In this document: in pieces, positions 1 to 64,000 of the stretch | Position numbering within the stretch: the stretch's first letter is position 1 | Layout: every line of letters begins with the position of its first letter | Assembly (NCBI RefSeq): GCF_014651635.1 | Contig: NZ_BMXG01000005.1 | Span: 124,001-188,000 of the forward strand | From: Cerasicoccus arenae | GTDB taxonomy: Bacteria; Verrucomicrobiota; Verrucomicrobiia; Opitutales; Cerasicoccaceae | Direction: 5' to 3' | DNA length: 64,000 nt | Notes under the pieces: model-generated | What the model saw: only the letters and a program-made list of their open reading frames with translations | Told to the model about the DNA's origin: nothing | The model's database searches: none | Made by a program: the position numbers and the translations under genes

Positions 1-952
1 GTGAGCGCAGTATCGTTGGTGCGTTCCATAAGGGGTCATCTGGAGACAATGGTTCTCGAGTTGTAACATCAGTCGCGACGCGCAACCGATTTTCTGCGGC
101 CAGTCGTATAAGGGCCGATTCATCAACAAGTGCTCCGCGACCTACATTGACGAATATGGCGTCTTCGGGCAGACTTGACAAAAGTTCTTCCGTGACTGAT
201 CCCCTCGTCTTTTCAGTAAGCGCTTCGCACTCGATCAGAATATCATTGTCGGCAAAAAGTGATTTCAGGTCACTAGCCGAATCAAGGCCATTCTTCTCAA
301 TTTCTTCCGATGGGACCGCATGAGAATAGGCGCTCATCTTGACGCCAAATGGGCGCAATAGATGCACGATTTGCTTGGCAATATTGCCAAATCCGTGGAT
401 GCCCACTCGTTTCTCGCGGAGGGTGCGAGTTCGTATTGTCGTATGGCGATTCGAATAGCCTCCTATATAACTTTCTGCTGGAGGATGCCATTTGGTCAAA
501 TTACGGGCGCAAGCGAGGACCAGCATCACTGCGTGCTCCGCGACTGATACAGCCGCCAGTGTGCCCCAATTGGTGACGAGGACTCCGCGATCGATCAATT
601 CTACTGGCAGGAATGACCGAACCGAACCACTCAAATGACAGATGTATTCGGCTTTGAACCAAGAGTTCTCTATTATATCGTTACTAAGCCTTGGCGTTGC
701 CCATCCGGTGACAATAATGCTGGGCTCAAAATGGCGAATGAGTTTTGACCAGTTATCGCCGCTAAGCTCGTTATCGGAGGCATAGTGGATATCCGCCTGC
801 AAGCCTTCTACATTAATGCCTTGCGGGAAAAACTTTTCAACATCCAGCGTAGTCAAAGCGAACAGAATGCGATGCCTCACCCGACTGTCGCCAGCACTTG
901 GCTCAAGCTGGGCTGTATCTCCAATGGTTTGCTTAGGGGAAACACTATGCAT
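1..952 (-). CDS. D-2-hydroxyacid dehydrogenase family protein, 3' end cut by window edge
   Basis: An uninterrupted minus-strand reading frame runs from an ATG at 952-950 off the left edge (317 codons visible). The middle carries a Rossmann nucleotide-binding segment, GIHGFGNIAKQ, and later the family signature VNVGRGALVDE with the catalytic Arg, followed by TREPL holding the conserved Glu. The catalytic His region (SPH) would lie beyond position 1. The family reduces 2-keto acids or oxidises D-2-hydroxyacids with NAD(P). The N-terminal substrate domain is not diagnostic of a substrate. It lies head to tail with the downstream-reading LacI gene on the same strand (95 bp apart), so a role in sugar-acid metabolism linked to the neighbouring lyase is possible but is only inferred. 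A TTG or GTG start upstream is not excluded. Confidence 0.85.
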   Translation of the reverse strand, partial: MHSVSPKQTIGDTAQLEPSAGDSRVRHRILFALTTLDVEKFFPQGINVEGLQADIHYASDNELSGDNWSKLIRHFEPSIIVTGWATPRLSNDIIENSWFKAEYICHLSGSVRSFLPVELIDRGVLVTNWGTLAAVSVAEHAVMLVLACARNLTKWHPPAESYIGGYSNRHTTIRTRTLREKRVGIHGFGNIAKQIVHLLRPFGVKMSAYSHAVPSEEIEKNGLDSASDLKSLFADNDILIECEALTEKTRGSVTEELLSSLPEDAIFVNVGRGALVDESALIRLAAENRLRVATDVTTREPLSPDDPLWNAPTILRS

Positions 953-1047
953 GGCCAGAATGTATAGGCCATCTTGACCTGCTGCAAAAGACCTAGATTA
1001 CACACACAGGCGAGTGGAGGGCTTATGGCATCCGTAAAAGCTTATTG

Positions 1048-2079
1048 TTACGGCTTCTTTATCAACGGTGGCAGGGTCTTCCCTTCGCTCCATACTCCCT
1101 CGATATGAAGCCTCTGGACCCGTTTAGGGATTCCACGCTGCCCTCGCATGACCATGGTAGTCAACTGATCAATTGCCACCTCACCAATGTGGAACGAGTC
1201 TTCAAAAACGCCCGCTAAGTTAGATTTATTCGTGTAAAGCAATGGACAGGCCAACCCTATGTTTTCTGGGATACTAAGCTTGTTTTCATCAAGGTGCCTT
1301 AGCACCAAATTGTCCCCGATGACAACTGCTTCAGGACGATTTTTCCAGACCCATTGGTGAAAGCTATGCATGTTCTCCCATTCATAATCAAACACGATGG
1401 GCTTTTCGCCGATTTGATATTGAGCTGCGAGATAGCCTGCTAGGAAATTATGATCCGCCCGCTCATCATGAGAACGATGAAAGGCAAATGCGATTTTCCG
1501 GTAGCCGAGCTGATGCATCTGTCTCATCGTTTGGGCCATTGCACGAAACTGCGTCGAGGTCACCGTGTGCAACGCTGGTTTGATGAGGGAGTAGCCAAAG
1601 GTCACAAAACAAAAATGGTCCCAAGGGAAGTCAATCACACTGCTCCCCTCAGGCTGTGGGCACAATAGGACGCCATTAATGTTCCGAGCACGAAAGATTG
1701 ATGCAATCCGTTTCGGGCTAATCACATTTTTATCCAGCTCAAACACCTCCAATTGATAGCCATGAGAAATTGCGCGGCTTTTGGCTCCCTCGTAATAAAG
1801 CCGAAACGTTTCGATCGCTTTCCAGTAGTATTGTTCGGAGCTAACAACTAACCATGCCAGCGTACCCTGATAGCTCCGTTTCTGCATACGCCCTCGGTAG
1901 CTGGCCAGCGCAGACAGCATGGGATCAGGCTGATAGCCTACCTCTTCAGCTGCCCGAAAAATACGCTCACGCGTCGCAACGGGAATGCTGGGGTGCTGCT
2001 TAAAGGCTAGAGAAACCGTTGCACGATGTACGCCCGCTTTTGCGGCTACATCCTTTTGAGTTGGGCGTCTGCTCTCCAT
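1048..2079 (-). CDS. LacI-family transcriptional regulator
   Basis: The N-terminus has a LacI-type helix-turn-helix (QKDVAAKAGVHRATVSLAF) followed by a hinge region, then a periplasmic-binding-protein-like effector domain up to about residue 330. The length of 343 aa is normal for the family. I chose the ATG at 2079 because it places the HTH at residue 7, as is usual; an in-frame start at 2127 would add 16 residues and overlap the divergent gene. The regulator is divergent from the prepilin and lyase genes (62 bp between start codons), so it probably controls them in response to a sugar. The effector is unknown. LacI proteins usually repress, releasing DNA on sugar binding. Confidence 0.9.
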   Translation of the reverse strand: MESRRPTQKDVAAKAGVHRATVSLAFKQHPSIPVATRERIFRAAEEVGYQPDPMLSALASYRGRMQKRSYQGTLAWLVVSSEQYYWKAIETFRLYYEGAKSRAISHGYQLEVFELDKNVISPKRIASIFRARNINGVLLCPQPEGSSVIDFPWDHFCFVTFGYSLIKPALHTVTSTQFRAMAQTMRQMHQLGYRKIAFAFHRSHDERADHNFLAGYLAAQYQIGEKPIVFDYEWENMHSFHQWVWKNRPEAVVIGDNLVLRHLDENKLSIPENIGLACPLLYTNKSNLAGVFEDSFHIGEVAIDQLTTMVMRGQRGIPKRVQRLHIEGVWSEGKTLPPLIKKP

Positions 2080-2141
2080 ACTAGTCTGTGTAAGTAAATG
2101 TAAAGTTGAGACTTCAGTCAACTTCATACACAGTCGCTTTC

Positions 2142-2807
2142 ATGAAGAATACCCTCCGTTGCTTACCCCGGCACGCATTTACTTTGGTTGAGCTATTGAG
2201 TGCCGTAGCGATTATCGGAATCCTTGCGGCGATATTGATTCCAGTGGTTGGTAGCATTAGGTCCAAGGCACATTCAATCGAGTGCACCAATAATCTGCGG
2301 CAGATTGGGATGCTCGTGCAGATGTACACTCAAGACCACAAGGGCCAACTTCCCGGGCCATTACGTGGCGGACAAGATCCTCGCTATCCCTACAGTAAAA
2401 ATAATCCTCAACAGTTGGTCCACTACTTGGATGACTACATAACGCTTGATACGACAGTGGAAGATACATCTAGGGCGAAAATAATGATCTGCCCAGCTTT
2501 CGTGCAAGAGATTAGCCATATAGACGTTCGTTGTTATGAAATACGCATCAGCAAATTAAGAATGCTTAATGGGAAGGTAGAGGCTCCGTTTGGCTACCCA
2601 AGTAGAGGTGGTGAGGAAGCAGCCGATCCACCCAAAATGCTGGCTTCCATCGCCGATCCATCCAAAGATTGGATGATGCAGGATTTGGATAAAATAGGCA
2701 CGCCCAGTTACCAAAACGACCCCTTTACGCCAGAAGGACCTGTGCATGGTAGCGTCCGCAATACCCTTTTCTTTGACGGTCACGTCGAAGCCTTGAATGC
2801 ACTCTAA
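2142..2807 (+). CDS. type II secretion/type IV prepilin-like protein with H-X9-DG C-terminus
   Basis: The protein has 221 aa and begins with a short basic leader followed by a prepilin peptidase and methylation motif, FTLVELLSAVAIIGILAAIL, which forms the hydrophobic N-terminal helix of pseudopilins. The C-terminus carries the H-X9-DG signature (HGSVRNTLFFDG), common in the large prepilin-like paralogue families of Verrucomicrobia, Lentisphaerae and Planctomycetes. The ATG at 2142 is preferred over an upstream in-frame start at 2106 because it gives a normal leader length. It sits between a divergent LacI gene and a co-directional secreted lyase (30 bp downstream), suggesting co-expression with polysaccharide use. 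The actual function of these H-X9-DG proteins is not established. Confidence 0.88.
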   Translation: MKNTLRCLPRHAFTLVELLSAVAIIGILAAILIPVVGSIRSKAHSIECTNNLRQIGMLVQMYTQDHKGQLPGPLRGGQDPRYPYSKNNPQQLVHYLDDYITLDTTVEDTSRAKIMICPAFVQEISHIDVRCYEIRISKLRMLNGKVEAPFGYPSRGGEEAADPPKMLASIADPSKDWMMQDLDKIGTPSYQNDPFTPEGPVHGSVRNTLFFDGHVEALNAL

Positions 2808-2837
2808 CAAGTTCGGACAACGACTGGTTACTCTCAG

Positions 2838-5723
2838 ATGAAAATCCATAGCCTTGGCCTACTTATGGTCGCAGCGTTTAGCTTGTCCTTACCGTTAGAG
2901 GGGGCGCGTCATGATGATCGCCCCTTCATCAATGTCCAAGTGATTGATGACTACCTCGATAAATACGAGGATGGCTGGCGTGAGCGTATACCCGCCGAAG
3001 GCTCACGGCTCTTTTACCGGGAAGCAGACTGGCCGAAAGTAATCGCTATGCTCAATGGCGATCAGGAACTGCGGCCCCAATACCGAAAGGATGTACTAGC
3101 CATCGCCGATCGCCTTGCCCAAGCGCCAACAAAAGCTTACATCACGCCAGAAGAAGTCAGCGAGAATACAGGGCAGGAACTGTTCAAGACCGAGCAGGAG
3201 CTTTGGCAACGTCGGGTTGGCGACGATATTTTCCTACTTTGCTTAGCCTTAAAAATTACGGACGACCCAGCTTATGCCAAGCAACTACATGACACTGTCA
3301 TGGCTGGTTGCCAATATCCTCAATGGGGACGACGCAAGCACAACATGGATCTTGCGTGTGGCCACATGGGCCGCGCAATCGCATTGGCGTGGGACTGGCA
3401 TCGCGAGCTATTCAACGATGAAGAACAAGAAAGAATCAGAAGCACAATTCGTGAGCGATTGAATAATTTATTCGCTGCACTTACTGGGGGCAATTTCTGG
3501 TCCCGCAGTTATACTGAAAATCACAACCATGTCAACGTGACCGCATTGGGCATGGCGGGAGTGGCATTTTATGGAGACATTCCTGAGGCGCGTGAGTGGC
3601 TGGCGGGTGCTTGCGCCAATTTTGAGCTGGTTGCTAAATATAGCGCAGTTGATGGCAGCTCAGACGAAGGAGTTCCTTATTGGACCTATTCGCTTTCCTT
3701 TATTCTGCAATTTATCGAAGCCACTAAGCATGTTACCGGGGCGGATCGATACTACGATATGCCCTTTTTACAGAACGCGGCGTCTTATCGCATAGGCTGT
3801 TCGACGCCAGGATTCGCCGGAACACTTCCGTGGGGAGACGCTCCATTGAGAGACTACTACGGTGCCCAGCATATGTTAGCCAGACTTGCTTCCCAATACA
3901 ATGACTCAGGGGCGCAATACGTCATGGAACACCTTCCTTATGAGCCGCAGGGCGGTAACGATGTCGAGGCCTTACTTCTGATGTGGTATAATCCCAAGGT
4001 CCCGTCCGTAGCACCTGCATCCCTAGATTATCACGCAACGAGTTGGGACACGGTCAATACCCGCAGTGGCTGGGGTAACGGAGACTATCTTCTGGCAATC
4101 AAATCTGGTTACACGAACCGTAATCACAGTCACTTGGATGCTGGCGCGTTGGCCTTTGTTTTTGGTGACACTTGGTTGCTACTAGCACCGGGGTATGGCA
4201 AAGGTTCTGGTCAACGAGATTTCTGGCAATCTCACGGTCCGCGATGGGAATTTTTCTCCAACTCCACCGAGTCTCACTGTACTCTGTTGATCAATGGAAA
4301 AAACCAGTTGTTTGATTCAAACACCCGCGCTACCATTGACACATATGTGAGCACTCCCGGCCAGCAATGGACATCCATCGACCTGTCGGATGCCTACGGC
4401 GAAGTAATACAAGTCCGCCGTAATGTACTGCATGTTCGCAATGAATACATCCTGACTCTGGATCAGGTCTCAGCGAATGAACCTGTGGATGTTGAATGGT
4501 TGGCTCAGGTTCCTAGTATGGCCAACGTGAAGGATGGCCATATCACGATAGCGGACCGCTCCGGAGAGCTAGACATGAATCTGATCAGCCCATCAAGCGC
4601 ATCCTTTCTCCCACGTGAGGCCACGAGTCTTCGCTTCGATAAACCCAACCCACAGCAGGAGACTTATAGCGCATCCGTCAAGGGCCAGAAGGTGGATATC
4701 GCTGTTCTGATGCAACCACGTTTTCGTAACGCGCCCGTTGAAGATCTTCGGGCAACCAGCACACAATCGTCGGATGGCGGCTGCCGGGTATCGGTTAAGT
4801 CTGAGAGATGGGCTGACCAAATTATTGTTCATCCGACCGTTGCTTCAATCAATTGGGAAGAAGAAACGAATGTTCAACTGCCAGACCTTGACGCTCAGAT
4901 CGGTTATATTCGCATCGAAGATAGCATTGTCACCCGGGTGTTCGCTGTGCGGGCAACCAACCTAGACAGTGCGCCTCTCAAGTTGACCTCATCAAAGGCC
5001 ACTAGCTTTTCTTTGAAAAATTTTGATGATGCGTGGGTATTACATTTCGACGATCAGTTTACCGGCTATTTGCAAATTGCTGAGGGTCTGAAAATCTTCG
5101 ATGAGCAGTTGGAAATGATCACAGGAAAAGGCGCGTTGGAGTTTGCGTCCGGAAGCTATCTGCTGGCCCGCGATGCTCAGAGTGCATCGAAAACCATAGA
5201 ACAGGCAAAGGCTGCTTACCCAATGCATGAGCTGCCATCACTGCCCGTTGCCAAAAGATACCGTCTCCCACCAGCCCCAAGCGAGATAAACCTAACCTGG
5301 GAAGCCGAACAGGATTACCTATTCAGTAATAGCAGCGCTGCCGTCAGCCCTAAGAAAGGTGCCTCGAAAGGTCTTGCCCTGAAAGGCTTTGGTAATAAGC
5401 GCGGGGCTGAGTCCCTACAATGGAAGATCAACGTAAAGCGGGCAGGTGCCTACCACCTTAAGTTGCGTTATTGCATTGGCGACAGCAATGCCACGGTCGC
5501 GCTACTGGTCGACGGTGCCGCCCCCAGCAAGGCAGCTTTGAAAGTGAACCTGGAATCGACGGGTGGTTGGTCCAATGTAAGTGACGATTGGCAAGAAGTC
5601 ACGCTCTGTAGCCCTGATGGAAAACCCATTTCGATCCCTCTCTCGATGGGTAGTCACGTTATCGAACTTACGGACCCATCCAGCCCGATCAACATCGACA
5701 AGCTGACCCTTTCTGGGTTTTGA
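2838..5723 (+). CDS. secreted heparinase II/III-family polysaccharide lyase-like protein
   Basis: A 961-aa protein starting with a signal peptide (about 22 residues). Residues about 60-380 form the alpha/alpha-toroid expected of heparinase II/III and alginate lyases, with the ENHNHVN motif at 227-232. Residues about 400-600 form the beta-sandwich domain with NHSHLD at 429-434, the other conserved His motif of the superfamily. The last ~150 residues look like a separate jelly-roll or carbohydrate-binding module (DxATVALLVDG-type segment, ending at the stop). The family cleaves uronic-acid-containing polysaccharides by beta-elimination. The exact substrate (alginate, heparinoid, ulvan-like) cannot be read from sequence. 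It lies 30 bp after the prepilin gene and probably shares its LacI-controlled promoter. Confidence 0.82.
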   Translation: MKIHSLGLLMVAAFSLSLPLEGARHDDRPFINVQVIDDYLDKYEDGWRERIPAEGSRLFYREADWPKVIAMLNGDQELRPQYRKDVLAIADRLAQAPTKAYITPEEVSENTGQELFKTEQELWQRRVGDDIFLLCLALKITDDPAYAKQLHDTVMAGCQYPQWGRRKHNMDLACGHMGRAIALAWDWHRELFNDEEQERIRSTIRERLNNLFAALTGGNFWSRSYTENHNHVNVTALGMAGVAFYGDIPEAREWLAGACANFELVAKYSAVDGSSDEGVPYWTYSLSFILQFIEATKHVTGADRYYDMPFLQNAASYRIGCSTPGFAGTLPWGDAPLRDYYGAQHMLARLASQYNDSGAQYVMEHLPYEPQGGNDVEALLLMWYNPKVPSVAPASLDYHATSWDTVNTRSGWGNGDYLLAIKSGYTNRNHSHLDAGALAFVFGDTWLLLAPGYGKGSGQRDFWQSHGPRWEFFSNSTESHCTLLINGKNQLFDSNTRATIDTYVSTPGQQWTSIDLSDAYGEVIQVRRNVLHVRNEYILTLDQVSANEPVDVEWLAQVPSMANVKDGHITIADRSGELDMNLISPSSASFLPREATSLRFDKPNPQQETYSASVKGQKVDIAVLMQPRFRNAPVEDLRATSTQSSDGGCRVSVKSERWADQIIVHPTVASINWEEETNVQLPDLDAQIGYIRIEDSIVTRVFAVRATNLDSAPLKLTSSKATSFSLKNFDDAWVLHFDDQFTGYLQIAEGLKIFDEQLEMITGKGALEFASGSYLLARDAQSASKTIEQAKAAYPMHELPSLPVAKRYRLPPAPSEINLTWEAEQDYLFSNSSAAVSPKKGASKGLALKGFGNKRGAESLQWKINVKRAGAYHLKLRYCIGDSNATVALLVDGAAPSKAALKVNLESTGGWSNVSDDWQEVTLCSPDGKPISIPLSMGSHVIELTDPSSPINIDKLTLSGF

Positions 5724-5804
5724 TAGTAAACGGCACCGCCTATCTCTGGGCCATTACTTGGATATAATTCGGTGGAGTTGATGATGCCGGAATGTGACTG
5801 GAGC

Positions 5805-5914
5805 TAGATGGTCTACGGCATCTCTACGCCAGAACCTCAAAAAACCAACCAAACCAGTAAAAAACAACCCGACCAGAATCTTCTCATAATCAGTGGGACA
5901 AAAAGTGGGACTCA
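5805..5914 (+). mobile_element. IS3-family transposase tail and right end, copy 1 (remnant)
   Basis: The plus strand encodes the last residues of an IS3-type OrfB (QNLKKPTKPVKNNPT then IFS and stop at 5887-5889), followed by about 25 bp up to a CA terminus at 5913-5914. Nucleotides 5827-5916 are the reverse complement of 6820-6909 with about four mismatches in 90, and weaker similarity continues to about 5805. The remainder of the 5724-6131 gap (no gene) shows no recognisable feature. No transposase core remains in this copy. Confidence 0.7.
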
Positions 5915-6131
5915 GCCAGGGGCTGACGAAAATTTATATGTCCTCCCGCTCGGTGCGCTGGTATCTGGACGAGGTTGAAGGCTTGGCTGAATCTCGCAGC
6001 CTGATAGCCTGATCTTTCCTAATGTTACCTTAATGGGAACACTGGGTGTCCAGAAATTTGAAAAGTGTCCCGCAGGTGTCCAATGGGACTTTTCTGACCT
6101 TGGTCGAAATTCATAACCTGTTGATTATGAA

Positions 6132-6206
<75 letters not shown>

Positions 6207-6300
6207 TTTCCCTTGAATTTCAACGACTTACACATGCATTTTTGCTGAAATTTTGACTTTATACGCCTGATTTATACGGTGTTCATAAATTTTCAAAAAC

Positions 6301-6821
6301 ATGAGCACGCGCAACAAGGTCAAATGGCAGTTGGTCAAAACCGTCGAAAATCTGTATAAGAACGAGGAAAGCGGGCGATACTACGTTCGGCTCTACTACA
6401 GTCAAGGAGGAAAGTCGAAATCTACCTTTAGGAGTCTCAGGACGGGTCGCATCAGCGTGGCTAAGCAGAGAATACGCGATTATCTCAGTGACCATGAGGC
6501 GGGTAGGGCGAACCTGAACGCGGTGGCGAACTCTGAAACGACTTGGAGTGAGTTGTCCCGGGCATATATTACGAGCGTTGATAGTTCGACCGAACTGAAG
6601 CCGCGAACCAAGTCATCCCGATTGGTTGCCTTGAAGCGGGTTGAGAAATATTGGTCCGGGTTCCAAATCGAAGGCAAAACCGCTCTCGGCTAGTTCCATT
6701 AATAAGACCATCGATGCGCTATCTTTGTGTCTTTCCTACGGTGTAGAGGTTGGGCTTGGGCTTGTCGCGCGGAATGTAGCCAAGGGGCTTCCAAGGGCAC
6801 ATGTGCCGATTCAACGGTGGC
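6301..6821 (+). pseudogene. tyrosine-type site-specific integrase, frameshifted and truncated
   Basis: The first frame from ATG 6301 gives 130 aa resembling the arm-binding and core-binding N-terminus of phage-type integrases (YYVRLYYSQGGKSK near residue 28, then a helical SAM-like segment). The frame closes at 6693, but the homologous core-binding helix (SINKTIDALSLCLSYGVEVG) continues in a different frame from about 6695, so there is a frameshift near 6665-6695. The sequence ends abruptly at about 6821, where an IS3-family end begins. The whole catalytic domain (R-H-R-Y) is absent. The gene starts 94 bp from the 5' end of the tRNA. It is a relic of an integrative element rather than a functional recombinase. 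Confidence 0.72.
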
Positions 6822-7165
6822 TGAGTCCCCGTTTTTGGCCCACCGATTATGAGAAGATTCTGGTCGGGTTGTTTTTTACTGGTTTGGTTGGTTTTTTGAG
6901 GTTCTGGCGGAGGGAGTCCGTAGGACGACCGTAGCCAGGGCCTGTTGATGATTGTTTGGCAAATTGGGCAAGGCGTGAGCAATCCCAGAGATCGGTGTGG
7001 TCCTTCGTGATTATGCAGGTGGCGGTAATCATCGAAGATGACGCGTGATTCGCTTAAGGTTGAAGCTTTCGACGAAGCCGTTCTACCAAGGGCAGCAGGG
7101 ATTTGATATAGATGGTCTTGATGCGGTTGTCCTTCAACTCCATTCTGACAAGCGAGTTTGGAATG
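6822..7165 (-). pseudogene. IS3-family transposase OrfB C-terminus, copy 2 (degraded)
   Basis: On the minus strand, fragments of an IS3-type DDE transposase can be read in shifting frames: RIKTIYIK near 7110, then PW-stop-NGFVESFN (the third catalytic acid E of the DDE triad lies in FVESF; a CAG to TAG change gives the stop), then SRVIFDDYRHLHNHEGPHRSLG and the tail QNLKKPTKPVKNNPT. At least two frameshifts and one stop are present. The element end with TG at 6822-6823 matches the CA end of copy 1 in inverted orientation. Nothing recognisable of the OrfA or the left end is left between 7165 and 7362. Confidence 0.72.
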
Positions 7166-7362
7166 ACAAGGGCTCGCATTGAAGGCGTTAATCGCTCGCT
7201 TGGCATAAGTCGAATGGATACAAACCCCAAGGTTTCACAGCATACATTACACCATAGGCACGGGCAATGCGCTCAATTGCTTTTTATCGGTCTCAGACGA
7301 GAATATACGAGCACTATGCTAGCTCAGCTTATGGGGAGCAGGTCACAACTCTAAGCCTTTAC

Positions 7363-9183
7363 TCATCGAACGGATCGTAAATTTGAATCTTCGAGGCTGG
7401 CTTGTGTCGTTCTGGAACGCGGATGTAGCGGCGAGATCGATTGGAGCTCAATTTGATTTTCAGGGAGGGCTTGGTATTGCTTTTTGTATTGGCCTGGGGT
7501 CATTCCGACCAGTTTGCGGAAGACTTTGGCAAAATGCACGGGATCCGAAAACCCAGATTGCCCAGTTGCATCGCTAATATAAGAACCAGGGCGGCGCAGT
7601 ATCTCCATAGCCAGATCAATTCGAATCCGGCGAATATATTCGCTCAAGTTGCCCTCAGTATGTTGTTTAAAAGTTCGGCTGAGAAAGTCAGGGTGGCAGT
7701 TGAGATGGGCGGCTATTGTTTTAATGTTAAAGTTCTCGCCGACATTTTCTTCGATGTAGCGTAGGGTCTCCTTAATTACGTAAGGCATGGGTGCCTCGGT
7801 ATTGTTTTGGTATTTATTGAGGCTGGAGCCATTACTCGCTATAAGCTCTTTGTACCAGAATGCGGAGTCCTTAAGCTTTCGATTTTGATTTTGATAGTCG
7901 ACGTAGACAAGCCCGAACCGATGCTTGTAGCCTTCTTGCCACTCAAAATTATCCATGAATGACCAATGGAAATAACCGCGAATGTCCACTCCGTCATCCA
8001 GCGCTTTTTTCAGTGAGATGAGATATCCGATCAGAAAATCGATGCGATTGTTATCGTGAACCGAGCCATCTCGATTGACTTGGTCGCCGCTGGATAGCCC
8101 ATTTTCAGTAATAACAATTGGCAGCTTGTAATGTTCGTGGATGATTCTAGGTCCCCAGTAAAGTGATTCTGGCGCTTGGTGCCACTCATAAAGTGATAGT
8201 GGCTGTCCGGGGGCCTGTTCGGCAGCAACTGGGGTGCCTTCGGAACTCATCGTTACTGGCACGCCTTGAAATATATTGCAGCCAAAGAAATCAATTGGCT
8301 GTTTGATAATATCAAAATCGGAGTCTGGAACCTTAGGCGCTGCCTTGCCGTAAATTCTGAGACCATCCTCGGGGTAGCTGCCAAATACGACCGGATCCAC
8401 CCACCAGCTATTGTTCCAGATGGTGTCAGGAAAAATCGATTTGGCGGCTTTTTCGGCAGCTTTGATGTCGTCCAACTTATTAGTCGCTGGGCAAAAAACC
8501 GGTCCGGCGGGTGCCCAGCCGATATTGGGCTTACGCTTTGATTTTTCACGGATTACTGACACTGCTCTGCCATGGGAAAGGAGAACATTATGCCCTGCTA
8601 ACAAAATCTCACGTAAATCTAGTCTTAGTCCTGGCGCGTGCTCGCCAGTGTGATGCCCCAGTTCGAGGAAGCACTGCGGTTCATTGATAGTGATCCAGTG
8701 CTGCACGCGGTCAGATAAGCGATCGACTACTGCTGATGTATACTTGGCGAACCAAGTTGGTATATTCGGGTTCAACCAGCCTCCTCTCAGGAACAAGGCA
8801 TAAGGGAAATCCCAATGGAATAAGGTGACCCAAGGTTCAATTTGGTGCTCCAGTAGGGTATCAACCAATGAGTCGTAAAAGTCCAAGCCGGCTTGATTTA
8901 CCGTGCCTTCACCCTCTGGGATAATTCTCGGCCATGAAACTGAAAAGCGATAGGCATTGATTCCCATTTGGCTCATCAGCGCGACATCGTCACGATAACG
9001 ATTGTAATGGTCGCAGGCGATGCGACCATGTTGGTTTCGCCAAGCTTTTCCAGATTGATCTGTAAATTTATCCCATATGGAAGGGCCTTTGCCGTCCGCA
9101 TCCCAACTGCCTTCGATTTGATAGGATGACGTTGAAACTCCCCAGGCGAAGTTTTCTGGAAATGCCTTATTAGGAGTGTTCAT
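7363..9183 (-). CDS. GH1 beta-glucosidase fused to a C-terminal AraC-type DNA-binding domain
   Basis: One uninterrupted 606-aa frame. Residues 8-455 form a complete GH1 (beta/alpha)8 barrel: N-terminal FAWGVSTSSYQIEG, acid/base Glu168 in TINEP, nucleophile Glu360 in ITENG, and the C-terminal YFHWSFMDNFEW. There is no signal peptide. After a linker of about 20 residues, residues about 467-572 form a two-helix-turn-helix AraC/XylS domain: IKTIAAHLNCHPDFLSRTFK and then GFSDPVHFAKVFRK with the closing GMTPGQYKK. The partner GH1 at 15428 ends just after its barrel, so the HTH is an addition. The enzyme would release glucose from beta-gluco-oligosaccharides in the cytoplasm; the fusion suggests that substrate occupancy could control DNA binding. 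That regulatory role is inferred. A palindrome lies upstream of the start. Confidence 0.93.
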   Translation of the reverse strand: MNTPNKAFPENFAWGVSTSSYQIEGSWDADGKGPSIWDKFTDQSGKAWRNQHGRIACDHYNRYRDDVALMSQMGINAYRFSVSWPRIIPEGEGTVNQAGLDFYDSLVDTLLEHQIEPWVTLFHWDFPYALFLRGGWLNPNIPTWFAKYTSAVVDRLSDRVQHWITINEPQCFLELGHHTGEHAPGLRLDLREILLAGHNVLLSHGRAVSVIREKSKRKPNIGWAPAGPVFCPATNKLDDIKAAEKAAKSIFPDTIWNNSWWVDPVVFGSYPEDGLRIYGKAAPKVPDSDFDIIKQPIDFFGCNIFQGVPVTMSSEGTPVAAEQAPGQPLSLYEWHQAPESLYWGPRIIHEHYKLPIVITENGLSSGDQVNRDGSVHDNNRIDFLIGYLISLKKALDDGVDIRGYFHWSFMDNFEWQEGYKHRFGLVYVDYQNQNRKLKDSAFWYKELIASNGSSLNKYQNNTEAPMPYVIKETLRYIEENVGENFNIKTIAAHLNCHPDFLSRTFKQHTEGNLSEYIRRIRIDLAMEILRRPGSYISDATGQSGFSDPVHFAKVFRKLVGMTPGQYKKQYQALPENQIELQSISPLHPRSRTTQASLEDSNLRSVR

Positions 9184-9260
9184 AAATATACAGGGAGATC
9201 AGTGATTGTTTGAAAGCGGTGTTAGCCTATTTTCACTAAAGGCGATTTTTCTCCTACGTA

Positions 9261-9281
9261 GTTGGCATTGTCAATGCCAAC
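9261..9281. promoter_or_regulatory. perfect 21-bp palindrome, candidate operator
   Basis: Half-site GTTGGCATTG, one central T, then its exact reverse complement. It is 78-98 bp upstream of the GH1-AraC start codon (minus strand) and about 354 bp upstream of the GH16 start (plus strand). The 451-bp gap 9184-9634 otherwise shows only a partial echo (TGTCAATGC near 9320) and no convincing gene. Operator function is inferred from symmetry and position. Confidence 0.5.
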
Positions 9282-9634
9282 GGCTGAGGTCTATTCCAAT
9301 TCGAGCGGGTGAGGATTGCGAGTGTCAATGCCTGCTTGAATTTGACGCACTCCCAATTTTCATGTCAGAGATAGACCCTCGAATTCTCATTTGTGGACTT
9401 GCTGCAATCGCCCGTGATGCTCGATGGGGTAAGGAGGCTGGGAAAGAAAGGCGGCGATGGGCGATTGCCGCTGTGGCTATATTGCATTGGTCGGTTATCG
9501 TCTGTGATTTGGTCGGAAACCGACTAACGGATGAGGCCATTTATAGTATATAGTGTGTTCAAGTCTCCACAGGTTTGTCTCATTTCGTTAATGCCGATAA
9601 ATTGCATCCAACTCATAACAACCCACTTAAATCG

Positions 9635-11611
9635 ATGTACGTCCCATCTTTGAAAACAAACACACACCGCTATGTTATACTGACACTTTTTGCGCTGATT
9701 AACTTGCATGCAAGTGAACCAACGCAGACAGCTGTTCTGTTTGACATGTCGAGCGCTGAAGCAATCAATTCATCGGAAACGGAGAACGGTGCCAGTGTGT
9801 CAATCGAGGATGGAGCGCTCAAGGTTTCTTTCGATAAAAGTAGCAGCTATCCAGGGGTAAACCTTAGGCCTGCTGGTGGCGCTTGGAACCTGTCTGAGTA
9901 TGGCGGAGTCGAAATGACATTTGTCAACAATGGCCCCGAAAAATATGGAATTGGTCTTAGGCTGGATAACCCCGGCAACTGGAAAAACAACCCTTGGAAC
10001 ACTGAAGTCGCATGGGTCGAATCTGGGCAGGCCAAGACCATTCGAGTTACTTTTGGACAATCATACGGTAACAAAGGTTACGCCTTGAATCCGTCGCAAG
10101 TGAACAATATCAAAATTTTGGTGGATAGGCCTAGGCAGGCGGGTAGCATCTCCGTGCAATCATTAAGAGCGATTGGTGAGCCGGTCACCTATGAGAAAGC
10201 CGCTGCGCAGCCTGATCAGCCGGTTAAAGCAAAGCAATTGAAGCCGAGCTTTAATTCGCCTTCAATTTCAGGAGAACTGATCGACTTGAGCAAGAAGGGA
10301 AGCTTGTCCGATTATCGGACGAGTAATTCCAGTATCAAGATTGTAGAGGACGATTCCAGCTATGCGTTGGAAATGGATTTCGGAAAGGGCCGTGGATATC
10401 CGAATGTACAATTCCCCATTCCTGATGGCGGTTGGAACCTTGAGCACTTTGCCGGTTTGCAAATTGTCCTAAAAAACAATGGTGATCACAAAGTGAGAAT
10501 TGGTGTAAGGACGGACAACCCAGGCAATTGGAAAGAATCGCCTTGGAATACCGACATGCATCACATTGGACCCGGAGAGACCAAAACAATCCAAACCGTC
10601 TTTGGCCAAGAAAACGGCGCACCATCCTACCCGCTTAATCCAGTCAATATCAGCGGTATTCAGGTGTTTGCCGATAATCCAAGCAAGGCGGGGTCAATTC
10701 AGATCATGGATCTCCGTGGCTATGGAACGGCCGAACAGCGCGAAGCTAAGGAAGCTCTTTCCACGCCCGAGGACCGAAATGTCCCGGCCAAACTGCCATC
10801 TTGGATCGGCAAACGCCCCCCAGTGGAAGGTGACTGGGTGATGACCCTCAATGAGAATTTCGATGAAAAGAAATTGAATCTTTCACTCTGGACACCTCGG
10901 CTTTGTTGGGACGGCCCGGCTAAGGGTGAGACTCAGCGATATCTAGAGGAAAATGTCACCGTACAAGACGGGTTCATGAAAATCCTCTGCGAGGTTAACC
11001 CCGGGCACCAATACAATGATCCGAAACTCGATAGTCGCGTATACGCAACAGGCGCGGTCACAACGTTGGACAAATGGACACAGCGTTACGGCTATTTTGA
11101 AGCTCGCTTGAAGCCGCCAACCGCACGGGGACTCTGGCCAGCATTCTGGCTGATGCCGGATCGTGGCAAGGACAGCGGATTAGATATCTGGCAGCGCCGT
11201 GACACTGGTGCGAAGAATGGTAAGGGCATGGAAATTGATATCTTCGAACATCTCACTGAATGGGGCGGAGGACGCTATAACATCGCCACTCACTGGGATG
11301 GATATGGATCTGATCATAAGCAATGGGGTAGCTCTCATACTTATTATGGACCAACCGAAGACGGTTTTCACACGGCTGGACTCCTTTGGGAACCAGGCAA
11401 ATTGACATGGTATCTCGATGGGGAGAAAAAAGGAGAATGGGAAAATGAGCGTATTGCTGATGTGCCCGCCTACATCAAATTCACCATACAGATGGGCAGT
11501 TGGGCGACTAAGAACGTGGATGACGCAGCCTTGCCGCAATATTTTGAAATCGACTACGTGCGGGCTTGGCAACTGAAGGAGCACCAATCGTTAGCAGAGT
11601 CCCGAAAATGA
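9635..11611 (+). CDS. secreted GH16 endo-beta-glucanase (laminarinase-like) with two accessory domains
   Basis: From the ATG at 9635 the protein has 658 aa and a signal peptide of about 24 residues (HRYVILTLFALINLHAS). Two homologous beta-sandwich domains follow (about 30-195 and 205-365), each with a DNPGNWK...PWNT core and a GxTKTI...FG motif; they resemble the CBM-like modules found at the N-terminus of some agarases. The GH16 catalytic domain covers about 390-650, with EIDIFE at 533-538 (nucleophile Glu533, Asp535, acid/base Glu538). The ExDxxE form with a beta-bulge is that of laminarinases, agarases and kappa-carrageenases, not lichenases. The GH1 and GH5 neighbours favour a beta-glucan substrate. 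The in-frame start at 9575 was rejected because it buries the signal peptide. Confidence 0.88.
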   Translation: MYVPSLKTNTHRYVILTLFALINLHASEPTQTAVLFDMSSAEAINSSETENGASVSIEDGALKVSFDKSSSYPGVNLRPAGGAWNLSEYGGVEMTFVNNGPEKYGIGLRLDNPGNWKNNPWNTEVAWVESGQAKTIRVTFGQSYGNKGYALNPSQVNNIKILVDRPRQAGSISVQSLRAIGEPVTYEKAAAQPDQPVKAKQLKPSFNSPSISGELIDLSKKGSLSDYRTSNSSIKIVEDDSSYALEMDFGKGRGYPNVQFPIPDGGWNLEHFAGLQIVLKNNGDHKVRIGVRTDNPGNWKESPWNTDMHHIGPGETKTIQTVFGQENGAPSYPLNPVNISGIQVFADNPSKAGSIQIMDLRGYGTAEQREAKEALSTPEDRNVPAKLPSWIGKRPPVEGDWVMTLNENFDEKKLNLSLWTPRLCWDGPAKGETQRYLEENVTVQDGFMKILCEVNPGHQYNDPKLDSRVYATGAVTTLDKWTQRYGYFEARLKPPTARGLWPAFWLMPDRGKDSGLDIWQRRDTGAKNGKGMEIDIFEHLTEWGGGRYNIATHWDGYGSDHKQWGSSHTYYGPTEDGFHTAGLLWEPGKLTWYLDGEKKGEWENERIADVPAYIKFTIQMGSWATKNVDDAALPQYFEIDYVRAWQLKEHQSLAESRK

Positions 11612-12681
11612 GAATGAATGAAGTGCCGCACGGCCGAGCAACACGTCTACGCCGCGGCATCAATCTTAGCCATTGGTTTTCGCAAGTTTACACCGATGAC
11701 GGTTATTGCGCTGAACATTTCGACAGTTACATCCAAGAGCCAGATATTGAATTGGTTCGCACGTTAGGATTCGACCATGTTCGTTTCCCCGTTGCGTGCG
11801 AACCAATGTTGGCGAATGGGAGTACCGGGCAAATTAGCGAAGTAAAAATGGCCCGCTTGAAGAAGGCAGTCGAATTACTCCTCGAGCATGAGCTTTGCGT
11901 AATACTAGACATTCACCCCGAGACGCCTTTTAAAGAACGTTTAGCCTTGGATGACGCCTCAGTAGCTGCATTTACTGAGTTCTGGAGAGTGCTAGCAACT
12001 CGCATGAGTGATTTCGATCCGGAGCGCCTATTCCTTGAAGTGCTCAATGAACCTTGCATATGTAATCCTTCGCGTTGGTCTTGGATTCAAAACCAGTGCG
12101 TTGCGGCGATACGAGAGGCTGCGCCGGAGCATACTATTATTGTATCGGGCGATGAATGGTCGCAACTCCCGCAGCTACTGTTGATCGAAATGCCTGAGGA
12201 CGACAATGTGATTGCTAATTTCCACATGTACGAGCCTTCATCGTTCACGCATCAAGGTGCCAAGTGGGGTAGCCCTTGGATGTGTGAAACGAAAGGCTTA
12301 GCTTACCCCTCTAGGGGCTCCAACGCGAAAGTCCTGCTTGGTTCGGTCGAAAATGATGAAGCGCGTAGGCAACTGGACGAATATATTGAGCTGGACTGGG
12401 ATCACGCTGCCTACCGTCGCTATATTGCTCCGGCAGAGCGTTTCCGCTTGGAAAACAATGTTCCAGTCATGTGCAACGAATTTGGCGTATACAAAAAATA
12501 CGCTCCGCGGGCATCTCGTTTACGGTGGACGAAGGATGTGATCTCTGCATTCGAATCGGCGGACATTGCGTGGACTATGTGGGATTACGCTGGCGATTTT
12601 TCAATTGTGAAAACGGATTATGGGAACAGGACCCCGGACCTGGAGTTGCTAAGGTGCATGGGGCTTTTATTGGAACAATAA
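11608..12681 (+). CDS. GH5-family (cellulase-fold) glycoside hydrolase
   Basis: A 357-aa protein with a (beta/alpha)8 barrel: RRGINLSHWF at the N-terminus, DHVRFPV on strand 2, acid/base Glu148 in LNEP, and nucleophile Glu291 in CNEFG, followed by TMWDYAGDF. The chosen ATG overlaps the stop of the preceding GH16 gene (ATGA, 4 bp), which indicates translational coupling; an upstream in-frame start at 11566 would overlap more. There is no signal peptide, so the protein probably acts in the cytoplasm on imported beta-gluco-oligosaccharides, although the upstream partner is secreted. GH5 covers many beta-1,4 and beta-1,3 specificities and the subfamily is not assigned here. Confidence 0.87.
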   Translation: MRMNEVPHGRATRLRRGINLSHWFSQVYTDDGYCAEHFDSYIQEPDIELVRTLGFDHVRFPVACEPMLANGSTGQISEVKMARLKKAVELLLEHELCVILDIHPETPFKERLALDDASVAAFTEFWRVLATRMSDFDPERLFLEVLNEPCICNPSRWSWIQNQCVAAIREAAPEHTIIVSGDEWSQLPQLLLIEMPEDDNVIANFHMYEPSSFTHQGAKWGSPWMCETKGLAYPSRGSNAKVLLGSVENDEARRQLDEYIELDWDHAAYRRYIAPAERFRLENNVPVMCNEFGVYKKYAPRASRLRWTKDVISAFESADIAWTMWDYAGDFSIVKTDYGNRTPDLELLRCMGLLLEQ

Positions 12682-12956
12682 ACGATTCAAAATTCGCTGG
12701 CTTCGATAGTTCTTGAGGTTTTTAATCAGAATGCCCACAGCGACCCAGTTCCAGTTGAAGCCTTTTTCTCTTTTACTTTGTTGCTCATCGATTACTAGGA
12801 CTGGATTTCGGCACCGTGAGGCTTCTCTCGGAGTGTGCTTGTTACGCGAATATTGTCGCGACAAGGGGCACCGTAGGGATGGCCCCATCCTTTCGCCCAG
12901 AAACGGGAACCGCCGGATGCTGGGCAATGAGCATCCGACGGAATCTTTCTACTTTA

Positions 12957-14924
12957 TTAAGATTGGTCCGGTTCGGTTCGCCCTGCGAGAGTGGGCTGAG
13001 TAGACTGTACGCCATCGACCTCAGAGGCCAAGTCTGCGCGCTGCCAAACACGCACATAGTCGATAACAAAATCGCATGGAAGTTGCGCATCGTCTATGCC
13101 ATTATTATCCCAACCACCGGAAACGTGGGTGAACATCATGTCCGATTCGACACTAGAAATACGAGGTGACTCCCAACGGGCCACGACCTCCCCATTTGCA
13201 TAAAATACCGCTTCACCCGGTGTCCAAAGCAAGCCAGCTGTGATGTATCCCTCGGCATCTGGCTCGAAGTAAATCGTGGTCGACCCAGTTTGCTGGTGGT
13301 CCTTGCCATATCCGTTCCAGTGCATTGCAATATTGTAGCGATAGACGCCCCATCCCGATAGAAACTCCATGATATCAAACTCCATTCCTTTATTTCCACT
13401 ATCTTGGCGTTTCCACTGAGGGCCAGCATCAAGGCCGCGATCAGGCATGAGCCAAAAGGCAGGCCAAAGTCCAGGTGCCTCCGGTAGCTTCATACGGGCT
13501 TCGAAATATCCGTAACGCTGCACCCACTTGCCATAGGTATCGATAAAACCAGTGGCGTAATCGGTCACCTTGCCTTCAGGACTATCGGCGTGCGGCCCCT
13601 TCTTTTTCTCAAAGCGGAGTCGGCAAACTCCATCGCCAACGATCACGTTATCTTTACTGAAATGACTACGCTTGTCCCAGTAATTTGGAGTGTAGACGTT
13701 CCATCGGGTGAGGTCGATTTCATTGCCATCAAATTCTTCATTGAATGTCACAGTCCAATCGCCTTCTACGGGCGGACGCTTGCCAATCCATTCGGGCAGG
13801 GCCTTTGTTGGTGCGCCGGCGATAATTGATTCAATCCGCATGCTCTGGGCTTCGCCAGAAGGGTCAGCTAGTATGGCGATCGATCCTACCGCATTGCTGA
13901 CAAATCGTGTGCCCGTACCCTTCTCTGACTGCCAGCTCGTCTTCACCGAACCTTTGATGCCTGTCCAAGGAACTTCAGGGATAAATGACACAACAATGTT
14001 GCCCTCTCCACCTGGCGGAATTGGTCCGGAAGAAAAAACATCGGTGCCGCCCGGTTGACTGAGTGCGCGCGCCCGTGGAGAAACTGGACTCGTGCCAGTG
14101 TTTTTGATGCGTATGGCGACAGCGACTGACTGTCTCAGATCCCATTTACCGATAATCGGATTGATAGAAATCTTTCGGCCCTTACCCTTGGTGAAATTGA
14201 CGTCCAGTGCAGAGCCATCGTTTACCAGTGTGGCCTCAGCTCCATCCGTTGCAACAATTTGGGCGGGCAGTAATTTAACCTCAGCCCCAAGAATCACACC
14301 TTTTGGCGGTGCCGTGCGGACCGAAGCAGGGTTAACCGGCGGTGTTTCTCCCGCCGGGCCAGCAGCCTTGATCGAAACGATGCGAAACTGCTTTTCCGCC
14401 TTAGATGTCTTTCCGGTAAAAAATAGCAACTGCGACACTTTAGAAGGATCCAGCTTGTAACCAGGCTTGAGACCATAACTGTGGCCGAAGATGACCTTAA
14501 GGGTTTTTGTCTCGCCGGGTTTCACTGTCGTTGACTCTGTGTTCCAAGGATTATCCTGCCAGTTGCCAGAATTATCTACTCGCAAAGAAAGGGGCAGTTT
14601 AGTTTCCCCGGTATTTTCTATTTCGGCTTCGATATGGCCGAAATCCGATAAATCCCAAGGCGACCCGTCAGTCGACGTGATCCCAAGTCCGGGATATCCT
14701 TCTGGTCCCATTGCTATAATCACATCGATTTCGGAAGCAGAAGAATGAGGATTTCGTTCAAAAGTAACCTGGCTGCTGCTCGGCTTCATGGAGCCAATGT
14801 CCAAAACGCGTTCGGTGGATTCATTCGCTTGCAGAGGGATAATTGACGCCAAGGAAAGCAATGTCCCCAACGTGAATGTGGAAAAAGTGAAATTTCCGGG
14901 TAAGTAACGATTTGAGATTAACAT
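12957..14924 (-). CDS. secreted GH16 endo-beta-glucanase, second copy
   Basis: A 655-aa protein with a signal peptide ending near residue 33 (PLQA-NES). Residues about 40-190 form one beta-sandwich accessory domain of the same type as in the other GH16 gene (DNSGNWQDNPWNT), and residues about 215-365 a second, more divergent one. The catalytic domain from about residue 375 starts with the same WIGKRPPVEGDW linker as its paralogue and carries EFDIME at 515-520 (nucleophile Glu515, acid/base Glu520). The two GH16 proteins are clearly duplicates that diverged. This copy is on the opposite strand and divergent from the second GH1 gene. Laminarin or a related beta-1,3-glucan is the likely substrate; an algal galactan is the alternative. 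Confidence 0.87.
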   Translation of the reverse strand: MLISNRYLPGNFTFSTFTLGTLLSLASIIPLQANESTERVLDIGSMKPSSSQVTFERNPHSSASEIDVIIAMGPEGYPGLGITSTDGSPWDLSDFGHIEAEIENTGETKLPLSLRVDNSGNWQDNPWNTESTTVKPGETKTLKVIFGHSYGLKPGYKLDPSKVSQLLFFTGKTSKAEKQFRIVSIKAAGPAGETPPVNPASVRTAPPKGVILGAEVKLLPAQIVATDGAEATLVNDGSALDVNFTKGKGRKISINPIIGKWDLRQSVAVAIRIKNTGTSPVSPRARALSQPGGTDVFSSGPIPPGGEGNIVVSFIPEVPWTGIKGSVKTSWQSEKGTGTRFVSNAVGSIAILADPSGEAQSMRIESIIAGAPTKALPEWIGKRPPVEGDWTVTFNEEFDGNEIDLTRWNVYTPNYWDKRSHFSKDNVIVGDGVCRLRFEKKKGPHADSPEGKVTDYATGFIDTYGKWVQRYGYFEARMKLPEAPGLWPAFWLMPDRGLDAGPQWKRQDSGNKGMEFDIMEFLSGWGVYRYNIAMHWNGYGKDHQQTGSTTIYFEPDAEGYITAGLLWTPGEAVFYANGEVVARWESPRISSVESDMMFTHVSGGWDNNGIDDAQLPCDFVIDYVRVWQRADLASEVDGVQSTQPTLAGRTEPDQS

Positions 14925-15427
14925 TTGAAGTCTATTCTATCACGTTAGAAAATAATAACACTGGCGGGGTCCGACTAAAGGCCTGTCATTTTCTGATCAA
15001 GAACAAGGCTTAGTTTAGCCAATTTTCCCTACTAATGTCTAGATGAAAGCCTTATTTGGGCAATGAGTTGCATTTGCCCCGAGAATGGGTAAATACTAAA
15101 GGTCAGCAGCCTAATTGTAACGCATAGAGTCAATTGCAGACCGGCCACCGCCTAACTTTGAAATGAACAATTGGATGCAGTGATTTTCTTTTCTCAGCCT
15201 GTAGCGCAGAGAAGTTTAGCATGGTTGGTAAAGTCATGCTCGTGGTTGGCTTATATCGGTTCTGGGTATTGTTTCTGGATCGGCCACCTTGGATCAGGAA
15301 AAGACTGGACTCCAGTCGGTGGGCGACTAACGCGTCTGCTTGATATGTGTTATATTACTATCCACAGTCCTTAATGCCCCCCCCTGTTCGGGAAATATTA
15401 GCAAGCAAGCATGCCTTTAACAATCCG
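14925..15427. other. 503-bp divergent intergenic region between GH16 and GH1
   Basis: This region separates two divergently transcribed CAZyme genes and must hold both promoters. An interrupted inverted repeat GGGCAA (15058-15063) / TTGCCC (15074-15079) and an 8-C run (15377-15384) are the only structures I see. No convincing small gene and no copy of the 9261-9281 palindrome was found. Confidence 0.5.
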
Positions 15428-16876
15428 ATGCCAATAAAACACGATAATCAAAGCATAACTAAATTTCCTTCGCACTTCACATGGGGCGCTGCAGCAGCAG
15501 CATACCAAATAGAAGGCGCTTGGGATTCCGACGGAAAGGGGCAATCCGTCTGGGATGCCTTCACCAAAAAAAAGGGAGCGGTTTGGGAAGGTCACAGTGG
15601 TAATGTTGCGTGTGATCATTACAATCGTTATGCAGAAGATATTGAGTTAATGGAGCTGATTGGTCTTCAGGCCTATCGCTTATCGGTGTCCTGGCCTCGT
15701 GTCATGCCTGAGGGCGTGGGGAAGGTAAATCCACGGGGTATTGAATTTTATGACCGCTTAGTCGATCGCCTACTCGAATCAAATATCGAGCCTTGGGTGA
15801 CTCTTTTTCATTGGGATTATCCACATGAATTAGACCTCAAAGGAGGTTGGTTGAATCCTGATAGCCCTAAGTGGTTTGCTGATTACACCAAAGTTGTGGT
15901 CGAGTGTTTGTCTGATCGTGTTTCCAATTGGATCACCCTGAATGAGCCTCAATGCTTTATTGGGCTAGGGCATCTGGTTGGCGAGCATGCGCCGGGAATG
16001 AAGCTCAGTCTTCAGAAGGTGCTACAGGCAGGCCATAATGCATTGCTCGCCCATGGCCTTGCTGTTCAAGCCATTCGGACAAACACCAAGCAACCGGCTA
16101 GCATCGGTTGGGCTCCTGTAGGTGCCGTACATTATCCGCATACTGATTCGAAGGAAGATTGTGCAGCAGCAATGGCGGGTATGCATGCTGTGTATGGAGA
16201 CAACGTCTGGAATAACCGTTGGTGGGGCGATCCTGTTGTTCATGGCTTCTATCCTGAGGAAGGATTGCGCGCCTATGGCGCTTCAGCGCCCAAAGTTAAA
16301 TCGGGCGATTTTGACATCATCAAACAACCAATCGATTTCTACGGTTGCAATATTTACTCCGGAGTTCCAACGAAGGCAGGCAGTAATGGTAAGCCCGAGG
16401 TGGTAACCTTACCGGCTGGATCGCCGCATACACATTTCCTCTGGAATAGAACGCCCGAAGCATTATATTGGGGAACGAAGTTCCTCGCTGAACATTATAA
16501 GCTTCCTGTTGTGGTGACGGAAAATGGTCTGTCCTGTAATGACTGGGTGACTCTCGATGGGCAGGTGCCGGATGCCCAGCGGATAGATTTCCTTCGACGC
16601 TACCTTCTTTGCTTGGAAAAAGCCATCGATGAAGGTGTGGACGTTCGTGGTTACTTTCATTGGTCGATTATGGATAATTTTGAATGGGCGGAAGGATACA
16701 AACATCGGTTTGGACTGATCCACGTTGATTATGAAACCCAGAAGCGCACACTGAAAGATTCTGCCTACTGGTACCGAGGAGTCATTCGGTCGAATGGAGC
16801 TAGCCTTGGCCATTTTTCAACTGCTGATTCTACCTCCGCAGATTATGAAGAAAAAACCGCCGCACTATATTCCTAA
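15428..16876 (+). CDS. GH1 beta-glucosidase (stand-alone paralogue)
   Basis: From ATG 15428 the protein has 482 aa, a full GH1 barrel without signal peptide. Acid/base Glu173 lies in TLNEP and nucleophile Glu365 in VTENG; the N-terminal AYQIEG and the FHWSIMDNFEW aglycone-site segment are intact. It aligns along the whole barrel with the GH1 part of the AraC fusion at 7363-9183, including the unusual CDHYNRY, FGCNI/YGCNI and AYG/IYG stretches, but ends about 25 residues after the barrel without any HTH. Upstream in-frame starts (15347, 15374) are less likely because they add a non-conserved extension. It probably hydrolyses beta-glucosides or laminari-oligosaccharides to glucose in the cytoplasm. 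Confidence 0.92.
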   Translation: MPIKHDNQSITKFPSHFTWGAAAAAYQIEGAWDSDGKGQSVWDAFTKKKGAVWEGHSGNVACDHYNRYAEDIELMELIGLQAYRLSVSWPRVMPEGVGKVNPRGIEFYDRLVDRLLESNIEPWVTLFHWDYPHELDLKGGWLNPDSPKWFADYTKVVVECLSDRVSNWITLNEPQCFIGLGHLVGEHAPGMKLSLQKVLQAGHNALLAHGLAVQAIRTNTKQPASIGWAPVGAVHYPHTDSKEDCAAAMAGMHAVYGDNVWNNRWWGDPVVHGFYPEEGLRAYGASAPKVKSGDFDIIKQPIDFYGCNIYSGVPTKAGSNGKPEVVTLPAGSPHTHFLWNRTPEALYWGTKFLAEHYKLPVVVTENGLSCNDWVTLDGQVPDAQRIDFLRRYLLCLEKAIDEGVDVRGYFHWSIMDNFEWAEGYKHRFGLIHVDYETQKRTLKDSAYWYRGVIRSNGASLGHFSTADSTSADYEEKTAALYS

Positions 16877-17035
16877 ACCCCACGGATTATTTGCCGATGA
16901 TGAGATGAAAACCACGCGACCAATTGCAAGAATGCCTCCGATTAAAAGATGAAATATAACAACAGGATCGGAAACATAATTAGTCGTCGATCCATCTACC
17001 CCGATTAGCTCATCAATAAAAACACTCAGTTGCTA

Positions 17036-20000
17036 ATGAATACCCCAAGACAGAAGAGCGAGTGCCGTAAGCGCCAGGGGTTCGCTCTGGTTCTCAGCCT
17101 CAGTCTGATGTCATTTCTGGTGCTGCTCATTTTGTCTTTAGCGATTCTGACCAAGCTGGAAATTCAGTCGTCGGCAAACATGATGCAGCGCAATCAGGCT
17201 CGCCAGAATGCGCTTACCGCTCTCAATATTGCGCTTGGTGAGTTGCAGAAATACGCGGGGCCAGATCAACGCATAACCGCACGCGCGGATTTGCAGCATG
17301 GTGACACATCCGCCAATCCGTATTGGACTGGAGTGTATGGTAATTCGATTGCAGCCAGTTACACGACAACGCCGGAGCAAATCGCAACCGACCTCACTGA
17401 CGCCAATAAAGTCGACTCCCAAGGATCGTCGGCCCGGTTGCTAAGTTGGTTGGTTAGCGGTAATGAAATGGTTCCGTTTAATCCAACCACAGATATCGGC
17501 ACCTCCGGTGAAATTATCAATGCGCCTGATGCATCCAGTATTCCCTTCAACCCGGTCACAGTCGTAAGCAATCTGAACGATAGCACGGCAATTACTGCGA
17601 CAGATCTAGTCATTCAAGATGTTAATGGAAGTCCTCGGGCGGCGCGTATATTGGTTGGGGACGGTGTAACTGCTGATTCCAGTGATTTTGTGGCGGTCCC
17701 TTTAGTTGATCTTGAAAACAATACGGGTGCGAAAGTGGGTGGCTATGCGTGGTGGATCGGCGACGAAGGTGTCAAAGCTCGCGCCAACTTACCCTTGGTT
17801 ACTGAAAGCAATAAAAAGCTGAACGCGTTCGTTAGCGCTTCCCGTACCGCAGTTGAATTGATGTCGGATGGCGGCGAAGATGACGATTCTCTGGTTGGTG
17901 ATCGGATTGATGTAGCCTACAATCCCGAGGATGCCCGTTTGGAACGCATTGAACAACTTGAAGAACTGCCATTAGTATCCCTTGAGCCCGTTGACTTTTC
18001 GACGAAGCTGAAGTATCGTTTTCACGATCTGACGACCCGTTCGCAGTCCGTAATTGTCGATACTTACGCTGGTGGTTTGAAACGAGATCTATCCATCATT
18101 CTCGACGAGTCCTTCATTCCTGCTGTAGATGATCCCACTGCAGATGTGAATCGACTTTGGGTTCCACATACTGGAGATACCTTGGGTTTTACGCCAGGTT
18201 TTGCGATTCCAACATGGAGACATTTGCGTTCATTTGCGCAAACGAGGGTTCCGACGACAGGCACCGATGCGTTTAAGATGGAACCAATTCTTCCGGCTCA
18301 TGATAAAGCGGATAATGGAGGGGAAACATTTCCAGACCATGTGGGCATTGCTCCGGTTATAACATATTTTTCGATGGGGTTCCGAGCTGCTTACAACAAT
18401 CCCATTGAGGTGGAAGGGATTGAACCGGAGATACACTTGAATCTTTACCCCCTCGTAGTCATCTGGAATCCGTATAACTTTACGCTAAAACCTCCACCCG
18501 ATTCAGAGGGATATTACGAAGTCGGAATTTATCCGACTTACAATGTGAAACTCGATCTTGAGGCTTTTGTAGCGAGGGATTCGGCGGTGCCGGAATGGAC
18601 AAATATCACTTCATTTGATTTTCAAAGGGATACTGATGGTGATCGGACTAAGACGGAGTTTATCCGTTTTCGATTAAAATGCCCAGAGGATGGAATTCCC
18701 CCGGGACAGAGCTTGATTTTTTCTCTGCCTGATGATTCTACCGCCCTTTATGATCAGAAGAATGTTCTTTATAACAAAGACCCCTTGGATGGGTATGTGT
18801 CTGTTCCATTCACTCCTACTGGTTCTAAAACACCCATAAAAGCTCTATCGGAAGAGGTATTTGCGGATTACAGGTTAGTGAATAACTACGAGAGATCCTA
18901 TGATGCGGATGGAAATGTTACTCATGAATCTAACCGAGGGTCTAGCTTCAGTAATAATGGAGGTGGCGCGATGTACATCTATATTGGTGAGCCGGTCGAG
19001 CAACCCATTTACGTTGGATGGCCGTCTCCTGACGGGCACATTGTGCATAACCCTTCTTGGGGGCCTCGTCGTTGGTATAACACCCATCAACAAATTGGAT
19101 GGGATAATAACAAGGTAAAAGTTCTAGACGAAGCATCGCATCAGCAAGAGCCAGGGCAGCTACAATACAAACCGCCCTTGGATGATGCCTACGTTTTCCT
19201 GACTCAGGCCCTCTTTTCTGGGCAAGGGCAGAATGCCCAGCTCGATACTGATCAGTTCATGTTCACCACACGTTGGCTTGCCCAAGGCAATATGCGGGCG
19301 GTTCGCTCCGGCAGAACTCGTAGGGATGGGAACTTCAATGTGTTATACACTGCAACGACCGGTAACGTTAAAACGCCATGGCAAAAATTCAGCAATGGCA
19401 GTGGCTCAGAAGAACACCGGACTTCGGCTGGAAATGGCCACGATTGGATAGCCAATGAGCCGGTTGATGCGATTTTGTATGAGTTCCCTTACGAGGATCA
19501 GCCAATATTTTCGATTGGCCAGCTCCAGCACGCAAATCTTTCTTTGGTTGGGGCTTATCCGTCATACCCAATTGGCAATAGCTTGGCAGATTTTCGTTTG
19601 AATGAGAAATCGTCTACTCCAATTGGCTATCAACTAGCTCGCATTGATGCGACTAATCAGGGTGGGATTAATCAATTACGTAATGATCAACGAGGCTACT
19701 ATGATATATCCTTCCTCTTGAACCGCACGCTTTGGGATCAATATTATTTTTCGACAGTACCCGCAACGGGTGATGTTCCTGACACACTCCCGAATACACG
19801 CTATGTAGAATACAATGATAGCGTTGATCTTCAGGATCCTGATAAGTCTGCTGCTGGATTAATGCTGAATGGCGGGTTCAATATCAACTCAACTTCAGAG
19901 CAGGCTTGGCGCGCCGTTCTTGGCGCTACGAATCAACTGAAGTATGATCCAGAAGATGCGTTAGGCGGGAATCCCTTGAATTCCGCTTTCTCTCGCTTTT

Positions 20001-20773
20001 CTCGGCCAAACTCGGACGATGATCTCGGGAGTGACACAAGTGACGCCATGCATAAAGCATGGGATGGTTACCGCACATTGACGGAAGAGGAAATCGCTCA
20101 ATTGGCTCGGAATATTGTGGTGGAGATTCGCAACCGGGGACCATTCGTTTCTCTCTCTGACTTCATCAATCGCCGACTCGTTGATAATCCAAACACGAAC
20201 GATGCGACTGTTGGCAATACCGCCCATGAGCATGAAGATTTTAGGGGCACCATTCAAGCTGCCATTGATCGGACGGCTACGCATAGTGACGACGATGGAA
20301 ATGATGCATTTCCCTCCAACGATGGTACGGGCTTATTCTGGCAGGCTGACGAGATGGCAACCAGAGGGGACTCGACGAATTACAACCACAATCAAGGCAC
20401 TCAATACGCCTATTACAATCAGGCACGACTGGAGGGAGCTGATGTGCCGGCACGACCATATAGCAACCGCTCTTCGTTTGCTCCCAAATACATTAGTCAG
20501 GCGGATATCCTTGCGACTATTGGTTCGACCCTTTCTGCTCGTTCAGACACCTTTGTCATTCGGGCCTATGGCGAAGTAGTTGATCCGTTTAATCCCGCCG
20601 AAGTTCGTTCGCAAGCATGGTGTGAGGCGGTGGTCCAGCGCTATCCCGAATACATCAACGATACAGTGAATGCTCCGGAGGACAATCCGTCCAAACTCGA
20701 TGCGTTAAACAAGCAGTTTGGCCGAAAATTTAAGATACTTTCATTCCGATGGCTCTCCGCAGACGAAGTTTAA
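17036..20773 (+). CDS. Verru_Chthon cassette protein A-like, prepilin-type envelope protein
   Basis: A 1245-aa protein with a short basic leader and a single N-terminal hydrophobic segment, GFALVLSLSLMSFLVLLILS, followed by an amphipathic region (ARQNALTALNIALGELQKYAGPDQRITA) typical of the Verru_Chthon cassette protein A family known from Verrucomicrobia. The large remainder is predicted extracellular, Asp/Asn/Tyr rich and with no catalytic signature I recognise. The ATG at 17036 is preferred to a TTG two codons earlier. In the described cassette, protein A is followed by B, C and D prepilin-like proteins; here it overlaps by 25 bp with an unrelated secreted protein and no B-D genes are seen. 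It may belong to a pseudopilus-like or K-component-like system, which is an inference. Confidence 0.8.
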   Translation: MNTPRQKSECRKRQGFALVLSLSLMSFLVLLILSLAILTKLEIQSSANMMQRNQARQNALTALNIALGELQKYAGPDQRITARADLQHGDTSANPYWTGVYGNSIAASYTTTPEQIATDLTDANKVDSQGSSARLLSWLVSGNEMVPFNPTTDIGTSGEIINAPDASSIPFNPVTVVSNLNDSTAITATDLVIQDVNGSPRAARILVGDGVTADSSDFVAVPLVDLENNTGAKVGGYAWWIGDEGVKARANLPLVTESNKKLNAFVSASRTAVELMSDGGEDDDSLVGDRIDVAYNPEDARLERIEQLEELPLVSLEPVDFSTKLKYRFHDLTTRSQSVIVDTYAGGLKRDLSIILDESFIPAVDDPTADVNRLWVPHTGDTLGFTPGFAIPTWRHLRSFAQTRVPTTGTDAFKMEPILPAHDKADNGGETFPDHVGIAPVITYFSMGFRAAYNNPIEVEGIEPEIHLNLYPLVVIWNPYNFTLKPPPDSEGYYEVGIYPTYNVKLDLEAFVARDSAVPEWTNITSFDFQRDTDGDRTKTEFIRFRLKCPEDGIPPGQSLIFSLPDDSTALYDQKNVLYNKDPLDGYVSVPFTPTGSKTPIKALSEEVFADYRLVNNYERSYDADGNVTHESNRGSSFSNNGGGAMYIYIGEPVEQPIYVGWPSPDGHIVHNPSWGPRRWYNTHQQIGWDNNKVKVLDEASHQQEPGQLQYKPPLDDAYVFLTQALFSGQGQNAQLDTDQFMFTTRWLAQGNMRAVRSGRTRRDGNFNVLYTATTGNVKTPWQKFSNGSGSEEHRTSAGNGHDWIANEPVDAILYEFPYEDQPIFSIGQLQHANLSLVGAYPSYPIGNSLADFRLNEKSSTPIGYQLARIDATNQGGINQLRNDQRGYYDISFLLNRTLWDQYYFSTVPATGDVPDTLPNTRYVEYNDSVDLQDPDKSAAGLMLNGGFNINSTSEQAWRAVLGATNQLKYDPEDALGGNPLNSAFSRFSRPNSDDDLGSDTSDAMHKAWDGYRTLTEEEIAQLARNIVVEIRNRGPFVSLSDFINRRLVDNPNTNDATVGNTAHEHEDFRGTIQAAIDRTATHSDDDGNDAFPSNDGTGLFWQADEMATRGDSTNYNHNQGTQYAYYNQARLEGADVPARPYSNRSSFAPKYISQADILATIGSTLSARSDTFVIRAYGEVVDPFNPAEVRSQAWCEAVVQRYPEYINDTVNAPEDNPSKLDALNKQFGRKFKILSFRWLSADEV

Positions 20774-21483
20774 TTTTTCTCAGCATATTACTCTCTTTTT
20801 CGGGTATTTTGAACGGACAATCGCGTAGAGAAGAGGCGCCGATTGCCGAATTCAGGGTCATTGCCATGTCTGACTTGGCGACGCTCTTTTATGATGTTGA
20901 TGGTAAGAAGGAAGTGATTCACGCGGGACTGGGGGCTTTTTCTCGACTGTATCCGTCGCCGAGTAACCGAAGAGTGGTGTTTTATCGAGAAGACCCGAAC
21001 CCTGACCCAAGAAAGCCACCGATCAAAGCCACCGTTGCAGATGCAACTTTGCCAAGTGGAGAGGGCCCTTATCTCGTGCTGTTGATTAGTAATCCATCAC
21101 CTGAGGGGTTTCCATTCAGTACGCTCGTGATTGATCACTCGTTGAAGGTACATCCAGCCAACAACTATCGAGTTTTTAATTTCTCAAAGCGCCGCATGGC
21201 GGTACGACTGGCGGAAAAAGATATGCTTCTAAATCGTGGCGAGTCAGAGACTGTTCCTTATCCCGATGCGCGTAAGGCTTGGCTGAAGGTGGCCGCTGAT
21301 GAAGAAGGGAGCTGGTTGGTCGTTACCAGTTCCTCGCATTCGGTAGGCTCTGATTCAAGGACGACCGTCTTTATCGTTGATATTCCACCATCAGAACGTG
21401 ACCCCGATCCCAAGGGAGTTGTCGCGAGAAGAATGCGTGAGCGCATCGTAACGGATGAATTTGGAGAACAGCACGTTAAATAG
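20749..21483 (+). CDS. secreted protein of unknown function linked to the Verru_Chthon A gene
   Basis: A 244-aa protein with a signal peptide (SLIFLSILLSFSGILNG). The mature part is mainly beta-strand with a Pro/Asp-rich loop (REDPNPDPRKPP) and a basic C-terminus (VVARRMRERI). I do not recognise a family. Its ATG lies inside the last codons of the upstream gene (25-bp overlap), so the two are almost surely cotranscribed and functionally linked, for example as a periplasmic assembly partner or anchor. No enzyme motif is visible. Confidence 0.75.
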   Translation: MALRRRSLIFLSILLSFSGILNGQSRREEAPIAEFRVIAMSDLATLFYDVDGKKEVIHAGLGAFSRLYPSPSNRRVVFYREDPNPDPRKPPIKATVADATLPSGEGPYLVLLISNPSPEGFPFSTLVIDHSLKVHPANNYRVFNFSKRRMAVRLAEKDMLLNRGESETVPYPDARKAWLKVAADEEGSWLVVTSSSHSVGSDSRTTVFIVDIPPSERDPDPKGVVARRMRERIVTDEFGEQHVK

Positions 21484-21544
21484 TAACTAGGGCCTGTTCT
21501 AAAAGGTCTTGCTGCTTTACTGTGCGGTGAGGCATTCTTTGGAT

Positions 21545-22324
21545 ATGTCAATTCGACCTTATCTATTGTCGTTTTTCTTTATTCTAATGATGAGCCTTTC
21601 CAATGGATACGCAGAATCGGATGCGCCGATTGTAGTGATTAAAGCAGACGACCTTGTCTACCGAACTGAAGCAGACCCCTTTGGTGAGGGCTGGAGTCGG
21701 TTCATTGAATTGGCTCAAGAAAAGAACATTAAGGTTTCGATTGGCATCATCTGCAACTCTCTGGAAAAGGGGACCCCGAAGTATATAGAGGCGATTCAGA
21801 AACTGAACGATTCCGGGCAGATTGAATTCTGGAATCACGGTTTCACGCACAGCCGAAATAAGGACACGGGCAAGAGTGAATTTAAGGGGCCGAGTTTGGA
21901 AGAGCAGCTCGAAACGATTTCCAAGTCTCAGGCCTTGGCGGAAGAAAAGCTGGGCTTCACTTTTCATTCATTTGGCACGCCCTACAATGCGGCAGACGGC
22001 AATACCCCCCGCGCACTCCGAGAACACTCGGAGCTTACCTCTTGGATGTTCGGGCCCAGCAATGCCCAGCTCTTGCCGGGCCAAATGATATTGGGGCGCT
22101 CCGTCAATCTTGAGCAGCCCGTGCATCACCCCAATTTTGAAGGATTCAAGAAGAGCTTTGAGAGCAAGGAGGACGAACCTTATTACGTGTTGCAAGCTCA
22201 TCCTGGTGGTTGGGATAAAGCGCGTCTGGAGCAATTCGCTTTGGTCGTTGATTACCTGCAAAGCAAGGGCGCTGTCTTCATGACGCCAACGGAGCTACAG
22301 GAGCGTTTAAGTGCAGATAAATAG
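21545..22324 (+). CDS. secreted polysaccharide deacetylase-like (NodB-fold) protein
   Basis: From ATG 21545 the protein has 259 aa with a signal peptide ending near NGYA. The start of the fold shows VIKADDL (the Asp-Asp pair of NodB-type deacetylases) and about 90 residues later HGFTHS (H-x3-H metal ligands), then a barrel-like series of strands ending with YVLQAHPGGWD and a C-terminal SKGAVFMTP strand. These metal ligands suggest a functional de-N- or O-acetylase-type hydrolase, but the remainder is divergent from chitin or peptidoglycan deacetylases and the substrate is unknown. An in-frame start at 21509 would delay the signal peptide and was not used. It follows the 244-aa gene by 61 bp. 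Confidence 0.75.
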   Translation: MSIRPYLLSFFFILMMSLSNGYAESDAPIVVIKADDLVYRTEADPFGEGWSRFIELAQEKNIKVSIGIICNSLEKGTPKYIEAIQKLNDSGQIEFWNHGFTHSRNKDTGKSEFKGPSLEEQLETISKSQALAEEKLGFTFHSFGTPYNAADGNTPRALREHSELTSWMFGPSNAQLLPGQMILGRSVNLEQPVHHPNFEGFKKSFESKEDEPYYVLQAHPGGWDKARLEQFALVVDYLQSKGAVFMTPTELQERLSADK

Positions 22325-22386
22325 TCCGAGACATTACGGCTAAAGTCGGAATACCAACTTAGCACCGAGCGCTTGAGCCATCCGGC

Positions 22387-23208
22387 TTAATGCAGCCGTG
22401 CACGGAACGCCTGTAAAAGCTCCAGGAAAGCCTCGGGAGCTTCGAGGTGGGCGCAGTGCCCAACACCGGGTATTGAGGCGAGTTCTGCGTTTGGGAGGTA
22501 AGGCCTCATTTTCTGGGTGATTTGGCCGAATTTGAGATCCATTTGGCCAATGATCGCCAAGTAGGGGAGATCAAGCTCCGAAAGGTGGTCCCAGAGCGCG
22601 GGTAGACGACCCGTGCTGACGGCGACGAGCGCGGCGGCGAGTTGGGTGGGGTTGTTACGGCGACGCCGTGTGTGCATTGGCCCCAGAATTTCTTGAGGAA
22701 TCGATTCTTGGCTCTTGATGATCGGCATGGCTTGCCAGGCTTCCAGAAATTCTTCGATCGACTGTTTGCGCATGCGCTTGGCTAGATCTTCATCGGCAAC
22801 GAGACGATCCATTCGGTGAATGGGGTCGCTGATCCCGGGGGTGGCACCCACGGTGATGAGCGAGCGCCACTTGGCGGGATTTCGGCTGGCGGTGTGCAGC
22901 GCGATGCGCCCGCCCATGGAGTAGCCGAATAGGTCTGGGCGTTGCCCAGTGACGGCAACGATTTTACGCCGGGCTACCTCGATCGCGTCGAGAAAGTCGT
23001 CCAGCTTTAAAGAGTCTGGCTCGGTGATATGGGCATTACCGTGGCCGGGGAGGTTGAGTGCCCACCAATCAATGGACTCGCGGGAATGTTCCGCGAGCCA
23101 TGCGAAGTCATTAGCGTCCCCAGTAAAACCGTGGAGCGCGAGCAGTGGTGGGCTCTCAGGTGAGTCCCAGCGTTGTAGGCCGGTTGCATTCTGAAGTGCT
23201 CCGGCCAT
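22387..23208 (-). CDS. alpha/beta-hydrolase (MenH-like)
   Basis: A 273-aa cytoplasmic alpha/beta-hydrolase. LALHGFTG holds the oxyanion-hole HGF motif, the nucleophile is Ser97 in GYSMGG, the acid is the Asp in IIGQMD and the His is in GVGHCAH. LPGHG and GYSMGGR are shared with MenH, the menaquinone-pathway SHCHC synthase, but no other men genes are nearby, so the reaction remains open (MenH-like, esterase or C-C hydrolase). It is the last gene of a minus-strand run: MBL-fold protein, exonuclease, cyclophilin, hydrolase, with gaps of 31, 3 and 6 bp. Confidence 0.85.
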   Translation of the reverse strand: MAGALQNATGLQRWDSPESPPLLALHGFTGDANDFAWLAEHSRESIDWWALNLPGHGNAHITEPDSLKLDDFLDAIEVARRKIVAVTGQRPDLFGYSMGGRIALHTASRNPAKWRSLITVGATPGISDPIHRMDRLVADEDLAKRMRKQSIEEFLEAWQAMPIIKSQESIPQEILGPMHTRRRRNNPTQLAAALVAVSTGRLPALWDHLSELDLPYLAIIGQMDLKFGQITQKMRPYLPNAELASIPGVGHCAHLEAPEAFLELLQAFRARLH

Positions 23209-23214
23209 GGTTCG

Positions 23215-23685
23215 CTAGTCCTTAACGCTCGCCTTTTGGATGAACTGCTTTTCGGCGGGTTTGTCGGAGTGGTCCGTGCGCACGTTTTCGATTTTCTTAA
23301 CGACATCCATACCGCTGACGACCTTGCCAAAAATGGAATGGCGCATGTGCAGGTGTGGCGTAGGAACCGTGGTGATGAAGAACTGGCTGCCATTGGTGCC
23401 GGGACCAGCATTGGCCATGGCGAGCAAACCTGGCTCATCGAATTTTACGTTACGGTCAAACTCGTCATCAAACTTGCCACCCCAGAGGGATTCGCCGCCG
23501 CGGCCAGTGCCGGTAGGATCGCCGCCTTGGAGCATGAAGTCCTTGATGATGCGGTGGAAGATGATGCCGTCGTAGTAGCCCTTATTGATGAGGCCGATAA
23601 AGTTTTCGCAGGTCTTCGGTGCGATGTCGGGCATCAGCTCGATCTCGATAGTTCCCTGATTGGTTTCAAGAATTGCGGTAGGCAT
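23215..23685 (-). CDS. peptidyl-prolyl cis-trans isomerase, cyclophilin type
   Basis: A 156-aa single-domain cyclophilin, the normal length for bacterial PpiB. Key segments are present: [14 protein letters not shown] (catalytic Arg in FHR), GSQFFITT, and HSIFGKV near the C-terminus. The Trp of the usual WLDGKH stretch is replaced (HLHMRH), which is often associated with reduced cyclosporin binding. No signal peptide, hence cytoplasmic. It accelerates proline isomerisation during folding. Located 3 bp from the exonuclease gene and 6 bp before the hydrolase gene, in the same transcription unit. Confidence 0.93.
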
Positions 23686-23688
23686 GGG

Positions 23689-24363
23689 TCAGTGATCTGT
23701 ATTGAGGTTATTGCTATTTAGGTGTTCCTGCTCGGCTTTGCGCACGAGCATATAAAGTCGTCGGCTCATCCACGCGTCAGTGGCAGCGTAGATGATTTGC
23801 TTGTGATTCAGGGTGCGGCGCGCCCAGTTGGACACTTGCGCGTTTTTGGAAATGCGTAGCCCTAAGAACATGCCAATGAGGCTGCGAAGGCCAGTCTTTT
23901 CGATGCCCAAGCGGCGGCTGATTTCGCTGATTTCCACGAACCCGGCAGGGTCATAGCGGTCCACTTGCTGGAGGCGCTTGATGTCGTCGCGCAGGGCAAC
24001 GCCTACTTTGATCGGGCTTTCGCTTTCGAGGAGGGGCTTGAGCAACTCCAGCCCGCCGAAGCGTTTGACTTGGAAGAGGTAGGCCTCGTAGTTCGTAGCG
24101 AACTGGACGATCGAGGGGGAGTAGTTTTCCCCTTTGCGAAAGGCCGGGCGCGACTCGGTGTCAAACCCGAGCACTTCAACCTCTTTCAGGCGGGCGACGG
24201 CGGCCCGGGCGGCTGCAGGTGTCGTGATTAGGTGGATGGTGCCTTCGAATCGGCCCAGCGGGAGGCGATTGATCTCGTCCTTGGTGATATCGAGGCAAAT
24301 ATTCAGGGGGCCTGGCGCAGTGGCGAGATCCTCTTCGGGCTTATTATGTTTGATACGTGACAA
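23689..24363 (-). CDS. RNase D-like 3'-5' exonuclease (DEDD family)
   Basis: A 224-aa protein with a single DEDD exonuclease domain from about residue 40 to 210. Motif I is GFDTES (the Asp and Glu metal ligands), motif II lies around VGVALRDDIKRL, and motif III is the IIYAATDAWMSRRLY segment with the Tyr-x3-Asp arrangement of the DEDDy subgroup. The HRDC domains of full-length RNase D are absent, so it is a short stand-alone exonuclease, possibly acting in RNA 3' trimming or single-stranded DNA turnover. Second gene in the four-gene minus-strand run. Confidence 0.87.
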   Translation of the reverse strand: MSRIKHNKPEEDLATAPGPLNICLDITKDEINRLPLGRFEGTIHLITTPAAARAAVARLKEVEVLGFDTESRPAFRKGENYSPSIVQFATNYEAYLFQVKRFGGLELLKPLLESESPIKVGVALRDDIKRLQQVDRYDPAGFVEISEISRRLGIEKTGLRSLIGMFLGLRISKNAQVSNWARRTLNHKQIIYAATDAWMSRRLYMLVRKAEQEHLNSNNLNTDH

Positions 24364-24394
24364 AACGGGGAATCCTTACAGTCAAATACTGGGC

Positions 24395-25381
24395 CTACAA
24401 ATCAATTTCGAGGCCGTCATAGCAGAGCAGTATTTCTTCGGGATACTGTGCGTGTCCTAGCTGGTCAGCGGATTCCTGGTGGTAGATGCTACGGTACATG
24501 ATTGTATTGCGAAGGAAATCATCGAGCTGCCAGTCGGTGTTGATCGGCTCGTGATGAAAAATGGCGAGGCGCTTGGCGCGGGCGCGGGCGGTCAGTTCCA
24601 CTCCCATGACGTTGCTGGAGTGTCCCCAGCTGGCCTTGGTGAAGGTGGCATCCGCCATGGTGTATTGAGCGTCAAAAATGACGAGGTCAGCGTCTTTAAA
24701 GAATTCGACGAAGGGATAGTCTTCCTCGTAGGCGTCGTGGGTATGCTCGGAGTCGGTGGAGAACACCGCGGTCTTGCCGCTTTTGCGAAAACGATAGCCG
24801 TAGGACTTGCCGGGGTGGTTTTGCAGGATGGAATCAATCTCGAAGCCCTCAATGGAGTAGGGCGTGAGCGGCTTTTGCACGTCAAACTCGATGTCTGCCG
24901 CCAAGCCTTCGAAGGGGACCGGGAACTCCGGGCTGCTCATTTGACGGCGAAAGGCTTCTTCGCACGCTTCGTGGTAGGTGTGGAAGATGATTTTGTTGCC
25001 AGGGATGTAGGCTGGGACAAAAAACGGGAAGCCCTGCAAGTGGTCCCAGTGCAGGTGCGTCATGAAAATGTGGTAAGTATGGGGCTGCTTGGCTTCACCC
25101 GTCATCATGAGACTATGGCCGAGGTCGCGAATGCCCGAGCCCGCGTCACAGATTATATAGGCACCGTCGGGGTTATCAAACTGGATGCACGAGGTGTTGG
25201 TGCCATAGGTCGCGCGCACGGCAAAGGGCAGTTTGCTGTCCATGAACGCATTGATCTTCTCGTCACTGGAAAGATCGACTCCTTGTGCCGCCTGTAATGC
25301 CCGAAAAACCTTCTCACGCACCATGTGCGCGGTCATTGGCGCGGGTAGCGACCCCTGTGTTCCCCAGAAACGAATTTTCAT
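24395..25381 (-). CDS. MBL-fold metallo-hydrolase
   Basis: From ATG 25381 the protein has 328 aa. It has the metallo-beta-lactamase motif THLHWDHLQG (HxHxDH), with further ligands in the ILQNHPGKSYGYR and FDAQYT regions and a late HHEP. The N-terminal KIRFWGTQGS is the standard first strand of this subgroup (PhnP/cyclic-phosphodiesterase-like or RNase Z-like MBL proteins). An extended start at 25423 adds 14 non-conserved residues and was rejected. The substrate is unknown. It is the first gene of the minus-strand run with the exonuclease, cyclophilin and hydrolase. Confidence 0.87.
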   Translation of the reverse strand: MKIRFWGTQGSLPAPMTAHMVREKVFRALQAAQGVDLSSDEKINAFMDSKLPFAVRATYGTNTSCIQFDNPDGAYIICDAGSGIRDLGHSLMMTGEAKQPHTYHIFMTHLHWDHLQGFPFFVPAYIPGNKIIFHTYHEACEEAFRRQMSSPEFPVPFEGLAADIEFDVQKPLTPYSIEGFEIDSILQNHPGKSYGYRFRKSGKTAVFSTDSEHTHDAYEEDYPFVEFFKDADLVIFDAQYTMADATFTKASWGHSSNVMGVELTARARAKRLAIFHHEPINTDWQLDDFLRNTIMYRSIYHQESADQLGHAQYPEEILLCYDGLEIDL

Positions 25382-25456
25382 AACGCGAATATCTTCGGGA
25401 GAAGACCCTAATGGCACTAACATGGCAAGCTCTTAGGAAATTGCGATCATAAATTA

Positions 25457-25738
25457 ATGGGCCACAGTGGCTTCTGTAGTTTTATTGACGATTTTTTTAC
25501 AAACATTTCGTGCGACCAAAAGACCCATAGCGGGCTCATTTTTGATGGTAATTCCATGCAGGGCTTCGTCGAAGTGCTCATGTATTCGACCGATTTGGAG
25601 ACTTGGTTTGCGGCTGACGCCACCTTCGAGGATGACCTTGTTCTGGTAGACTATTACCTGCGAACGGCGCTTGTGCCATATCCGGCGCTCACCGACAACG
25701 GCCGATTCTTTGTCCAGCTTGGTATTGCCGCAGAGTAA
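25457..25738 (+). CDS. short putative protein, possibly the C-terminal remnant of a larger surface protein
   Basis: A 93-aa plus-strand frame between two minus-strand genes. Its C-terminal half (YSTDLETW ... RFFVQLG) resembles the terminal strand pattern STDL-x-W ... RFFxL seen at the ends of some secreted verrucomicrobial proteins, which suggests a remnant. There is no signal peptide or clear ribosome-binding site, and the antisense frame over the same bases is also open. I list it as a weak candidate only. Confidence 0.3.
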   Translation: MGHSGFCSFIDDFFTNISCDQKTHSGLIFDGNSMQGFVEVLMYSTDLETWFAADATFEDDLVLVDYYLRTALVPYPALTDNGRFFVQLGIAAE

Positions 25739-25745
25739 GCGTTTG

Positions 25746-26594
25746 TTAGTTTGGCCAGGCTCGCGCCGCCGCATCGCCCAGTAGCCACTCGCCCGCTCGG
25801 TTCAGCGTGTGGGTGGCGATCAGGCCCGGAGCGAAGTTTGGCCGGTAGGCCTTGAACTCGCGCTCACGATAGGTCGTCATGGTCAATTCCTCGACGGCCA
25901 TCAGGCGCACGCCATAGCCGTAACGCACGGAGCAATCCTGCGCTGGGCGGATTAGCTGGCCCTCGTGTCGGAATAGTCGACCCGCTGGGCGCGCACAGGC
26001 ATTGTCCGAGACAATCGGGTTGCCTGGATGAGGCACCCACTCGCGCGAGAGCGGAGAGTCTGCGGTCCACAAATTGAGTTGGCTGGAAGCATTGCCACCC
26101 TCAAGAGCCGGGACACCCCCAAAAAGCCACCAACGCCCATCCTGCTCCCAGAGCGTGGCGTCGACGATTTCCTCGCCGCGGAAAAGCGCTCTCTCATGCA
26201 CCCAATGGTCGGGCCAGCGCGTGCAGCGATAAAGGTCCACCGTGCGATTGGCGCGTGATTCGGGAATCATCCACCATTCGCCATCATACTCAAAAAGATT
26301 GGGGTAGGAGAGGTGGTACGGGCGATCCAGGATGACTTTTAGCGGGCCGGTCTTGCCGTCAGCATGGAGTTCCATCACGGCCAGTCGACCTTTCTTTGGG
26401 TGGTGGACGACCTCCTCGATGAAGAGCCAGCACCGCCCATCTTTCATGACGGGGAAGGGGTCCGCCCACGAACGGCCCCATGGCGGCCGAAGTGCAGACA
26501 GGTTACTGAAATTGTCCGGCAGACCCGGAATTTTACCGGCGAGTAAGCGCCATTGCTTGCCCGGTAATAGACGTGACCAGAGGGAGGATGGCAT
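25746..26594 (-). CDS. five-bladed beta-propeller protein, GINT1 N-terminal-like
   Basis: A 282-aa protein with repeated Trp/Asp-rich blades: SWADPFPVMKDGRCWLFIEE, LFEYDGEWWMIPES, LWEQDGRWWLFGG, then RPAQDC. This pattern is that of five-bladed propellers related to GH43/GH32 folds and to the N-terminal domain named after glucosamine inositolphosphorylceramide transferase 1; in bacteria this module is often attached to formyl- or glycosyltransferases, but no such domain is attached here. No signal peptide is evident. It is divergent (443 bp) from an alpha-oxoamine synthase that resembles serine palmitoyltransferase, so a lipid or glycolipid role is possible but unproven. Confidence 0.65.
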   Translation of the reverse strand: MPSSLWSRLLPGKQWRLLAGKIPGLPDNFSNLSALRPPWGRSWADPFPVMKDGRCWLFIEEVVHHPKKGRLAVMELHADGKTGPLKVILDRPYHLSYPNLFEYDGEWWMIPESRANRTVDLYRCTRWPDHWVHERALFRGEEIVDATLWEQDGRWWLFGGVPALEGGNASSQLNLWTADSPLSREWVPHPGNPIVSDNACARPAGRLFRHEGQLIRPAQDCSVRYGYGVRLMAVEELTMTTYREREFKAYRPNFAPGLIATHTLNRAGEWLLGDAAARAWPN

Positions 26595-27037
26595 TTTCCC
26601 GTAACTATATCTTCCCGAAGCGTCTTGGCGAGTATTTCGTTACGCTGGTGTGTCTCTGGAAATTTTGATAAAAGTCGGCGAAACACGGCGTTTACAACTG
26701 CTGCCCAGTGCGCCAAAGCGCCGCAAGATGCGAAATCTTCAATATGCGGCCCAGTCAAACTTTGCTCTAGTTTCCATTTTTCACCAAAATATGGCTCAAA
26801 ATGAGCATAAAAGTATCAGTTTTATTTTTCGGCAAAAAACCTCAAAATCGCCGTAAAGGCAGATAGTTGTTGGCCTGTAGGGTTTTTAGTCGATTTTTTT
26901 GCCGCCTACCCCCCCCTAACGAATTTCCGCAACGAATTTTTTGCCCCCCTTATATTTTTATAAGACTGAAACTACTCCAAAAATGAGCTTTAACCGGTCC
27001 GAGAATCCGCTAACTTATTAAGTTTTTTACGATACCC
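26595..27037. other. 443-bp divergent intergenic region, AT-rich
   Basis: Divergent promoter region of the propeller gene and the alpha-oxoamine synthase gene. It contains T-runs, A-runs and two C-runs (8 C at 26909-26916, 6 C at about 26944). I see no gene, repeat or recognisable riboswitch; a long leader for the synthase gene is possible. Confidence 0.5.
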
Positions 27038-28234
27038 ATGCTGTCGAACTTTTTTTCCAAGCCAAAGAACTCCATCGCCAAGCGCTGCCGAGACGATGAA
27101 GTCACGCGGCTACGCAAGCGTTACAATCCTTACTATCACACGTTCGAGCGTCAGAATGGCTCGCGGGTGATCCGAGATGGCAAGGAATACGTCATGCTTT
27201 GCAGTAATGACTACCTGGGCCTGAGCCATCACCCCAAGGTCATTGAGGCCGCCAAGCAGGGGCTTGACGACTGGGGAAGTAGCACCACTGGGGCTCGCCT
27301 GGCCAATGGCTCGCGCAAATATCATACCGAGCTTGAGGAAAAATTCGCCGCTTTCATTGGTAAGGAAGCCTGCCATATCAGCGTCGCAGGCTACATTTCA
27401 TGCATGTCCTCGGTGCAGTCTTTTGCGCAAAAAGGAGACATTGTGCTGGTCGATAAAAACGTCCACTCCTCCCTCTGGGCGGGCATTGGGCTGACTCAGG
27501 CGCAAGTCGAACGCTTCGCCCACAACAACCCTGCCGACCTCAAGGAAGTCCTCTCCTTTGAGAAGCCCGAAGCGCCCAAGATCGTCGTCTTCGAAGGCGT
27601 GTACTCGATGGAAGGCCACATCGGCCGCGTGCCTGAGATCATCGAGGTTTGCCGGGATCAGAATTGCTTTTTCATTATGGATGATGCGCACGGATTCGGC
27701 GTCATGGGACCTGGTGGCCGTGGTACCGCAGCGCATTTTGGGGTGCAAGACGAAGTCGACGTCATCACTGGCAGCTTCTCGAAGTCGCTCAGTAGCACAG
27801 GCGGCTTTGTTGCTGGCTCCAAGGACATCATCGAATACCTACGTACTCACAGCAAGCAGACGATTTTCTCGGCCGCTATCAGCCCTCCTCAAGCCTATGC
27901 GGCCTCGGCCTCGCTGGACATCCTCCAGAACGAGCCGGAGCATCACAAGCGCCTTTGGGAGAACACCAATCGCTACAAGGAAATGCTCCGCAACCTCGGC
28001 CTGGACATCTGGGACAGCGAAACGCCCGCGGTGCCGATCATCATGGGCCAAAAAGAAAAAGCTTATCGCTTCTGGCAAGCGCTGCTCGAAAAGGGCGTTT
28101 TCTCGATCATGTCGATCGCTCCAGCAGTCCCCCCCGGCAAGGACTTGATCCGCACGTCGATGTCTGCCCGCCACACAGAAGAGGATTTGGAAATCGTCGC
28201 AGAGGCCATGGCTTACGCCGTAAAGAAAATTTAG
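27038..28234 (+). CDS. alpha-oxoamine synthase, serine palmitoyltransferase-like
   Basis: A 398-aa PLP enzyme of the alpha-oxoamine synthase family, which condenses an amino acid with an acyl-CoA or acyl-ACP with loss of CO2. PLP residues are visible: Asp215-x-x-His218 in DDAHGFG and Schiff-base Lys249 in SFSKSLSSTGGF. The C-terminal segment (PAVPP, LIRTSMSARHT) and the IFSAAISPP stretch resemble bacterial serine palmitoyltransferase more than BioF or KBL; HemA is less likely. No bio genes are nearby. If it is an SPT it would make 3-ketodihydrosphingosine for sphingolipids. The assignment to SPT is an inference; the family is certain. The gene ends at a terminator shared with the ATP synthase operon. 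Confidence 0.8.
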   Translation: MLSNFFSKPKNSIAKRCRDDEVTRLRKRYNPYYHTFERQNGSRVIRDGKEYVMLCSNDYLGLSHHPKVIEAAKQGLDDWGSSTTGARLANGSRKYHTELEEKFAAFIGKEACHISVAGYISCMSSVQSFAQKGDIVLVDKNVHSSLWAGIGLTQAQVERFAHNNPADLKEVLSFEKPEAPKIVVFEGVYSMEGHIGRVPEIIEVCRDQNCFFIMDDAHGFGVMGPGGRGTAAHFGVQDEVDVITGSFSKSLSSTGGFVAGSKDIIEYLRTHSKQTIFSAAISPPQAYAASASLDILQNEPEHHKRLWENTNRYKEMLRNLGLDIWDSETPAVPIIMGQKEKAYRFWQALLEKGVFSIMSIAPAVPPGKDLIRTSMSARHTEEDLEIVAEAMAYAVKKI

Positions 28235-28347
28235 AACAACCCTTCTGGCCCAGCTGCCGTCTTGCTTGGATCAATTCGGGTGGTCCAGATGCCTCTCTGC
28301 GAAATATGCCTGAGTTTGCGAGTCGAGTCGTCTAATTTGGGCAAAAT

Positions 28348-28376
28348 AAAAGCGATTCCGTGTTGGAATCGCTTTT
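28348..28376. terminator. bidirectional intrinsic terminator
   Basis: Perfect 12-bp inverted repeat AAAAGCGATTCC / GGAATCGCTTTT with a 5-nt loop, ending in T-runs on both strands. It lies between the convergent alpha-oxoamine synthase gene (114 bp after its stop) and atpC (25 bp after its stop), and can serve both. Confidence 0.85.
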
Positions 28377-28400
28377 ACGAAAGGTGATTTAGGCGGTCAC

Positions 28401-28811
28401 TCAGTAGTTCTTTTTCTTGGCGAGCTTCTGGATAACGGCGAAACGAACGACCTGTTCAAGCTGCTCAATCTGAGCTGGGTCGACATTTTCTTCGCGAGCA
28501 ACCTTGAGGGCTTCTTCGGCGCGGCGTTGAGCTTCCTCAACCATCTGGACATCGATATTGGCGGTGTCTATCGCAGCCTCAGTGAGGATGGAGACCGTGT
28601 CTGACTGGACACGAGCAAAGCCCTTGTCGATCGCCAAGTGTTCGGTTTTCGCGCCGCGAGCGGTGACCTCCCCCCCCTCGACCATGGTCAGGAGTGGTTG
28701 GTGACCGGGCAGGATGTCAATTTCGCCTTGTGCAGTGGGCAAAACGACCTCATCGACCGTCTGACTATAGACGATCTTTTCCGGAGTGACGATTTCGAGT
28801 TTGAGCGCCAT
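28401..28811 (-). CDS. atpC: ATP synthase F1 epsilon subunit
   Basis: A 136-aa epsilon subunit with both domains: the beta-sandwich (LKLEIVTPEKIVYS at the N-terminus, GEIDILPGHQPLL) and the C-terminal helical hairpin (AQRRAEEALKVA). It couples and inhibits rotation in the F1 central stalk. Last gene of the atpBEFHAGDC operon, 4 bp after atpD. An 8-bp C-run (G-run on the coding strand, 28670-28677) lies within it and encodes Gly-Gly. Confidence 0.95.
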   Translation of the reverse strand: MALKLEIVTPEKIVYSQTVDEVVLPTAQGEIDILPGHQPLLTMVEGGEVTARGAKTEHLAIDKGFARVQSDTVSILTEAAIDTANIDVQMVEEAQRRAEEALKVAREENVDPAQIEQLEQVVRFAVIQKLAKKKNY

Positions 28812-28815
28812 GATT

Positions 28816-30261
<1,446 letters not shown>

Positions 30262-31140
30262 TTAGTTAAACTGGGTCGCGGCTGCGATTTCCAGAATTTC
30301 CTGAGTGATAGCGGCCTGTCGGGCCTTGTTATATTCGAGGGTCAGGTCGCTGACGAGGTTCTTGGCGTTGTCGGTTGCCGACTTCATTGCGACCATGCGT
30401 GCGCTGTGCTCCGACGCCTTGGCACCGAGCAAGCTCTGATAAATAAGCTGTTTGACGTAAAGGGCTGGCAGCTCATGCAGGATTTCCGCAGCACTGGGCT
30501 CGAAAATAAATTCGCGCTCGTCCTTGCTGGTGTCGGAAAGGGTGATCTTGTAGCGCTTCTTCACGTCTTCGATCAGCTCGTGCAAACCACTGAGCGGAAC
30601 AATTCGCATGATGGTTGGCTGCTGAATGAGGGTGTTGACGAAGGCGCTGTAGAGGATCTCGATGGTGTCAATCTTACCCTCGGTGTAGAGCTCGAGCATG
30701 TAGTTGACGACCGCGCGAACCTCTGGGTAAGTGACCTTGTCTGATAGCGGAAAATCCGCCAACAATGGGCGCTTGGTGCGAGAGATGAACTGTGTGGCTT
30801 TGCGGCCGATGGTGACGTAGGCCACATCGTCCTTGATCGCCATGACTTCCTTGAAGAGGTTGCCATTGAGCGGTCCGCAGAGGCCCTTGTCTGTGCCGAT
30901 GATGAGAATGCCGCGGCGCTTGGCCTCGCGAGGTGCCAAGAGTGGATGGTTCTGGGCGATTTCCTGATGAGAAACCGATTCCAGAATTTCTGCCAGCAGC
31001 ATCGCATAAGCACGGCCCGCCATAGTGGCGTCTTGCGCCTTCTTCATCTTCGAGGCCGCCACCAGCTGCATCGCGCGAGTAATCTGCGCGGTGTTCTTGA
31101 CCGACTTGATACGGGTGCGAATTTCTTTGGTACTTGGCAT
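30262..31140 (-). CDS. atpG: ATP synthase F1 gamma subunit
   Basis: A 292-aa gamma subunit with the conserved N-terminal helix (IRTRIKSVKNTAQITRAMQ, VAASKM) and the C-terminal helix (ATDNAKNLVSDLTLEYNKARQAAITQE) that together form the rotating coiled coil. SDKGLCG is present as GTDKGLCGPLN. It lies 38 bp after atpA and 27 bp before atpD. Confidence 0.96.
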   Translation of the reverse strand: MPSTKEIRTRIKSVKNTAQITRAMQLVAASKMKKAQDATMAGRAYAMLLAEILESVSHQEIAQNHPLLAPREAKRRGILIIGTDKGLCGPLNGNLFKEVMAIKDDVAYVTIGRKATQFISRTKRPLLADFPLSDKVTYPEVRAVVNYMLELYTEGKIDTIEILYSAFVNTLIQQPTIMRIVPLSGLHELIEDVKKRYKITLSDTSKDEREFIFEPSAAEILHELPALYVKQLIYQSLLGAKASEHSARMVAMKSATDNAKNLVSDLTLEYNKARQAAITQEILEIAAATQFN

Positions 31141-31178
31141 CGAATTAAATCCTAGGTTTCAGCGAAGCGGGAGCAGGC

Positions 31179-32720
31179 TTACTTAAAAGAGCGTTTCCAC
31201 TCTTCAACTGCGGCCTTGAGTTTTTCGTCGGTTGCGTCGCTGATCTTACCACCGCTACGCAGTTCGACCAGTAGGTCGCCTTTGGCAGTGATGAAGAATT
31301 CGTGGAGAGATTGGACGGCAGCGGTGACCTTTTTGACGTCAATGTCCTTGAAGTAACCTGCTTGCATCGCCCAGATCAGCGCGATCTGCTCTTCAGCCTT
31401 TTTGGGGGAGAGGGGGGGCTGCTTGAAGAGTTCAACGAGACGGTCGCCCTTTTCGAGGATCGACTTGGTCTGAGCGTCGAGGTCGGAGCCAAACTGTGCG
31501 AAAGCCGCGAGCTCGCGATACTGGGCGAGTTCGCCCTTCAGCTTGCCAGCAACCTGCTTCATGGCCTTAACCTGAGCGGCGGAGCCTACACGAGAAACCG
31601 ACAGACCAACGGAGACCGCTGGGCGGATACCCTGGTTGAACAGGTCGGTTTCCAGGAAGACTTGGCCGTCGGTGATCGAGATCACGTTGGTTGGAATGTA
31701 AGCGGCTACGTCGCCAGCCTGAGTTTCAATGATTGGCAGTGCAGTGAGCGAGCCATTACCATTGTTTTCGTTGACGCGAGCAGAGCGCTCAAGGAGGCGG
31801 CTGTGTAGGTAGAAAACGTCACCCGGATAGGCTTCGCGACCAGCAGGGCGTTTCAGAATGAGCGAAATCTGGCGGTAGGAAGCAGCGTGCTTGGTCAAGT
31901 CATCATATACGATGAGCGCGTCCATGCCGTTCTCCATGTAGTATTCACCCATGGCTGCGCCAGCGAAAGGAGCAATGTATTGGTTGGCTGGATTGTCCGC
32001 AGCAGGAGCGGCGACGATTGTGCAGTATTCGAGTGCGCCTGCTTCTTCCATTGCTTTGATGGTGCGGGCAATGTTGGACTGCTTTTGGCCAACGGCAACG
32101 TAGATGGAATACATCGGGCGGAAACCGTCCTCGAATGTTCCGTCTTCCTTCTTGTGCTGGTTGTTGATGTTGGCTTGGTTGATGATCGTGTCGATCGCAA
32201 TGGTGGTTTTGCCAGTTGAGCGGTCACCAATGATCAATTCGCGTTGGCCGCGGCCAATTGGGATCATCGCGTCAATGGCCATAATACCAGTCTGCACTGG
32301 CTGGTCGACGGACTTGCGGGGGATAATGCCCGGAGCAATTTTTTCGACCGGATAAAGAATGTCGGACTCGATTGGGCCTTTACCATCAATGGGCTGGCCG
32401 AGTGCATCAACAACGCGGCCGAGGAGGCCCTTGCCGACAGGGACGGAGAGGAGGCGGCCAGTGGACTTGGCTTCGTCGCCTTCCTTCAAGTTGGAGTAGT
32501 CACCGAGGACAACGACGCCGACTTCGTCTTCTTCGAGATTCAGTGCGATGCCGTAAACGCCGCCTGGAAACTCGATCATTTCGTTGTACATACAGCCTGA
32601 TAGGCCGTCTAGCTTGGCGACGCCGTCAAATACGCTTGTGATCTTACCGACGTTCGTCTTGACGGTCTTGGTTTCAAGCTTGGCGATTTCCTGTTGGATC
32701 TGTTCGAGAACGGAACTCAT
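31179..32720 (-). CDS. atpA: ATP synthase F1 alpha subunit
   Basis: A 513-aa alpha subunit with the P-loop GDRSTGKTT, the [27 protein letters not shown] segment that includes the arginine-finger neighbourhood ([13 protein letters not shown]), and a normal C-terminal helical domain. Non-catalytic nucleotide-binding subunit alternating with beta. Preceded by atpH (51 bp) and followed by atpG (38 bp). The motif is given in parts because the full segment is long: ALPIIETQ, then [14 protein letters not shown]. Confidence 0.97.
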
Positions 32721-32771
32721 GGTCTTTAAATAAAATTATGAATGATGAAGGATGGAAACAAGTAACGGGTG

Positions 32772-33170
32772 TTACGCGACATTCTGCTCAAGCAGAGCAA
32801 GGCGAGTGGCGACAGAGGCGTCATAGACGTCGTCTCCCACGGTGATGCGGACGCCAGCGATCAAGGCTGGGTTTTCCACCGTGCTCGCGACGATTTTGCG
32901 GTTATACTGTTCGGTAAATTTCTTTTCGATGGCAGTTAGCTGCTCGGCACCTAATGGGCCGGCAAATTCTACCTTGGCTTGGCCTTGGCTGACCTCTACT
33001 TCAAGATACTTGGAGTATTGCTTGAGGAGCTTCTTGTAATCGCGCGGTGGGTTTTGCCCAAGTGCGTCAAGTACTGCGGAGACGCGCTCAGCGCTCGCTT
33101 GGCCATCCGCGTCGAGCGAAAGGGTGACGAGCTTCTTCGCGAAGTCTTTGATATGGTGAGAACCGGCCAT
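32772..33170 (-). CDS. atpH: ATP synthase F1 delta subunit, short form
   Basis: A 132-aa delta (OSCP-like) subunit recognised by its place between atpF and atpA and by the C-terminal signature (NPALIAGVRITVGDDVYDASV), equivalent to the usual P-x-L-x-G-x-x-I-x-x-G-D-x-x-x-D-x-S. Delta subunits are normally about 175-185 aa. Here the N-terminal six-helix domain, which binds the top of the alpha subunits, appears shortened; only about 80 residues precede the C-terminal domain. No further in-frame start is apparent upstream, because atpF ends 15 bp away. It joins the peripheral stalk (b subunits) to F1. Confidence 0.9.
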   Translation of the reverse strand: MAGSHHIKDFAKKLVTLSLDADGQASAERVSAVLDALGQNPPRDYKKLLKQYSKYLEVEVSQGQAKVEFAGPLGAEQLTAIEKKFTEQYNRKIVASTVENPALIAGVRITVGDDVYDASVATRLALLEQNVA

Positions 33171-33185
33171 GGGATTGGAATTGCC

Positions 33186-33761
33186 TTAGTTACTGGCGTA
33201 AAGTTCTTTAGCGGCGGATTCGCTGAAGCGGCCCTTTTCGTCGGCGCTCAGGTCGCGGTTGAGAACCTTGGCGGACGTAGCGACAACCAACTGGGCGACC
33301 TCGTGGCGAACATCAGCGAGCATTTGCTTGCGCTCAAGTTCGTTGGCGGCGTGAGCCTTAACGATGATCTGCTCAGCCTGCTTTACGGCGTCGGCCTTCT
33401 GGCTTTCTTCAAATTTGTGCGCGTTATCACGTGCGCTGGCGACGAGTGCGGCGGCTTCATCAGAAGCTTGGCGAATTTTCTCAGCGCTGTCCTTCTCGGC
33501 ATTGGCCAAGGCGGCTTTCATTTCCTCGGCATACTGTAGGCCGTCTTGGATTTTGCGCTGACGTTCCTCCATGGTCGCCATGACAGGCTTGAAGGCGAAC
33601 CTCCACAGCACCACTGCGACAATGATGAAGTTGAGTCCTTGTGCAAAGAGCAAGGCAGGCTCAACGTGGAAATAATTTCCCAGGTCTGAAGCGGTTTGGC
33701 CCAGCTTCTCGGCGAAGTTTGGTTCGCCTGCGGCGGCCAGCGATAGGCTTGAGTTGAACAT
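33186..33761 (-). CDS. atpF: ATP synthase Fo b subunit
   Basis: A 191-aa b subunit: a short N-terminal region, one membrane helix (ALLFAQGLNFIIVAVVLW), then a long charged coiled coil (MEERQRKIQDGLQYAEEMKAAL and onward), ending near KELYASN. It forms the peripheral stalk. The N-terminus (SSLSLAAAGEPN) could be a cleavable leader, as seen in some verrucomicrobial and chlamydial-group b subunits; this is an inference. It follows atpE across a hairpin-containing 83-bp gap. Confidence 0.94.
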   Translation of the reverse strand: MFNSSLSLAAAGEPNFAEKLGQTASDLGNYFHVEPALLFAQGLNFIIVAVVLWRFAFKPVMATMEERQRKIQDGLQYAEEMKAALANAEKDSAEKIRQASDEAAALVASARDNAHKFEESQKADAVKQAEQIIVKAHAANELERKQMLADVRHEVAQLVVATSAKVLNRDLSADEKGRFSESAAKELYASN

Positions 33762-33780
33762 TGGTCAGTTGTGGGAGGGT

Positions 33781-33825
33781 TTAATTAAAAAAACGAGCCC
33801 GGCTCCGGATTCGTTACCGGGCTCG
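33781..33825 (-). terminator. intrinsic terminator-like hairpin between atpE and atpF
   Basis: On the minus strand a perfect 9-bp stem CGAGCCCGG / CCGGGCTCG (33794-33802 and 33817-33825) with a 14-nt loop is followed directly by seven T residues and then AATTAA. This has the form of a Rho-independent terminator inside the operon, 19 bp after the atpE stop. Partial termination or 3'-end protection here could raise the atpE message relative to the downstream genes. Confidence 0.75.
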
Positions 33826-33844
33826 CTAAAGGAACTATCTATTA

Positions 33845-34102
33845 TTAATAGAGGAAGAGAGCGTAGAACGCGACCGCTTCCGACAGCGCCATACCAATAA
33901 TGGACTGGACGAGCACCTTACCGGATGCGCCAGGGTTGCGGCCAACGGCTTCAACAGCCTTGGTGCCGACGAGGCCTACACCGATTGCGGCAGCGAAACA
34001 GCCGAGGCCAGCAGTGATGCCCTTGCCGAGGTCGCCAGTGAGGCCGCCTTCAGCGAGGGTTTGCAGGGAGGTAATGTCCATTGCAGTGAGTAATTCGATC
34101 AT
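33845..34102 (-). CDS. atpE: ATP synthase Fo c subunit
   Basis: An 85-aa c subunit with two membrane helices joined by the polar loop RNPGASG. The ion-binding carboxylate is the Glu in ALSEAVAFYALFL. Residues after it (Ala-Val) lack the Ser-Thr pair seen in Na+-binding c-rings, so it is probably proton-driven. A second in-frame ATG at 34081 would remove seven residues; no clear ribosome-binding site separates the two. Located between atpB (98 bp) and the hairpin before atpF. Confidence 0.95.
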   Translation of the reverse strand: MIELLTAMDITSLQTLAEGGLTGDLGKGITAGLGCFAAAIGVGLVGTKAVEAVGRNPGASGKVLVQSIIGMALSEAVAFYALFLY

Positions 34103-34200
34103 AATGAGTTTGTTTTCTTGTTTGTTGCTAAACCTGGCCGCCCACGCTCGTTGGTCAATGGTCCCAGCCAGGAAATTCGGGTTCTATTATAGAAAAGCGA

Positions 34201-35142
34201 TTAATGTGCGTGTTCGTCGTCTCCGTGGTTCACGATAAGACCGATGTAAACAGCAGTCAGTAGGGTGAAAACCAAGGCTTGCACGAGGCCGATCAGGATT
34301 TCGAGGAAGAAGAAAGGCACTGGCACAAACCAAGCGATCATGCCGTGCATGCTCGTCAGCAGGTTTTCGCCACCAAAGACGTTACCGAATAGTCGGAAGG
34401 GCAGGGAAACGAGGCGAGATAGAATCGATACGCATTCAATAGCGCCCACGCCGATGAAGACGAAGAACAGCATAAAGTAAATTGGTTTCGGCACTTCCTT
34501 TTTGTCCGCCTTGTTGCCAAAGAGATCGTAGAAAAGCAGGCCGGGGCCGGCGTAGCGGAGCACATACCAGATCCACGCGATGAAAGAGATGATCGCCAAG
34601 GCCAGTGTGGTGTTCAAGTCGGCATTGGCCGGACGAAAGTAATAGTAGAAGTGGCCGACATAGTTTTGGCCGTCAAAGGCGCGGACTTGGTGGCCCTGTG
34701 CAACCTCTGCTGCGACTTGGTCTGCGGCAATGGCCTTGTCCGCCACAAAATGGCCGAAGGAGCCAACGCCTGGGAGCAAGCCGCTCCAGTTGTTAATCAG
34801 AATAAAGACAAACAGCGTGATGAGGATCGGAAAAACTTTCTTGATCAGCTTTTTGCCGATAATTGGCTCCATGATGTCCAAGACGCCAGTCAACATGCCT
34901 TCCATCATCGCTTGTCCGCGAGAAGGGATCAGCTTAGGAGTGCCGACCATCAGCTTAATGCCAATGATGAGCAGGATGGAGATGACCCACCCTGTGACCA
35001 TGGCGTTGGTTACTGGGATGCCGAACACGCTGAACAGCTTGTAGGCATAAGGACTCACGCCCGTACCGCCGCTGGACGCCATCAAAGGCGTAGCGCTTAA
35101 CAGGATGAAAGAAGGAAGGAGAAACTTGCGGTGGAGGGCCAT
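34201..35142 (-). CDS. atpB: ATP synthase Fo a subunit
   Basis: From ATG 35142 the protein has 313 aa. It begins with a hydrophobic leader (LLPSFILLSATPLMASS), then several membrane helices. The functional segment with the essential Arg is in SRLVSLPFRLFGNVFGGE, and the last helix reads LIGLVQALVFTLLTAVYIG. It forms the proton channel against the c-ring. A periplasmic loop of about 40 residues with VGHFYYYFRPANADLN is longer than in E. coli. An extended start at 35217 was rejected because it precedes the leader with a His-rich, non-conserved stretch. First gene of the operon; the promoter should lie in 35143-35309. Confidence 0.95.
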   Translation of the reverse strand: MALHRKFLLPSFILLSATPLMASSGGTGVSPYAYKLFSVFGIPVTNAMVTGWVISILLIIGIKLMVGTPKLIPSRGQAMMEGMLTGVLDIMEPIIGKKLIKKVFPILITLFVFILINNWSGLLPGVGSFGHFVADKAIAADQVAAEVAQGHQVRAFDGQNYVGHFYYYFRPANADLNTTLALAIISFIAWIWYVLRYAGPGLLFYDLFGNKADKKEVPKPIYFMLFFVFIGVGAIECVSILSRLVSLPFRLFGNVFGGENLLTSMHGMIAWFVPVPFFFLEILIGLVQALVFTLLTAVYIGLIVNHGDDEHAH

Positions 35143-35309
35143 TCCGAGGGTTCGGGTGTGGGTCAGGAAATGATGAAGGGGCCTATGAGTTGACGGAAAG
35201 CGGAAATGCGTCAACACTAGAAATCAGCGACTATGGACGATTACCAGCAAATCTGCTGGCTGCTATCAGAAAGTCTAATCTGCCTCGAATAAGATTTAAA
35301 CTTCCCGCG

Positions 35310-35504
35310 ATGCCCAAGCCAGTTGACATTACGGACAAGCTTACGAGCTGGAATACGCCTCAGCGGCAGTCCACGACTCCAAGTGCGGGTCAATCCGTGC
35401 TTCGAGGGGGGAGGCGAAATATTGACCTTTTCTCCGCCTTGGTGCTGCTATTGGTCACCGTAGCGGTGCTTAGCCAGTTCGTTTTGCTGGCGGCAATGGG
35501 TTAG
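35310..35504 (+). CDS. small single-pass membrane protein of unknown function
   Basis: From ATG 35310 the protein has 64 aa: a hydrophilic N-terminus (PKPVDITDKLTSWNTP) and one C-terminal membrane helix (LFSALVLLLVTVAVLSQFVLLAA). An open frame continues upstream to a TTG at 35190, but that overlaps atpB's start, so the short form is preferred. It is divergent from the ATP synthase operon. I do not recognise a family; AtpI-like or AtpZ-like roles are not supported by the single helix. Confidence 0.5.
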   Translation: MPKPVDITDKLTSWNTPQRQSTTPSAGQSVLRGGRRNIDLFSALVLLLVTVAVLSQFVLLAAMG

Positions 35505-35572
35505 ATCGATCCTGTCAGCGGATTGTTCCGCTGGGGCTCAATGGGGGGGGGCGGAGGCGAATGCCCTCGCCG

Positions 35573-36451
35573 TTAGTTCATGTTGTTGTTCGAGACGGGC
35601 CCGTCGTTGATCAGGTTCGACGGCATATCCGACAGAATGTTTTCCGGCATGTCCTGAATGGGATTCGCGGGCATATCGGTGATCGGATTGGTCGGCATAT
35701 CCTGAATGGGGTTTTTCGGCATATCCTGAATGGGATTTGCTGGCATGTCCTGGATCGGGTTATAGTAGCCATCTTTGGTGTATTGGCTAGCGATTCCGTT
35801 GGCCGCTTTCTGGTCTGTGATCGTCAGGCGGACGCTGTCTGAGCCTTGGCGAAAGATGTAAAGGTCGGGGCTGACTTCGCTACCGTCCTTGGAATGAATT
35901 CCGCGGCGATCACCTTCTTGTTCAAAGCGGATGACCAAATAGCGTTGTTTCAGGTCGCGAGCGAGCAGTGGGGTGGCGTCAACGACTGTCACACCAGGTG
36001 CGGAGTCCTTGGTCAACACACGGTTAGCCGTGTGGATTGGGGAGCGTTCAAATTGAGCGGTCAAGCTGCGCTTGCTGTTGATCACATCTGTGGCACCGAT
36101 GTATTCCACACGAAGGGGCCGAGGCTCGCCTTGGACGCGGTCTAGAATGAAGCTGATCAGGACTTTATTATCGCCAGCTGCCTTTAATTGTTCGCCAAGC
36201 CCATTGGCTTGCAGATCGAAAATGGCGACCCCTTTAGCGGTCAGCGTTTGCTGTTGAACCCAGCCTTCGCCAACTAGCGTCAAAATGTCACCAGCTTCGA
36301 AATGAGCGTGATCGCTGTCACCGTAGCGGTCGTTGGTGCCGATTTTGCCCGTTAGCGTGTAGGCATAAGCGGCAGGGAAAACAGATTCTGCATGGAGGCT
36401 TAGGGTGCTGAAACTGGTCAGCAGTGCGAGGATGGTAATTCGTAAAAGCAT
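35573..36451 (-). CDS. secreted protein with seven C-terminal octapeptide repeats
   Basis: A 292-aa protein with a signal peptide (ITILALLTSFSTLSLHA). Residues about 25-225 form a beta-rich domain I cannot assign. From residue 231 to 286 there are seven tandem 8-residue units of the form NPIQDMP-x, with the last two degenerate (NILSDMPS, NLINDGPV), followed by SNNNMN. The repeats are Pro/Asp/Met-rich, likely extended and surface-exposed. The function is unknown. It ends facing the small membrane protein gene across a gap that holds a 9-G run (35543-35551). Low confidence on role, high on being a real gene. Confidence 0.8.
   Translation of the reverse strand: MLLRITILALLTSFSTLSLHAESVFPAAYAYTLTGKIGTNDRYGDSDHAHFEAGDILTLVGEGWVQQQTLTAKGVAIFDLQANGLGEQLKAAGDNKVLISFILDRVQGEPRPLRVEYIGATDVINSKRSLTAQFERSPIHTANRVLTKDSAPGVTVVDATPLLARDLKQRYLVIRFEQEGDRRGIHSKDGSEVSPDLYIFRQGSDSVRLTITDQKAANGIASQYTKDGYYNPIQDMPANPIQDMPKNPIQDMPTNPITDMPANPIQDMPENILSDMPSNLINDGPVSNNNMN
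35594..35761 (-). repeat. seven 24-bp tandem repeats coding for NPIQDMP-x units
   Basis: In-frame 24-bp units inside the 292-aa gene. The first, second, third and fifth units differ mainly at the eighth residue, showing recent duplication at the DNA level; the sixth and seventh are diverged. The unit length is a multiple of three, so copy-number change would not break the frame. Confidence 0.9.
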
Positions 36452-36635
36452 GACTGGCGGTTTGTTAGGGCGGAGATAAATTTATCACCTTGGCGAGGAT
36501 TTTGCCCGTGGCAATTGAAATCGCTTCTCCAGCTTGCAAAGCGTTTTCTATTCGATATTTAAGCTTTACTGCCCCATGACAATCGACAGACTTTTTTCTT
36601 TAACTACGCACACAACGAGTATATTCCTTTTATAG

Positions 36636-36938
36636 ATGCAATCGCCTGACAAAGCGTCCCCTGGTTCTGAAATTGCCCGTGAATTCACGGTGCAGAATAA
36701 GATGGGCATACACGCCCGTCCCGCCGCCATGATTGTACGCGTAGCTAACAAGTTTAACGAAGTGGACGTTTGGGTGGATAAAGACGACGAGCAGGTCAAT
36801 GGCCGTAGCATTATGGGCCTCATGATGCTTGCCGCTGGGCAAGGCTCCAAGCTACGATTCATCGCGACTGGCCCCTGTGCTGAGGATCTTCTCACTGAGC
36901 TTGAGGATCTGTTTACACGCAAGTTCGAGGAGGCGTAA
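36636..36938 (+). CDS. HPr-family phosphocarrier protein
   Basis: A 100-aa HPr with a 10-residue N-terminal extension. The phosphorylated His26 lies in GIHARPAA and the regulatory Ser58 in NGRSIMGLMML, so both the PEP-dependent and the HPr-kinase sites are intact. No other PTS genes are in the window, so it may work as a regulator (with HPr kinase) rather than in sugar uptake; that is an inference. A 13-C run follows immediately after the stop codon (36939-36951). Confidence 0.92.
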   Translation: MQSPDKASPGSEIAREFTVQNKMGIHARPAAMIVRVANKFNEVDVWVDKDDEQVNGRSIMGLMMLAAGQGSKLRFIATGPCAEDLLTELEDLFTRKFEEA

Positions 36939-36951
36939 CCCCCCCCCCCCC
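36939..36951. repeat. 13-nt poly-C tract
   Basis: Thirteen consecutive C directly after the stop of the HPr gene, the longest homopolymer in the window. It is intergenic, so slippage would not change a protein. See also the 10-G tract in glpD and the 11-C tract in rsmE. Confidence 0.9.
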
Positions 36952-36984
36952 TAGGTCGGGCTAATTTTCGACTTCTCACGCTTC

Positions 36985-37392
36985 TTAGACGCCATCTAAG
37001 TAATCCTGCAAGCTAATCGCTAGCTTTGGTGCCGCTTTTACGAGGTCGTTCTGCGTGGTGACGAGGGGTAAATTCAAGTCCTGAGCCAGTGCGAGGTATT
37101 CGCACTGATAGGCAGAGAGGCCAGTCTGCACTGCCAGATCAAGGACGGCGTTGCTGTCGATATTGTATTGGCGCGGGTGCATTTTGTCCTCGGCGGCACG
37201 GAGAATTTGCTCTGCCGCAGCGACGCTTACCCAGCCTTCACGGACGTAGCGAACCACGATATTACGAAACTCCGAACGCCAGATCGGCGCGGAGCCCCAG
37301 GCGGGGTCTTTATCGTAGGCCCGCTGGGCAAGGTCGGTCATGTCTCCTGGAAGTAGGAGGAATGCCAACGGACCGGTATCAACGATGACCAT
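36985..37392 (-). CDS. PIN-domain protein (VapC-like)
   Basis: A 135-aa PIN domain with the N-terminal acidic motif VIVDTGPLAFLL, a central acidic residue in RSEFRNI, and the C-terminal TTQNDLVKAAP, the pattern of VapC toxins (Mg2+-dependent RNases). No antitoxin gene precedes it: the upstream neighbour is uvrC, 30 bp away on the same strand. It may be an orphan toxin, or have lost toxicity, or be controlled by an antitoxin elsewhere. Confidence 0.8.
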   Translation of the reverse strand: MVIVDTGPLAFLLLPGDMTDLAQRAYDKDPAWGSAPIWRSEFRNIVVRYVREGWVSVAAAEQILRAAEDKMHPRQYNIDSNAVLDLAVQTGLSAYQCEYLALAQDLNLPLVTTQNDLVKAAPKLAISLQDYLDGV

Positions 37393-37422
37393 GCCGTAAC
37401 CATAACCTTATCGGCTTGATTG

Positions 37423-38904
37423 TCAATCGGTTCCGGTGACCTTCGGATGGAGGAAATTGTGGAGCTGAGAGGCGAGTTTGGGGCCGATCCCGGGTGCCGC
37501 TTGGAGTTGCTCCACTGTGGCCCCCCGCAGCCGATCAAAGCTCCGGAAGTGCTCCAGTAGGGCCTCACGGCGGACTGGACCCAGACCCTCAAAGTCATCC
37601 AACACGCTTTCGCGGATTTTCTTACTGCGCAGTTCGGCGTTGAATGTGTTGGCAAAGCGGTGGGCCTCGTCACGTAGGCGCTGAAGCAGGTGCAGGGCAG
37701 GGCTGTGCGTCGGTAGTTGGATTGGCTCACGATCGTCGGCAAAGACGATCGTTTCCTCTCGCTTGGCTAGGCCGAACATCATTGGCGGCTCAAGATCGAG
37801 TACCAGAAAAGCCTTTAGCGCAGCGCGGACCTGCCCCACGCCGCCGTCAATGACGACGATATCGGGAAATGCTTTTTCCTCCTCATGCAGCCGCCGATAA
37901 CGGCGGCCCACAACTTCTTCCATGGCGCGGTAGTCGTCATTGCCAATGAAGCTCTTGATGCGGTAGCGGCGGTAATTATTCTTGTCTGGCCTGCCTTCCG
38001 CAAAGCGCACCATTGAGGCGACTACGAAGCTGCCCGAGATGTGCGAAATGTCAAAGCACTCCAGTGTGCGCGGCGGGCGGCGTAAGCCCAGAGCTTCCTT
38101 GAGTTGGTCTGCCGCCTCGTCGGCTCCTGGTACGGCGACGCGGGGCTCGCGGGTGAAGGTTCGCTGGTTGTGCAGGGTCTTCTTGAGCGCAAACATGACG
38201 TCGCGTAGTTGGGCTGCCTTCTCAAAGCGGTGCTCGGAGGCGGCCTTTTGCATTTCGTCCTCCAAGTCTTGAACCCACTCTCGGGTTTTGCCTTCGAGGA
38301 ACTTTAAACCAGTGGCGACGCGCTGGTGGTATTCCTCGGTCGTGACTTCGGTGGTCTGTTCGTAGATTTCGGCGCGCGCGTCGTCGTAGAGCAGCCAGCG
38401 GTCGTCTTCCAGACGCTTCGGCTTGGCGTCGCCGAGCAAAATCCCGAACCGGCGCCGCATCTCGGCCAAAGTTTTGCGGAGTAGCCCGCTGTGGGCGAAG
38501 GGCCCAAAATAGCGGGCACCGTCCTCCAGCCGATTACGGGTTAAGCGGAAGCGTGGCAGTTCGCTGGCGATATCTACCCGGACGAGCAGGAATTGTTTAT
38601 TGTCCGTGAAGTCGGTGTTGTACTTGGGCTTATACTGCTTGATCAGCTTGCCTTCGAGCAGCAGTGCTTCTTGCTCAGAGCGAACCTCTATGATGTCGAA
38701 ATCATAGATCAGGTCGAGCATTGCGGCGACTTTGGGCTGGGCGACGGCCTGCTTTCGCGAAGGCTGGAAATACGTGGACACACGCTTCTTCAGGCCTTTG
38801 GCCTTGCCCACATAGAGCACTCGTCCGAAGCGGTCCTTCATCAGATAGACACCTGGCCCGTCTGGCAGGCGGCGGACCTTTTCCTTGAGTGCGCTGGAGA
38901 TCAT
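37423..38904 (-). CDS. uvrC: excinuclease ABC subunit C
   Basis: A 493-aa UvrC. N-terminal GIY-YIG nuclease (GVYLMKD, VLYVGKA) makes the 3' incision, a UVR motif (HRFEKAAQLRD) binds UvrB, the RNase H-like 5' nuclease carries ECFDISH, VIDGGVGQ and the DEAHRFA His, and two helix-hairpin-helix elements lie at the C-terminus (LGPVRREALLEHF, APGIGPKLA). It is about 60-120 residues shorter than commonly studied UvrC proteins, but no catalytic residue is missing. It precedes the PIN gene on the minus strand. Confidence 0.94.
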   Translation of the reverse strand: MISSALKEKVRRLPDGPGVYLMKDRFGRVLYVGKAKGLKKRVSTYFQPSRKQAVAQPKVAAMLDLIYDFDIIEVRSEQEALLLEGKLIKQYKPKYNTDFTDNKQFLLVRVDIASELPRFRLTRNRLEDGARYFGPFAHSGLLRKTLAEMRRRFGILLGDAKPKRLEDDRWLLYDDARAEIYEQTTEVTTEEYHQRVATGLKFLEGKTREWVQDLEDEMQKAASEHRFEKAAQLRDVMFALKKTLHNQRTFTREPRVAVPGADEAADQLKEALGLRRPPRTLECFDISHISGSFVVASMVRFAEGRPDKNNYRRYRIKSFIGNDDYRAMEEVVGRRYRRLHEEEKAFPDIVVIDGGVGQVRAALKAFLVLDLEPPMMFGLAKREETIVFADDREPIQLPTHSPALHLLQRLRDEAHRFANTFNAELRSKKIRESVLDDFEGLGPVRREALLEHFRSFDRLRGATVEQLQAAPGIGPKLASQLHNFLHPKVTGTD

Positions 38905-39120
38905 TTAAGAGTTCGTGGAATTTGTCGGATAGGTGAATTTGTAAGTTAAGGGAGCGGTTTTCGCAAGTCACTTGCCGAACGATACGACCACGTTAATCTT
39001 CAAGCATTCAACCGTACGAACCATTTACTTCGCGGTAGAGGGAGAATTTTCTCCCTGCAGAGGTTGCAGCTTTGCATTTTATCCTTTGACTTATGGGTGT
39101 AACGACAAAGTGATGCAGCT

Positions 39121-40425
39121 ATGGCCTCTCCGGCAAAAGTAGACCTTATAACCCTCGGCGATGAGCTCCTGCTCGGGATTCGAGAAAACAGCCACCTGAA
39201 ATTTATCGGTGGTGAACTTGCTCGTCATGGATTAGCGCTACGTCGCAATACGAGTTGCCGTGATACGCGAGACGAGATCATACAGGCATTTCGCGAAGCC
39301 TGGATGACTGCGGACATCGTCATCACCACGGGTGGCCTCGGTCCCACGAGTGACGACAATACCCGCGAGGTCATTGCCCACTGTCTTGGCTTGGAGCTGG
39401 ATTTCGTCCCCGAGATCGAAGAAACGATTCGCGCTCGGTTCGACCGAATGGGCCGCACCATGAGCGAGAACAATCTCAAGCAGTGCTACCTGCCGCGCGG
39501 TGCCGAGCTGCTGCCCAATCCCTACGGAACAGCACCGGGGATTTATCTACAACTTGAGGGTAAGCGCTTGTTCATGCTTCCCGGGCCTGCTTCTGAGCTG
39601 CGCCCGATGTTCAAGGAGCAGGTTCTCACCCGTATTTGCGCGGACGGTTTTTGCAGTCTGGATGACGCCTACCTCCAAATTCGTACGATGGGCGTCGGCG
39701 AGAGCGCCCTGGAGACTAAGTTGTTGCCGATTCTCAACGCCAACCCCGATGTTCAAGTTGCTTATTGCGCACATCAGGGAATGGTCGATCTCCGCCTTAG
39801 CTTGGACAGCATGCCCATCGACTTCGAGCGTTTACGTGCTGTTGGCGATGAGTGCCGTGAAGTGCTGGGCCCGGACTTTGTTTGTTTTGGGCACTGCCAC
39901 TTGGCCAAGGCGATTTTTAATTACCTGCGTGCGCATGAACGTACGCTCAGCGTAGCGGAGTCCTGCACCGGCGGGCTGCTCTCCAATGCCTTTACGGACA
40001 TCCCAGGCGCGTCCAAGGTCTTCGCTGGTGGCTTTGTCTGTTACAGCAATGAATCCAAGATGGAAATGCTCGGCGTGCCGGAATGCATCCTCCAGCAGCA
40101 CGGCGCGGTCAGTGCGGAATGCGCAGTCGCGATGGCTGATGGTGCTGCAGAGCGCCTTGGCACGGACTACGCACTTTCTGTAACGGGCTTTGCTGGCCCC
40201 TGCGGTGGCACGCCCGAGAATCCCGTGGGCACGATTTACATTGGTTACCACAGCCCCTTGGGCAGTTGGTGCGTGCGTATGGTCCGCCCGGGTGAGCGCA
40301 CTACCGTCAAAACGTTGGCCGTGAATCGCGCTCTCGACGTCATGCGTCGCAAACTTCACAAATATAATCTTGGAGAGGCCCTCGCCTGTGAATGCAAGGC
40401 CGAGGAAGCAGAAGTAGCGGAATAA
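39121..40425 (+). CDS. cinA: CinA-family protein (nicotinamide mononucleotide deamidase / ADP-ribose pyrophosphatase)
   Basis: A 434-aa two-domain CinA. The N-terminal MoCF-like domain (ITLGDELLLG, TGGLGPTSDD) spans about residues 5-170 and the C-terminal PncC domain about 260-420 (VAESCTGGLLSN, VTGFAGPCGG, GTIYIGY). The C-terminal domain deamidates NMN in pyridine nucleotide salvage; the N-terminal domain of full-length CinA has ADP-ribose pyrophosphatase activity. Its length is normal. glpD follows 37 bp downstream on the same strand. Confidence 0.94.
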   Translation: MASPAKVDLITLGDELLLGIRENSHLKFIGGELARHGLALRRNTSCRDTRDEIIQAFREAWMTADIVITTGGLGPTSDDNTREVIAHCLGLELDFVPEIEETIRARFDRMGRTMSENNLKQCYLPRGAELLPNPYGTAPGIYLQLEGKRLFMLPGPASELRPMFKEQVLTRICADGFCSLDDAYLQIRTMGVGESALETKLLPILNANPDVQVAYCAHQGMVDLRLSLDSMPIDFERLRAVGDECREVLGPDFVCFGHCHLAKAIFNYLRAHERTLSVAESCTGGLLSNAFTDIPGASKVFAGGFVCYSNESKMEMLGVPECILQQHGAVSAECAVAMADGAAERLGTDYALSVTGFAGPCGGTPENPVGTIYIGYHSPLGSWCVRMVRPGERTTVKTLAVNRALDVMRRKLHKYNLGEALACECKAEEAEVAE

Positions 40426-40462
40426 TTCGACAAGTCTGGCGTTTCCCAGTAAGAATCCCCTT

Positions 40463-42025
40463 ATGAATCGAGACCGTGCCCTTGACCAACTAAAGAATCA
40501 CGACGAGCCTTTTGACTTCGTCATCATTGGGGGGGGGGCAACTGGCCTCGGGTGTGCGGTGGATGCCGCGAGCCGTGGGCATTCTGTTGTGCTGATCGAG
40601 CAGGCGGACTTCGCTAAGGCCACCTCCAGCCGCAGCACAAAGTTGGTCCACGGCGGTGTGCGTTACCTTAAGCAGGGAAATATTTCTCTGGTGCTGGAGG
40701 CCTTGAAGGAGCGCGGGCGGTTATGCGTCAATGCGCCGCATTTGGTCAGCCATCAGGCGTTCATCGTGCCGATTTACAGTTGGTGGGAGGGGCCGTTTTA
40801 CGGGATCGGGATGAAGGTTTATGATATGCTTGCAGGCAAGCTGGGCCTCGAAACCTCGCAAAATCTTTCGCGTAAGGAGACCTTGGAGCGTATTCCGACG
40901 CTGGAGCAAGACGGTCTCCAGGGGGGGGTGATTTACTACGATGGTCAGTTCGACGACTCGCGATTAGCGGTCAACCTTGCTCAGACGGTGTTTGATCAGG
41001 GCGGCATCGCGGTTAATTACGTGAAGGCCGTCGGGTTGGAAAAAGAAGCGGGCTTGATTTCGGGCGTCGAATGCGAGGATGTCGAAACGAATGAACATTT
41101 CCACATCCGCGCCCGTGCGGTGATCAATGCAACGGGCGTCTTCACCGATGGCGTGCGTCACATGGACGATCCCAGCGCCCAGGGGATGGTTGCCGCCAGC
41201 CAAGGCGTGCACCTCGTGTTACCCAAGGAATTCGTTCCAGGCGACGCTGCGGTAATGGTTCCCCATACGACTGACGGGCGCGTGCTGTTTGCGGTGCCGT
41301 GGCATGATCACGTGGTCGTCGGCACTACCGATACGCCCACGGAAAACATCGATTTGGAGCCACGGCCGCTGGAGGAGGAGATCGATTTCATTCTCGCCAA
41401 TGCCGCGCAATATTTAGCCCGTGATCCGAAACGCAGCGATGTGCTTAGTGTTTTTGCGGGGTTGCGCCCATTGGTTAAATCTTCGGGATCCGGCAACACG
41501 GCGGCAATCTCACGGGACCACACCATTGTTGTTTCAGACAGTGGTTTAGTGACGATTTGCGGCGGCAAATGGACGACCTACCGCAAGATGGCCGAGGATT
41601 GCATTGACCACGCTGAGATGATTGCCGGGCTTGAACAGCGCCCTTGTGTGACAGCGGAGCTGAAAATTCATGGCCATACCGATAGCCCGACGAACGACCA
41701 TCCGCTGTTGAGTCTATATGGGAGTGACGGGCTGGAGATTCATGCTGCTGCGAAAGCTCATCCTGAGCTGGCGGCGCTGCTGCACCCGGACTTGCCCTAC
41801 ACTGTGGGCGAGGTTCACTGGGCTGTGAAGCACGAGATGGCGCGTAAGGCCGAGGATGTGTTGGCGCGACGTATGCGCGCATTATTTTTAAACGCTCAGG
41901 CCGCGCATGATTGCGCTCAGTCAGTGGCGGATATAATGGCCGGAGAGTTAGGACACAGCACGGATTGGGCGACGGCCGAAGCCCAGCGTTTCCAGAAATT
42001 GGCCAGCGGTTATATGGTTAAATAG
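40463..42025 (+). CDS. glpD: FAD-dependent glycerol-3-phosphate dehydrogenase (aerobic type)
   Basis: A 520-aa GlpD: the FAD-binding GxGxxG is IIGGGATGLG at residue about 22, with ATSSRSTKLVHGGVRYL (substrate and FAD site) after it, and the C-terminal DAO_C domain up to residue about 500. It oxidises glycerol-3-phosphate to DHAP and passes electrons to quinone at the membrane. The FAD motif is coded by ten consecutive G bases (40529-40538), and an 8-G run occurs at 40921-40928, so a single slippage would truncate the enzyme. It is likely cotranscribed with cinA. Confidence 0.95.
   Translation: MNRDRALDQLKNHDEPFDFVIIGGGATGLGCAVDAASRGHSVVLIEQADFAKATSSRSTKLVHGGVRYLKQGNISLVLEALKERGRLCVNAPHLVSHQAFIVPIYSWWEGPFYGIGMKVYDMLAGKLGLETSQNLSRKETLERIPTLEQDGLQGGVIYYDGQFDDSRLAVNLAQTVFDQGGIAVNYVKAVGLEKEAGLISGVECEDVETNEHFHIRARAVINATGVFTDGVRHMDDPSAQGMVAASQGVHLVLPKEFVPGDAAVMVPHTTDGRVLFAVPWHDHVVVGTTDTPTENIDLEPRPLEEEIDFILANAAQYLARDPKRSDVLSVFAGLRPLVKSSGSGNTAAISRDHTIVVSDSGLVTICGGKWTTYRKMAEDCIDHAEMIAGLEQRPCVTAELKIHGHTDSPTNDHPLLSLYGSDGLEIHAAAKAHPELAALLHPDLPYTVGEVHWAVKHEMARKAEDVLARRMRALFLNAQAAHDCAQSVADIMAGELGHSTDWATAEAQRFQKLASGYMVK
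40529..40538 (+). repeat. 10-nt poly-G tract inside glpD
   Basis: Ten G encode the three glycines of the FAD-binding motif plus the first base of the next codon. Homopolymers of this length slip easily during replication. The frame is intact in this sequence. Confidence 0.9.
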
Positions 42026-42094
42026 GCAGTCTGTATCAGAATAATAAGTTTTAAGGGTAAAGGAATTACTTAAAACGCCGTAAGTAATGGAAGT

Positions 42095-42871
42095 TTGAGT
42101 ATCAAAATACATAGCGTTTATTTGTTGTCGCTTTTTTTTATGACCACGTGCGTTGCTTCTACGCTTGATTGGGACGCATTGAGCTGGACGCCTGGCTCTA
42201 CGAGCCAGACCTACAATAATGTCGATGGTAGCGGGGTAAATGTCACGATAAGCATATCGGGTGGCTCTTTTTTAACAAATTATCCGCAGTTAAACACTGA
42301 CACAACGGGTGGAGTATCGCCCGCCCAGAAGTCACTGCAGCTTTATATTAATGAATCCTCGCAGGGCAATGGAGCTACAGTTACCATTAGCTTTTCATCC
42401 GCAGTGAATAGCTTGACGCTTAATCTTTACGATGTGGACACTGGCTCGGGTGGTTTCTTCTCTCGAACCTTTCGAGATCAAGTTAACTTCAACCAGACCC
42501 CTAGCTCGTTGACTGGAAGTAGCGCGAATGGTGTTTTTGGCGATACCGTTCTTGGCCTGTACGAGAATGACAGCACGAGCAGTGGTGGCAATGTTACTGC
42601 GGTCTATAATGGGCCTGTGAGCAGTGTGTCGTTTTTCTACGGTGCGGGAATTTGGACGCAGTCGAATCCGGCTGGGCAGGCCATTTCGTTGGCTGACTTC
42701 ACTTTTACCAGTCCGATTCCAGAACCATCCACCTATCTCTTTGGCGGATTGTTGATGGGCTTTGTAGGCCTACATATTTGGCGCAGCCTAAAGAGCCAGA
42801 AAGAGGCTTCACATAACGCGGATGACGGAGGCAAAAGCACTCCATCACGATACGCTGCATCGGCTTTATAG
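42095..42871 (+). CDS. PEP-CTERM-sorted secreted protein
   Basis: A 258-aa protein if translated from a TTG at 42095, which gives a good signal peptide (SVYLLSLFFMTTCVAS). A later ATG at 42140 would cut into it. The body is Ser/Gly/Asn-rich beta-sandwich, with FSSAVNSLTLNLYDVDTGSGG resembling a carbohydrate- or surface-binding module. The C-terminus has the sorting signal IPEPSTYLFG, then a hydrophobic helix and an Arg (HIWRSLK), recognised by exosortase-type systems; a hydrophilic tail of about 27 residues follows, which is longer than typical. No exosortase gene is in the window. The start codon is uncertain. Confidence 0.8.
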   Translation: MSIKIHSVYLLSLFFMTTCVASTLDWDALSWTPGSTSQTYNNVDGSGVNVTISISGGSFLTNYPQLNTDTTGGVSPAQKSLQLYINESSQGNGATVTISFSSAVNSLTLNLYDVDTGSGGFFSRTFRDQVNFNQTPSSLTGSSANGVFGDTVLGLYENDSTSSGGNVTAVYNGPVSSVSFFYGAGIWTQSNPAGQAISLADFTFTSPIPEPSTYLFGGLLMGFVGLHIWRSLKSQKEASHNADDGGKSTPSRYAASAL

Positions 42872-42885
42872 GGGCGAGCTTTTTA

Positions 42886-44106
42886 TTAACGGCGACGGCC
42901 GAAACCGCCTGGCTTGTCGTTGAATCCACGATTGCGTTTTTTACGGGCAATTGCGGTTCCTGGCATGCGTAGGTCTGGCTCGCTGCGATAGCGGAAATCT
43001 TCCAATTTGCGACGTGGGATCGGCCGTTCAATGTAGCGTTCAATCGCGTCGAGGAATGCTAATTCATCCGTGGAATAAAGCGTGTAGGCTTCGCCTTCGG
43101 TGGCGGCGCGTCCGGTGCGGCCAATGCGGTGCACGTAGTCTTCGGGATTCTGGGGCACGTTGTAATTGATGACGTGCGAGATGCCGGAGACATCTAGCCC
43201 ACGTGAAGCAATATCTGTCGCGACGAGGATTTCGTATTTGCCCTCCTTGAAGCCTGCTAATGCCTCTTTACGCTCACTTTGAGAGCGGTCTGCGTGCATT
43301 GTGGTGACGGAGTGGTCGTGGTCCTGGAGCCAGCGAGTAACGCGGTCGGCGTCAATCTTGGTCCGGGTGAAAATTAGCACGCTATTATAATCGAACTTTT
43401 CCAGCATGGCCAAGAGCAGGTCATACTTTTGGATGCCATCGACAGGGTAAATCGCGTGGTCAACGGTGTCCGCGGTTTTGCTGTTGGAAACGATTGCAAT
43501 CCGTTCTGGGTCCGTGAGCACCCAATTAGCCAGTGACTGAATCTTGTCCGGCAATGTGGCGGAAAAGAGCAAGGTTTGGCGTTCTTTGGGGCAGTAGCGC
43601 ACGATGTCCGCCACTTGGTCGATGAAGCCCATGTCCAGCATGCGGTCGACTTCGTCCAGAATGAGGATTTCCAGGTGGTCGAGGCAAAGGTTTTTCTGCT
43701 GAAGGTGGTCGATCAGGCGGCCAGGGGTCGCTACGACAATGTCGGCACCGGCTTCAAGGGCTTGTAGCTGGGCACCATATTTAACACCACCATAGATGAG
43801 GACTTTGGTCAGGTCGAGGTGCTGGCCGTAGTATACAAGCTGCTCATCCACCTGCCCGGCGAGTTCTCGCGTGGGCTCCAGGATAAGGGCCCGGGGGCAG
43901 TTGGGAGAGTGCTTCTCGAGTTTGGAAAGAAGCGGCAGGGTGAAGGCTGCGGTCTTGCCAGTGCCAGTCTGCGCTGAGCCGATCACGTCTTTACCGGACA
44001 TCACTACCGGGATCGCTTGTTCCTGGATCGGTGTAGGGTTAACGTAGCCTTTATCGCGGACTGCCTGCACCACGGCTGGCAGCAAATTCAATTCATCAAA
44101 TGTCAT
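42886..44106 (-). CDS. DEAD-box-family ATP-dependent RNA helicase
   Basis: A 406-aa helicase with all core motifs in order: Q motif (PTPIQEQAIP), AQTGTGKTA, EPTRELAGQ, TPGRLID, motif II LDEVDRMLD, FSATLP, and HRIGRTGR near the C-terminus. Motif II is DEVD rather than DEAD. A basic, Gly/Arg tail (IARKKRNRGFNDKPGGFGRR) suggests RNA contact, as in RhlE-type proteins of cold adaptation, ribosome assembly or RNA decay. No C-terminal RNA-binding domain of the CsdA or DbpA type is present. Confidence 0.93.
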   Translation of the reverse strand: MTFDELNLLPAVVQAVRDKGYVNPTPIQEQAIPVVMSGKDVIGSAQTGTGKTAAFTLPLLSKLEKHSPNCPRALILEPTRELAGQVDEQLVYYGQHLDLTKVLIYGGVKYGAQLQALEAGADIVVATPGRLIDHLQQKNLCLDHLEILILDEVDRMLDMGFIDQVADIVRYCPKERQTLLFSATLPDKIQSLANWVLTDPERIAIVSNSKTADTVDHAIYPVDGIQKYDLLLAMLEKFDYNSVLIFTRTKIDADRVTRWLQDHDHSVTTMHADRSQSERKEALAGFKEGKYEILVATDIASRGLDVSGISHVINYNVPQNPEDYVHRIGRTGRAATEGEAYTLYSTDELAFLDAIERYIERPIPRRKLEDFRYRSEPDLRMPGTAIARKKRNRGFNDKPGGFGRRR

Positions 44107-44474
44107 GGAAAACGTCTGTTAATAAACGTAATCGTTCGTAAGGAAAGGAAATTCGCGGATGTGGGCCATGGGGAGTGTTTCGAGGGGGGGGGTATTGAAG
44201 GCGAGATGGGCTGTTTTTTTTTAAGTGCATAATCCTTAAGTTATTCTTTATTAATTGCTTATGGGGTTTTTTAATTGGTGGTGCTCGCTGTTGAGGGACG
44301 AAAGCCTTGTATTGGGTGCCTTTCGTGGGGTGGAATGACCCGAGAAATCAGGTTAAGGTTACCGAGAAAGTGCAACTTTTGGGTGGATGGGGTGTTTTTG
44401 AAGATGTGAAAGCTGCTCAGTCCCACGCGCTTCCAGCTTGGCAATCGTCAAATGGCAGCGTTAAGGTAACCACT
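44107..44474. other. 368-bp divergent region between the helicase and sigma-factor genes
   Basis: Holds a 9-G run (44184-44192), an adjacent 10-T stretch, and the promoters of both genes. The sequence GCAACTTTT at about 44370 shares AACTTTT with a stretch upstream of the anti-sigma candidate (45126-45133). An open frame from 44307 enters the sigma gene, but the sigma family starts at 44475. Confidence 0.45.
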
Positions 44475-45056
44475 ATGTCTGATGACCCCGCCACCAAAGA
44501 CGACGCTGCCGAGCCAGATGTCGACGCTGAGCGCATGCTCCGCGTGGGGCAGGGTGACCAGCAGGCGCTACGGGAGATCATAGAACATTGGCAGGGGCCT
44601 ATGATTAATTTTTTCTACCGTTCGTTACGTTCGGTGGAGGCCTCGGAAGACCTAGCGCAAATGGTATTCATTCGCATTTATCGTGCAGCTGAACGCTATC
44701 AACCGACCGCGAAATTTTCCACGTATCTCTTCCATATTGCACGGCGGGTGCTGATTAATGAGTTTCGTCGGCAGAGTCGCAAGCCATTGGATAGCATGGA
44801 CCCGGCGGATTTGCAGGCTTCCACGCCGGGCCGTGACAAATTACAGTTGATGGAGCTGGAGGAGGCCTTCGCTCAGGCTCTGGAAACGCTACCCGAAAAC
44901 CAGCGGACAGCGATTCTTTTGCTCAAGCAGCAGCAACTCAGCTACGAGGAAATCGCTTTGACGATGGAAGCTTCCGAGGCCGCCGTCAAAAGCTGGATTC
45001 ACCGTGCGCGCCAGAAGCTGAAAGACGAATTAGCTGATTTTTACCGCCCCGAATGA
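44475..45056 (+). CDS. ECF-type RNA polymerase sigma factor
   Basis: From ATG 44475 the protein has 193 aa. Region 2 is recognisable by the SEDLAQMVFIRIYRAAERY segment, and region 4 by LPENQRTAILLLKQQQLSYEEIA and AVKSWIHRARQKL. Region 3 is missing, as in all ECF sigma factors. An upstream open frame extends to 44307 but shows no conservation pattern. The next genes encode a single-pass membrane protein and a secreted Glu/Arg-rich protein; together they look like a sigma / anti-sigma / envelope-sensor module. A self-regulated promoter is plausible but unproven. Confidence 0.92.
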   Translation: MSDDPATKDDAAEPDVDAERMLRVGQGDQQALREIIEHWQGPMINFFYRSLRSVEASEDLAQMVFIRIYRAAERYQPTAKFSTYLFHIARRVLINEFRRQSRKPLDSMDPADLQASTPGRDKLQLMELEEAFAQALETLPENQRTAILLLKQQQLSYEEIALTMEASEAAVKSWIHRARQKLKDELADFYRPE

Positions 45057-45167
45057 CCTAATTGTCTATACCAACACCTAAACGAAGATATTTCACCGAT
45101 CCATCGACTTAATCCTGACTTTTTGAAACTTTTTCACACAAAAAGCGTTTGCGCTAAGTAGAACATC

Positions 45168-45821
45168 ATGAACCAGCCCGAACATAGCTCCGATCCTCTG
45201 GATCAGCTCTTGGCCAGCCAGCCAGTGACGCCAGCGCCCGACTTTGCGGCGCGGACTTTGGCGCGCCTGATGGCCGAGGAAACCGCGCAAAAGGGCGGTG
45301 GCGAGGCGTTTGATGCCGAGCTGGATGAATTGTTGGCCATGCAGCCCATTGCCCCCTCTGGCCAATTGGCGGACCGTGTTTTAGCTGAACTGAATGCTAA
45401 AGAAGTCACCCAGCCGGAGGATGACAATAAAGTGGTTGGCTTCCCTTCGTGGGTGGTCGCCATTGGTGGAATTGCTGCCGCGATGGTTATTGGCATGTTT
45501 TGTTTCATTACGCTCTTTAAATACGCTGATCATCAGCGGTCCAGCGAGACGTTCGCCTCGACAACAACCGCAGCACCCGTCGTGGAAACGCCCGGAATTG
45601 AGCCGATTCCTGAAGTCGTTGAATTAGTGATGGTTGCGGATAATGTTAGTCGAGATGCATCCGTAACGTCGGTTCGTGAAATCCTTATTGATGAAGGATT
45701 ATCGCCGAGTTCCGAAGTGTTGGAGTACGAAACAGTGCTCACGCTGGACGATACGCTGGGCGACATTTTGCTCCTCGCAGACATTGATACGCTGGATACC
45801 CTCCAAGCCTTCCTTAACTAA
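45168..45821 (+). CDS. single-pass membrane protein, candidate anti-sigma factor
   Basis: A 217-aa protein with a cytoplasmic N-terminus of about 95 residues, one membrane helix (VVAIGGIAAAMVIGMFCFITLF), and an acidic exported C-terminus. The N-terminal part contains the same motif twice: LDQLLASQP (residue about 11) and LDELLAMQP (about 53), each followed by an FAARTLARL / LADRVLAEL helix. No zinc-binding HxxxCxxC anti-sigma domain is present. The position right after an ECF sigma gene and the topology support an anti-sigma role; this is inference. It starts 111 bp after the sigma stop. Confidence 0.7.
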   Translation: MNQPEHSSDPLDQLLASQPVTPAPDFAARTLARLMAEETAQKGGGEAFDAELDELLAMQPIAPSGQLADRVLAELNAKEVTQPEDDNKVVGFPSWVVAIGGIAAAMVIGMFCFITLFKYADHQRSSETFASTTTAAPVVETPGIEPIPEVVELVMVADNVSRDASVTSVREILIDEGLSPSSEVLEYETVLTLDDTLGDILLLADIDTLDTLQAFLN

Positions 45822-45825
45822 AATC

Positions 45826-46554
45826 ATGAGCGCGCAATATTTCAGTCCCCGATTCTTTCTCAGCCTCACCGTTAGTGTGCTGGCGGTAGGATGCCTGTGG
45901 GCGGACCAACCTCGCTACCCTGGGCTGGATAATCCTTTTAATGCACCTCCAGCGCGCAAAAGGGAAATGCGCCCGCCGCCGCCGTTACCCGATACGCCTG
46001 CGGCCGCGGAAGGTGCCAAGCAACTGATGAGCGAGCTCAATGTCGACGACTCCAGCGAGTACTACGACGCAGAGGCCAAGGTGTCGATCGAGCAGCTTTA
46101 TGCGTTGGAGCGATTTCTAGAAACACCACCTGACCAATTAGCACGCATCCGCGAGACCATTGTTCGGGTCGAAGCCATGACCCCTGAAGAGCGGGCTGCC
46201 ATGCGGGAGAAAATCCAAGCTTTCCGCCGTTTGCATCAGGAGAAGATTGATAAGGTCCGGGCTGCGCATGTGCGCTGGAAATCCTATGAACCAGCGGATC
46301 GCCGACTGCTGCACCGCTACGTCATGAGCTTGCCCAAAGAACAGGCAAAGGAAATTCGGGAGCAGACGATGGCCATGAGCCCCGAGGAGCGTGAAGCGTT
46401 TTTTCAGGCCTTGCTCACCAAGGCCAAGGAAGCAGAGGCTCAGGGCGCTTTGCCAGACTTGCCGGATTCCGTCCGCAACTGGCGTGATCGCAAAGGCGAT
46501 GGGCAACCGTCTGAACGTCTTGACGTCCGTCGGGATACGCCGCCTGCACCTTAA
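45826..46554 (+). CDS. secreted DUF3106-like protein
   Basis: From ATG 45826, 4 bp after the previous stop, the protein has 242 aa. It carries a signal peptide (FLSLTVSVLAVGCLWA), a Pro-rich spacer (MRPPPPLPDTPAA) and a helical Arg/Glu-rich region with several repeats of the type MTPEERAAMREKI and MSPEEREAFFQAL, typical of DUF3106. In other bacteria DUF3106 genes often lie beside an ECF sigma factor and a small membrane protein, as here. A role as a periplasmic sensor or chaperone (CpxP/RseX-like) is a guess. An extended start at 45676 overlaps the upstream gene and was rejected. Confidence 0.75.
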   Translation: MSAQYFSPRFFLSLTVSVLAVGCLWADQPRYPGLDNPFNAPPARKREMRPPPPLPDTPAAAEGAKQLMSELNVDDSSEYYDAEAKVSIEQLYALERFLETPPDQLARIRETIVRVEAMTPEERAAMREKIQAFRRLHQEKIDKVRAAHVRWKSYEPADRRLLHRYVMSLPKEQAKEIREQTMAMSPEEREAFFQALLTKAKEAEAQGALPDLPDSVRNWRDRKGDGQPSERLDVRRDTPPAP

Positions 46555-46957
46555 TTTGGGTTTGGCTTTTCGCGCTGGTGAAAAATGTCGGATTGGCGTT
46601 TGGCGAAAAATAATTTCATCAGGATATTACTGATGGTGATGGCCTTGCGTGTGCACGGCCTGTTTTTGCGGAAAACTTTTGAACAGTAAGCAATGGGCAG
46701 CGTCTATATTAGCGTTACTCCCCCATTGAAATTCACGCTCCCAAGTGGAGAGTGGCAATCAAAGTAGCATAGCATAGCAACCAAAGTAACAGGCAGAGTC
46801 TTAGCTGGATCTGTCGTCTGTGTAGAGCCGTCTTCCTCCCTTGGAAGGCGGCTCATACATGTATATGGAGTTTTTCGGGGTCGGAATTGTAAAAGTCAGG
46901 TGGCGCAGCGACTTTCTCTGGTCAATGTGGGCGAGTCATGGATAATGCTCAACCAGC
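46555..46957. other. 403-bp gap with one hairpin
   Basis: Contains a 12-bp stem GAGCCGTCTTCC / GGAAGGCGGCTC (46825-46836 and 46843-46854, one G-T pair, 6-nt loop) without a following T-run, so it is not a clear terminator; it may be a small-RNA or mRNA 5' structure. A direct repeat AGCATAGCATAG lies near 46765. No coding capacity is evident. Confidence 0.4.
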
Positions 46958-47419
46958 ATGCAAAGAGTCGAACGAGAGTCCCAATGCCTATTGTTCATAT
47001 GCACAGGCAACTATTACCGTAGTCGGTTTGCGGAGGGGCTGTTTAATCATTTAGCGAGTCAGGAGGGTCTGCCTTGGTGGGCTTATTCGCGTGGGTTGAA
47101 CATCAACTGGATCATCGATAACACTCAGATCTCGCCGTTTACCGAGGGGGCACTGGTTGGTCGGGGCATTGACCTCGTGCATACGGGTTCCCGCCGGATG
47201 CCCTTGTCGCGCATGGACTTGCATGGTGCGGATCGAGTGATCGCCTTGAAGCGTGATGAGCATCACCCAATGCTGGCGCATCAGTTCCCCGGCTGGGAAG
47301 AGCGGGTAGAATACTGGACTGTGCACGATGTGGATTTTGCCACGCCAGAGGTCGCTCTGCCTGAGATTGAAGCCCTTGTAGGCGGCCTGATCGATGAGTT
47401 GCGTCCCAAGATGGCCTGA
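46958..47419 (+). CDS. low-molecular-weight protein-tyrosine-phosphatase-like protein
   Basis: A 153-aa protein with the phosphatase P-loop CTGNYYR (Cys15 to Arg21) close to the N-terminus, as in the LMW-PTP and arsenate reductase fold. The general acid loop, usually DP, reads DVDFATP, so the usual Asp-Pro pair is altered. It could act on phosphotyrosine in exopolysaccharide control or on another phosphoester or arsenate. No partner tyrosine kinase is adjacent. Confidence 0.75.
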   Translation: MQRVERESQCLLFICTGNYYRSRFAEGLFNHLASQEGLPWWAYSRGLNINWIIDNTQISPFTEGALVGRGIDLVHTGSRRMPLSRMDLHGADRVIALKRDEHHPMLAHQFPGWEERVEYWTVHDVDFATPEVALPEIEALVGGLIDELRPKMA

Positions 47420-47441
47420 TTGCGGTCTATTAAAACGACGA

Positions 47442-47460
47442 CGGCTCCTATTTGGAGCCG
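47442..47460 (-). terminator. hairpin, possible weak terminator for gmk
   Basis: A 7-bp stem CGGCTCC / GGAGCCG with a 5-nt loop; on the minus strand it is followed within six bases by a short GTTTTAAT tract. It lies 148 bp beyond the gmk stop and 23 bp after the phosphatase stop. Confidence 0.4.
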
Positions 47461-47607
47461 CCGCCTACCTGAACCTGCTATTCTGATGTTTGAACTTGGT
47501 CGGCTGTCGAAAGACACCGTTACCTTATTCGATAGTAAGAGTAGGCGGTAGGAGCTTTATTCCAGAAAAACGAATTTTCGTAAAAAAGTTCCAGAAGTTG
47601 CTGTCAG

Positions 47608-48213
47608 TTAGGCCCGGGCGGCCTTTTCCGCTTCATAAATTGCCTGAAGGCGGGCGAAATCTTCTTCCTTCGTTCCACTGGCGATAACGTGATCGTAGTG
47701 CGGGGCTTCAGTGAGCTCTTTGACGGCGGTCTGAATGCGGCGTTCAATCTCCGCCTCGTCATCACTTTGGCGCGTGGCTAGGCGTTCGCGGACCTGTTCG
47801 GGCGTGATCTGGATAAATACCGTGACCACGCGGCCACGAAGCGCATCGGAATTTTGCGCCGCCAGGCGGTAGGTCGCCGCGCCCTGGACATCTACATTGA
47901 GCAGTAAATCAATGCCAGCGCTGATCTTGGCGTCGATTTCCCGCTTGAGCGAGCCATAGTAGCGGCCTTGTCCATGGACTTCGGCATGTTCGTAAAATTC
48001 CCCGTTGGCGATCATCTGCCGAAACGTTTCTGGTGGGAAAAAATAGTAGTCCACGCCGTCCACCTCACCGGGGCGTGGATCGCGGCTAGTGGAGGTAATG
48101 ACGCGACCAAGACTGTCATACGTTGCCAGCATGCGGTCGCAGACCGTGGTCTTACCGCTGCCAGCGGGACCGGATACTACCAGCATCAAACCGGACGAAA
48201 CGTTGTCAGACAT
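47608..48213 (-). CDS. gmk: guanylate kinase
   Basis: From ATG 48213 the protein has 201 aa, normal for Gmk. The P-loop is SGPAGSGKTT and the GMP-binding segment includes TSTSRDPRPGEVDGVDYYF and EFYEHAEVHGQGRYYG. It phosphorylates GMP to GDP. Upstream in-frame ATGs at 48225 and 48249 would add up to 12 residues; the 48213 start best fits the family. It follows a membrane protein gene by 52 bp on the same strand. Confidence 0.95.
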   Translation of the reverse strand: MSDNVSSGLMLVVSGPAGSGKTTVCDRMLATYDSLGRVITSTSRDPRPGEVDGVDYYFFPPETFRQMIANGEFYEHAEVHGQGRYYGSLKREIDAKISAGIDLLLNVDVQGAATYRLAAQNSDALRGRVVTVFIQITPEQVRERLATRQSDDEAEIERRIQTAVKELTEAPHYDHVIASGTKEEDFARLQAIYEAEKAARA

Positions 48214-48265
48214 GCCCCGCAACATGGAGCTTGATATCACCCGTGACAAGGAAAAGTGAAGACTC

Positions 48266-48820
48266 TTAGTAGGTGAACGAAGTCACCACCAGCACGGCAC
48301 CATAGGCCATGAATGCGCCGCCGAATACTTTTAGCCGTTTCGGTTGGCTCCAGAGCCACTCAAAGAAATCACGTAGCAGGTAAGGCATGGTGCCCAAAAA
48401 CATAGCGGCAATGATCAGCACATAAACGAGTGTGACGAGCAACAGGCGTTGGGGTTCGTCATACTGCATGTAGGCCGCGCCAAGCAGTGGGCCTGCGCTC
48501 AGGAGAATCAGGCCGGCTAAACCACGCACCGCCAGAAAATCCGGGGTGCAGAAAAAAGCGGCGGCTGCCGTTAGCCCAAAAATCGCGAGCAGGATCATCT
48601 TATAGTCACCAAAGTCAGCCTTGCCCAACTGGGCAACGTGCGACAGGAACCACAAAGCCGCCAAGCCAAAAAGAACATAGGCCGCCATCTGGGAGCGTAG
48701 TAGCCCCAGCGCGCGAGTCCGCGTCTTGGCGTTGCTGCGGAAAAATAGCAGGCCCCAAGCGATTAACGCCAGACCGGTCAGCAAGGTTGCGACAAAAAGA
48801 GACATGAAGGTCGGAAACAT
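48266..48820 (-). CDS. multi-pass membrane protein of unknown function
   Basis: From ATG 48820 the protein has 184 aa and about six hydrophobic helices (MSLFVATLLTGLALIAWGLLF, then MAAYVLFGLAALWFL, MILLAIFGLTAAAAFF, GLAGLILLSAGPLLG, LLLVTLVYVLIIAAMF, VFGGAFMAYGAVLVVTSF). No motif or family that I recognise. An extended start at 48967 contains a hydrophilic stretch and was rejected. It is the gene before gmk. Confidence 0.7.
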   Translation of the reverse strand: MFPTFMSLFVATLLTGLALIAWGLLFFRSNAKTRTRALGLLRSQMAAYVLFGLAALWFLSHVAQLGKADFGDYKMILLAIFGLTAAAAFFCTPDFLAVRGLAGLILLSAGPLLGAAYMQYDEPQRLLLVTLVYVLIIAAMFLGTMPYLLRDFFEWLWSQPKRLKVFGGAFMAYGAVLVVTSFTY

Positions 48821-49022
48821 GAGGCAAGCCGTCGCCGATGAAAAGCCAAAAGATTTCCTATCAGATAGGGGACATCTATAGGACTTTTGGCAGTATGCAT
48901 CTAATTTATATTTTGGAGTATAATACTCATTTTCGACCCCCATCACTAAAGTTATGCTTAGAATCACCGCTATAAGTTTTAACGCAATGAATCATCGATT
49001 GATTCCAGTTAGACCACTTGTT

Positions 49023-49235
49023 ATGATGGATCAGTATTCCGAGTCTGAGCACCCCAGCGATATGACCCCAAAGCAACGTTTTGATTTGGAGCGCTGGGCG
49101 CGTCTGAATGATATGACGTTGGAGGAATTTCTCGAATCCGATCTGCTTCAGCAACTGAACGAATTTCGGGCGCGGCGTAGTAAAAACCAGTCAGCATCTT
49201 CGGGTGACAACGGCACCTGCGAACGGAGCAATTAA
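49023..49235 (+). CDS. small hydrophilic protein of unknown function
   Basis: From ATG 49023 the protein has 70 aa, acidic at the start and then helical (TPKQRFDLERWARLNDMTLEEFLESDLLQQ is one predicted helix pair; basic tail EFRARRSKN). A longer version from 48954 would add 23 residues. Its 3' end overlaps the lipoprotein gene tail-to-tail by 4 bp. The function is unknown; the shape is like a small DNA- or protein-binding regulator, which is an inference. Confidence 0.5.
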   Translation: MMDQYSESEHPSDMTPKQRFDLERWARLNDMTLEEFLESDLLQQLNEFRARRSKNQSASSGDNGTCERSN

Positions 49236-49441
49236 AGGTCGATCGAAAAATCGGATTTGGGCGGGTTCAATAAACTCGTGCCGCCCTCTGAATCGACGAC
49301 CCCAGAAGCTTCCAAACTTGTAGCACCTGCGCCCATGGCAGCATTGGCCTTGCCCTGTTGCTTTTCTTGAGCTGGGGTTTGATCCGAGGTGCAGCCGGCC
49401 AAGGCCAGTGCGATTAGTATGGATAAGGCAATGTACTTCAT
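49232..49441 (-). CDS. small lipoprotein
   Basis: A 69-aa protein with a signal peptide and lipobox (ALALAGC), then a Gln/Ala-rich linker and a short acidic end. It starts with an ATGA overlap at the stop of the preceding tesA-like gene, so it is cotranslated with it. The family is not recognised; comparable tiny lipoproteins are common in the outer membrane of Gram-negative bacteria. Confidence 0.7.
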   Translation of the reverse strand: MKYIALSILIALALAGCTSDQTPAQEKQQGKANAAMGAGATSLEASGVVDSEGGTSLLNPPKSDFSIDL

Positions 49442-50148
49442 GGTTGGAGCATTACTGGCTCTTCCAGCATTGGTTCAAGTATAACCCACAAGTTATCAGC
49501 AATGACTTGTTGGCCCTTGGCGTTGGGGTGAATGCCGTCAGGGAGATTGAGCTCTCTGTTGCCTGCTACGCCCTCCAGCAAAAATGGAATGAGCGTCGCA
49601 TGATTGGCTTCGGCCAGTTCATCGAAAGTTGCTGAAAAACGCGCCCGGTAATCGTCGCCCATGTTGGGCGGCATAAACATGCCTGCCACGATCAATCGTG
49701 CATCTGGGTGCTTCTCTTTGACCAGATCGAGAATCCCCTGCAGATTCGCTTTCATGGCGTTAATCGATTGCCCACGGAGGCCGTCATTGGCCCCCAGGGC
49801 GAGCATGAATACGCCCAGTTTCTGCTGGGAACGCTCCAGCCCGGCCAGTGACCACTTGATGCGGTTCAATCCGCCTGCCGAGGTTTCACCGCTAATTGCC
49901 GAGGCTTGGACGACATAATCGCTCGCCAGTCCGGCGGCTTCAATTTTCTGCTGAATTAGGGCTGGGTAGCCTTCGTTGCGGGACAGGCCATGCGCGGCGG
50001 TTAGGCTGTCGCCGTAGAGCATAATGGTTTCCGGGCGGGCTTCAGCTTTTGGAGAGAGCAACGCTGTCAGTAAGCCCAAGCTAATGGCGAATAATGCCGC
50101 TAGGCTGCGACGCCATGATGGGCGGATTTGTGCGTTGTTTGTAGTCAT
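49438..50148 (-). CDS. tesA: GDSL-type arylesterase / thioesterase I
   Basis: From ATG 50148 the protein has 236 aa with an N-terminal signal anchor (SLAALFAISLGLLTALLS). The GDSL block is LYGDSLTAAHGLS, with the other SGNH residues in SGETSAGG, GANDGLRG and DGIHPNAKG (catalytic Asp-x-x-His). This is the periplasmic TesA/arylesterase family. The divergent ybbA-ybbP-like genes beside it are the same arrangement known in E. coli, which supports the name. Alternative start at 50178 overlaps the divergent gene. Confidence 0.9.
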   Translation of the reverse strand: MTTNNAQIRPSWRRSLAALFAISLGLLTALLSPKAEARPETIMLYGDSLTAAHGLSRNEGYPALIQQKIEAAGLASDYVVQASAISGETSAGGLNRIKWSLAGLERSQQKLGVFMLALGANDGLRGQSINAMKANLQGILDLVKEKHPDARLIVAGMFMPPNMGDDYRARFSATFDELAEANHATLIPFLLEGVAGNRELNLPDGIHPNAKGQQVIADNLWVILEPMLEEPVMLQP

Positions 50149-50188
50149 CGTTTGCAAAACACCCTGAACCATGTTCAACCATAGAGCA

Positions 50189-50893
50189 ATGTCCGAAAGT
50201 GATCAGTCTGCCAACCCTGCGCCGGTGCTCGAGGCTATCGATGTGCGCAAAAGCTATGCCTCGGCGCATGGTTCACTCGAAATCCTCAAAGGCGTCGACT
50301 TTCGTCTCAGTGCCGGAGAGACCCTTGCCATCGTTGGCCCCTCGGGCTGCGGGAAGACGACGCTGCTCGGCCTCTGCGCTGGACTCGACAATCCCAGCTC
50401 CGGCTCAATCAAGCTCCAGGGCGTTGCATGGGACAGCATGACGGAGGACGGCCGCGCCGCCTACCGCAATCGGCACGTCGGCTTTGTTTTCCAGAACTTC
50501 CAACTTATCCCAACCCTAACCGCGAGGGAAAATGTGCTCGCTCCTTTGGAGCTGCGTGGTGAACGCGGAGTGGGCCACTTAGCCGATGAATGGCTGGCCA
50601 AGGTCGGCCTCAGCGATCGGCAGGATCATTACCCGATCCAGCTCTCTGGCGGCGAACAGCAACGCGTCGCCCTAGCCCGCGCCTTCATCAACGATCCCAA
50701 GATCCTCTTTGCTGACGAACCAACCGGTAACCTCGACCCCGAAACTGGCGCGCGCATTGAAGAGCTTCTCTTCGCCCTCAACCGTGACCATGGTGCCACC
50801 CTCGTCCTCGTCACCCACGACCACGATCTTGCCGCACGTTGCCAACGTCGCCTCGCCATGCGAAGCGGCCAAATCGCGCAATTGAACGCCTAG
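50189..50893 (+). CDS. ybbA: ABC transporter ATP-binding protein, YbbA/LolD-like
   Basis: From ATG 50189 the protein has 234 aa; a start at 50171 adds six residues. Walker A GPSGCGKTT, Q-loop FQNFQLIPTL, signature LSGGEQQR, Walker B LFADEPTG and the His switch (LVTHDHDL) are all intact. It pairs with the adjacent FtsX-domain permease, 47 bp downstream. The family includes LolD, MacB and YbbA; the tesA neighbour points to YbbA-YbbP, whose substrate is not settled. Confidence 0.9.
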   Translation: MSESDQSANPAPVLEAIDVRKSYASAHGSLEILKGVDFRLSAGETLAIVGPSGCGKTTLLGLCAGLDNPSSGSIKLQGVAWDSMTEDGRAAYRNRHVGFVFQNFQLIPTLTARENVLAPLELRGERGVGHLADEWLAKVGLSDRQDHYPIQLSGGEQQRVALARAFINDPKILFADEPTGNLDPETGARIEELLFALNRDHGATLVLVTHDHDLAARCQRRLAMRSGQIAQLNA

Positions 50894-50940
50894 TGCAATC
50901 ACCGGTAAAAGAACTTTAGAACTCAGCCTTCGTCATTAAG

Positions 50941-53466
50941 ATGTCCTTCACTCTGCTCACCGCTTGGCGCGACGCGCGTTCTCAGCACCAGCGATTGTTG
51001 CTGTGCGCGATCTCGATTGTTTTTGGCGTGGCGGCGCTGGTGGCGATTAATTCCTTTGGCGACAACTTGCGCGCCACGATGGATAAAAAGGCGCTTACGC
51101 TGCTGGGGTCCGATTTGCGTTTTGCGTCGCGCACGCCCTTTAGCACTCGCGCCGAAGTCTTCTTCGAGCAGCTCGGCGGCGAGCAGTCTCGCGAAACGCG
51201 CTTTAATTCGATGGCGCTGTTCCCCACGACCAACGATACGCGCCTGGTGCAAATTCGTTCGGTTGACGGTGGGTTCCCTTTTTACGGTGAGTTCGAAACC
51301 GATCCAGCAGGCATTGATGTGGCTGGTGCGAGCGAGCCCATTGCGATCGTTGATCCCGTCTTGCTTGCCTTGTTTGAGCTGAAGCCGGGTGATCCGATGA
51401 CGATTGGGCAGCAGACTTTTACCATTGCCGGAGCCATTGTCGAAGTGCCCGGCGAGTCTGCCTTTGCCGGCCTCTTTGCCCCGCGCGTCTACATTCCCTC
51501 GGAGTATCTGGAGGCAACGGGTCTCGTGGGCTACGGAACGATTGCTTTTCATCGCGTCGATTTCAAGCTACCGCCCGGTGCCGACGCCGACATCATCGCG
51601 GCGAACGCCAAGCTCCTGCTCGACGAGGAACGTATTCAGTACAACACCGTTGCTACGAAAAAGAAAGACCTCGGTCAGTCGTTGGAAAACCTCTACCGCT
51701 TCTTTAATCTGATCGGAATGATTGCGCTGCTACTTGGCGGCGTGGGCGTGGCTGGTGCCGTGCAGGCATACTTACGCGGGAAACTAGAGGCGGTCGCCGT
51801 GCTACGCTGTCTGGGCTGTTCCGTCGGTGCAGCCTGCCGGGTGTTTCTTTGGCAGGTGCTGGCGGTGACTTTTGTCGGCGCGCTGATCGGTGCGTTGCTT
51901 GGCGTGATTGCGCAAGTCTGGTTGCCCGCGGTCATTGGCCCGCTGCTGCCCTTTGAGATTGAGAGCTTTGTCAGCTGGCCGCGTGTGTTCGAGGGGTTGG
52001 GCTTCGGTTGGTTGATTGCCGCATTATTTTCCCTGCTGCCGCTCTTGCCTCTGCGTCGCATAAGTCCGCTCCGTGCCTTACGTGCCAGTTATCAACCGCA
52101 ACGAAAATTTGATCCACTCGTCGCGATGGTCTGGGCGGTGATCGGCGTCTTGCTCGTTGGCTATTGTGCCGCGCAAACGCAGACGCCTTGGCATGGTGGG
52201 GCCTTCGCTGTGGGCTTGGGCGTCGCGCTCATTATCTTTACTGCTGCCGCTACTTTGCTTCGCAAAGTATTGTCGTTGGCGGTGGGGCGGGGAGGGTCTT
52301 ATGTCGTTCGCCAAGGGCTCGCCAACTTGCACCGGCCGAACAATCGCACGCTGTTTTTGGTCGTGACACTGGGCATGGGCGCGTTCCTCATTCAAACTCT
52401 GTTCTTGATCCAAGGCGTGCTGCTCAGCGACACCGAACTGGTTGACAGCGATACCGAGCCGAATGTTCTTTTCTTTGATATCCAGAGCGATCAACTCAAT
52501 GACTTTACGGCCATCGTGGAGAGCGAAGGCTTGACCGTTGCGGACAGCGCGCCCATCGTTACCATGCGATTGGCGGCGGTTAACGGGCGATCAGTGACAG
52601 AGATCAAATCGGATCGGGGGCAAAAAATTGACGAGTGGATACTCAATCGAGAATGGCGCTCAACCTGGCGGACTGAGCCCTCCGTTACCGAGGAAGTCAT
52701 TGCCGGTGAGTTTGTCGGCCAATGGGATGGCCTACGCGAACCGGTGCCGATATCGCTTGAGCTCGATATGTCAAAAGACCTTGGCGTTGGTGTCGGCGAC
52801 ACGCTTACTTTTGATATTCAGGGATTACCTTTGCAATGCAAAGTGTCATCGATTCGAAAAGTGGACTGGAAGCGTATGCGACCAAATTTTTTCGCTGTTT
52901 TCCCCGAGGGTGTGTTGGAAGGCGCTCCCACTTGGCATATTACCTTTGTTCGTGCGCCCACCCCGAAAGCACTCGCGACTTTGCAGCGCAAAGTCGTTGA
53001 GGCGCATCCTAATATTTCGGCGGTTGATCTGAGCGTGGTGCTCGATGGTCTGCGTGATATTTTGGGCCGCGTCTCTTTTGCGCTGCGCTTCATGGCGTCT
53101 TTCACTCTGCTGACTGGTATCGTGGTGCTGGCTTCCGCGGTGATCACCAGTCGCTACCAGCGCTATCGAGAAAGCGTGCTCCTGCGGACGATTGGTGCCA
53201 GTGCTGCACAAATTCGCGCCATTATGGCCGTGGAGTATTTGGCGGTAGGGCTGCTTGCCGGGGTGGTTGGTGCACTGCTCGCTTGGGCCGCCGCAGCGGG
53301 ATTGGCGATCTGGGTTTTTGAAACCAATGCACCGGTCCCGATCTGGGGAACCATCGCGACGATCATCGTTACCACCGCGCTGACGCTTGCTACGGGGCTA
53401 GCGAACAGTCGCGGTATTTCCAATAGCCCGCCGCTAGCCGTGCTCCGTGCCGAAGCTGCCAACTGA
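50941..53466 (+). CDS. ybbP: FtsX-domain ABC transporter permease, YbbP-like
   Basis: An 841-aa membrane protein: an N-terminal helix (LLLCAISIVFGVAALVAI), a large periplasmic domain (about residues 50-240), then two FtsX-like membrane blocks (about 255-430 and 710-840), each of three or four helices, with a second periplasmic domain between. This duplicated arrangement is that of YbbP. Together with the ATPase it would form a type VII ABC transporter, using ATP to drive conformational change across the membrane. Located immediately upstream of the convergent tag gene (6 bp). Confidence 0.88.
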   Translation: MSFTLLTAWRDARSQHQRLLLCAISIVFGVAALVAINSFGDNLRATMDKKALTLLGSDLRFASRTPFSTRAEVFFEQLGGEQSRETRFNSMALFPTTNDTRLVQIRSVDGGFPFYGEFETDPAGIDVAGASEPIAIVDPVLLALFELKPGDPMTIGQQTFTIAGAIVEVPGESAFAGLFAPRVYIPSEYLEATGLVGYGTIAFHRVDFKLPPGADADIIAANAKLLLDEERIQYNTVATKKKDLGQSLENLYRFFNLIGMIALLLGGVGVAGAVQAYLRGKLEAVAVLRCLGCSVGAACRVFLWQVLAVTFVGALIGALLGVIAQVWLPAVIGPLLPFEIESFVSWPRVFEGLGFGWLIAALFSLLPLLPLRRISPLRALRASYQPQRKFDPLVAMVWAVIGVLLVGYCAAQTQTPWHGGAFAVGLGVALIIFTAAATLLRKVLSLAVGRGGSYVVRQGLANLHRPNNRTLFLVVTLGMGAFLIQTLFLIQGVLLSDTELVDSDTEPNVLFFDIQSDQLNDFTAIVESEGLTVADSAPIVTMRLAAVNGRSVTEIKSDRGQKIDEWILNREWRSTWRTEPSVTEEVIAGEFVGQWDGLREPVPISLELDMSKDLGVGVGDTLTFDIQGLPLQCKVSSIRKVDWKRMRPNFFAVFPEGVLEGAPTWHITFVRAPTPKALATLQRKVVEAHPNISAVDLSVVLDGLRDILGRVSFALRFMASFTLLTGIVVLASAVITSRYQRYRESVLLRTIGASAAQIRAIMAVEYLAVGLLAGVVGALLAWAAAAGLAIWVFETNAPVPIWGTIATIIVTTALTLATGLANSRGISNSPPLAVLRAEAAN

Positions 53467-53472
53467 AGACAT

Positions 53473-54042
53473 TTACTGCTGCACTTTTTTGTAGCGAAAG
53501 CAGTCCGTGGTGTGGTCGTTGACCATGCCCATGGCTTGCATGAACGCATAGCAAATAGTGGAGCCGACGAAGTTAAAGCCGCGCTTTTTTAGATCTTTGC
53601 TCATCGCGTCGGACTCCTTGGTCTTCGCGGGAATGTCGGAAAACTGGTTCCAGCGATTCTGGATTGGCGAGCCATCGACAAAGCGCCAGAGGTAGGCGTC
53701 GAGGCTGCCAAATTCCTCAATGACCGCTAGTGTGCCGCGGGCATTTTTGACGAGTGATTCTACCTTGAGCCGATTGCGGACGATCCCTTCGTTGGTGAGC
53801 AGCTTGTCCAAATCCTTCTGCGTGTAACGTGCGATGCGGGTGAAGTCGAAGTTGTGGAGCGCAGCGCGATAGTTCTCCCGTTTGCGCAAAATGGTAATCC
53901 AGCTCAGGCCGGCTTGTGCGCCTTCGAGGATGATGAATTCGAACAGCTTGCGGTCGTCGTGAACGGGCAGTCCCCATTCACGGTCATGGTAGTCAACGTA
54001 GAGCGGATCTTCACCGCACCAGGCGCAACGTTTCGTCTTCAT
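53473..54042 (-). CDS. tag: DNA-3-methyladenine glycosylase I
   Basis: From ATG 54042 the protein has 189 aa, the standard Tag length. [19 protein letters not shown] contains the two Cys of the zinc site and the catalytic Glu/Asp region, and [17 protein letters not shown] is the typical substrate-pocket helix; the zinc-binding His and Cys of the C-terminus are in [10 protein letters not shown]. It excises 3-methyladenine from DNA. The start codon overlaps the previous gene's stop by 4 bp (ATGA), showing translational coupling. An extended start at 54102 was rejected. Confidence 0.95.
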
Positions 54043-56060
54043 AAGTTTTCCGCTAATTCGATGGGGTCTTGGGTCGGCGTTAAGCATTGCTTTGCAACGC
54101 AAAGTTGGAATCCGTCCGGTTGAGCATCGTCATCGGTTGTGCGCAGGAAGACGGGTCGCCAAGGCCGTTTGCTCAGCGCATCGCGGAGGGTGCTGAGATC
54201 TTGTTTGCCCTTGATTTTGATGACAGCCACGCCAACGGCATCTTGGGTGAAGCCTGCCAGCGCATGCGCGGCGGCACCAGGGGCACGAGTGGCCAAGCCG
54301 GTATAGGCCGGGCGCAGCGCGTTGAGTTGTGCGGCGTAATTCGCATCGCCAGTCAGCGCATAAAGCGCGCTGTAGACATGGACCAGCGCCGAGTTTCCGG
54401 CAGGGGTCGCGTTGTCGAACCACGTTTTCTTGCGTGTTACTAGATCTGTCTGATCCTCAGCGGTGAAGAAGCAGCCTGGCGCGTGCGGGTCGGCAAAGCG
54501 GGCATGGATGGTTTGCACAAGCTTCACTGCGCGCTCCTGATAGCGGGCAGATGCGCTCGGCTCGACCCAATCGACTTTTCCAGATAAAGTAAGCAGCGCT
54601 TCGGCGAACCAAGCGTAGTCATCGAGACGGCCGTTATAGCGTGCACCCTCGCCCGAGTAGTAAACGGATCGGAGGCGGATGAGGCCATCATTGTCGGTTT
54701 CCGTAAAGGCTTCCCAGAGCCAGTCAGCGACTTCGATGGCGCGGGTCATCCACTCACGATGACCAAAGGCAAACGCCGCTTCCGCCAAGCCGCGCACGAC
54801 GAGGCTGTTCCAGGATAACAGGATTTTTTCGTCAAGGCCCGGTGTCGTGCGCTTTTGACGCGCCGCCAATACTTTTTGCCGCAACTCATTGAGCGATTCG
54901 CGTTTCTCGAAGCTGTCGTAGACAAAGGCGGGGTTGGTGGTGCCGTGCTCGAAGTTGCCTTTGTCGGTGATGTTGTAGGCGTCGCAAAAGATTTCGGCGT
55001 CTTCCTTGCCCAGAATGGCGGCTATTTGCTCGGGACGCCAGACGTAGTATTTGCCCTCTTCGCCCTCGCTGTCGGCGTCCAACGCAGCGCGCCAAGCACC
55101 CTCAGGAGAGCGCATTTCGCGCTCCAGCCAAGTGACGGTTTCCTCGGCCACGGCGCGGAACATCGGATCGCGGTAGCGCTGCCAGCCCTTCGCGTAGGCA
55201 TCGAGCAGCAGACCGTTGTCGTAGAGCATTTTTTCGAAGTGGGGGATCAGCCAGAGCTTGTCGACGCTGTAGCGTGAAAAACCGCCGCCGACTTGGTCAA
55301 AAATCCCGCCGTGGGCCATGCCCTTGAGCGTGAGCTGGATGACCTGATCCAGACGTTGCGCGAGGGCGGGTTTGGCGTCGCAAGCGGCGGTTCCACGGAT
55401 GCCCAGCAAGAAGTTGAGCGACATCGAAGGCGGGAACTTGGGAGCCTCGCCGAAGCCGCCCCATTCGTCGTCGTGTTGCGTGCAAATGCCCTCGGCGGCG
55501 GTGATTAAATCTTTGCTGAGGAGGTCGTCTCCGGTGGCACCGATGGGCTTGTTGCCCTCGGCCATGTTCTTGAGGATGTTGTCAGCATTTTCCTCCAGCT
55601 CTTCGCGATTCTTCTGAAAATAATCCGATATGCGCATAATGAGCTGCGGCCACGGGACGAGGCCTTGGCCACGGTCTTCGGGCGGAAAATACGTGCCGCC
55701 AAAGAATGGCCGCCCGTCCGGTAGACAAAATACATTGAGCGGCCAGCCGCCGCGTTGAGTGATCATCTGCACGGCCTCCATGTAGATCTGGTCAACATCG
55801 GGATGCTCCTCGCGGTCGACCTTCACGCAGACGAAATGCTGATTCATCAAGCGCGCGATGCTAGGGTCTTCAAAGCATTCGTGGGCCATCACATGGCACC
55901 AATGACAGGCGCTGTAGCCGATGGAAATGAGCAAGGGTTTGCCTTGGCGTGAGGCCTCGGCGAGGGCTTCTTCTCCCCACGGAAACCAGTCCACGGGGTT
56001 TTCAGCGTGCTGGCGCAAATAAAGGCTGGGCGATTCGGCAAGGCGGTTGGACATGGTCAA
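54039..56060 (-). CDS. thioredoxin-domain protein, DUF255 (YyaL/spermatogenesis-associated 20 family)
   Basis: A 673-aa protein. N-terminal DUF255 thioredoxin-like domain with the CxxC in [16 protein letters not shown], followed by a (alpha/alpha)6 barrel of the type seen in N-acylglucosamine 2-epimerase relatives ([28 protein letters not shown]). The start [20 protein letters not shown] is typical of the family. Function is not established in bacteria; it is thought to be redox-related. Overlaps tag by 4 bp and follows the zinc-ribbon gene by 3 bp. Confidence 0.92.
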
Positions 56061-56063
56061 TTG

Positions 56064-56237
56064 TTAAAGAGCGGATTTCACTAAGCGTAGGGCAAATAAG
56101 GCGGCGATGCCTATTGCGAGCAAAAAAACGACGATGCAGCCCAGTGGGACTTGGCGGACTCCGGCGCCGCAGCGACCGCAGTAATCGGCGTCATCGGGCA
56201 AGGGGTTTTCGCAGTCTTTGCATATTTTCTGACTCAT
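56064..56237 (-). CDS. small zinc-ribbon membrane protein
   Basis: A 57-aa protein from ATG 56237: zinc ribbon with CKDC and CGRC (four Cys, residues 6, 9, 20, 23), then one membrane helix (LGCIVVFLLAIGIAALFAL). A larger open frame extends to 56615 but the upstream part crosses the mutL start region and has no such pattern. It is probably cotranscribed with the DUF255 gene (3 bp) and tag. The function is unknown. Confidence 0.7.
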   Translation of the reverse strand: MSQKICKDCENPLPDDADYCGRCGAGVRQVPLGCIVVFLLAIGIAALFALRLVKSAL

Positions 56238-56345
56238 CGCCCGCAAGCTTGCCTGACGCGCCCGCTGTGACCAGCGAAAAGTTTGCCCAGACTTCGTTGG
56301 AGAAAAAGCGTAACGCAGGCTTGAGACTGGGGCACCGCTCGCTAC

Positions 56346-58331
56346 ATGATAGTTGCCTTGGCCGATTCCATCGACAGTCTTGCTGCTCCGCCGCGCATCC
56401 GTGTGCTGCCCGACCGCGTCATCAATCAGATCGCGGCGGGGGAGGTGATTGAGCGCCCGGCAGCTGTGGTCAAGGAACTCGTGGAAAATTCTCTGGACGC
56501 CGGAGCCACGCGGGTCGAGGTCGAGTTTCGCAACGGCGGTAAGAGCTACATTCGCATCGAAGACAACGGCTCGGGCATGAGCCCGGATGACGCCCTGATC
56601 GCGCTGGAGCGCCACGCCACCAGCAAGCTCCGTGAGGCCGACGACCTCCTAAAAATCACCAGTCTGGGCTTTCGTGGGGAGGCATTGCCGTCCATCGCCA
56701 GTGTCAGCCGGTTCACGCTGAAAACGCGTCGGCCAGACTGGGAGCACGGCACGGAAATCTTTATCAATGGCGGCAAATTTATCCACCAGCGCGAATGCGG
56801 CATGCCCGCGGGCACCCGGATCGAGGTCGCGCACCTATTTAATAGCGTACCAGCGCGGCGAAAATTCCTCAAAACGGACAACACCGAGGCCGCGCACATT
56901 GTCCACCTAATGCGCCTGCTGGCGGTCGCTCGCCCACGGACGGCGTTCACGCTGATCGAGGACGGGCGCACGGTCTTTCAGTCCCCCGAGTGTCCCACAA
57001 TGACGGACCGCGTGGCCGAAATCTGGGGGCGGCAAGTCGCCGGAGAACTGGTCGAGCTGCCCGTGGCGACGGGTGAGAATGGTTTGCGGCTGACGGGCCT
57101 CATTGGTAAGCCCGGCGTTGGCCGCACCACGCGCAAGGAAATGATCGCGCTTGTGAACGGTCGCGCGGTCGACAGCCGCACGCTCAATTATGCGCTGATC
57201 GAGGGTTACCACACGTTCATTCCCAAGGGGCGTTACCCGCTGGCTTTTCTGTTTCTGGAAATCGATCCCGCGGCGGTCGATGTCAATATCCACCCGGCCA
57301 AGCGCGAAATCCGCTTCCGTGACGAGGGTGCGGTGCGGCGCTTCGTGCTAACTCATGTGCAGGAGCGTCTGCGCGAGTTGACGGGCTTTTCGCTCAACAC
57401 CAAAGCCGTCCCCGAAACACTAGTGGACGAGGCCGCTCGCCAGGCCGACGCCCAACTCCGCGCTCGGGAGGCAATACCCGAGCCACGCGAGATCCCCACG
57501 CCCGCCTATCCGATTACCAAGCCGAAGCCAGCGTCGGAAGATTTTCGCGCCAAATACATCCCCAAGCCGACGCCAACCACCCGGCCCTGGACGCCTTCTA
57601 AAGCCGCGCCCGCCCAAAACTCCGTATCGGAAAGTAAAGAGTCGTTGCCTTCGGATGAGGATGACTCTGCGCCGCAAAATAATGCGCCTGACGCTGTTCC
57701 ATTGCCTTCCGAGGACTTCCCTGAGCCAGCCAGTCTGCCGCCGGAGCCGCGGCGTTTCCGTTGGCGTTTTCTCGGTCGACTCAAGGTGGACTATGCGCTT
57801 TTTGAAACCGAGGCGGGGCTAACAATGCTGCGCCTGCGCGCCGCTCATGAGCGTATCTGGTTTGAGCGCATTGCCGCATATTTTGCATCGCAGAGTATTG
57901 CCCGGCAGCAATTGCTGTTTCCGCTGCCACTGGAGTTTGAACCCCGCGCCACCGCCGCTCTGCAAGATCATTTGGAATGGATCGATGCGCACGGGTTTTC
58001 GCTGGAGGAATTTGGCCGGAATTTTTATCGACTACAGGCGCATCCGGACTGGCTCCCCGAGGCCAAGGCCGAGGCTTTTCTCCGCGATCTCGTGGACCGA
58101 TTGCGCGAGGGCGAAATCGACCCTCGCCGCACCGAATTGGCTCATGAGCAATTGGCTCGGTTAGCAGCTACGCGGGCCGTTCGCTATGACGACGACTTGC
58201 CCGAAGCCGCGATTACAAAACTCGCCGAGCAGTTGCTGGAATGCCGTCAACCGTTGGCTTGTCCGCGGGGTCGTCCTACGATTGTCGAGCTGTCGAGCGG
58301 CGAGCTGCGCAAGCGTTTTGGGCTGACTTGA
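56346..58331 (+). CDS. mutL: DNA mismatch repair protein MutL
   Basis: A 661-aa MutL. The N-terminal GHKL ATPase is complete: ENSLDAGAT (Mg-binding), DNGSGM, ERHATSK, LGFRGEAL. A linker of about 130 Pro-rich residues follows, then the C-terminal dimerisation domain. The endonuclease motif DQHA(x2)E(x4)E reads LRLRAAHERIWFE: the Asp-Gln-His are replaced while AAHER and the trailing Glu remain. The CPHGRP motif reads CPRGRP. Thus the metal-dependent nicking activity may be lost, although the dimerisation fold is conserved. Divergent from the zinc-ribbon gene. Confidence 0.93.
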   Translation: MIVALADSIDSLAAPPRIRVLPDRVINQIAAGEVIERPAAVVKELVENSLDAGATRVEVEFRNGGKSYIRIEDNGSGMSPDDALIALERHATSKLREADDLLKITSLGFRGEALPSIASVSRFTLKTRRPDWEHGTEIFINGGKFIHQRECGMPAGTRIEVAHLFNSVPARRKFLKTDNTEAAHIVHLMRLLAVARPRTAFTLIEDGRTVFQSPECPTMTDRVAEIWGRQVAGELVELPVATGENGLRLTGLIGKPGVGRTTRKEMIALVNGRAVDSRTLNYALIEGYHTFIPKGRYPLAFLFLEIDPAAVDVNIHPAKREIRFRDEGAVRRFVLTHVQERLRELTGFSLNTKAVPETLVDEAARQADAQLRAREAIPEPREIPTPAYPITKPKPASEDFRAKYIPKPTPTTRPWTPSKAAPAQNSVSESKESLPSDEDDSAPQNNAPDAVPLPSEDFPEPASLPPEPRRFRWRFLGRLKVDYALFETEAGLTMLRLRAAHERIWFERIAAYFASQSIARQQLLFPLPLEFEPRATAALQDHLEWIDAHGFSLEEFGRNFYRLQAHPDWLPEAKAEAFLRDLVDRLREGEIDPRRTELAHEQLARLAATRAVRYDDDLPEAAITKLAEQLLECRQPLACPRGRPTIVELSSGELRKRFGLT

Positions 58332-58339
58332 GGAGTCTG

Positions 58340-58373
58340 GGCGGACTTGTGCGTTTTGGCGGACTTGTGCGTT
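58340..58373. repeat. two copies of a 16-bp direct repeat
   Basis: GGCGGACTTGTGCGTT occurs at 58340-58355 and 58358-58373, just after the mutL stop. It is short and probably neutral; the 58332-58479 gap has also a GC-rich inverted repeat (GCGTCCC/GGGACGC). Confidence 0.7.
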
Positions 58374-58479
58374 ACGAGGGTAGCGCAGCCGCGTCCCCGT
58401 AGCGCTGGGACGCGCCAGCACTACCTTTTTTGATGACCGAAGATGGCGGACGCTAGCGACTGCACGATTATCGAGCCGT

Positions 58480-59694
58480 TTACTGAACGATTTCCATCTG
58501 GCCGGGAGCGGTGATGATGCCAGCGAAGGCGGCGTCCCTGGCCTTTTCGTTGTAGATCACGAAGCAGAAGGGGTGGTTGGCGTTGAAGTCGATGCTCTTT
58601 GGCGATTTCGGTTTTTCTGGGGCGGGGCCAAATGGGTCGGTCGAAGCTGTCACTGTCGAGCGTGCCTCTGTCCCTTTTTCATTCCACTTGATTTCAACTT
58701 TCTCAATGAGTTTGGCGATGAAAAGCGGTTCGGGGTGGTTTTCGTTGATGCCGGAAAAGTTCGCTTTGCCCGGCGTAAAGGGCTCGGACAGTTTTGATTT
58801 CAGGAAAATATCCCGCCAGCTTATTTCGGTGTCATAGTCGACCCGGGGTAATTGTAGGTTAATGAGTTCGGGTTTGGCCTTACTGGCGGCTTGCAGGAGA
58901 TACTTCCCGTTCAATGCTCCGAGGGCCTGATCAAATTGCCGGGCGTCCTTGGGCAGGAAGACGAGTAGGGTGAAGTCATCACTCTTGTAGGGAATCGTGA
59001 GTACTTGGAATTGCTCGTCCTCATAGTAGGGGAAGCGCTCCTTTGTCTTCATCATGCGCACCAGAAACTTTTCATCGGATGAGCGATAGAACATCATTGG
59101 CGATGTGGTGGCGTTGCTGAAGTAATCTCCTTTCCAGGGCGAGATAAACACCGTGACGAGCACTGCGAGCATGTCGGGTTTGCCGTCCAGGTCGGCGGGA
59201 GAGACGACGCTCTTTATATAGCCATTGGTCTGCTCGCTGTACCAGAAGTTGACGAGGCTGGCGGCCTTGGCTGGATCGGTGCGCAGCGGAATGGCGCTGA
59301 CATTGTATTTCCATTGGTCGCTGGCGGCTTGGAAAAATTCGTTCGTCACCTGGACGCGTTCAGAGAACCAGACCGAGTCGATGCGCCTGTAGCCGGGCAG
59401 GGCGCGTTGGGCCTTGGCGGCTTCCTTGGCGACGGTCTCTCGCGTTTGGCCAGCGAAGAGGGCACCCATCTGCTGCTCGGTTTTTCCGCTGGAGCCATAG
59501 TAAAGCAGGCCGAGCATATCGAGAACCGACATGGGCGCGAAGGCCGGCTCTTCCTGAGTTTTGACGGCTTGCAGGAGGCTGAGCGAGGTGTTGACGTCGG
59601 CTAGAGCGGGCAGGGGCACCAGTAGCACCAGAAGCCAGCCCAGCCGGCGGGCTGAATTAATCGCTCGGGTGATGGAAAAGGGGATGTTTGGCAA
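58480..59694 (-). CDS. secreted serpin-family protease inhibitor
   Basis: A 404-aa protein with a signal peptide (LGWLLVLLVPLPALA). Serpin fold elements are visible: PMSVLDMLGLLYYGSSGKT near the N-terminus, VFISPWKGDYF, and the C-terminal sheet (NHPFCFVIYN, ending IVQ). The reactive-centre loop follows KWNEKGTEARSTVTAST, with the hinge GTEA-x-x-TVTA and a Pro-rich loop PAPEKPKSPKSI. The scissile bond cannot be fixed. Serpins trap serine or cysteine proteases. It follows the cyclic-nucleotide-binding gene by 30 bp. Confidence 0.85.
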   Translation of the reverse strand: MPNIPFSITRAINSARRLGWLLVLLVPLPALADVNTSLSLLQAVKTQEEPAFAPMSVLDMLGLLYYGSSGKTEQQMGALFAGQTRETVAKEAAKAQRALPGYRRIDSVWFSERVQVTNEFFQAASDQWKYNVSAIPLRTDPAKAASLVNFWYSEQTNGYIKSVVSPADLDGKPDMLAVLVTVFISPWKGDYFSNATTSPMMFYRSSDEKFLVRMMKTKERFPYYEDEQFQVLTIPYKSDDFTLLVFLPKDARQFDQALGALNGKYLLQAASKAKPELINLQLPRVDYDTEISWRDIFLKSKLSEPFTPGKANFSGINENHPEPLFIAKLIEKVEIKWNEKGTEARSTVTASTDPFGPAPEKPKSPKSIDFNANHPFCFVIYNEKARDAAFAGIITAPGQMEIVQ

Positions 59695-59724
59695 CGATTG
59701 AGGGAGGGTATGGGGCAGAGCCGT

Positions 59725-60111
59725 CTAGTCTTTGGGGCCGGGCTCGACAGACCAGACAGGCGGCTCCTTGAACTGATCGGCGAGTTTTTGTGTCGTGCGC
59801 TCAAGGCGGGCGGCAAGGGTCTTGATGATCTTCACCGCGATCTGTGGTCGTTGTTGGATCAGGCTTTCGACATCGGAGTCTCCGCAATGCACTAGGCGGC
59901 AATCTGTTTTGGCGCGCACAGTAGCGGTGCGGGGCTTGCCTAGTATATCGCCCATTTCGCCAAAAATGGTGCCCGGGAACATCAATACATTCAGCAGGAG
60001 GCCGTCTTTATAGATTTCGACAGCACCAGCTTTCAGGATGTAGAAACCCTGACCTTGCTCACCTTGTTCGATGATGGTGTTACCGGCTTCGACTTCAAAT
60101 TCCCGATCCAT
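59725..60111 (-). CDS. cyclic-nucleotide-binding domain protein (no DNA-binding domain)
   Basis: From ATG 60111 the protein has 128 aa and consists of one CNB domain: GNTIIEQGEQGQGFYILKAGAVEIYK, then FGEMGDILGKPRTATVRA, which is the phosphate-binding cassette region. The usual FGE-[IL]-x(5)-[R]-A-x-[V] arrangement is close to canonical. No HTH follows, so unlike CRP it is a stand-alone sensory domain. It lies 30 bp upstream of the serpin gene on the same strand. Confidence 0.85.
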   Translation of the reverse strand: MDREFEVEAGNTIIEQGEQGQGFYILKAGAVEIYKDGLLLNVLMFPGTIFGEMGDILGKPRTATVRAKTDCRLVHCGDSDVESLIQQRPQIAVKIIKTLAARLERTTQKLADQFKEPPVWSVEPGPKD

Positions 60112-60211
60112 GTCCAACAATATTGATAGATAAAATGGATATGGCAATCATCCATCGGCGCAAGCTATCTCTCGCTTGCTTCTTGCAATAAAGCGCTTAT
60201 CTTAGCGCCTC

Positions 60212-61243
60212 ATGAACAACGCAAGCCAGTCCATCCGCGTTGGCGCATTCTTTGTGCTGGGCGTCGCCCTCATCTGGATCGCCTACGAAACATTGTCGGG
60301 CGCACGGTTGGAACGCACCAGCGGCTACCGGCTCGACGCGACCTTTGACAACCTACAGCAGCTCAAGACCAGTGACGAAGTTCGCATGGCCGGGGTGCGT
60401 ATTGGCAATGTAGCCAACACTCGGCTCGATGGCACGCGCGCCGTCGCCGTTTTGCTCATTGGGGATGAGTATCATATTCCTGCTGACTCTCAGGCAACGA
60501 TTACCACGGCGGGCCTGCTGGGGACCAATTATATCGCCATTGTGCCTGGAACATCGCCGGAGAAACTCGCAGGAGGTGGCAAGATTGAGACATTCGCCAC
60601 GCCGGGCTTTAATGAAGTCGTTGCCGAAGTTGGCAAACTCGGCGAACGGCTAGATCAGGTTTTCGCCAAGGTTGAGGGCTCGCTTGACGGCCTCAGCGGA
60701 CTGACTGGCGGTGGCTCCGATTCTGGCGAAAAATCAGGCGGCCCCGGCGCATTGTTTTCCAATCTGAACGAACTCGTTGTCGAAAATCGGGACACGATCA
60801 AGCGCACCCTCACCAATTTCGACCAGATCAGCGCGGAGATCGCTAGTGGCCAAGGCACGATCGGCAAGCTGATCAAAGACCCCGCCGCCTACGACCAACT
60901 ACTCGCCACCGCCGCCGATATCCAAAAGACGGCCAACGACGCCTCTAAGCTCATTGCGGAAGCCGAGAGCATCATGGAGCACGTTAAGTCGGGTGATGGT
61001 GCGTTGGGCGCGATTATCTATGACCAGCAGACCGGGACTGACATTAAGATGGCCATTGCCAACGTGAAGGATTTTTCAAGCAAACTGAACTCCAAGGACA
61101 ATTCCTTGGGCCGTTTCCTGTCCGACGACGACCTATACGTCCAAGCTCAGGATACATTGAGCAAAGTGAATGGTGCCGTCAGTCGATTTGACGACAGCGG
61201 CCCAATTACTGCCGTCGGAATCTTAGCGAGCGCTCTTTTTTAA
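60212..61243 (+). CDS. MCE-family protein (MlaD-like)
   Basis: A 343-aa protein with one N-terminal membrane anchor (AFFVLGVALIWIAYETLSG) and an MCE domain at about residues 38-115 (VRMAGVRIGNV, TTAGLLGTNYIAI), followed by a long helical region with GLSGLTGGGSD and IASGQGTIGKLIKD. The family binds phospholipids between the membranes. The permease and ATPase (MlaE/MlaF) are not beside it in this window. A terminator-like hairpin follows at 61406. Confidence 0.85.
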   Translation: MNNASQSIRVGAFFVLGVALIWIAYETLSGARLERTSGYRLDATFDNLQQLKTSDEVRMAGVRIGNVANTRLDGTRAVAVLLIGDEYHIPADSQATITTAGLLGTNYIAIVPGTSPEKLAGGGKIETFATPGFNEVVAEVGKLGERLDQVFAKVEGSLDGLSGLTGGGSDSGEKSGGPGALFSNLNELVVENRDTIKRTLTNFDQISAEIASGQGTIGKLIKDPAAYDQLLATAADIQKTANDASKLIAEAESIMEHVKSGDGALGAIIYDQQTGTDIKMAIANVKDFSSKLNSKDNSLGRFLSDDDLYVQAQDTLSKVNGAVSRFDDSGPITAVGILASALF

Positions 61244-61405
61244 GTGATTGACAATCAGCTGTTTATGGATTTATTGCGAAAAATTATATTTTTTCTAACA
61301 AATTTTTGAACGAATCGTGAATTAGGGTCGTCTTAATCTATGTAGCTAACACCAGTTAGTAAGCGTTAGTTTCAGTTTAGTTTGTAGTTTGCATTTAGGT
61401 TAGAG

Positions 61406-61440
61406 AAGGGCTGTCCCAGTGGGGCGGTCCTTTTCTTTGT
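61406..61440 (+). terminator. intrinsic terminator-like hairpin
   Basis: Stem AAGGGCTGTCCC / GGGGCGGTCCTT (12 pairs, three G-T) with a 3-nt loop AGT, followed by TTCTTTG. It may end a transcript from mlaD or a small RNA in the 282-bp gap 61244-61525; a similar hairpin core (CTGCCCGGTGGAGCGGTC) lies at about 61472. Confidence 0.5.
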
Positions 61441-61525
61441 CTAACGATCGTGCTTTGGGGCCTTTTTAGCTCTGCCCGGTGGAGCGGTCTTTACAGTCAG
61501 TGTCGCGCTTGCCTAGTGTGGTGGC

Positions 61526-62263
61526 GTGGCTGGATTCCGCAGTTATTATCCCCTTGGTGGGCTTAAAGTCGGTGAAACCGTTGAATTGGACGCCGCCGAG
61601 AGCCGACACCTGCTCAAAGCCCTCCGTGCGCGGGTGGGTGACAAAGTGACGCTCTTCGACGGCCAAGGTGGCGCTTGGTGCGGCGTTTTGGCCAATGCCG
61701 GACGCACAGCCCAGGTTCATATCGAAGACCTCCCCCCCCCCCTCAACCGCTCGGTCGAACTTTTTCTCGCCGTCGCCTTACTCAAGGGCAAGGCGCTGGA
61801 CGCCGTCATCAAGTGTGCGGTGGAGATCGGTGCGGCAGGCATTATTCCACTGCAAACCCAACACTGCGAGGTGCGGCTGGATGAGCATCGCGCCGCATCC
61901 AAGGCCGCCCATTGGCGCACAACCGCCATTGAGGCCGCCAAGCAGAGCGGTAATCTGGCTGCTTTTTCGATCCGCGACCCACTCCCTTTATCGGCGTGGC
62001 TGGCTGAAGAGAGCGAAGAAACGCTTCGCCTTGTCGCCAGTCTCGAGGCTGATACCCCCCCCCTGCTGAGTTCATTGAGTGGCCACCCAAAGCGGATCGA
62101 GGTGTTGATCGGACCTGAGGGCGATTTTTCCTCCGCTGAGTATCAGGCGATTGCCGCGCGTCGCATCCTCCCAGTTAGCTTGGGCCCGTTCGTACTGCGG
62201 GCAGAAACGGCCTGTGTTTATGCGCTCAGCGCACTCCATGCGGCCTGTTTACGAGGCGACTAA
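61526..62263 (+). CDS. rsmE: 16S rRNA (uracil1498-N3)-methyltransferase
   Basis: A 245-aa RsmE with a GTG start at 61526. The N-terminal PUA-like domain is followed by the SPOUT domain: LLKGKALDAVIKCAVEIGAAGI, the SAM-binding IGPEGDFSSAEY, and LGPFVLRAETACVYALS with the Glu-Thr-Ala of the trefoil knot. It methylates U1498 of 16S rRNA. Two long C-runs lie in the gene, 11 C at 61732-61742 (coding Pro-Pro-Pro) and 9 C at 62055-62063, so replication slippage could easily frameshift it. Confidence 0.93.
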   Translation: MAGFRSYYPLGGLKVGETVELDAAESRHLLKALRARVGDKVTLFDGQGGAWCGVLANAGRTAQVHIEDLPPPLNRSVELFLAVALLKGKALDAVIKCAVEIGAAGIIPLQTQHCEVRLDEHRAASKAAHWRTTAIEAAKQSGNLAAFSIRDPLPLSAWLAEESEETLRLVASLEADTPPLLSSLSGHPKRIEVLIGPEGDFSSAEYQAIAARRILPVSLGPFVLRAETACVYALSALHAACLRGD

Positions 62264-62353
62264 AACAAGATTACTGTTGGATGAGGGTTTACAACCAGTT
62301 CCCTACATGATAATCCCTAATCTAAACACGGTTAAACTGACTGCTTTTCGCCA

Positions 62354-63289
62354 ATGGATTCACCAGAATTTTCTCTCGCTCTCGCCAAAATGCTCATTTC
62401 TGCCGCTTGGGTAGATGGTGAAATACAGCCAGCCGAACGAGATTTCCTCAAGGATTTCGTTTTTAGTTTACCGCATTTGGACGAATCGACTTGGGCGAAT
62501 CTCCAAACCTATTTTGAAGAGCCAGTAGATGACGCTGAGCGCATTTATTTGCTTCAGGAGCTGCGCCGCCTGTTAACCCGCGATACGCAATTGCATCTGG
62601 TCACCAAGTCCGTTCGTCAGGTATTTATGGCCGACGGGAAAGTCTTACCCGAAGAGGTAAAGGCCGCTCGGCAAATCACTCGTATCCTGCAAGGCACTGA
62701 GGAGGATTCTGACCAAGAGATGAGTAATGTGATCAAAGCGCATCTCGCCCGACTGCGCTCCAATTACAGCTCTTCGCCTTTTGCAAGAGTCGCCGACGAA
62801 TCAGCAAGTAGGTTTCCAGAGTCCGTGAGCACGTTTTTTGCTGAACAGGGGATGGTCATTGATGTTTCCGACGAAGAGCGTGACCGCATTTGCCTGATTG
62901 GCTGCCTGTTGGCAGTCGTTGGCAATGCAGATGGCTCGCTAGACCCCAGCGAAAAGCAGGTTGCCAAGGACTTCTTACTGCGTCGCTGGAAATTTCCGCC
63001 CGAGGTTGCGAGCTACGTCTTGCAGATCATGATTTCTGATCCCGCGCGCGATCTGGACTTGGCGATCATTGTTCGCCGACTGTATGAAGCAACAACCGAC
63101 GCAGACCGCGCGCTTTTACTGAAAACTCTCTTGGCTATTTCCGCTGCGGACGGACGTATTCTCAAGGAAGAGATAGACGAATGCTATCGCATTGCCCGTT
63201 TATTGAAGATTCCCGCAGAAGATATTGAAGACGCACTTATTCATATCCCGCGTCACCGGGAAGTTAGTCACCCCGATAATATTCAGTAA
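62354..63289 (+). CDS. TerB-domain protein with repeated EF-like segments
   Basis: A 311-aa cytoplasmic protein made of TerB-type helical units. Four similar segments occur: ISAAWVDGEIQPAE, VFMADGKVLPEE, VVGNADGSLDPSE and AISAADGRILKEE, i.e. an Ala/Gly-Asp-Gly turn followed by an acidic helix. This suggests two TerB domains from duplication. TerB-type proteins bind metal at similar turns, but a function in tellurite resistance is not implied. The start codon ATG 62354 is 90 bp after rsmE. Confidence 0.75.
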   Translation: MDSPEFSLALAKMLISAAWVDGEIQPAERDFLKDFVFSLPHLDESTWANLQTYFEEPVDDAERIYLLQELRRLLTRDTQLHLVTKSVRQVFMADGKVLPEEVKAARQITRILQGTEEDSDQEMSNVIKAHLARLRSNYSSSPFARVADESASRFPESVSTFFAEQGMVIDVSDEERDRICLIGCLLAVVGNADGSLDPSEKQVAKDFLLRRWKFPPEVASYVLQIMISDPARDLDLAIIVRRLYEATTDADRALLLKTLLAISAADGRILKEEIDECYRIARLLKIPAEDIEDALIHIPRHREVSHPDNIQ

Positions 63290-63405
63290 GGAGAGGTAGC
63301 GCATATTGGCTCGTTGCGCTTTGGATATATCTGTGTGGAAGAATCCCGTTGAGGAACCGAGTTTCGGTTGCGCTGTCGCAGCAAGTCATTAGCTTTCAAT
63401 CACGA

Positions 63406-64000
63406 ATGACACGCGCAGGCATCCTTACCCTCCTTAGTTATCTCACTTTGGCCTTGGTGGCTCTAGGCAAACCGTCTGCTCGCGAAACAGCGATATTGCC
63501 CCTATCGGAAATCAAACCCGGTATGACGGGTACTTGGCGGACTGTTGTCAGCGGCAACGAGATCGAAGAATTTAATCTGAAGATCCTAGGCGTTTCGCAG
63601 AACTTTGCTGGGCCTAATTCCCCCGTCATCATTGCTGAGGCGCTGGATGCGTCACAGATACTCAGTGGCCCAGTGGGCGGGATGAGCGGCAGTCCGTGCT
63701 ATATCGACGGTGAGCTGATCGGGGCCTACGCCTATGGCTATCTCTGGCCCAAGGAGCAGGCTATCATTGGCATTACGCCCATCGAGGAAATGCTTAAGGT
63801 CTTTGAAAAAGGTCGCCCGGACATACATGCAGCGGGCGGTGGTACACCGGACGGCTCCAGCGGTGCTATGCTCATTGGCGATTTACCGCGCCCTTCCAAG
63901 CGGTTTCAGGCAGTCGGCGAAACGAAGTTTGGTCAGACTTCGAGTAGAGCAATGACAGACCTCAAGCCTGCGCCCACCCCCCTCTTGGCGGCGGGAGTTT
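63406..64000 (+). CDS. SpoIVB peptidase S55-type protein, 3' end cut by window edge
   Basis: The frame is open to position 64000 (198 codons visible). A signal peptide (LLSYLTLALVALG) precedes a domain with IKPGMTGTW and GMSGSPCYIDG, matching the S55 serine-protease signature (GMSGSP with the catalytic Ser). In spore formers S55 is SpoIVB; in non-sporulating bacteria the same domain occurs in envelope proteins of unknown role. The remaining sequence lies beyond the window. Start ATG 63406. Confidence 0.8.
   Translation, partial: MTRAGILTLLSYLTLALVALGKPSARETAILPLSEIKPGMTGTWRTVVSGNEIEEFNLKILGVSQNFAGPNSPVIIAEALDASQILSGPVGGMSGSPCYIDGELIGAYAYGYLWPKEQAIIGITPIEEMLKVFEKGRPDIHAAGGGTPDGSSGAMLIGDLPRPSKRFQAVGETKFGQTSSRAMTDLKPAPTPLLAAGV

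Follow-up and report, generated by a model that had tools for sequence, protein, structure and literature searches.

In the window, by which we mean the whole analysed stretch of 64,000 nucleotides from Cerasicoccus arenae (contig NZ_BMXG01000005.1, positions 124,001 to 188,000 of the forward strand), one open reading frame joins a GH1 glycosidase barrel to an AraC-type DNA-binding domain. The gene and its two domains are arranged as follows.

7363..9183, minus strand: GH1-AraC fusion protein, 606 aa (open reading frame, Pfam and 18 other fusions)
7828..9168, minus strand: GH1 domain, residues 6-452, the proposed ligand-sensing domain (Pfam; Foldseek to Ks5A7)
7468..7785, minus strand: AraC-type DNA-binding domain, residues 467-572, with two HTH motifs (Pfam HTH_18 and HTH_AraC; AlphaFold2 helices)

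The frame begins with ATG and runs through 606 codons with zero internal stops. In Pfam, Glyco_hydro_1 matched residues 6-452 at profile positions 3-452 of 453 (5.7e-148, 493.6 bits), and HTH_18 matched residues 490-569 at profile positions 1-80 of 80 (8.7e-18, 64.8 bits), overlapped by an HTH_AraC match of 44 bits; at E-values up to 1, Pfam returned no families for the protein beyond the GH1 and HTH matches. The fusion also passed the cut-off of the NCBIfam GH1 beta-glucosidase model TIGR03356 (518.5 bits vs 478.5). In the AlphaFold2 model, built with a 27-row alignment, both domains were predicted confidently (mean pLDDT 87.9, pTM 0.75), with a linker leading from the end of Glyco_hydro_1 at residue 452 to the first AraC-domain helix at residue 468, the AraC-domain helices spanning 468-570, and the last 31 residues falling under a pLDDT of 50. 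The top Foldseek match of this model was the GH1 beta-glucosidase Ks5A7, with a TM-score of 0.97 by target length. The protein starts with MNTPNKAFPENFAWG, in which no obvious signal sequence was seen by eye, and the fusion is therefore expected in the cytoplasm, together with the plain GH1 enzyme encoded nearby.

The genes neighbouring the fusion, several of which recur at the corresponding loci of other genomes, are listed below.

9575..11611, plus strand: GH16 enzyme, a probable target (Pfam; GH16 cluster C1, in 17 of 19 fusion loci)
11566..12681, plus strand: GH5 enzyme, possibly co-operonic with the GH16 gene (Pfam; cluster C9, in 3 of 19 fusion loci)
12957..14924, minus strand: second GH16 enzyme, a probable target (Pfam)
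15347..16876, plus strand: plain GH1 enzyme with the catalytic Tyr, in the sister clade of the fusions (Pfam, tree and site table)
17030..20773, plus strand: large protein with a weak GspK-like N-terminus, cluster C2, a conserved neighbour (NCBIfam)
20749..21483, plus strand: partner of the large protein, cluster C3, 240 residues (in 15 of 19 fusion loci)

The large protein, of roughly 1250 residues, was found in 18 of the 19 fusion loci, and its GspK-like match in NCBIfam scored 21 bits, which is under the family cut-off. Some fusion loci also hold GH5, GH39, GH94, GH16 with CBM96, sulfatases and PEP-CTERM proteins, and a LacI-type regulator (cluster C6) lies near the fusion in 4 of 19. The GH16 and GH5 proteins of the window suggest a beta-glucan as the substrate, and laminarin or a laminari-oligosaccharide would be our guess, from the neighbouring genes, for the ligand.

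The distribution of the architecture was examined with a junction query consisting of an alignment of the GH1 tail and the AraC domain (171 columns). Matches spanning the whole junction came from six of the ten genomes searched in the family, from 5 of 387 in the phylum sample and from 11 of 372 in the order, and yielded 19 distinct GH1-AraC fusions in 11 genomes, all belonging to one verrucomicrobial order. The genome of the window itself contains seven GH1 genes, three of which are fusions with a like C-terminal domain, and two further fusion-bearing genomes, G001 and G003, were assigned to the same genus. Among 44 genomes with GH1 loci (three verrucomicrobial, mostly other taxa), matches were obtained in 44/44 and none was fusion-like over the junction: the strongest covered either the GH1 tail or the AraC domain but not both, a few weak AraC matches extended into the GH1 tail, and a match over columns 16-167 reached an E-value of 7.1e-17, vs 4.1e-79 or better for the fusions. 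This 44-genome sample is small and covers other phyla thinly, and further fusions may exist elsewhere.

The preliminary description had proposed a single open frame comprising GH1 and a full two-HTH AraC domain, which the Pfam matches bear out, and its view that such an enzyme-regulator would be unusual is supported as well. A stop or frameshift between the two parts, which it had named as the observation that would speak against the fusion, was found in none of the 19; the junction searches in the 11 genomes revealed zero stops within the 19 junction matches. An assembly error or frameshift as the source of the fusion is excluded by the 19 distinct open fusions sharing the same junction in 11 genomes. 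The GH1-AraC fusion is real, and is encoded in one intact frame.

For the phylogenetic placement of the fusions, a quick maximum-likelihood tree with SH-aLRT support and without bootstrap was built from 59 of 110 GH1 domains, namely the 19 fusions, 30 plain GH1s from near genomes or relatives, and 10 taken at random from the rest. The 19 fusions formed a single clade (SH-aLRT 99), the sister clade of which (support 93) comprised 13 plain GH1s of fusion-bearing genomes, including the enzyme encoded at 15347-16876 of the window, and the two clades jointly received a support of 99. A plain GH1 was also found near the fusion in 12 of 19 loci, when surroundings of mostly 20 kb were considered (the twelfth being L129), and stood head to head with the fusion in six loci (L114, L124, L125, L126, L129 and L130). 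The tree and the neighbourhood together read as duplication, fusion and division of labour, a direction of events that we infer.

The active site of the GH1 domain was then compared between the 19 fusions and plain GH1s. The codons of the three central residues are located as follows.

8680..8682, minus strand: Glu168 codon (acid/base), kept in 19/19 fusions
8269..8271, minus strand: Phe305 codon, at the position of the nucleophile-orienting GH1 Tyr in the N-x-Y motif (residue comparison with plain GH1s)
8104..8106, minus strand: Glu360 codon (nucleophile), Glu in 18/19 fusions and Gln in L029

Glu168 and Glu360 had been named beforehand as the catalytic pair, and indeed they lie within NEP and TENG in the window fusion, both catalytic Glu residues being present in 18/19 fusions including this protein. 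The accompanying view that the intact Glu pair marks an undegraded enzyme was not supported by the comparison, since the Tyr is lost in all 19 fusions, the nucleophile is lost in one, and subsite residues are changed in another. Position 305 was Tyr in 91/91 plain GH1s and Tyr in 0/19 fusions, which have Phe (17) or Ser (2) instead. It was the only position that had switched completely; positions 17 and 387 differed in most fusions, incompletely. We equated position 305 with that of the Tyr in N294/Y296 of HoBGLA and N282/Y284 of the Thermus beta-glycosidase by motif spacing, not by structure overlay. The residues Q22, R79, H123, W124, N167, E168, N303 and W415 were kept in 19/19 fusions. Further replacements, at positions that plain GH1s conserve, were seen in individual members, including E360Q in L029, which removes the nucleophile, W407S plus E414D in L031, and N361C in L030, and F423Y occurred in 6/19 fusions vs 1/91 plain GH1s. 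At position 414, one plain GH1 (L075) has Ser.

As for the controls, one of the 92 initial plain GH1 frames (the second frame of L004) was a truncated fusion copy and was dropped, leaving 91. Part of them came from 79 loci picked by GH1-tail patterns, most of which were plain GH1s, and the conservation of residues near W407, N412 and E414 in the plain controls is thus partly by construction, while position 305 lies outside the patterns. The Y305F replacement was probably one ancestral event, and hence the losses in the 19 fusions do not count as independent events.

The consequence of such a replacement can be gauged from engineered enzymes. Tyr-to-Phe substitution reportedly lowered kcat 45-fold (PMC4803828) and 85-fold (PMC9113129) in two GH1 enzymes: for HoBGLA Y296F acting on cellobiose, kcat fell from 387 to 8.5 per s and Km rose from 10 to 20 mM (PMC4803828), and for TmBglA Y295F the 85-fold loss of kcat was recorded on pNPG (PMC9113129). 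HoBGLA F417Y, at the same position as 423 by motif, showed a tenfold decrease in kcat and a threefold decrease in Km (PMC4803828). A QM/MM study described the Tyr as hydrogen-bonded to the nucleophile and cited work in which it was more important for deglycosylation, and could not itself reproduce the effect of the Tyr-to-Phe change (PMC6467970). A Gongronella variant, F297Y, is mentioned at the corresponding position (PMC9113129; alignment unchecked), which suggests a natural GH1 with Phe in place of the Tyr. Taken together, the residue patterns suggest that the GH1 part of the fusions binds a ligand and turns it over weakly or not at all.

Decay of the GH1 part was considered and rejected on its dN/dS, which was 0.022-0.084 in 6/7 fusion pairs and thus indicated purifying selection; these values are rough, as dS was above 1 or unmeasurable in 5/7 pairs, the window pair included. 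Even the pair including L029, which lacks the nucleophile, gave a GH1-part dN/dS of 0.063. A GH1 domain that is under selection, retains its sugar pocket and has probably lowered catalysis would have the expected look of a sensor.

We further searched for a regulatory site by expectation maximisation in 54 upstream regions of conserved genes. The resulting 42-bp motif had a log-likelihood of 405, vs 110-152 in four shuffled sets that were run with fewer random starts, and consisted of two direct half-sites, RTCRGcAAatgACA and RTCRGca..cGaCTaaC, at a spacing of 22 bp; this direct repeat is a probable operator. The window was scored with two models, of which the genome-out model was trained anew from random seeds after removal of the own genome (3 loci), and the genus-out model was trained on non-coding pieces of other genera with the GH1 starts trimmed, because the conserved GH1 coding start otherwise captured the motif. 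The predicted elements in the window are given below.

9490..9531, plus strand: predicted operator facing the GH16 gene, two direct half-sites (genome-out 14.6, top of the window; genus-out 8.6, second)
9549..9554, plus strand: predicted -10 hexamer TATAGT, 17 bp past the operator at 9490-9531
14956..14997, minus strand: weaker predicted operator facing the second GH16 gene (genome-out 11.2, third; genus-out just 1.5, within background)
14934..14939, minus strand: predicted -10 hexamer TAGAAT, 16 bp past the operator at 14956-14997
15293..15334, plus strand: predicted operator facing the plain GH1 gene (genome-out 13.1, second; genus-out 11.8, top)
15351..15356, plus strand: predicted -10 hexamer TATATT for the operator at 15293-15334

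All three top-scoring sites of the window lie upstream of glycosidase genes and are oriented toward them, and with the genome-out model their scores exceeded the maximum of 9.7 found in 15 shuffled windows. From the position of the hexamer at 15351..15356, the true start of the plain GH1 would be downstream of the listed GTG at 15347. Over all fusion loci, 55 sites scored above 10.4, with at least one at each of the 19 loci, 16 of which belonged to the training set, the other three being the held-out loci of the own genome. Eight of the 55 sites fell inside a called frame; the frames were drawn from the first possible start, and some of them, not necessarily all, may be over-long. With the genome-out model, a sample of the own genome amounting to 399,180 bases (roughly a tenth) had no site above 10.4 and a single one above 7.5 (8.8); in 14 regions without a linked fusion, no site passed 10.4 and two passed 7.5 (8.7 and 8.5). 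In 13 of these comparators the region surrounds a homologue of the large neighbour (three lie in genomes that do bear a fusion), and in the remaining one it surrounds a plain GH1. The genus-out model gave best scores of 10.0-29.2 in 10/10 loci of the window's genus, and its controls reached at most 5.3 in 20 background stretches and 4.7 in the 14 comparator regions.

The position of the -10 box relative to these sites was also quite regular. A TATAAT-like hexamer (score at least 3 of 4.9) was found 16-17 bp past the operator at 51/55 sites; other offset pairs gave 1-13 hexamers of 55, apart from the two that overlap this pair, which gave 28 and 29, and the mean of the upstream control was 3.7/55. 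The motif model had been trained without sight of the -10 box, and the hexamer was present at 8/8 own-genome sites, all of them outside the training set. The TG of an extended -10 occurred at 37/55 sites. Since the -10 box lies 16-17 bp downstream at 51/55 sites, the operator occupies the place of the -35 box in a fixed orientation, which is the layout of an AraC-type class II activator site, and the direct-repeat geometry fits an AraC-type dimer. The geometry of the operator suggests activation. Several predicted operators face non-glycosidase genes, and the regulon would therefore be wider than one sugar pathway.

On these grounds we consider it quite probable that the fusion acts as a one-component activator in which a crippled beta-glucosidase serves as sensor, its DNA binding, ligand and activating role being what we infer from the genomic patterns. 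In the mechanism that we propose, a gene for a cytoplasmic beta-glucosidase would have been duplicated, one copy remaining an enzyme and the other acquiring an AraC DNA-binding domain to become a one-component transcription activator. The GH1 barrel of the latter would have retained its sugar pocket with catalysis blunted by the change of Tyr305 to Phe, and by more lesions in some members, such that a bound oligosaccharide may persist long enough to signal. Oligosaccharides yielded by a putatively secreted GH16, presumably of the beta-glucan type, would enter the cell and occupy the GH1 pocket of the fusion; the sugar-bound protein would dimerise on the two direct half-sites 22 bp apart, in replacement of a -35 box, and recruit RNA polymerase to the GH16, GH1 and linked surface-protein genes, and the inducer would finally be cleared by the plain GH1. 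The role of the GH1 domain as the sensor of a one-component regulator, anticipated in the preliminary description, and the control of the local glycosidase locus, likewise anticipated, gain support from the conserved fusion, its linkage with GH16 and GH1 genes and the specific AraC-like operator before those genes.

Other readings concern either the fusion protein itself or the operator. The fusion might be a bifunctional enzyme-regulator, in which GH1 hydrolysis is still fast enough to be useful and turnover itself contributes to the signal, the switch resetting as the substrate clears. The two Glu residues in 18/19 fusions, the invariance of Q22, R79, H123, W124, N167, N303 and W415, the strong purifying selection on the GH1 domain, and the retention of about 1-2% of kcat by engineered Tyr-to-Phe enzymes (PMC4803828, PMC9113129) all agree with such a protein; however, the Tyr is absent in 19/19, L029 has lost its nucleophile, L031 is altered at Trp407 and Glu414, and a plain GH1 lies in the surroundings of 12/19 fusions, and we regard this reading as unlikely, albeit credible. 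Rather unlikely, in our estimation, is a self-timing form of the sensor, in which the chief effect of the Tyr-to-Phe change would be that the covalent glycosyl-enzyme releases its sugar more slowly; the inducing state would then be the glycosylated protein and its slow hydrolysis the off-clock, with non-covalent sensing in members that, like L029, have lost the nucleophile. The AraC domain might also just place an ordinary beta-glucosidase on DNA, or be a passive passenger without regulatory meaning, as could be supposed from the fact that the fusion passes the NCBIfam GH1 beta-glucosidase cut-off and would be called an enzyme by automatic annotation. Yet HTH1 was the most conserved of six compared stretches (72-81% identity among the three own-genome fusions), the linker plus AraC part showed a dN/dS of 0.04-0.24 in the five measurable pairs of seven, and the specific predicted operator accompanied the fusions in the comparisons made, which leaves this idea with hardly any probability.

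With regard to the operator, it might be used by another regulator encoded elsewhere, the fusion being merely co-located. The fusion is a putative binder of the operator, these genomes encode further AraC proteins, and the LacI-type regulator lies near 4/19 loci; against this, the fusion is common to 19/19 loci (by construction of the set), no site was found in the 14 comparator regions without a linked fusion, and the direct repeats suit an AraC-type dimer, making another regulator decidedly improbable. That the fusion is a repressor seems slighter still in probability: an operator beside the -10 box could block polymerase, but the -10 at a fixed 16-17 bp in 51/55 sites, the TG in 37/55 and the operator in the -35 place correspond to the activator-dependent layout of AraC class II sites.

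If the fusions are indeed activators with a crippled beta-glucosidase as sensor, they would represent an unusual design for a sugar sensor in bacteria, in which an enzyme is duplicated, a DNA-binding domain is added and the active site is blunted. The presence of enzyme and sensor side by side in one clade may illustrate how an enzyme becomes a sensor, the steps being one signature residue change, a retained pocket, a gained DNA-binding domain and a decoded candidate operator, and how far catalysis must drop for sensing could be addressed by residue-wise comparison of the sister enzymes and the fusions. The family also provides a template for sugar biosensors, predicted promoter included, as well as a candidate code by which glucan-type loci of Verrucomicrobia may be regulated, and annotation pipelines would name these regulators beta-glucosidases.

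Several known systems resemble the fusion in part. Among the literature that we read, the nearest functional precedent appears to be RsgI6 of Clostridium thermocellum, whose GH10 domain is described as having very low activity and retained carbohydrate binding and as the sensor of the anti-sigma-I6 factor (PMC4711584). The residue pattern of the fusion would fit the same principle, by which a weakened glycoside-hydrolase domain provides the sensing part of a regulator that controls glycosidase genes. Unlike the extracytoplasmic GH10 of RsgI6, which is carried on an anti-sigma factor, the GH1 of the fusion is joined directly to an AraC DNA-binding domain, and the RsgI N-terminal domain was absent from the fusion in Pfam at E-values up to 1. 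With the AraC/XylS activators, such as AraC, MelR, RhaS and PocR, the fusion shares a C-terminal two-HTH domain of about 100 residues, and its loci share a predicted direct-repeat operator with half-sites about two helical turns apart near the -10; the usual sensor of these activators is, in contrast, cupin-like, PocR or another domain, and not a complete GH1 barrel. Stand-alone AraC proteins matching the AraC part in relatives had a PocR sensor (L015) or a weak cupin-like match (L023). The GH1 beta-glucosidases, represented by TIGR03356, Ks5A7 and T. maritima BglA, have the fold, the profile and nearly all active-site residues in common with the fusion, which differs from them in lacking the conserved Tyr and in its added DNA-binding domain.

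Enzyme folds acting as ligand sensors on DNA-binding domains are found in PutA, BirA, GabR/MocR and the ROK repressors, none of which is known to combine an AraC domain with a glycoside hydrolase. AraC output domains control polysaccharide loci in the hybrid two-component systems of Bacteroides, which depend on a membrane sensor kinase and a phosphorelay, whereas the fusion would be a soluble, glycosidase-derived sensor. Cupin-AraC-GH39 proteins occur in Firmicutes. In a literature search covering titles, the starts of abstracts and few subscription papers, we recognised no glycosidase-AraC fusion, the cupin-AraC-GH39 type included. Set beside all these systems, the fusion family was rated as a new combination of known parts with an unusually complete anatomy.

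The window fusion (7363-9183, minus strand) matched the NCBIfam equivalog model TIGR03356 for GH1 beta-glucosidases with 518.5 bits against a cut-off of 478.5, and thus its regulator part would be masked by automatic annotation. As a side observation, the last 16 residues of the fusions, following the AraC-type domain, form a short tail with a K-N-P-R-like motif (e.g., the fusion at L113:8301-10085). N-P-R occurred in 12 of the 19 fusion tails and a looser form (D-P-R, D-T-P-R, Q-P-R or D-T-R) in six; the window fusion has H-P-R approximately 20 residues ahead of its C-terminal end.

In genome G097, both fusions have active-site lesions, and one GH1 lacking the AraC-type domain was noted there:
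G097:C98:6840-8183 (contig C98), plain GH1 at locus L147, one TGA within its match

On one side of the window fusion lie:
6132-6206, minus strand, tRNA-Met gene
6301-6934, plus strand, two short overlapping frames adjoining this gene, by eye resembling tyrosine recombinase pieces
A Pfam search of the two frames gave no match. They are possibly the leftover of an integrated element adjoining the fusion locus.

Two further proteins are conserved fusion neighbours:
17030-20773, plus strand, 1247-aa protein whose N-terminus weakly resembles that of GspK-type pseudopilins
20749-21483, plus strand, its 244-aa partner
The former was kept at 18 and the latter at 15 of the 19 fusion loci, in several of which a predicted operator was located upstream. 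Among the matches listed when 273 genomes of the order were searched, those with E = 0 were confined to fusion-bearing genomes, and two relatives with 42-44% identity were found in G438, for which no fusion was reported. A possible role of the two proteins is glucan uptake by a surface machine resembling a pilus or a secretion system.

Predicted operators also face other genes in the compared loci:
L115:5101, L119:17750, L120:13851 and L121:12898, operators facing genes of neighbour-protein clusters C12, C7 and C15
L129:948-3260, 770-aa protein with passenger-associated transport repeats, adjoining a fusion, predicted operator upstream
Since sampled members of the three clusters contained PEP-CTERM motifs (weak matches), the regulon may take in surface-sorted proteins.
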